From Candidatus Hodarchaeota archaeon (GTDB lineage Archaea; Asgardarchaeota; Heimdallarchaeia; Hodarchaeales; YT1-039), in assembly GCA_016840025.1 (NCBI GenBank), contig JAEOTF010000307.1, forward strand, positions 1 to 20,928: DNA of 20,928 bases, read 5' to 3'. The position numbers and the translations under genes are program-made. How positions within the stretch are numbered: the stretch's first letter is position 1; every line of letters begins with the position of its first letter. The notes beneath the pieces are model-generated. The model was not told the DNA's origin. It searched no databases and saw only the letters and a program-made list of their open reading frames with translations. Below, in pieces: positions 1 to 20,928 of this stretch.

Positions 1-474
1 ATGGCTCAGACCAAGAGTGGGGGGAAAAAGCGCAAACGGAGGAAAAGCACTAAAACCCTCCACTATGCCCTGCAAAATACAGGGACGATCGGCCGCTTCA
101 TCGAATTGGTAGCCTACAAAGCTCAACGTGTAGGGAAAAGAGTTCTCTTAATTGATGAAGCCTATACTACCCAAATCTGTCCTAACTGTGGAACCATGGA
201 AAAACGTACCCTTGCAGAACGCAGTATTGTATGTGCGAAGTGTGGTTTTCAAGCAGATCGAGATTGTGCATCGGCTATTAATATCCTCGCCAAATTTTAC
301 CTCATTCAAGATCGGTTTGAGAACCTATTGCACGAATCCTCTGTGAACGAGGAATCCTTCTTCACTCAATGGAAGGGTTTTCTACGACAGACAGCCAACG
401 GTAAAACGCGAGTTTCCCTGTCCAATGCGAGTTGGATGCGGTTCAGCGGACTCGTAGGAAGCCCCGTCCTGTAG
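1..474 (+). CDS. tnpB: TnpB (IS200/IS605 OrfB) C-terminal part, cut by window edge
   Basis: This is the C-terminal part of a TnpB RNA-guided nuclease from an IS200/IS605-type element; the frame is open to the first base, so the N-terminal and RuvC-I parts lie outside the window. The visible part has the usual alternating-helix segment, then a zinc ribbon with Cys pairs at residues 60/63 and 78/81, and a RuvC-III motif D-R-D-C-A-S-A-I-N-I whose Asp88 is the expected catalytic residue. The stop codon lies inside the right-end hairpin (462-481), as is usual in this family, where the 3' end of tnpB overlaps the guide (omega) RNA. The tail after the RuvC-III helix (about residues 100-157) is probably constrained more by that RNA than by the protein. 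Whether the full gene is intact cannot be judged from here. Confidence 0.88.
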   Translation: MAQTKSGGKKRKRRKSTKTLHYALQNTGTIGRFIELVAYKAQRVGKRVLLIDEAYTTQICPNCGTMEKRTLAERSIVCAKCGFQADRDCASAINILAKFYLIQDRFENLLHESSVNEESFFTQWKGFLRQTANGKTRVSLSNASWMRFSGLVGSPVL

Positions 475-489
475 GGCGGGGTAGTTCAC
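1..489 (+). mobile_element. Right end of an IS200/IS605-type element
   Basis: The tnpB 3' end is followed by a near-perfect hairpin, CCCCGTCC (462-469), loop TGTA (470-473), GGGCGGGG (474-481), and then GTAGTTCAC. A GC-rich hairpin just inside the right end, followed by a short cleavage tetra/pentanucleotide, is typical of IS200/IS605 elements. I place the boundary at about 489, after TTCAC, by analogy; the left end is outside the window. The start codon of the next gene is only 15 bp beyond the boundary. Confidence 0.7.
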
Positions 490-503
490 TGAAGGGACGA
501 TAA

Positions 504-2147
504 ATGGCTACGGACCTCGTAAGAGAAATTCAAAAACACATATCAACTGGAAGAGCGCTACTTGACTCTAAAAAACCAAGTGATGCTGTGAAAGAGTTTG
601 AAGAAGCACAAAAACTTGCTCAATCAGTTGAATCCCCAAGAACGGAATTGTTAAGTACCCTATTCCTAATTACGGCGCTTTATAAAGTAGGAAATCGTTT
701 GGAAATAAGTGAAACTGTGTTTGAAGTACAATCACAGATAAAACGGATAGTAAACTTTCCACCCGCCTTTGTGCCATTTTTAAACAATATTGCCTCGGAA
801 CTCTATCAAAATCAGCCTGATGACGCGGTTATTCTTTGGGAAAATGCATTAAAACTAGCACGCACCCTTGATAAAGCGGAATGGGAGAATATAATTCTTA
901 ACAACTTAGCATATGGGTATCATAAGCAAGGACAAAGTCAGAAAGCCATTGAAACTTTTTTAAAAACTTCAGAGCTAATGGAAGGAATAGAGGCACAAGA
1001 AAATCTTGAAAATGCAGCTGCTATTTTTGAACAGGGAGAAGAGTATGAAAAAGCATTAGAATTAATGGAGAAGGCTGCAGAACAATATAAAGAGCTAAAT
1101 AATGAAGAAAAGCGAATTAGGAGCCTTCAAATTGCAGGAGAACTAGCTTATAAACTTTATTCCAAAAGTGAAGATCTGGATCTTGCTTCCAAATATCTTC
1201 AGACTGCTATCCGATTCTTTCGCCAAGCAGATGATAAATTTCAGCTATCCAATGTACTTTATGTGGCCGGAATTTACTATCAGGATTCTCAACGGGAAGA
1301 TATGGCGTTGGAATGCTGGAGAATGGCCCAAGAGTATGCACTCGAGTCAAAGAATATTGATGTCGCCACAAAAAGTCTGATAAAGTTAGCCTTGGTTGAT
1401 TTAAGTGGAGAAAAATTTGAACAAAGCCTTGAAAGATTACGTAATGCACAGAAATTAGCCCAAGAAAATGAAGACACTCAAACATATGAATCTCTCACTC
1501 GTTTAATTGACACTGTAATTCAAAAAACCCCTGAGATCGCTTCATCAGAGAAAGAAGAACTTGAAACAGCTTTAACTGGCGTTGAAGGGACGCAAGCAGA
1601 ACCTAGTCAGCTAACGGCTACTACTGAGCCAAGATCAGTTACCGATGGAATAGATGAGAGCGTTTTCTCATTTGACTTTCCAGAGGTAGAAAAAGAAGAA
1701 GCAGCTCCTGCGCAACTGGTTACAGCTGAAGTCACGCCTACACCCGAATCAGCAGCTCCTCCTCCTACTGTTCGAAGACCCCAAGTTGAATCAACGTTAG
1801 AATCGACGATAGATGAGGCAAGGGTAGATATAACAGGACTACTTAATCAAAAAAGAAATGAAGTGGCAAATTATCTACGTTCAAAGGGATATTCGGTAGA
1901 AGTGCAATTCCGTACGAGTGGAATGCCTTCCGAAATTACGCCGGATATAGTCGCTAAGAAAAGACGGAGAAAAATTTTTTTGGTGTTTGCATCTAACCCA
2001 GCAGATGCTGGAATTTCGAGTTTCCTTCTTCGTTCTGTGCATGAAAGAGGTAGAAAAATAATCTTTTTACTCACTGGAGAACCAGTTCTTGTTCAAACCG
2101 CACGAGATATCAAGGTAATTAACCAAGTTGAAATGCTTCCAACATGA
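504..2147 (+). CDS. TPR-repeat protein with C-terminal alpha/beta domain
   Basis: A 547-aa soluble protein. Residues 1 to about 340 are helical tetratricopeptide-type repeats (recurring patterns such as A-I-E-T-F-L-K-T-S-E-L and A-L-E-L-M-E-K-A-A-E-Q-Y), which normally form a scaffold for protein contacts. Residues about 341-440 are a Glu/Pro/Thr/Ala-rich, probably disordered linker. Residues about 442-547 form a compact domain with helix-strand alternation, containing T-P-D-I-V-A-K-K and K-I-F-L-V-F-A followed by K-I-I-F-L-L-T. That pattern could suit a restriction-endonuclease-like or Rossmann-like fold, but I cannot assign it. The ATG at 504 follows GAAGGGACGATAA, with AGGGA as the ribosome-binding site. 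The UPF0200-like kinase starts about 30 bp downstream, so the two are probably cotranscribed. No catalytic function is evident. Confidence 0.8.
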   Translation: MATDLVREIQKHISTGRALLDSKKPSDAVKEFEEAQKLAQSVESPRTELLSTLFLITALYKVGNRLEISETVFEVQSQIKRIVNFPPAFVPFLNNIASELYQNQPDDAVILWENALKLARTLDKAEWENIILNNLAYGYHKQGQSQKAIETFLKTSELMEGIEAQENLENAAAIFEQGEEYEKALELMEKAAEQYKELNNEEKRIRSLQIAGELAYKLYSKSEDLDLASKYLQTAIRFFRQADDKFQLSNVLYVAGIYYQDSQREDMALECWRMAQEYALESKNIDVATKSLIKLALVDLSGEKFEQSLERLRNAQKLAQENEDTQTYESLTRLIDTVIQKTPEIASSEKEELETALTGVEGTQAEPSQLTATTEPRSVTDGIDESVFSFDFPEVEKEEAAPAQLVTAEVTPTPESAAPPPTVRRPQVESTLESTIDEARVDITGLLNQKRNEVANYLRSKGYSVEVQFRTSGMPSEITPDIVAKKRRRKIFLVFASNPADAGISSFLLRSVHERGRKIIFLLTGEPVLVQTARDIKVINQVEMLPT

Positions 2148-2180
2148 ATAGACAAACCAACCGATTGAAAGGTGAAGAAA

Positions 2181-2819
2181 ATGCAAAAAAAAATGATTAT
2201 TCTTACAGGTCTTCCTGTTAGCGGAAAAACTAAAGGAGCAAAGATAGTAGGGAAAAAACTAAACATTCCTCTATATGAGACAGGGCCATACGTTTATCAT
2301 GAGGTAGAGTCACGAGGACTTGAAGTTACCCCCGAAAACATCAAAAAGGTAACTAAAGAAGTTAAAGCAATCACTGACTCCTATTTTACAGAAGCAGCTG
2401 TTAAAGACATGACTGAAACGCATCCAGACGCGCCAGCTTACTTTTTAGCAGGTGTTAGAGCTCTATCCGAAGTCGATTATCTATATAAAACGTTTGGTGA
2501 GGAAAACGTCTTTATTATTAGTTTTCATTGCTCACGTAAAACTCGTTTTCAACGTTTAGATAATCCTGATAGACAAGCTGCAGTAAAGAAAGAGGGATCA
2601 AAAGGGCATGAAGATGCTGCCCTGAAAAATTGGGAAAATTTTATTGCGCGAGATCTAAAGGAAATTTCTTTTGGGGTAGGGACACTTATCTCCCTAGCAG
2701 ACTACATGCTGATTACAGATGAAAGAGTTTGGCCTTATATGAATGTAAGAAAGACAGTACGTATACTGGAAGTGATAGTTAGAGAAATACTTGGGGAGAA
2801 ATGGGAAGATGTATACTGA
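2181..2819 (+). CDS. UPF0200-type nucleotide kinase (P-loop NTPase)
   Basis: A small P-loop kinase-like protein of about 212 aa. The Walker A motif G-L-P-V-S-G-K-T lies near the N-terminus. The segment R-G-L-E-V-T-P-E-N-I-K-K-V is characteristic of the archaeal UPF0200 family (dephospho-CoA kinase/NMP-kinase-like), as is the late segment F-I-A-R-D-L-K-E-I-S-F-G followed by L-A-D-Y-M-L-I-T-D. The precise substrate is unknown. A GTG at 2172 would give three extra residues, but that GTG is itself part of GGTGA, a good archaeal Shine-Dalgarno placed 5-6 bases before the ATG at 2181, so I prefer the ATG. It lies about 30 bp downstream of the TPR gene and is probably in its operon. Confidence 0.82.
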   Translation: MQKKMIILTGLPVSGKTKGAKIVGKKLNIPLYETGPYVYHEVESRGLEVTPENIKKVTKEVKAITDSYFTEAAVKDMTETHPDAPAYFLAGVRALSEVDYLYKTFGEENVFIISFHCSRKTRFQRLDNPDRQAAVKKEGSKGHEDAALKNWENFIARDLKEISFGVGTLISLADYMLITDERVWPYMNVRKTVRILEVIVREILGEKWEDVY

Positions 2820-3162
2820 TTTATGGATCAAAGAATTGAATTATTGATACTCGATGACATTGAAGCCGAGTGTTAATATTTCGTTTGGATTAGTGGAATG
2901 ATTTTAGCTTCTTTAAAGACATTTAGTAGACTGTAGATCAGACGACTTGAATACAAAGCAGTAATTTCCTCTGTAATGAAGAAAACTTTTTGAATTATAA
3001 TGGTTATGCAAAAATTAAAGTTTGGGGAGAAGTAGGGTTATTTGAGAACTGTAAACTTTGATTTTTTAAAAATCTGGAAGCCCATATTTGGTTATGACTT
3101 TTGATTTTTGATGAATTGTTAAGGGGAGTTATTATAAAAACAAGAGATTTCTTCTCTCTTTT
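2820..3162. other. Intergenic region, nothing recognised
   Basis: About 340 AT-rich bases between the kinase gene and the phosphatase-superfamily gene. I see no tRNA-like cloverleaf, no ORF longer than about 20 codons with a ribosome-binding site, and no strong hairpin; ACTCG/CGAGT near 2849-2872 is only a 5-bp stem. AGGGGAG at 3121-3127 lies too far from the ATG at 3163 to serve as its ribosome-binding site. It presumably contains the promoter of the downstream gene. Confidence 0.4.
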
Positions 3163-4464
3163 ATGAAAAACCTAGAATTAGCACCTTTTAATACAAACTA
3201 TGATTTTTTTAAACCCAACTATTCACAATCGATTTGTAAAGTTATTCCAAGCGCTGTGGCAATTCTAGGAGGCGATGTTCCAGAGGAAAATATGTTTTCT
3301 AAGCATATAAACGAGATTGGTCAAAAGAGAATTGTCATAAATTTCCTTGTAGATTCACTCGGGTTAGAACAACTTGACCGTAATGATCCCTTCGTAAATC
3401 CTTTTTGCTCTTTACTTGATGGAACTAAGGCATTCCCTATTTCTTCCGTCTTTCCTACTATTACATCTACATGTCTCACTAGTTATCATACGGGATTGCT
3501 TCCTAGTGAGCATGGTATTGTAGGACATCGCATTTACTTTCGTGAGATTGGCTCCCTTGTCGATACCTTAGTTCAAGGAACACCTGTAAGAGGACAGCGG
3601 AACATATTACCCAATATTGGTGTACGTGTAAAAAAATGGATTCTATCTAATAATCCAATCTATCATTACCTTCCAAATGATACAATTAAAATTGACACTA
3701 TTCATAAAGGGTTTGAAGGAACAGGATTAGCTTATTTTTTCAAAGGAGATGCTTCTTCTGAACACTATCTTGGAGTGTTTGATCTAATTGAACAATGTGA
3801 AATTGTTGTAAATGTTGCAAAATCTAAAAAGAATCAATGTCTTTTCTTTAATCTCTATTTGGGACAACTTGATGCAATTTCACATAGTTTTGGTCCACAA
3901 AGTGAACCCTTCCGTCGTTTCTTACTTCATTTTATGGAGACCTTAAAATGGCTTTTTAATAGATTAAAACAAGAAAAATTGCTCTCCGAATGCGCGATTA
4001 CCTTGACTGCTGACCACGGACAGGTAGCGGTCGATCCAAAGAAAATTGTGAATTTGTCGAAGGCATCTAAATCAAAAATATGGAAAGCAGTAAAAATGAT
4101 AGGTAAGAGTGGGCGTCTTCTCCATTTTTATGGTGCAAAATTAGAAAATTCCGAGGAAATCATAGGGAAAGCATTAGAGGCGGATAGAGGATTGATAGCT
4201 CCTTGGGACCAACTTAAATCGCTCTTGGGTTTAGTTATTGATGAGAATGAAAGTATATTAAAATCACGCTTTGGAGAGTGGGGTTTCTTGTTTGGTCAGG
4301 AAGGAGAAGCGAGAATCTCAGCGAAACCCAATGAAACGATGATTAAATTGGGTTTAGCATTACGAGGCTCTCATGGGTCCTTATCGAGGAATGAATTAAC
4401 AGTTCCATGTATTATTTCCTCAGGAGAGGATTTTGAAGAAGTATTAACAGCAATAACTCCTTAA
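3163..4464 (+). CDS. Alkaline phosphatase/phosphodiesterase superfamily enzyme (type I PDE/NPP-like)
   Basis: A 433-aa protein with the metal-site layout of the nucleotide pyrophosphatase/phosphodiesterase family (PF01663-type). In order it has a first metal Asp in F-L-V-D-S-L-G (Asp64), the nucleophile loop F-P-T-I-T-S-T-C-L-T-S-Y-H-T-G (the Thr at about 101 is the likely nucleophile), L-P-S-E-H-G-I-V-G, then L-D-A-I-S-H-S-F-G (Asp236, His240), T-A-D-H-G (Asp284, His285) and R-G-S-H-G (His404). All expected two-metal ligands are present, so the enzyme is probably active in hydrolysing a phosphoester or phosphodiester; the substrate is not predictable. I see no signal peptide or membrane segment, so a cytoplasmic location is likely. 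No Shine-Dalgarno stands directly before the ATG, so a leaderless transcript is possible. It is convergent with the ACT-domain gene. Confidence 0.85.
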   Translation: MKNLELAPFNTNYDFFKPNYSQSICKVIPSAVAILGGDVPEENMFSKHINEIGQKRIVINFLVDSLGLEQLDRNDPFVNPFCSLLDGTKAFPISSVFPTITSTCLTSYHTGLLPSEHGIVGHRIYFREIGSLVDTLVQGTPVRGQRNILPNIGVRVKKWILSNNPIYHYLPNDTIKIDTIHKGFEGTGLAYFFKGDASSEHYLGVFDLIEQCEIVVNVAKSKKNQCLFFNLYLGQLDAISHSFGPQSEPFRRFLLHFMETLKWLFNRLKQEKLLSECAITLTADHGQVAVDPKKIVNLSKASKSKIWKAVKMIGKSGRLLHFYGAKLENSEEIIGKALEADRGLIAPWDQLKSLLGLVIDENESILKSRFGEWGFLFGQEGEARISAKPNETMIKLGLALRGSHGSLSRNELTVPCIISSGEDFEEVLTAITP

Positions 4465-4500
4465 TTAAGGAAAGTTAAAAGGAAATTTCTTAATTTCCTC
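4461..4500. terminator. Putative bidirectional terminator between convergent genes
   Basis: The short gap between convergent genes holds overlapping inverted repeats: GGAAAT (4481-4486) with ATTTCC (4493-4498) around a 6-base loop, and AATTAAGGAAA with TTTCTTAATT over the wider span. They are AT-rich and overlap the stop codons of both genes. The position and symmetry suggest a shared 3' end; no direct evidence of function. Confidence 0.4.
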
Positions 4501-5236
4501 GGATTACACCCATAAGGATTTTCCTACCCGCGTCTGCATCTTTCTCATCAAGCAAGAAAGCAATCGTTAGATAACTTCCTTCTATATTTAAAACGTCATA
4601 AATAGAGATTGCGCGATCTGCGAGTATGCTTGAGACGTGAGCAAGAATTCCAGGCCTCATCCTTGCTTCTAATGGTAAAATAAGTCGTAACATACTTAAG
4701 TTTGGGCGAAGCACGCGTCTTTCACAGGCATGCTTTTCAAGCAATGAGTCCATTGTCGAATTTTCTCGTTTACGCGAATAAATCACGACTCCTGTCGGAT
4801 CAAGACTCGCGTAGAGAAAAGACTGCTTTTCAATCCCCTTATAAATATCTCCTAACAGAAGATTGAGATCACAATCATTGGGATCAATGTGAACGCATGA
4901 GATGCCGTCTTCAATCTCTGTGCTCCCTTGTGAAATCATTCGTGCAATCTCGGCAGTACGAAAACCTCTAACCTTATTCTGCCTAAGATCTTTGAGATAA
5001 CGTGTGATTGCAACAGCTACAGCCCCTTCTTTGGGCCATCCTTTTTTTTCTATCTCCTCTCGGTAGGAATTTTCTTGTAAATATCGCTCACGCAGTACAG
5101 AGACTAACTCTTTGGCTACATCTTTTTGACTTCTTTCATTTCGTTGTAAACTGTGAACTAGAGAGGGATTTGAGTCTAGATGTTTGCGTACTATAGACGA
5201 AATGCTCGGGGCATTAGGATGTTGAATAGTGGCCAT
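4490..5236 (-). CDS. ACT-domain protein, putative amino-acid-responsive regulator
   Basis: A 248-aa protein (252 if started at 5248). The C-terminal residues, about 187-250 in the long form, form an ACT domain: L-R-L-I-L-P-L-E-A-R-M-R-P-G-I-L-A-H-V then A-I-S-I-Y-D-V-L-N-I and L-T-I-A-F-L-L. ACT domains bind small ligands, usually amino acids. The N-terminal half is helical, with S-I-S-S-I-V-R-K-H-L-D-S-N-P-S-L and G-A-V-A-V-A-I-T-R-Y-L; this resembles archaeal ACT proteins with a helical or HTH-like N-terminal region, but I see no clear DNA-binding motif. Two starts are possible. The TATA-like AATTATATAAAG (5259-5270) would place transcription start near 5238, right before the second ATG (5236), which argues for a leaderless message starting there. 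Confidence 0.72.
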   Translation of the reverse strand: MATIQHPNAPSISSIVRKHLDSNPSLVHSLQRNERSQKDVAKELVSVLRERYLQENSYREEIEKKGWPKEGAVAVAITRYLKDLRQNKVRGFRTAEIARMISQGSTEIEDGISCVHIDPNDCDLNLLLGDIYKGIEKQSFLYASLDPTGVVIYSRKRENSTMDSLLEKHACERRVLRPNLSMLRLILPLEARMRPGILAHVSSILADRAISIYDVLNIEGSYLTIAFLLDEKDADAGRKILMGVIRGN

Positions 5237-5258
5237 GATTATCAGCATTTGATTGTAT

Positions 5259-5270
5259 CTTTATATAATT
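5259..5270 (-). promoter_or_regulatory. TATA box of the ACT-domain gene
   Basis: Read on the minus strand this is AATTATATAAAG, a good archaeal TATA element centred about 28 bp upstream of the ATG at 5236. The spacing fits a leaderless or nearly leaderless transcript. Assigned by position and sequence only. Confidence 0.5.
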
Positions 5271-5434
5271 GTAATTTGTGTCTAGTCTTGTAATTAATTG
5301 CATTTATAAAAATTACACTGTAATTTATAACAGATAAAAAAAGTCCCATGTTACAGCTAAGGGGAAGTTTTAACTAAAATAGCATATATTTGAACTTTAA
5401 GACTATTAATGAGCATTAAAGAAGAAGATCTACT

Positions 5435-6208
5435 TTAACGTGGTTTTTTCTTTTTGATCCGAGTTTTAGGGGTAGAATCATCAATCGTAGGTGGCGGTTT
5501 TTTCTTTTTTATAGAAGAAGGGGTCTTACTGATAATTTTCGGAGGTAGGGTTTGACCTTTACTTTTCTTCCGTTTATCTTTACCTATTCCCTTTGTGGGA
5601 GGGGGAAGCCGACTCTTAGCAGGCGTTTTACTGCGTATGTCCTTGGGTACTTTTTGATTGACCGCCTTTCTTCCCTTATCTTTACCTATTCCCTTTGTGG
5701 ATGGGGGAAGCCGACTCTTAGCAGGCGCCTTACTGACAATTTCTTTCGGTGGGAGCTTATCTTTAGGAGTTTTTTTACGTACGCCCTTTTCCACAGTGCC
5801 TTTACTGCTGAGAGTCGTTAATTGATTTTTAGGCTTAATAGAGCTTTTGGGTGGAGAAACACTCGAAAATTTTTCTTTTCTATGCTTCAATCTAGATTTT
5901 TTAGGTTTTTTAGACGAATCAGGTAGTTGTTTCTTTTGTGAATCAACAGGTGGAGGAATATTTATTTTAGAATCTGTTGAATCACGTAATCCTAGACCAG
6001 TAGGCAGATGAATCTCCGATTTAGAAATTCTTGATTTAGTTGTACGTCTGGGTGGAGGAAGGATGAATGATTCACGCTTTTCTTGAGACTCCCGAGGCTT
6101 TTCCTCTTCACTTTTACTAGCTGGGGTCTTAGCTCTAATCTGACTGGCTGGAGTCTTGTGTTTAATCTTGTCATCTGGAGTTTTCTTTTTGATTTTCCGT
6201 CTTACCAA
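5435..6208 (-). CDS. Lys/Pro-rich, repetitive, disordered basic protein of the ubiquitin cluster
   Basis: About 257 aa, dominated by Lys, Pro, Ser, Thr and Arg with almost no hydrophobic core. It contains many K-T-P or K-x-P motifs and two near-identical blocks that each contain K-S-R-L-P-P-(S/P)-T-K-G-I-G-K-D-K. It ends K-K-K-K-P-R. The composition resembles histone-H1-like tails or nucleic-acid-binding tails; with so many lysines it could also be an acceptor of the modifiers encoded upstream, but that is inference. A TTG at 6277 would add 23 hydrophobic residues. I prefer the TTG at 6208 because a TATA-like CTATAAAATT (6242-6251) predicts transcription start near 6221. It is the last gene of the cluster on the same strand, after a 165-bp gap, so it may be transcribed separately. 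No known family recognised. Confidence 0.6.
   Translation of the reverse strand: MVRRKIKKKTPDDKIKHKTPASQIRAKTPASKSEEEKPRESQEKRESFILPPPRRTTKSRISKSEIHLPTGLGLRDSTDSKINIPPPVDSQKKQLPDSSKKPKKSRLKHRKEKFSSVSPPKSSIKPKNQLTTLSSKGTVEKGVRKKTPKDKLPPKEIVSKAPAKSRLPPSTKGIGKDKGRKAVNQKVPKDIRSKTPAKSRLPPPTKGIGKDKRKKSKGQTLPPKIISKTPSSIKKKKPPPTIDDSTPKTRIKKKKPR
5574..5735 (-). repeat. Two 60-bp direct repeats inside the Lys/Pro-rich gene
   Basis: The copies at 5574-5633 and 5676-5735 differ at only 4 of 60 positions and start 102 bp apart, a multiple of three, so the frame is kept. They encode the repeated block around K-S-R-L-P-P-x-T-K-G-I-G-K-D-K. The high nucleotide identity in a low-complexity gene indicates recent in-frame duplication. 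Confidence 0.85.
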
Positions 6209-6241
6209 GGACTCAACAACCAAACTAATAGAAAAAGTTCC

Positions 6242-6251
6242 AATTTTATAG
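6242..6251 (-). promoter_or_regulatory. TATA-like box before the Lys/Pro-rich gene
   Basis: Minus-strand CTATAAAATT, placed so that transcription would begin near 6221, 13 bases before the TTG at 6208. It suggests this gene can be expressed independently of the preceding membrane-protein genes. Sequence match only. Confidence 0.35.
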
Positions 6252-6373
6252 ATGTAGCTATTTGAGAAGAAAAGCAAAAAAACTTCAAGAACAGTCTTTA
6301 ATTTATGAATTCAGTGAAACAAAACAATAAACACTATTTAGGGCATATTTAAACAAGGCGAAAGCGATTGGAA

Positions 6374-6964
6374 CTATCGGCCTAATAAAAATCCGATGCC
6401 AGAGAATAGATAGAATAAACCGTAAAGAACCCCCAGGAGATCGGACGCAAACAAGCCGACGTAAAGAAATAACGAGCCGAAGATGAAAAACGTGAAAATT
6501 GCGGTCCATTCGGCGGAAGGCCCTTTGGATGATTGGGAAGTCAGCCGAATAAACTGATAGCGGGTAAAACTGCGAATCAGCAGGGCCGTGGAGATCGCTA
6601 AATAGGGAAACGCTAGCATCGACAAGAAGGTGACGCTGAGGATCAGTTCCTCGGTAGAGGAACGTTGCTGGATTGCAATATCGAAGGTGAGTACACTTTC
6701 ATCACCGAGCGGGATAAACGGAGCCGCACCGAGGACGAGCAGGGGTATAATATTGGCAAGGGAAAAGAAATAGACCTCGTTGAGGGTGGCCTTGTACTGG
6801 GCATAATGAAACATCCGCATGAAGTAGAGGAAGGTGACGGTACCGTAAAAAGCGAGAAAGGCAGTCATTACGGCGACTTCATCCTCTTCGCGGAGGAAGA
6901 AAAAAATCGCCGCTGACAGCCCAGCCAACAGGATGAACCACGCAATAGTATGACGAGAAGCCAT
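6374..6964 (-). CDS. Six-TM membrane protein, paralogue of the RING protein's membrane domain
   Basis: A 196-aa integral membrane protein with six predicted helices (about 7-25, 31-50, 63-84, 105-130, 152-170, 172-194) and short loops. It carries H-Y-A-Q-Y-K-A at residues 53-59 and L-G-D-E at 86-89. The neighbouring RING protein has Y-Y-R-Q-Y-R-A and L-G-D-S at exactly the same positions, with the same helix spacing, so the two membrane modules look paralogous. It could form a heteromer with the RING protein. The ATG follows GAGGT at good spacing, and that site overlaps the stop codon region of the RING gene, so coupled translation is likely. Its base composition is near 50% GC, clearly higher than the RING gene. 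No known family recognised. Confidence 0.78.
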   Translation of the reverse strand: MASRHTIAWFILLAGLSAAIFFFLREEDEVAVMTAFLAFYGTVTFLYFMRMFHYAQYKATLNEVYFFSLANIIPLLVLGAAPFIPLGDESVLTFDIAIQQRSSTEELILSVTFLSMLAFPYLAISTALLIRSFTRYQFIRLTSQSSKGPSAEWTAIFTFFIFGSLFLYVGLFASDLLGVLYGLFYLFSGIGFLLGR

Positions 6965-6973
6965 TGCTTTACC

Positions 6974-8200
6974 TCAATTCCTTTTTTCAGTATGTTCTTT
7001 GATTATTCTTTTGTATGAATTTCCAGATACTCTAATCATCTTTTCATCGGTTATGGGTTTATTACAACGACTACAGAATTTACTGACCTCTTTCCACTTT
7101 CGAAATTCCAACTCATGGGCCGGATAGCGGCAATGAGGACATATAACTACCTTACGATTTGATTCTGTTGGAAACTCATAACAAAAGATACAACGAAAAT
7201 CATCTTGTGTGAGATGTCGACCAACAGGTGTAATGCGTTCGATAATGGCAGGACTAAGTTGTTTAACGCGACGAGAAGGCCTAGATTGTTCAATTGCCAT
7301 TCCAGGTACTACATTAATGTCACCTTGACTTCTTCTTTGAGGGGATGAAACTGATCCTCGTGAAGTAGTTAAGGAAGGTCTTCTCGAAGCAGAAGAGGGG
7401 CTTCGTTGAGCAGTTGTAGGAGAACGCCTTTGTGTAGGGGTTGTTGAAGAGCGCCGGGTGGTCGTAGGAGAAGATCTACGAGCAGATGTACGTTGAGAGA
7501 GAGTAGGCCTGCGCTCTCTAGAAGTGGTTCGCGATAGACCACGAGAGGAAGGACGTGAAGTTCTCGACGGACGAGATCGAACGGGTCTAAGGGAAACTAT
7601 AACTACAGGAAACACATAATGTTGGATCAGAATTAATGAACTGGCTATAAAAAACACCAAAGAACTAATCTCAACCTCTCTTGTTTGCGTCCAAAAGAAA
7701 CCCAGCAGCAAAAATAGAATAGCATTAAAAATAATCACTGCAGCAATTGGATATCTTTTACGAGCTATGAAAATGCCAGAATATCGGCCAGAATAATATC
7801 TTCGGAGTAGTAGAAGAAGAAGGATATAGAAAGGAAGAACAAAAATCAATCCAAACAGATTTAGGAACAGAAAATAGTTTCCAAAGCTAATAAGATCTAG
7901 TGTTGATTCGAGAAAGAATGTTTGAAGTAATGGGGAATCACCAAGAGTAGCGATAGCAGAAATGAGGGAACCTAACAGAGCTAGGGATGTTAATAAGAGA
8001 AGAAAAGTAGCAGAAGCAGGGGGAGCCCGATATTGGCGGTAATAAAGCCATTCATCGATTAATTTTATACCTAAAACTGCGAGTATAGTAAAGTATCCGA
8101 TGGTAAGAGCCGTTTCAAGACCGTGGTCGGTTAGCATAGTCAGGACTGCGAACACCGTTCCAGCTATGAATATACTGATATATACATTCCTTTCGACCAT
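6974..8200 (-). CDS. Membrane-anchored RING-like protein, candidate E3 ubiquitin-like ligase
   Basis: A 408-aa protein in three parts. Residues about 1-205 form six transmembrane helices (about 7-22, 30-48, 62-85, 105-132, 151-170, 178-203). Residues about 206-325 are an Arg/Ser/Thr/Pro-rich linker resembling an RS segment, probably cytoplasmic by the positive-inside rule. Residues 337-379 form a RING-like zinc domain: C337-x2-C340, C354-x2-C357, H362, W369, C376-x2-C379. The block A-H-x3-F-x2-W-x6-C-x2-C matches the second half of RING domains, but the position of the usual ligand three residues after the His is Glu. The ATG follows AAGGGACAATAA. Lying 19 bp after the JAMM gene in a cluster with E1 and E2, it is the obvious E3 candidate. 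The membrane-plus-RING arrangement resembles eukaryotic ER ligases such as Hrd1 in design only; I do not claim homology. Confidence 0.8.
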   Translation of the reverse strand: MVERNVYISIFIAGTVFAVLTMLTDHGLETALTIGYFTILAVLGIKLIDEWLYYRQYRAPPASATFLLLLTSLALLGSLISAIATLGDSPLLQTFFLESTLDLISFGNYFLFLNLFGLIFVLPFYILLLLLLRRYYSGRYSGIFIARKRYPIAAVIIFNAILFLLLGFFWTQTREVEISSLVFFIASSLILIQHYVFPVVIVSLRPVRSRPSRTSRPSSRGLSRTTSRERRPTLSQRTSARRSSPTTTRRSSTTPTQRRSPTTAQRSPSSASRRPSLTTSRGSVSSPQRRSQGDINVVPGMAIEQSRPSRRVKQLSPAIIERITPVGRHLTQDDFRCIFCYEFPTESNRKVVICPHCRYPAHELEFRKWKEVSKFCSRCNKPITDEKMIRVSGNSYKRIIKEHTEKRN

Positions 8201-8219
8201 TTATTGTCCCTTTCATTTC

Positions 8220-9215
8220 TTACCCATCATTTTCATAATCATATTCTAAAAACATAGCTTTACCTTCACTTAGAGGAAGGGTTGCGGCTAATATTCCTGG
8301 AACGCTGTCCACAGGGCAATTGAGGACCTCAAAGGGGGGTTCTTCCCATTTTTTTAGATTTCCTTTAAGTCTGAAGATCTTAAAGCCATAAGAACGCGAT
8401 GAAATTCTTGTTGGGTCAATAACAAGAGCGATAGGAGCCGTTACCTGTGAATTGGTTCGAGCAAGACGTTGATATCGGACTTGGGTGTGATAATCGGTGT
8501 CTGACATGAAAAATCCATATGAGGGATGACTATGATACCAACCGACAATTTGGGTACCGGGTTCTTTAGATTTATAAACACGGACCAAGCTTTGGGGATT
8601 CTGGATTTGCGCATTAATACTGGTACCATGGCCTACTGGATACGCATCTGTAATCACTATACGAGCCAGAGGGGTATCTTGGTTCTCAATGTTACCTACT
8701 AGAAGACCAATAACCTCAACCCATTTTTTCCGTTTTATTTTGGGGTTTGCATACTTTTTGGCGTGTAATGCTAATTTAAGATATGCTTTGAGATGAATTT
8801 TCACCCTAACAGGCTCAGCATCTATTTCTAAATCAGTAGAGTCAGTTGGAATATCTGAATCACCTAACTTCTCAGAATCTTTCAAGTTAATATCATAATA
8901 TTCATCCCCGAAACCGTCCAATGTCTTTTCAGTTTTATCAGTATCTTGATTCTTGGATTTAAGGGATTTTTCAGAGTTGGAAAGCTTCTTAGACTCATTA
9001 GTGGGATCATTTTTGATTTGGGTTATAGAAACGGGATTATTTTTGGCTGATGTTCTAAGGATGTTGTCCAGCTTAATTGAAGTAAGAGAGGGGACTGTAA
9101 TCGTAAAACTCCCATCCTTAGGATCAAAGTGTAAAGAAAACTCTTTTAGTAGATCCTCAAAAGGGCCTTTTTTGATTTTTGATTCCCCTTTTTTTGACAT
9201 ACTTTTCAATTCCAT
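8220..9215 (-). CDS. JAMM/MPN+ metalloprotease, Rpn11-like deconjugating enzyme
   Basis: A 331-aa protein. Residues about 135-300 form an MPN+ domain with the complete JAMM zinc site: upstream Glu (E167 in K-W-V-E-V-I-G-L-L-V-G), then G-W-Y-H-S-H-P-S-Y-G-F-F-M-S-D-T-D, giving His228, His230, Ser238 and Asp241. This block closely follows the Rpn11 pattern, so isopeptidase activity removing the cluster's ubiquitin-like modifiers is likely. Residues 1-135 are an extra N-terminal region: a short beta-rich start (S-F-T-I-T-V-P-S-L-T) followed by a Ser/Lys/Asp-rich disordered stretch. The modifiers end at their mature glycine, so a precursor-trimming role is not needed. An internal ATG at 9200 is an alternative start. 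It lies 27 bp after the E2 gene and is probably in the same transcript. Confidence 0.92.
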   Translation of the reverse strand: MELKSMSKKGESKIKKGPFEDLLKEFSLHFDPKDGSFTITVPSLTSIKLDNILRTSAKNNPVSITQIKNDPTNESKKLSNSEKSLKSKNQDTDKTEKTLDGFGDEYYDINLKDSEKLGDSDIPTDSTDLEIDAEPVRVKIHLKAYLKLALHAKKYANPKIKRKKWVEVIGLLVGNIENQDTPLARIVITDAYPVGHGTSINAQIQNPQSLVRVYKSKEPGTQIVGWYHSHPSYGFFMSDTDYHTQVRYQRLARTNSQVTAPIALVIDPTRISSRSYGFKIFRLKGNLKKWEEPPFEVLNCPVDSVPGILAATLPLSEGKAMFLEYDYENDG

Positions 9216-9242
9216 GTTATATTCAGGTTAGCAGCTTATTTT

Positions 9243-9770
9243 TTACCATTTTTCTTTGGCGTATTTTTTAGTGATCTCACGCGCTTTTTTCTTGAATTTT
9301 TTCCTGTTTTTGATGTATTCTACAGCAGCCTTCTTATTAAAAACATCATGAGGATTTGTATAGGCTTCATCAATATTAAACATTGCTAAGATCGAATAAA
9401 TAACAGTCGTGATATTTTTTGAAGGGCTCCATCCATCAGGTCTTCCTTTTAATTCAGGGTCAACTAGAGCAAGACAAATATTTCGCTTACCTATATACTC
9501 ATTGGGTTTTGGCCAGAAATTCGGGTGCCAGATTGGCGTATGCAGTCTAACGAATGGAGGGGAATAAGGATAGTTAGAACGAAATTTTATCTCAAGTCTA
9601 AACTTCCCTTTTTCGTAAGGTGTCTCTTTAGGCCCTTCTAACAATATTGCTAGATGTTGTACAGACTTTTTTTTGCCAGGGAAGGCTTTCAACTGTTTAA
9701 TAATTCTTTTCTTGTACAATTTTTTGAGTTCGTTATAATCATTAGTAATTCTTTTCATCCGAATAGACAT
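9243..9770 (-). CDS. E2 ubiquitin-conjugating enzyme homologue (UBC fold)
   Basis: A 175-aa protein with a clear UBC fold: E-I-K-F-R-S-N-Y-P-Y-S-P-P, then H-P-N at 82-84, the catalytic Cys99 in R-N-I-C-L-A-L-V, W-S-P at 114-116, and a helical C-terminus rich in Lys. It should take the modifier from the E1 as a thioester on Cys99 and pass it to a substrate Lys with the RING protein. His82 and Cys99 are 17 residues apart, where canonical E2s such as the UbcH5 type have about 10, so there is a roughly 7-residue insertion (F-W-P-K-P-N-E-Y-I-G-K-R) beside the active site. The start ATG follows GGAGGT, which lies within the last codons of the E1 gene; the two genes are separated by only 3 bp, so translation is probably coupled. 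Confidence 0.95.
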   Translation of the reverse strand: MSIRMKRITNDYNELKKLYKKRIIKQLKAFPGKKKSVQHLAILLEGPKETPYEKGKFRLEIKFRSNYPYSPPFVRLHTPIWHPNFWPKPNEYIGKRNICLALVDPELKGRPDGWSPSKNITTVIYSILAMFNIDEAYTNPHDVFNKKAAVEYIKNRKKFKKKAREITKKYAKEKW

Positions 9771-9773
9771 CTG

Positions 9774-11024
9774 CTAGACCTCCAGTTGGATTTGAAGATA
9801 AAATTGCTTATCTTCATCGAATCCAGTTACAAGAATTGTTTCGAAAGATCGAAGACCAGCTTTGGATATAGTTTGACCGAAATCGATCTCTGTTACTTCT
9901 GAAGAATCAATTCTAAAGATGGTAGGGGGGAATTCGGGGTCAATAACGAGGTTTTTCTCCTTCACTACTTTTGAAATTATTTTTTGTAGAGAGTATCTGG
10001 GTTTAACACGAATTTTATACAGTGGGGTTCTATCCGCACCACATAGTGAACAACTGGGATTTACAGGTTTTTCAATCTCATAAAATTTACATGTAAGACC
10101 ATTATAAATCATATAATTTAATTGTAAATTCCCAAGTGTTTTGTGTCCAGGATTATTAATATGATGAAGAATTTTCACCGTTTCTTGGCTTTGTAAGGAA
10201 GCCATTACGCAATTAATGGTTATAACAGTAGGTTCATGAAATTCGATAAGGTGAACGATCTGATCTGCGGTAAAAGGCTGTGATGATGGGAAATATTTCT
10301 CTAACAGTTTATTTGCGTAATTTTGGACTTCTTTAATTTCCTCAGAATTAAGAATATTAGCCGATCGTTCATATTTTTCCTCGAAATATAATTGACCCTT
10401 CAAAATACAATGAGAAGGACGACGGGGCTCTCCAACGAGGGTACAAGCGCCCAAATCGTCCTGTTCGCGGTCTCTTAACGGATCACATTCTAAGCAAGCA
10501 TTTTGTAATGGAAATACGGTATAAATATGGCCATTATAGGCAGCAGTGCCTGCATCAATTAATGGCTTACGATTATGAACAGCTCGTCGGTTTAATTCAG
10601 CACGAGCTTCAATTGAATCCAAGCCTGCTACATATATGTCGCAATCTTGATACACATAAGGTGGGATATCTTGCAACATTGTGTTGTAAGCTTCAATTCG
10701 AATAAATGGATTTATCTCACGAAGCTTTTTCGCAGCTACTTCTGCTTTAGAGGCACCTTCAGAGGCACCAACAAACAAAAATTGGCGATTCATATTGGAA
10801 TATTCAATTGTATCCATATCTACTAATATTAAATGACCAATTCCGACCATAGCTAAATTTTTTGCAACTTCAACGCCTAATCCTCCTACTCCCGCGATCA
10901 AAACTTTGCTTCTCTTTAAAAGTTCTTGATTCCACCCAGGTAAACGTAGTTGTCTGTCGAATAGGCGTTTTTCATCATTGGTTAGAAACTTTGATGCAAA
11001 ATTAGAGACATTTTTAGAGTTCAT
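9774..11024 (-). CDS. E1-like ubiquitin-activating enzyme (Uba3-like, with catalytic Cys and UFD)
   Basis: A 416-aa protein. Residues about 18-180 form the adenylation domain: G-V-G-G-L-G nucleotide loop (45-50), Asp69/Asp71, and N-M-N-R-Q (77-81). Zinc ligands are the pairs C177/C180 and C325/C328. The catalytic-cysteine motif is G-A-C-T-L-V-G-E-P-R-R-P-S-H-C (Cys194), which matches the C-T-x4-P-R-x-P-x-H-C motif of Uba3-type E1 proteins. Residues about 340-416 form a C-terminal ubiquitin-fold domain, the part that recruits E2. These last two features separate it from MoeB/ThiF sulfur-transfer enzymes. It should adenylate the C-terminal Gly of the two modifiers and carry them as a thioester. 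A GGATGA site overlaps the Ub-like 2 stop, so the genes are probably cotranscribed. Confidence 0.95.
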   Translation of the reverse strand: MNSKNVSNFASKFLTNDEKRLFDRQLRLPGWNQELLKRSKVLIAGVGGLGVEVAKNLAMVGIGHLILVDMDTIEYSNMNRQFLFVGASEGASKAEVAAKKLREINPFIRIEAYNTMLQDIPPYVYQDCDIYVAGLDSIEARAELNRRAVHNRKPLIDAGTAAYNGHIYTVFPLQNACLECDPLRDREQDDLGACTLVGEPRRPSHCILKGQLYFEEKYERSANILNSEEIKEVQNYANKLLEKYFPSSQPFTADQIVHLIEFHEPTVITINCVMASLQSQETVKILHHINNPGHKTLGNLQLNYMIYNGLTCKFYEIEKPVNPSCSLCGADRTPLYKIRVKPRYSLQKIISKVVKEKNLVIDPEFPPTIFRIDSSEVTEIDFGQTISKAGLRSFETILVTGFDEDKQFYLQIQLEV

Positions 11025-11033
11025 ATTTCTGAT

Positions 11034-11381
11034 TCATCCAGCTGTGGAAACGGGGATAATCAATACCTCTTGACCGTCTTCAATCTCATAATTGGAGAGG
11101 ATATCATCGGCGTCTAGGGTTCGACCAGCAATAGATAAATGAAAGCCTTCAGGGTCAAGTCCAATGACATTCCCGAGAGTTGTTTTCAGTTCCGAGACAG
11201 CCAAATCGGCATCAACAGTTAGTTCTTCCAATTTTTCACTAGGACCAATGGTAGAGCGAAAAACGAGTTTTATTTGTGAACCTTTAGGAAATTTTGATTT
11301 GACAGGTTTTTTAGACTCAATTACTTCCTCTTCTTCTTCAATTTCAAGATCATAGTCTTCAAAATCTTCATTTTCTGACAT
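11034..11381 (-). CDS. Ubiquitin-like modifier 2, ending Ser-Thr-Ala-Gly
   Basis: A beta-grasp protein of 115 aa. After an acidic N-terminal tail (E-D-Y-D-L-E-I-E-E-E-E-E) and a Lys/Pro linker, the last 75 or so residues follow ubiquitin closely; S-I-A-G-R-T-L-D-A-D-D-I-L-S-N-Y-E-I aligns with ubiquitin I-F-A-G-K-Q-L-E-D-G-R-T-L-S-D-Y-N-I. The chain ends 19 residues after the Asn that matches the Asp of S-D-Y, exactly as in ubiquitin, so the final Gly corresponds to Gly76. The last five residues are V-S-T-A-G in place of R-L-R-G-G. An upstream ATG at 11420 would add 13 residues. I prefer 11381 because the resulting start (M-S-E-N-E-D-F-E-D-Y-D-L-E) matches that of Ub-like 1 and because a TATA-like TTAATATAG lies at a suitable distance. 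Confidence 0.9.
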   Translation of the reverse strand: MSENEDFEDYDLEIEEEEEVIESKKPVKSKFPKGSQIKLVFRSTIGPSEKLEELTVDADLAVSELKTTLGNVIGLDPEGFHLSIAGRTLDADDILSNYEIEDGQEVLIIPVSTAG

Positions 11382-11464
11382 GTGGCAATCATTCCTTGAG
11401 ATCGAGTGTGAGGAAGTCATTCATAATGGCCTCTATATTAACTATTGTTAATTCTGCCAGACTT

Positions 11465-11472
11465 AAAAAAAA
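11465..11472 (-). terminator. T-run after Ub-like 1
   Basis: On the minus strand, CTTCTCTCTTCC is followed by eight Ts about 27 bases after the Ub-like 1 stop. U-rich tracts alone can terminate archaeal RNA polymerase. A TATA-like TTAATATAG follows, before Ub-like 2. Together they suggest Ub-like 1 is at least partly monocistronic. Confidence 0.4.
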
Positions 11473-11498
11473 GGAAGAGAGAAGAAAACGGCTAAAAG

Positions 11499-11849
11499 CT
11501 AACCTGCAGTCGAATGGGGGATCATTAGGATTTCGTCGCCGCTACCGACTCCATAATCGCCGATTTTAGCCCCTTCATCCATCGTACGACCAGCATGGCT
11601 AAGGTGAAAGTCATCAGGGCTCAAAGCAAAGATGTTTGAAAGTGTATCTTTCACATCGCCGACTGGAGTGTTTTCACCTACAGCAAGCTTCTCCGTTCTT
11701 TCGGGACCAATTGTTGATTTGAAGAAGATATTCTTACGGGCACCAGACCCACTTGTTACAGGGGTTTTAGCTTGAGTAGGAGTTTTGGATTTTATTGGAG
11801 TTTGTTCTTCTTCCATTTCCAAATCTAAATCTTCAAAGTCACCAGACAT
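11499..11849 (-). CDS. Ubiquitin-like modifier 1, ending Ser-Thr-Ala-Gly
   Basis: A 116-aa paralogue of the modifier encoded downstream. The N-terminal tail is acidic (D-F-E-D-L-D-L-E-M-E-E-E), followed by a flexible region with two K-T-P motifs (residues 22-30). The beta-grasp domain spans about 39-116 and includes F-K-S-T-I-G-P, S-P-D-D-F-H-L-S-H-A-G-R-T-M and I-G-D-Y-G-V. It ends P-H-S-T-A-G with the stop immediately after the Gly, so no processing is needed; the penultimate residue is Ala instead of Gly, and the position of ubiquitin Arg72 is His. The gene is near 50% GC in places, richer than its neighbours. A run of eight Ts on its sense strand just downstream suggests partial termination, so it may be made in greater amounts than the rest of the cluster. 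Confidence 0.9.
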   Translation of the reverse strand: MSGDFEDLDLEMEEEQTPIKSKTPTQAKTPVTSGSGARKNIFFKSTIGPERTEKLAVGENTPVGDVKDTLSNIFALSPDDFHLSHAGRTMDEGAKIGDYGVGSGDEILMIPHSTAG

Positions 11850-12008
11850 TTTTCATCACTTTTTTTGTCGTTTTTTCATTCATATGTAACTTATGAAACC
11901 TACGTACTAACACTGTATATAAAGGTTACGAAATATACGTACTACATGAAAAACCTTAAATAGCCTTGAAACATATTTTAATTTGTATGGTTCTAAAGAG
12001 GGTCAATT
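11850..12008. promoter_or_regulatory. Divergent promoter region of the ubiquitin cluster and the RHH-like gene
   Basis: This 159-bp region lies between the divergently transcribed Ub-like 1 and the tandem RHH-like gene. Minus-strand CCTTTATATACAG (about 11913-11925) is a TATA candidate for Ub-like 1. CCTTAAATAG (about 11951-11960) is one for the rightward gene. The 9-mer TACGTACTA occurs twice, at 11901-11909 and 11936-11944, on either side of the leftward TATA box, and GTAAC (11886-11890) pairs with GTTAC (11925-11929). The arrangement suggests operator sites, possibly for the adjacent RHH-like protein. Confidence 0.5.
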
Positions 12009-12395
12009 TTGCCCCAAAAAGCGCAAAACATAAAAATATCCAGTAGAGCATGGGAATTACTACGATGGGCTAAATTTAAATTGAGTACAAAGTCATATGG
12101 CGATGCGATAGTTCAAATGGATAAAAGAATAGCAAAAAACAGATCGGGGAGACTAAAAGAATCATTACAGGAGTTTGATGAAGAAAGGCATCGGATCAAA
12201 ATAAAGACACCAAAGGACGAGACTTTGCTGGTACCACAAGCGACAAAACCGAAAACGATCCTATTAAATCCAAAAGCACATAGAATCCTTGAACGAGTCA
12301 AAATTGAAAGCAATGAGCCAGCATATACCTTTTCGGATGCTATCGAATTCTTAGTAAATGAAAATAACCTGATGCCTGACCATTTAAAAAAATAG
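12009..12395 (+). CDS. Tandem ribbon-helix-helix-like protein, putative DNA-binding/antitoxin-like
   Basis: A 128-aa protein with an internal repeat. Residues 8-37 (I-K-I-S-S-R-A-W-E-L-L-R-W-A-K ending S-Y-G-D-A-I-V-Q-M) and residues 84-115 (I-L-L-N-P-K-A-H-R-I-L-E-R-V-K ending T-F-S-D-A-I-E-F-L) share the pattern of archaeal VapB-like ribbon-helix-helix antitoxins: strand, helix with L-x3-K, then S/T-x-x-D-A-I helix. Two units in one chain could form the usual RHH dimer intramolecularly. The start is a TTG at 12009 preceded by AGAGGG; no ATG fits the frame. No toxin gene is adjacent, so a transcription-factor role is more likely than an antitoxin. It is divergent from Ub-like 1 and could regulate the shared promoter region. 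The assignment is from pattern only. Confidence 0.6.
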   Translation: MPQKAQNIKISSRAWELLRWAKFKLSTKSYGDAIVQMDKRIAKNRSGRLKESLQEFDEERHRIKIKTPKDETLLVPQATKPKTILLNPKAHRILERVKIESNEPAYTFSDAIEFLVNENNLMPDHLKK

Positions 12396-12445
12396 ATCAG
12401 AAATCTCCTCCAAGATTATGACAGGTCAATGATATTATTGAAAAA

Positions 12446-12511
12446 AAAGGAAGAAGAATTGGGGATGGTGATGGATGTTTGGATACTGAGGAAAAAAACT
12501 CTTCTTCCTTT
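12446..12511. repeat. Perfect 12-bp inverted repeat after the RHH-like gene
   Basis: AAAGGAAGAAGA (12446-12457) and TCTTCTTCCTTT (12500-12511) are exact reverse complements separated by 42 bases. The gap between 12395 and 12661 holds no convincing gene. It may be a transcript 3' structure; the purine/pyrimidine arms could also pair by chance in AT-rich DNA. Confidence 0.45.
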
Positions 12512-12660
12512 AGTAGAATATTAGAGATCGCGATTAAGTAAAACCTCTTATTAAATTATCAACCATTCTTATTATTTAATGGGTTTGAGGAAACTCTGCG
12601 ATTTAGCATAGTTTATTAGGATAAATAGGCAATCTTCCTACTCTTTATTGTGGATATTAT

Positions 12661-12948
12661 ATGATTGAAGACGCAACTCTACCCGATGATCTTATTTACT
12701 ACTTAGCCATCAAAGAAAATAATGGAACGAGTATAATTGGTGCTGTTCGTTTCAGTGATAACAGCTTCCATGCCGTCTTGACTATCAATTCAGTTGTTAT
12801 TCCCTTAGGTTATTATGAACATTATAGTGAAGCATCGGCTAGAGTATTACGTCAATTAACTCTTTATGTTCTCAAAACAAAGACAGGAATGCTGTTGGGT
12901 ACCCCCTATATAGATAGAATCATCACTGAATGGAAAAGACTTAACTAA
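12661..12948 (+). CDS. Uncharacterised 95-aa protein
   Basis: I do not recognise this protein. It is 95 aa, soluble, and reads as a mixed alpha/beta fold: strand pairs at about 11-27 and 31-48 (L-I-Y-Y-L-A-I-K; S-I-I-G-A-V-R-F; A-V-L-T-I-N-S-V-V-I-P-L-G-Y-Y), then a helix from about 55 to 73 (Y-S-E-A-S-A-R-V-L-R-Q-L-T-L-Y-V-L) and a short helical end with W-K-R-L-N. There are no cysteines, signal peptide or membrane segments. The ATG is preceded by GTGGATATTAT, with no strong ribosome-binding site. It stands alone between the RHH-like gene and a zinc-ribbon gene, both on the same strand. The clean codon structure and amphipathic pattern make a real gene likely. Confidence 0.55.
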   Translation: MIEDATLPDDLIYYLAIKENNGTSIIGAVRFSDNSFHAVLTINSVVIPLGYYEHYSEASARVLRQLTLYVLKTKTGMLLGTPYIDRIITEWKRLN

Positions 12949-13084
12949 AAATACTTTTTGTCTTTTAATTTCCCTTTTCTAGTGAAATTATAATGAGCAA
13001 TAGAGGTCATTCTTGTTTTGGGAACTTAAAAGTTCAAGCATTTACGATGGATCGTGTGACTTAGAGAAATGAGCAGCCTCATCA

Positions 13085-13132
13085 CCAATGATCCCACCTC
13101 CTCATACCCATCATGGGGGGTAGGTTCATTGG
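13085..13132. repeat. Imperfect 17-bp inverted repeat upstream of the zinc-ribbon gene
   Basis: CCAATGA (13085-13091) pairs exactly with TCATTGG (13126-13132), and the inner arms CCCACCTCC and GGGGGGTAGG pair with a few mismatches or wobbles around a loop of about 14 bases. It stands out as GC-rich in an AT-rich gap and lies 33 bp before the zinc-ribbon ATG. It could be a 5' leader structure, a terminator of the 12661-12948 gene, or a small mobile-element remnant. Confidence 0.55.
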
Positions 13133-13164
13133 ACCACTCTCTATATTGGTAAAAGTGAAATAAC

Positions 13165-13299
13165 ATGGTAAAATCAAAAGAGCAGCAAGATTATAAAATC
13201 CTCTGTGCTAAATGTGGTCACGAAACCGCTACAACAAAATGCAATTTATGCGGAACTACTATATACCACAATTTAACCGCAATCGAGATGGGACCTTAG
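13165..13299 (+). CDS. Small zinc-ribbon protein (44 aa)
   Basis: A 44-aa ORF starting at ATG 13165 and ending at TAG 13297-13299. It has the layout of a minimal zinc ribbon: C14-A-K-C17 and C26-N-L-C29, each in a turn with a following Gly (C-A-K-C-G-H and C-N-L-C-G-T). AAAGTGA stands about 7 bases before the ATG as a ribosome-binding site. Proteins of this size and type are often nucleic-acid or protein adaptors; no specific role can be given. The four correctly spaced cysteines plus the ribosome-binding site make it a better candidate than other short ORFs in the gap. Confidence 0.65.
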   Translation: MVKSKEQQDYKILCAKCGHETATTKCNLCGTTIYHNLTAIEMGP

Positions 13300-13595
13300 T
13301 TTTTTGAAAGCTAGAACTCAGTTTATTTAGACGTTTAGCTAAAATTCAATAAAAAACTACAAATTTTTTACTTGTTGGGCACCAAAATAGAATTCGAATG
13401 GAAGCCATCTTTATAAAGAAAAAAGAATAACTAATAACTGGGTATGTGACAGATTAGCAAAATAAAAGTGACATATTCAATATAGAAGATCTAAATGGTA
13501 TCTATTTCACTTTCACTTACCTCTTCTAAAGATTTTTAAGTATTTATTCAGATATTATTGTATGATTTCGGTGGATGTTATGGAGATGAAAGTAA
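13300..13595. other. Intergenic region before the HTH-nuclease gene
   Basis: About 295 AT-rich bases with no supported gene. TATA-like stretches occur at CTTTATAAAG (about 13410) and TTTTTAAGTATTT (about 13532), the latter better placed for the TTG at 13596. No strong hairpin or RNA gene was recognised. Confidence 0.35.
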
Positions 13596-14992
13596 TTGGC
13601 ATCAAAGGAAAATAATAGAAATAAAAGCTTACGTCCTCCGAATAAAACACTTGTTGAACTTTACCACGAAAAGAAATTATTAATCAAAGAAATTGCAGAA
13701 GAATTTGGCGTTAGCAGAGCTACTGTATTTAATTGGTTTAAATACTACAAAATTCCATCTCGTCGTACGTCTCGTCCCTCAAAAAACGTTCTTATAAAAC
13801 TTTATGAAAATCAAGGAATGAGCTTACAACAGATAGCAGATAAATACGGTGTTCATATTACTACGGTATATCGGTGGTTTAGATACAATAAGATGCAGTT
13901 ACGCCAAACCTTTATTCGTCCTCCAAGAGCGGCATTTCTGGAGCTTTATAATAAACAAGAAAGGACACTGCAGCAGATTGCAGATAAATACGGCGTTGCT
14001 TTAAGTACAATATACAGTTGGTTTAGTTTCTATAGAATTCAATTACCTCATCCAACTGATCGTCCTCCGAAAATGGAACTTGTAGAGCACTATCATAAAC
14101 AAGAAAGGACATTAAAACAGATTGGAGATTACTACAATGTCTGTCGCACTACAGTCTCCAAATGGTTCAAGCATTATGAAATACCGTTACGAAAACAATA
14201 TCTTCCTCGACCTTCGAGAGCGGTACTTGTGGAGCTCTATCATAAACAAGAAAAGACGCTGCAGCAGATTGCAGATAAATACAGTGTATCATTAACGACT
14301 GTATTCAGATGGTTTAACTACTATAAAATTAAAACACGAAAAAGGCAACTCATTCGACCTTCTAAAACCTTGCTTATGGAGCTTTACTATAAAAAAGGCA
14401 TTTCATCTCTAAAAATTGCAGAAAGATTTAATGTGAGCCAAGCTGCGGTTCATGCTTGGTTTAAACATTATGGAATCAAAGCACGACCACCTTGCATTGA
14501 AACGCCGTGGAATGAGTGGGAAGACATTTGTTATTCAATTGCGAATTATCTCCTTTCTGACAAATACTGGGTACCAAAACACGTATCGATACACCACAAT
14601 CATCAGAATTTCACTATGTTCAGCCCGATCTTGTTATTCTTGTTGAAAATAAGGTCGTAGATGTCATAGACTTTAAGTGATCTGAGTCTGCGCTTGATTA
14701 CAAAGATTATAAAATCCACCCATCTATAAGCTCAAATAAAAGAGCATTTTTTTGGCTCTTACACGGGGAGTCACGAGTTGAAGCATACTTCGATGCAAAT
14801 AAAATGAAAACGATTTCCCTTAGTGACTACAATGATGAAATTCACAAAAACAACAATTTCACTAAAGTTCTTATTTACATCAATTCTAATGACCTTATTC
14901 AAATGCTAAATAATCAAATCACAAGCAATAATAAAATAGCAATTGAGAAAATCATTCAAAAAATCCATTTTTTACACGCTCTACGCGCCTAG
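13596..14992 (+). pseudogene. Broken gene: six HTH repeats plus PD-(D/E)xK-like nuclease domain
   Basis: Residues about 13-300 hold six tandem units of 47-49 aa, each with the pattern R-P-x4-L-x-E-L-Y-x-K-Q-x4-L-Q-Q-I-A-D-K-Y-x-V, then T-T-V-x-R-W-F-x-Y-Y. Each is a resolvase/homeodomain-like helix-turn-helix. The intact frame ends at 14660, but the sequence continues in another frame from about 14575-14602 with Q-P-D-L-V-I-L-V-E-N-K-V-V-D-V-I-D-F-K (Pro-Asp at 14624-14629, Asp-x-Lys at 14669-14677), a PD-(D/E)xK nuclease core. An in-frame TGA at 14678-14680 follows, then about 100 sensible codons to 14992. One frameshift and one stop suggest recent inactivation, unless the sequence is wrong. 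The start is a TTG at 13596 after GGAGATG. It is convergent with the D12 methyltransferase, 32 bp apart, so the pair may be a decayed restriction-modification-like unit. Confidence 0.72.
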
Positions 14993-15024
14993 CACTTTAA
15001 TACAAAGCATTAAGTTTAAATTCT

Positions 15025-16140
15025 TCATTTTGTAGCGATTATTAGTATTTCATTAATTTTTCTGCCCTTAGATGTAAGTACATATTTATAATCTATTTTT
15101 TTAATTACAATTTCATTCATATAGGATAATACAGTGTCTTTTATAGATTCTAATGATGGTATACCTGGACTTCTGTAAGAAATGGCAATATTCGAGTCTT
15201 GAAATTTGCTTATTGACTTTTCAAAAGCTTTAAGAATCTGATTTGGGGCAGTCCAAGGATTTTTTTCTAATATTAATCGTCTATGTTTTGATTTATAATC
15301 TATCTTATTTTTCCAATCTTCATAACAACAAATTCCTTCTAGGAAATGGTAGAAATCTCGATAGTCCACACCTACTCCTTTTTGAGAGATATATGGAGGG
15401 TCAAGATACACAAGATCATATCCTTCATCAGGTATTTCAAGCTCAAAAACTGAATGATTTAATGCCACATTTTTTTGTCCATTATCAAAAACACTTTTAT
15501 TGGCTTCTTTCAGGGCTCTTATAAATAATTCATTAAAAGGAGCATCCCAAGTTTTTTTATTGCCAAAACTCCGCTTAACGCTCTTAAAACGAATATATAG
15601 ATTCTTTCTATGAAAGAGATTAAATGGTCTTTTTTGAATACAAGCTTGAAATAAAGCAAAAAAAGCCAAGGCTTTCTTAAATTCATTTTCTAATTTTATA
15701 ATGTTCTGTACGGCGATATCAAGAGTTTTATTCTCTGTATTAGTATAATAAATATCCTGGAAGGTGTCCTGAATTATGGTTTGATATGCAGCATTATTGT
15801 TTGGTTCAAATACTTTAGTAGCAGTGCTTAAGTCAAGTACTATTGAGCTATTCTCAATTAATGCTTTACCAATATACCAATTAAACCTCAAATAATCATT
15901 ATAGGTTACTTTTTTACCCATTCTTTTAAACATGTGACTAACAGCAGCAGATCCACCAAAGGCATCTAATACTGTATTGAATTTTATTTGACTGAAAACT
16001 GGAAAGAACCAGTGAATTAATTTCAGTTTACTACCTTGGTACCTCGTTTGTGGAAAAGGTACGTCTCTAAACCTTTTTTGAGTTAAATATTCATTGTTTG
16101 AGCTTTTATAATATTGAAACAAAGATTTTTGGTACTTCAT
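15025..16140 (-). CDS. D12-class N6-adenine DNA methyltransferase
   Basis: A 371-aa DNA adenine methyltransferase of the D12 (Dam/DpnM-like) class. The N-terminal R-Y-Q-G-S-K (33-38) and V-L-D-A-F-G-G-S (57-64) form the AdoMet-binding site; V-Y-L-D-P-P-Y (244-250) is the catalytic motif for amino methylation. The rest is the family's variable target-recognition region, with no sign of truncation. The recognition sequence cannot be read from the protein. The gene ends 32 bp from the end of the degraded HTH-nuclease gene on the other strand, which could be its former restriction partner. With the nuclease broken it would now act as an orphan methylase. A TATA-like CTATATAAAG lies upstream at 16207-16216. 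Confidence 0.9.
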   Translation of the reverse strand: MKYQKSLFQYYKSSNNEYLTQKRFRDVPFPQTRYQGSKLKLIHWFFPVFSQIKFNTVLDAFGGSAAVSHMFKRMGKKVTYNDYLRFNWYIGKALIENSSIVLDLSTATKVFEPNNNAAYQTIIQDTFQDIYYTNTENKTLDIAVQNIIKLENEFKKALAFFALFQACIQKRPFNLFHRKNLYIRFKSVKRSFGNKKTWDAPFNELFIRALKEANKSVFDNGQKNVALNHSVFELEIPDEGYDLVYLDPPYISQKGVGVDYRDFYHFLEGICCYEDWKNKIDYKSKHRRLILEKNPWTAPNQILKAFEKSISKFQDSNIAISYRSPGIPSLESIKDTVLSYMNEIVIKKIDYKYVLTSKGRKINEILIIATK

Positions 16141-16221
16141 TTTAGTGAATCTCTAAGAAGTATTATTTTATTATTAAATAAAGCGATTATAACAAAGTGT
16201 TGGTAGCTTTATATAGACAAA

Positions 16222-16290
16222 GACATCAGTAAAATCTGAGCCCAACAACAGAAGGTAGAGGAGATTCTTTTGGTAGGAAAGGACTAAATC
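16222..16290. repeat. Copy 1 of a diverged direct repeat of about 69 bp
   Basis: This matches 17509-17576 over the whole length, with a core of GAAGGTAGA, GAGA, CTTTTG, TAGGAA, GGA. In both places the stop codon of a leftward gene lies at the same position within the repeat (16284-16286 here). The repeat therefore covers the 3' ends of the beta-helix and HAD-like genes. Confidence 0.6.
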
Positions 16291-17177
16291 TTTCTGATAC
16301 GAGTGGATTGTGATTTTAGGAGTCTAATAATCCCTAAGAGAATAAGGATTACGATGAGTTCGAACACCGCTAATCCGTACACGTTATCTTGGGAAGTATC
16401 GGTCAATGGGAGCCCGTTGAATCTTTTCCCGTTTAAATAGTTATCATGAATGTAGAGCTTGTCTTCACCGAGAATTTCCGACATTTTGAATGGAGAAACA
16501 AGAAACAACTGATCGACATCTGATTGCTTAAAATCATTATTTTTAATCTCAATATTTTTCAGAGAAAGCGTTTCCTTAAACCAAAGATAAACAGAGAACC
16601 CCCTGTCTGCTCCGACTATGGTGTTGTTATTGAACAGCACATCCTCAGCTCCATCAAATATTTCGAGAAGGAAGCCAAGATTCCAAGTAAAATTGTTATT
16701 GCTGATCCAGCATTGATTTACTTCCATGAGAGAAATGCAACTAGACCGAGAATGGTCGAACAAGTTGTTTTGGAGTGTTATGTTGGTGCATTGTCGAGCG
16801 CCTAAACCTGTAAGACAACCGCTTATCGTATTGTTGTCGAACAGCAGGTTCGTAGAGTTTCCCACACTAAAACCGTAATTAAGGGCCCCGAGACGGTTAT
16901 CACGCACTTCAACATTCGAACTATGATCAATCTCAACTCCTCCAAACTTCGAATAGCCAGAGAATCTGTTAGAAAAAATTGTAATATCTTTAGAATCATT
17001 GATCTGCAAGCGTTCCGAGTAATTTGGAATGGTAGCATTGATTGAAAAGACGCATTTGTCTACTCGAATGTTACTCGACCCTCTGATACGAACCAAGTGA
17101 ACGGTGGTGATGTTTCGTAAGATAACGTTGGAACAATTCTGAATAGTGAGGTTCTGTGTCACCACTAGATTCTCCAA
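16284..17177 (-). CDS. Right-handed beta-helix (NosD-like) protein with C-terminal membrane anchor, main part
   Basis: About 297 aa of repeated short strands with Asn at turns, such as N-L-L-F-D-N-N-T-I-S-G, N-I-T-L-Q-N-N-L-F-D-H and D-V-L-F-N-N-N-T-I-V-G, the pattern of parallel beta-helix (NosD/pectate-lyase-like) proteins. A transmembrane helix (V-Y-G-L-A-V-F-E-L-I-V-I-L-I-L-L-G-I-I) and a basic tail close the protein, so it is probably exposed on the cell surface. The TTG at 17177 is not a convincing start: the frame is open upstream to 17273 and continues a signal-peptide ORF (17249-17401) that is in another frame. The whole gene is thus most likely about 1.1 kb with a single-base frameshift. 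The ligand or substrate is unknown. Confidence 0.75.
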   Translation of the reverse strand: MENLVVTQNLTIQNCSNVILRNITTVHLVRIRGSSNIRVDKCVFSINATIPNYSERLQINDSKDITIFSNRFSGYSKFGGVEIDHSSNVEVRDNRLGALNYGFSVGNSTNLLFDNNTISGCLTGLGARQCTNITLQNNLFDHSRSSCISLMEVNQCWISNNNFTWNLGFLLEIFDGAEDVLFNNNTIVGADRGFSVYLWFKETLSLKNIEIKNNDFKQSDVDQLFLVSPFKMSEILGEDKLYIHDNYLNGKRFNGLPLTDTSQDNVYGLAVFELIVILILLGIIRLLKSQSTRIRKI

Positions 17178-17248
17178 GAGAAGACCCGAGAGGTTTTCAT
17201 AAGTAGAATCCTGAGTAAAAACTTTTGATTGTGATTTTTCTGCCTTTT

Positions 17249-17401
17249 TTATAGTATAAGGAAGGTTCGAAAATCAGTTAAGCCCATTTCGTTCGAGAAA
17301 CTTGCTTTAGAGACTGGAGCTGTCCCATCTCCAAGAATTAACATAATAAATACGCAAAAAACACAAAGGTTTGCTATGGAATATATTTTGCTTTTATGCA
17401 A
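17249..17401 (-). pseudogene. Signal-peptide N-terminus of the beta-helix gene, frameshifted
   Basis: The TTG at 17401 is preceded by a perfect GGAGGT five bases upstream, which decides the start over the GTG at 17452. The product begins with a signal peptide: a basic N-terminus (H-K-S-K-I-Y), a hydrophobic core (N-L-C-V-F-C-V-F-I-M-L-I-L) and a likely cleavage region near V-S-K-A. The frame stops at 17249, while the beta-helix frame is open from 17273. Adding one base to the four-base A/T run at 17270-17273 would join them as ...T-D-F-S-N-L-P-Y-T-I-K-K. This is either real inactivation or a homopolymer error. Confidence 0.65.
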
Positions 17402-17508
17402 AAAACTACCTCCATTCTGGTTTATCTTGATACTTACATTATTCTGCAACACTATATATTAAGTTTATCATTTAGGAACTTTGATGTTGGGAACTCTACA
17501 TTCTCATA

Positions 17509-17576
17509 GATAGCAGTGTGCCCTGAGTCTAAAAAAGAAGGTAGAAGAGAGGCTTTTGATAGGAAGGGATTAGATC
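17509..17576. repeat. Copy 2 of a diverged direct repeat of about 69 bp
   Basis: Partner of 16222-16290. It includes the stop codon of the HAD-like gene (17570-17572) at the position where copy 1 has the beta-helix stop. Similarity is roughly 70% by eye. Confidence 0.6.
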
Positions 17577-17947
17577 AATTCATTTAAGGTATCAGGGAGG
17601 TGGTTAATTCCGCCAAACTCTTTTATCTCAATCAATCTTATTTTGATCTGTAATTCGTGGGCGATGTGGTAATAAATCATTTTGTCCTTTCCCCCTATAC
17701 TTTCACAATTATCCTCAATTAAAATATCTGGCATTTCTCTCTCAACAATATCCTTATAGCCCTCTCCCGATTTTCGAAAAAACAAGGCGCCGCCGGGATA
17801 GCCATATTGTTTAAGAACTATTTGTATTGCATTAATCTCTGATTGTGTTGCCCTTGAAGTTAGATAAAGGGTTGTGGCGCCCTGTTCCGCCCATAAACGG
17901 ATTTTCTTGGGTGAGTTGCCAATTGGTACATAATTCTTCCAATCAGG
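17570..17947 (-). pseudogene. HAD-like protein, C-terminal part, separated by tnpB insertion
   Basis: Open frame from 17947 to the stop at 17570, without its own start. It reads D-W-K-N-Y-V-P-I-G-N-S-P-K-K-I at the upstream end, then L-W-A-E-Q-G-A-T-T-L-Y-L-T-S-R, then M-P-D-I-L-I-E-D-N-C-E-S-I-G-G and I-K-E-F-G-G-I-N-H-L-P-D. This is the layout of a HAD-like family of uncharacterised proteins, with the motif-II-like Y-L-T-S-R and the acidic motif E-D-N-C-E-S-I-G-G. Its N-terminal part lies at 19889-20035, beyond the tnpB element; deleting 17942-19906 joins the two in frame. Confidence 0.78.
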
Positions 17948-17991
17948 TTATCGAAACATCATCGAATATAAACAAATGTAAACAAAAATTA

Positions 17992-19617
17992 TCAACTTCT
18001 GTCACTTCTGCTATTCTCTGTTTCTTTTTTGTTAGGTGTCATTCGATTACCCCGTTGCCAATCTAATCTCCACCTGACAGGATGTAACCACACATCCTCT
18101 ATCCCGTTGGTACAATCATCGAAATGAAACGCCTTCGGGATTACGTGAACGATTATGTTGTATCCACCATTGACATCACTATTTACCAATGTGCCATTAA
18201 AAGATCTAAATAGTCCTCTATGGATTCGTTTGCCTTTGTATATATGGTGTTTCTTAACTGGCTCTTGATCTAAGAAACTACATTTGCTGGTGTAGTCTTC
18301 GCGGGTAAAAACCACTCTGATTCCTGCATCTTCGGCTTTATACTCTAGCATTTGTAGAAACCGGTAGAAGGGAATAGACACAAATTGTTGATTGGTCTTT
18401 TTACCGAGGTTGATCTTCTGCTTCCAGCCTTTGTTCCTGCCAATAATGATCATGTCTATTTTGTTTTCAATACACCAGTCAATATACATTCGGCTGATCT
18501 TGTGGAAAAGATCATAGAGTTTGCGATCTCTAATATCAATTAATTTCTTTTTCTTTTTACCAGTCTTGATATTTTGCTTGTCATACATGCTTTGAATTCG
18601 TGCGAGTTCTTTGTTGAAGTATTGGTTAATAGATTTGACAATACCGCCTTTGACAATAATTGGTCGTTCGCCAATATTGTTCACATTAGTTATCAGATTG
18701 TCTAATCCGACATCCGTGCCAACAATCCTTTTAGGGTCGGTATTAGGAATAATCGGTATCTGTTTAGCATAAAGGACTTCTAAAATATACCCTGTGCCTT
18801 TTGGCACAATTCGTGCCCCTAGAAATTGAGTATGAAAAGATAACCGGGTTTTGACTTCCAGACCTAGGGCTTCGGGGAGTTTAAAGACTCCGTTTTTATA
18901 TCTCACTTGTTGGTTGGTAAAGATTAGAAGCGTTTGTCCGTTCTTAGCTTTGTACCTCGGTAGACGGGGTTCTCCGGTGTATTTTTGCGGACTCCCCTGC
19001 CAATCCTTGTGCGCTTTAAAATAGGAATCCCATACTGAATCTACGTGACGAAGTAGCTGTTGTGAGGACTGGATTGGCAGATTACGATAGTTAGGAGAGT
19101 TTTTCAGTAACCTATTTAGCTCATCGTATCGTAGCCATTGTTTTGTCTTGAAATATTCCTGGCGAATGATATAGGTCGCTTCATTATACAAATTTTTGGC
19201 TAGATAACAGAGATGACCTAATGTCTTGTTCGGTGCGATCCATAGCCGTTCTGCTCTTGTAACAAGTTGATAGGGGGCTTTCTCAATCATAATTCCTTGA
19301 TTTTCACTTGTATTGAATAGAATTATTCTTCCTGACAGTTGCAGTTGTTCTCGTAGTTCTTTCGGAATAGTAAAGCGATAGGTCTTCGAGAGTTTGATAG
19401 CTTTGGTCTTACCAGTCTTAGGAGGGGTGAGATGTAAGTGGAGTTGTTGTTTGTCTTTGTTCAAAGAAAGAAATACTTGCATGCTCTTTTGAATCGCATT
19501 TTCTTCTCGTATTTGTTTGGGAATCGTTGTTTGTCCTTTGTTATTGACTTTGGCAAAGACTTCTAAAGTTTCAGATGTTACACCCTGAATTTGTTGAGAA
19601 GTATTGCACAAAGCCAT
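17992..19617 (-). CDS. tnpB: TnpB-family protein with two N-terminal AbrB/SpoVT domains
   Basis: A 541-aa protein. Residues about 18-63 and 72-113 are two swapped-hairpin AbrB/SpoVT-like domains: V-N-N-K-G-Q-T-T-I-P-K-Q-I-R-E and L-S-K-T-Y-R-F-T-I-P-K-E-L-R-E. Residues about 120-520 are a TnpB of the IS1341 type: L-W-I-A-P-N then K-N-L-Y-N-E-A, RuvC-I G-T-D-V-G-L-D-N (Asp302), I-I-I-G-R-N-K-G-W-K-Q, E-D-Y-T-S-K-C-S-F-L-D (Glu439 or the adjacent acidic residue) and N-S-D-V-N-G-G-Y-N-I (Asp481). RuvC-II lacks Glu at its classical place, as in subfamilies with a rearranged active site, and the zinc ribbon has only one cysteine. The AbrB part could bind DNA, perhaps the element's own promoter. 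The stop lies 50 bp from the right end. Confidence 0.88.
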   Translation of the reverse strand: MALCNTSQQIQGVTSETLEVFAKVNNKGQTTIPKQIREENAIQKSMQVFLSLNKDKQQLHLHLTPPKTGKTKAIKLSKTYRFTIPKELREQLQLSGRIILFNTSENQGIMIEKAPYQLVTRAERLWIAPNKTLGHLCYLAKNLYNEATYIIRQEYFKTKQWLRYDELNRLLKNSPNYRNLPIQSSQQLLRHVDSVWDSYFKAHKDWQGSPQKYTGEPRLPRYKAKNGQTLLIFTNQQVRYKNGVFKLPEALGLEVKTRLSFHTQFLGARIVPKGTGYILEVLYAKQIPIIPNTDPKRIVGTDVGLDNLITNVNNIGERPIIVKGGIVKSINQYFNKELARIQSMYDKQNIKTGKKKKKLIDIRDRKLYDLFHKISRMYIDWCIENKIDMIIIGRNKGWKQKINLGKKTNQQFVSIPFYRFLQMLEYKAEDAGIRVVFTREDYTSKCSFLDQEPVKKHHIYKGKRIHRGLFRSFNGTLVNSDVNGGYNIIVHVIPKAFHFDDCTNGIEDVWLHPVRWRLDWQRGNRMTPNKKETENSRSDRS

Positions 19618-19746
19618 AGAAGTCCCACTATATAATGTCTATGAATTTGGTTTAAAAAGCTCTGATGGAGAGAGAGTATTCTAACTGAAATGTAGGTCTT
19701 TTAAGCTATTGGTATCCTTATTGCGTCTCTGCTCCTTTTTGTCGGC

Positions 19747-19869
19747 ATGATTTTGATTGAGAATGTTTTTTCTGCCACAGATCTTCATGACATCCGTAAA
19801 CGAGTCCAAACACTCCTTGAATCCGTAAACGATTTCTCTAAAAGCCTAGGTTACAAAAGTTATCAGTAA
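19747..19869 (+). CDS. Possible small membrane protein inside the element
   Basis: A 40-codon ORF from ATG 19747 to TAA 19867-19869. The frame is open from 19705, so up to 54 residues could be read with a non-ATG start, adding a hydrophobic stretch (I-G-I-L-I-A-S-L-L-L-F-V-G). After it comes an amphipathic helix (D-L-H-D-I-R-K-R-V-Q-T-L-L-E-S-V). One membrane helix followed by a charged helix is plausible for a real small protein, but there is no clear ribosome-binding site, and it may be a gene remnant. It lies within the element, opposite to tnpB. Confidence 0.3.
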   Translation: MILIENVFSATDLHDIRKRVQTLLESVNDFSKSLGYKSYQ

Positions 19870-19888
19870 TTGTCGATAATTGTTGATA

Positions 19889-20035
19889 TTAATGATAAAA
19901 AGTTATATCATACAATGCTAAATTCTTTCTGTCTAGGCTTTGTTTTACAATCTCTTCTCGCGAAAGTCCTTTAGCAGTTCCATGCATTAAAATTGTTCCT
20001 TCTGTAAAAATTAATATTTTCATTAGACTCCACAT
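19889..20035 (-). pseudogene. HAD-like protein, N-terminal part, cut by tnpB insertion
   Basis: Starts at ATG 20035 (or the internal ATG 20023, M-K-I-L-I-F-T-E-G-T) and runs into the element, where it stops at 19889 after five element-derived codons. The sequence I-L-I-F-T-E-G-T-I-L-M-H and S-R-E-E-I-V-K-Q is the N-terminus expected for the same HAD-like family as 17570-17947; the motif-I region reads F-T-E-G-T, so the usual catalytic Asp is absent. A TATA-like ATTATAGCAT at about 20061-20070 would give a nearly leaderless message from 20035. It is divergent from pyruvate kinase. Confidence 0.72.
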
Positions 20036-20204
20036 TCTACGATATGATGTTGCAACAGATATGCTATAATCTACTAACCAGAGGGTTATTTTCTCTTAAT
20101 ATCTAATTATTAATTCTTTAGTCTATTTTTTTAATATTCTTAGATAGAATGACATCCTACGATACGTTTTTTTAGAACCCTTTTTTAGGGAATAAGGATG
20201 GAGA

Positions 20205-20928
20205 ATGAAAGCTACAAAAATTGTTTGCACGATTGGACCAGCTTCACAAGATGAAAAATCATTAAAGCAACTTGTTAGTGCGGGTATGGATGTAACACGA
20301 TTAAATTTCTCTCATGGAACACATGAGCAACATAAAGAAGTTTTTGAAAGAATTAGACAGGTTGCACCCAATGTTGCAATTCTAATTGACCTTTGTGGCC
20401 CTAAAATCCGCACAGGGCCTGTGACCGAACCTTTCAATTTGAATATTGGTGATGAATTAATTATCACTAATGAAGATGTTGTAGGAAACGAGGAAAGCAA
20501 GCGTGTAGGTGTGAACTATGCGAAACTCCCCTCGGAAGTTAGCTCTGGGGATATTATCCATATTGCTGATGGGATTATTCGTTTAAAAGTACGAGAAAAT
20601 ACAAGCACAGACATTAAATGTGAGGTAGAAGCAGGTGGTCTTCTTTCAAGTAAGAAGGGAATAAATTGTTCTTCTACTAAACTATCATTGTATGCCCCTA
20701 CTGAGAAAGACATTGCAGATATCCAGTTTGGTATGGAATTAAAAACAGATTTCTTCGCAATTTCCTTTGTTCGTCGGATACAAGACGTTATGAAAGTTAA
20801 GCAGCTCTTCTTCGAGAAAGATATCAATTTCCCCATTATTAGTAAAATTGAGCATCCCGAAGCTCTCGATAATTTCGATGAAATTCTCGAAGTATCCGAT
20901 GCAATTATGATTGCCCGAGGAGATCTTG
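20205..20928 (+). CDS. pyk: Pyruvate kinase, N-terminal 241 codons (cut by window end)
   Basis: Converts phosphoenolpyruvate and ADP to pyruvate and ATP in glycolysis. Visible family motifs in order: K-I-V-C-T-I-G-P-A-S at the N-terminus, M-D-V-T-R-L-N-F-S-H-G (substrate and K+ site residues Arg32, Asn34, Ser36), D-L-C-G-P-K-I-R-T-G (62-71), the B domain from about 72 to 168, A-P-T-E-K-D, D-F-F-A-I-S-F-V-R, and I-S-K-I-E-H-P-E-A-L with the catalytic Lys214, followed by I-M-I-A-R-G-D-L at the window end. The ATG at 20205 follows AAGGATGGAGA, a good ribosome-binding site. No stop or frameshift is seen. The upstream gap to 20035 should hold its promoter. Confidence 0.95.
   Translation, partial: MKATKIVCTIGPASQDEKSLKQLVSAGMDVTRLNFSHGTHEQHKEVFERIRQVAPNVAILIDLCGPKIRTGPVTEPFNLNIGDELIITNEDVVGNEESKRVGVNYAKLPSEVSSGDIIHIADGIIRLKVRENTSTDIKCEVEAGGLLSSKKGINCSSTKLSLYAPTEKDIADIQFGMELKTDFFAISFVRRIQDVMKVKQLFFEKDINFPIISKIEHPEALDNFDEILEVSDAIMIARGDL

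Follow-up and report, generated by a model that had tools for sequence, protein, structure and literature searches.

The cluster of eight genes at positions 5435 to 11849 of the window (the whole stretch of 20,928 nucleotides of Candidatus Hodarchaeota DNA that was analysed) very probably encodes a complete cycle of ubiquitin-like conjugation and deconjugation, parallel to the canonical ubiquitin of Asgard archaea; taken as a whole, this is the best explanation of the observations. Judging by sequence comparison, the locus is a second, separate system beside the ubiquitin ending in Gly-Gly, a point that had escaped the preliminary description. Below, the Heimdall class and the Asgard phylum are the class and phylum of genome G001, and the genomes are mostly drafts.

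All eight open reading frames lie on the minus strand and were recovered at the coordinates given in the preliminary description. Its gene set (two ubiquitin-like proteins, an E1, an E2, a JAMM protease, two membrane proteins with six helices each, and a Lys-rich protein) agrees with the reading frames and with Pfam. The matches above the cut-off are ThiF for the E1 (6e-55), UQ_con (PF00179) for the E2 (2e-28), JAB for the protease (2e-14), and ubiquitin for both modifiers (7e-7 and 7e-6). No Pfam family exceeded the cut-off for the RING protein, the second membrane protein TM2, or the Lys-rich protein. The gaps were said to be 27 bp or less from modifier 2 through TM2, and indeed measure 9 (modifier 2-E1), 3 (E1-E2), 27 (E2-JAMM), 19 (JAMM-RING) and 9 bp (RING-TM2). 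The order E1-E2-JAMM-RING was observed in 19 of the 20 loci examined outside the Heimdall class, and in 17 it is preceded by the modifier. Within the class, the JAMM gene stands immediately before the membrane RING gene in 33/33 genomes read around the RING match. Since many other genomes show this gene order too, chance is excluded as an explanation of the cluster.

The E1 (9774..11024) has a ThiF adenylation domain, the catalytic Cys194 and a UFD, as in E1s of the UBA1/UBA3 type. Cys194, as claimed initially, is conserved in 52/53 rows of relatives, the remaining row having a gap. Its best profile match is UBA3, a subunit of the NEDD8 E1, aligned over positions 31-406 of 411 and thus through the UFD, which is thereby supported. 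Human UBA3 acts together with a second subunit; no gene for a second subunit of this type was noticed in the cluster. The E2 (9243..9770) has a UBC domain, with the predicted HPN motif and the catalytic Cys99 in 51/51 rows; compared to the best-aligned solved E2 (E2 13), it has extra residues flanking the active site on both sides. The JAMM/MPN metalloprotease (8220..9215) has a long N-terminal extension. Its zinc ligands had been described as complete, and the metal-binding and catalytic residues E167, H228, H230, S238 and D241 are present in 54/54 relatives. The closest solved structures are CSN5 and the Rpn11-like protein 6fju. All these active-site counts refer to relatives above a strict score within the fetched loci; a 95% list of JAMM positions contains columns rich in gaps and was left aside.

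Modifier 1 (11499..11849, 116 aa) consists of an acidic N-terminus, an SKTP..AKTP motif, the ubiquitin fold, and a C-terminus ...STAG (codons 11502-11513). Modifier 2 (11034..11381) has the same C-terminus (codons 11037-11048). Both score above the PF00240 cut-off of 25.4 bits and thus belong to the beta-grasp family, modifier 1 narrowly (26.1 bits) and modifier 2 with 29.3 bits. The reading frame of modifier 2 is open to 11420; ATG 11381 (MSENEDF) is the more likely start, because the relatives begin with MSENEDF. The Ala-Gly terminus of the two modifiers, in place of Gly-Gly, had been passed over before. STAG is invariant among 20/20 aligned modifiers. Among 74 complete short modifiers 71 have STAG, two SIAG, one SVAG and none Gly-Gly, so all 74 have S[TIV]AG where the ubiquitin family has Gly-Gly. 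Residues beyond the Ala-Gly, one to six in number and unconserved, occur in 30 of the 74, as would be expected for a processed precursor.

Ubiquitin with a readable C-terminus was found in 27 genomes, ending in Gly-Gly in all of them, and 22 of these genomes hold the Ala-Gly modifier too. In the Heimdall class this Gly-Gly ubiquitin (system I) has an adjoining E1 gene in eight of the ten loci read. It shares the ubiquitin fold with the Ala-Gly modifier; however, its E1 is shorter than that of the locus and falls into a separate group of the E1 tree, and the RING matches near it are weak and limited to the finger. This tree separates the E1s of the three systems into as many groups, all at 100% bootstrap, and the E1 of the locus belongs to group II (support 100/99); the group labels were assigned by locus, the root serves for drawing only, and the program issued a long-branch warning.

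The membrane RING protein (6974..8200) consists of six helices, a linker rich in Arg, Ser and Thr and poor in Lys, and a C-terminal finger. AlphaFold models have six long helices in this protein and in TM2, as the preliminary description had claimed. For the membrane half, the PDB yielded no convincing relative, an absence that carries no weight by itself. The ligand positions of the finger are C337, C340, C354, C357, H362, E365, C376 and C379; in an alignment of 23 rows the seven Cys/His ligands are invariant, and the sixth position is Glu in all rows. By its sequence the finger is therefore a variant RING with Glu365 at the sixth ligand position, which had been overlooked. Since the standard sixth Cys is absent, E3 activity is not certain. 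A RING/U-box fold was found in the model of the finger. The best match among solved sequences is RNF24 (E 2.3e-5), and a weaker one is the zinc finger of IFT144/WDR19 (E 0.004), which is not known as a ligase. Weaker matches to the finger only occur elsewhere in many genomes, leaving room for other E3s. No second RING gene was noticed in an unsystematic look at the clusters read, a zinc-finger gene in locus L049 aside. Among the RING relatives the K:R ratio is 87:367 in the linker, compared to 186:115 for the finger, and a single row (L058) stands at 18:18. The membrane half (133:204) and TM2 (127:184) too have more Arg than Lys, and so the paucity of Lys in the linker may be a general feature of membrane proteins. 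The models and the charge distribution suggest a topology with a cytosolic finger.

TM2 (6374..6964; AlphaFold pLDDT 85.7) aligns with the membrane half of the RING protein over 169 columns (hhalign probability 96.5, E 7.8e-10), and by this comparison is its paralogue; the third of its six helices is broken in the model. It was found in at least 36 of 227 genomes (best 14 or fewer candidates scored per genome), all in the class of G001, and 35 of these carry the Ala-Gly modifier too. It adjoins the RING gene in 29/34 Heimdall-class loci. The exceptions include L054 and L058, in whose genomes (G034 and G029) it lies on another contig, likewise in G001. TM2 is a Heimdall-class addition to the system, while the RING protein itself extends far beyond this class. 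In G044, with the locus on a contig of 3.2 Mb, both modifiers, the E1, the E2 and the JAMM protease are kept, the RING protein is a fragment of 145 residues, and TM2 is absent.

Across the phylum the Ala-Gly modifier occurs in at least 109/227 genomes and the membrane RING in at least 100/227 (best 19 or fewer and best eight or fewer candidates scored per genome, respectively). They occur together in at least 97 genomes, whereas three have the RING only and 12 the modifier only (Fisher p 7e-46, kinship ignored). The 12 modifier-only genomes are mostly drafts, and RING scoring in them covered the best eight or fewer candidates. Pattern searches of viral contigs for relatives of the E1 and the modifier gave none with the patterns applied, and a scan of genome contigs yielded one relative only. 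The possibility that the membrane genes are passengers was rejected given their co-occurrence with the modifier. The preliminary description had taken the pair of membrane proteins, along with the Lys-rich protein, as signs of a membrane-directed version of the ubiquitin cluster. Co-occurrence in Asgard relatives, set beforehand as the check, was indeed observed, including the Lys-rich gene, linked in 25/34 Heimdall-class loci, one of them weak. Due to the conserved linkage of the membrane genes, the membrane direction is well supported as a prediction. A motif common to the Lys-rich protein and the modifiers accounts for this protein better than the membrane does.

This Lys-rich protein (5435..6208) is of low complexity and has seven K[TIVF]P motifs. 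Its reading frame is open to 6277; TTG 6208 (...MVRRKIKKKTP) is the more likely start, because the relatives begin with M.R.KI..KP. Together with nine relatives it has 67 motifs, compared to 13.7 (sd 3.6) in shuffled sequences, and the modifier tails have 120, compared to 4.4 (sd 2.1). The tails and this first Lys-rich group were selected by homology, whereas a second Lys-rich set (13 proteins) and the coiled coils (nine of 14) were selected by motif count. A motif close to [IV]-x-[SE]-K-[TI]-P, missed earlier, is common to the modifier tail, the Lys-rich protein, and a divergent gene upstream. In other Asgard archaea the counterpart of the Lys-rich protein is a coiled-coil protein. We had considered that the Lys-rich gene is private to close relatives of the window and rejected this, as other linked proteins bear the motif too. 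The divergent gene (12009..12395, plus strand), without Pfam or NCBIfam matches, encodes a candidate tandem ribbon-helix-helix-like regulator (the fold was read by eye) with an IKIKTP linker. All 12 family members readable at the motif, the window included, carry [IL]xxKxP, nine of them K[TI]P; one further member is masked in this region. An OST3/OST6-like membrane protein of G122 with IKTKTP near the N-terminus was considered as a substrate and is not clearly supported: among 120 listed of 411 relatives, K[TIVFSA]P occurs in the first 60 residues in 75 and is absent in 45, and in the examples the motif Lys is often Arg and once Gly. A DNA pattern of the motif produced 14 matches in three genomes and four for the reversed control. 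The matches beyond the coiled-coil protein are single and little informative.

We infer the catalytic steps, the membrane location, the acceptor site and the biological role of the system as follows. The JAMM protease would trim the short tails, where present, producing a modifier that ends in ...STAG. The UBA3-like E1 would adenylate the terminal Gly, take the modifier on Cys194 and pass it to Cys99 of the E2. The RING-like finger, cytosolic and placed behind a flexible Lys-poor linker, would discharge the E2, the acceptors being lysines of proteins in or near the membrane. The membrane domain of the RING protein would in the Heimdall class be partnered by its paralogue TM2. The JAMM protease would finally take the modifier off again. 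The system may recognise [IV]-x-[SE]-K-[TI]-P, borne by the modifier tail and the Lys-rich or coiled-coil partner, either for its lysines as acceptors or for docking, and perhaps the Ala-Gly modifier is attached at the Lys of this motif.

Some features of this scheme resemble eukaryotic systems. SUMO has an N-terminal tail with a short lysine motif common to its partners. The tail of the Ala-Gly modifier is similar by analogy only: its motif [IV]x[SE]K[TI]P is not the SUMO consensus, its C-terminus is Ala-Gly, and its use as an acceptor is a prediction. Eukaryotic membrane RING E3s, e.g. those of ER quality control, combine a multi-pass membrane part with a cytosolic RING. The RING protein of the locus may be compared to them in architecture only; unlike them, it has Glu at the sixth ligand and a membrane part with no convincing match.

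The preliminary description had compared the cluster to the ubiquitin operon of Caldiarchaeum subterraneum (ubiquitin, E1, E2, small RING, Rpn11), and the enzyme set is indeed the same. If the cluster were an ordinary one of this type, its membrane and Lys-rich genes would be neighbours by chance or local history. This is very unlikely. The E1, E2 and JAMM protease do belong to the same superfamilies as those characterised in the available parts of the Caldiarchaeum papers (PMC5654768, PMC6043591), where a modifier extended at its C-terminus is demonstrated to be processed by JAMM/Rpn11. However, the Caldiarchaeum modifier ends in di-Gly and that of the locus in Ser-Thr-Ala-Gly; the E3 is a small RING protein, whereas here the RING is fused to a six-helix membrane protein; and the operon as described in these parts includes no TM2, Lys-rich or motif-bearing partner (PMC5654768, PMC6043591). 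The locus thus has neither the Gly-Gly modifier nor the small RING protein of such operons. The joint distribution of RING and modifier, the presence of Gly-Gly ubiquitin with its own E1 elsewhere in the genome, and the co-occurrence of TM2 even when not adjacent also argue for a separate lineage. The comparison is incomplete. The modifiers could also be sulfur carriers of the ThiS/MoaD/Urm1 kind and not protein tags, as ThiF-family E1s serve such carriers too, and MoeB models are among the NCBIfam matches, all below their cut-offs. The conserved HPN and Cys of the E2, the Cys and UFD of the E1, the JAMM protease and the RING make this extremely improbable.

A somewhat stronger but still unlikely alternative is that the membrane protein is a receptor or anchor, whose degenerate finger recruits the E2~modifier, conjugates or the JAMM protease, while the E2 acts without this E3 or with another. 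The Glu at the sixth ligand in 23/23 rows, the likeness to IFT144/WDR19 and the weakly matching finger proteins of many genomes are in line with it, whereas the RING/U-box fold, RNF24 as the best match, the seven invariant ligands and the lack of a second RING gene in our unsystematic look favour a ligase. The role of the motif is almost evenly balanced. It may well be only a docking, lipid-binding or nucleic-acid-binding element whose lysines are not acceptors, with the basic Lys-rich protein binding acidic lipids, DNA or the acidic modifier tails. The Lys-rich protein is strongly basic, the tails are acidic, K-P repeats resemble histone H1-type tails, and the scan by definition makes the Pro at +2 no less invariant than the Lys. 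However, the location of the motif beside the acidic stretch of the modifier, and its single occurrence in the regulator-like gene, suggest a specific peptide and not bulk charge. A bolder reading, which we regard as tentative and rather doubtful, is that of an ancient second Asgard system, a counterpart of SUMO at the membrane: the six-helix RING ligase would build the Ala-Gly modifier into chains and onto a dedicated scaffold with the Lys motif at [IV]-x-[SE]-K-[TI]-P, with the system's own motif-bearing regulator as a feedback substrate. Such a scaffold would be of low complexity in the Heimdall class and a long coiled coil elsewhere.

Among the open PubMed Central papers listed by the searches, none was recognised as describing the membrane RING, the Ala-Gly tail or the motif. 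A discrete ubiquitin region is reported for Lokiarchaeota in the available part of one study (PMC9192718), and earlier surveys such as this one may have counted parts of the Ala-Gly cluster.

Of all known prokaryotes, Asgard archaea are the most closely related to eukaryotes, in which ubiquitin, NEDD8 and SUMO form parallel, orthogonal modifier systems. If the locus is indeed a second system, equipped with an E1, E2, protease and predicted membrane ligase of its own, parallel orthogonal modifiers may predate eukaryotes, and so may membrane-anchored RING ligases. Owing to the Ala-Gly tail and the common lysine motif, purified proteins allow direct tests of orthogonality and of the choice of substrates. 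The system could show the origin of ubiquitin-style control at membranes before eukaryotes.

All eight open reading frames listed in the preliminary description were found on the minus strand at 5435-11849. The E1, E2, JAMM protease and both ubiquitin-like proteins (Ub1 and Ub2) score above the curated Pfam cut-offs; no Pfam family scored above cut-off for the Lys-rich protein, the membrane RING (six helices with a C-terminal variant RING) or the second six-helix protein, TM2. The genes from Ub2 to TM2 are separated by 9, 3, 27, 19 and 9 bp, in agreement with the described maximum of 27 bp. Relatives suggest starts at ATG 11381 for Ub2 and at TTG 6208 for the Lys-rich gene. The residues singled out earlier are conserved: E1 Cys194 in 52 of 53 rows (the remaining row has a gap), HPN and Cys99 of E2 in 51/51, and the JAMM residues in 54/54. 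Among 61 membrane RING matches listed by the protein search, the closest one apart from that of the window shares 81% identity and carries the label Hodarchaeota, and all source-given names are "hypothetical protein". The terms Heimdall class and Asgard are used here for the class and phylum to which genome G001, the source of contig L001, belongs. Elsewhere in the window, 13596-14660 encodes a protein with Pfam helix-turn-helix matches, consisting of some six helix-turn-helix repeats (counted by eye) with RPxK-like spacers. TnpB/IS605-type genes lie at both window ends, 1-474 (labelled by eye) and 17992-19617, the latter with an AbrB/MazE-like match at its N-terminus.

The short modifiers carry a distinctive C-terminus. 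From the fetched loci 75 were collected, with E no higher than 1e-30 and a length of no more than 190 aa; a contig end truncates one of them. The 74 complete ones contain STAG (71), SIAG (2) or SVAG (1); 44 end exactly at AG and 30 have one to six further unconserved residues. Eleven longer proteins have the same domain, five ending with AG or AG plus one or two residues and six otherwise. The products of L180:14223-15011, L181:3892-4701, L185:3985-4779 and L198:6860-7687 are also longer and have a related ubiquitin domain but no AG end; most have SRKK-like C-termini, and they are possibly non-conjugated binding partners. L183:1910-3718 encodes a 602-aa fusion protein in which a HerA-type ATPase is followed by a ubiquitin domain with STAG at its C-terminus (Pfam). 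L184:14572-16314 and L196:2424-4121 resemble it in length and in the Ala-Gly end (plus one residue in L196).

The AG modifier was found in 109 of 227 Asgard genomes and a membrane RING match in 100, that of G004 being a bare finger. Both occur in 97 genomes, RING only in three, modifier only in 12 and neither in 115, these counts ignoring kinship. Outside the Heimdall class, 65 genomes have a RING match, and 20 loci from 19 of them were sampled. The order E1-E2-JAMM-RING is observed in 19 of these loci, and Ub-E1-E2-JAMM-RING in 17, including L191, where E2 is split into two ORFs.

In the Heimdall class, 49 of 58 genomes gave some membrane RING match, many to the finger only, and 34 loci in 33 genomes were taken. 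The JAMM gene immediately precedes the RING gene in 33/33 genomes, the RING of L055 being a fragment. TM2 adjoins the RING gene at 29 loci, and a Lys-motif gene is present at 25, L048 being a weak case. The window has the single-strand arrangement Ub-Ub-E1-E2-JAMM-RING-TM2-Lys; the second arrangement is E2-JAMM-RING-TM2, a Lys gene on the opposite strand, then Ub-E1. At L049:10901-11494 an additional small membrane zinc-finger gene lies between TM2 and the Lys-rich gene, at this one locus. TM2 occurs in 36 of the 58 genomes, sometimes away from RING. It was found only in the Heimdall class (36/227 Asgard genomes) and is a paralogue of the membrane half of the RING protein (hhalign 96.5%); thus the membrane RING seems to be the older component, and TM2 seems to have arisen by a later duplication. 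L055, on a 3.2 Mb contig of G044, retains two modifiers, E1, E2 and JAMM. Its RING gene has only 145 residues and is followed by an aldehyde-dehydrogenase-like gene (by eye), and no TM2 or Lys-rich gene was seen there; either a deletion or an assembly error would account for this.

The modifiers and their partners share a lysine motif, K[TIVF]P. It was defined after inspection of the same proteins, and therefore its counts are descriptive and not a blind test: 27.3 per 1000 residues in the N-terminal extensions of modifiers (present in 69/77), against 1.53 per 1000 in the remaining ORFs from the same loci that have 150 residues or more. Modifier tails (n = 74) contain 120 copies vs 4.4 in shuffles (s.d. 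2.1), and the ten Lys-rich proteins that are of the same type as the one in the window contain 67 vs 13.7 (s.d. 3.6). The counts are 102 vs 13.1 (s.d. 3.5) for 13 Lys-rich proteins of the second arrangement and 37 vs 1.6 (s.d. 1.2) for nine of 14 coiled-coil proteins, but these two sets were picked by motif count, and thus only the former two are fair tests. Ile or Val is frequent at position -3, where Lys-rich proteins of the second arrangement have Pro instead; position -1 is often Ser, Glu or Gln. The motif may serve as an acceptor or in docking, roles that are hard to separate.

Outside the Heimdall class, the linked partner gene encodes a long coiled-coil protein (14/20 loci, by profile), with the motif close to both ends in each of the seven proteins listed. 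In G122 one such protein adjoins further modifier genes. In one genome, which has a 3.3 Mb contig, the motif-bearing coiled-coil protein and additional AG modifiers are encoded between FtsZ-like and actin-like genes (by eye; L221:2757-13472). Upstream of the cluster in the window, a divergently oriented gene (12009-12395, plus strand) has one motif copy. In its family [IL]xxKxP is found in 12/12 readable members, nine of them with K[TI]P; one more is masked there.

Other modifier sets were also found. A separate shorter ubiquitin ends with GG in all 27 readable cases (30 loci examined), and 22 of these 27 genomes also have the AG modifier; E1 adjoins the GG ubiquitin at 8 of 10 such loci read. 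A third set, found at no fewer than three loci, comprises a modifier of about 108 residues ending with DQIKGG, E1, E2 and JAMM. Near the third system in Heimdall-class loci L140-L148 (e.g. L141:8528-12322) are an SPFH/stomatin-like protein (by eye) and Cys-rich, zinc-finger-like proteins; this system is perhaps also membrane-linked. In a tree labelled by the three modifier contexts, the E1s split into three groups, each set off from the others by a branch with 100% bootstrap support. Group II contains the E1 of the window, alongside 11 Heimdall-class rows.

According to the available portions of the published texts, reconstitution of the Caldiarchaeum system used a ubiquitin ending in di-Gly together with a small RING (PMC5654768), the Caldiarchaeum Rpn11 cleaves after Gly-Gly (PMC6043591), and ubiquitin gene clusters were reported in an Asgard Ub-ESCRT survey (PMC9192718). 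These portions, and that of a 2024 review (PMC11354881), make no mention of the membrane RING, the AG tail or the motif. At the level of sequence, both the set of genes and the conserved residues speak for a complete conjugation cycle. The cluster probably represents an AG-modifier system with a membrane RING ligase, in which the membrane RING would perform the ligase step.
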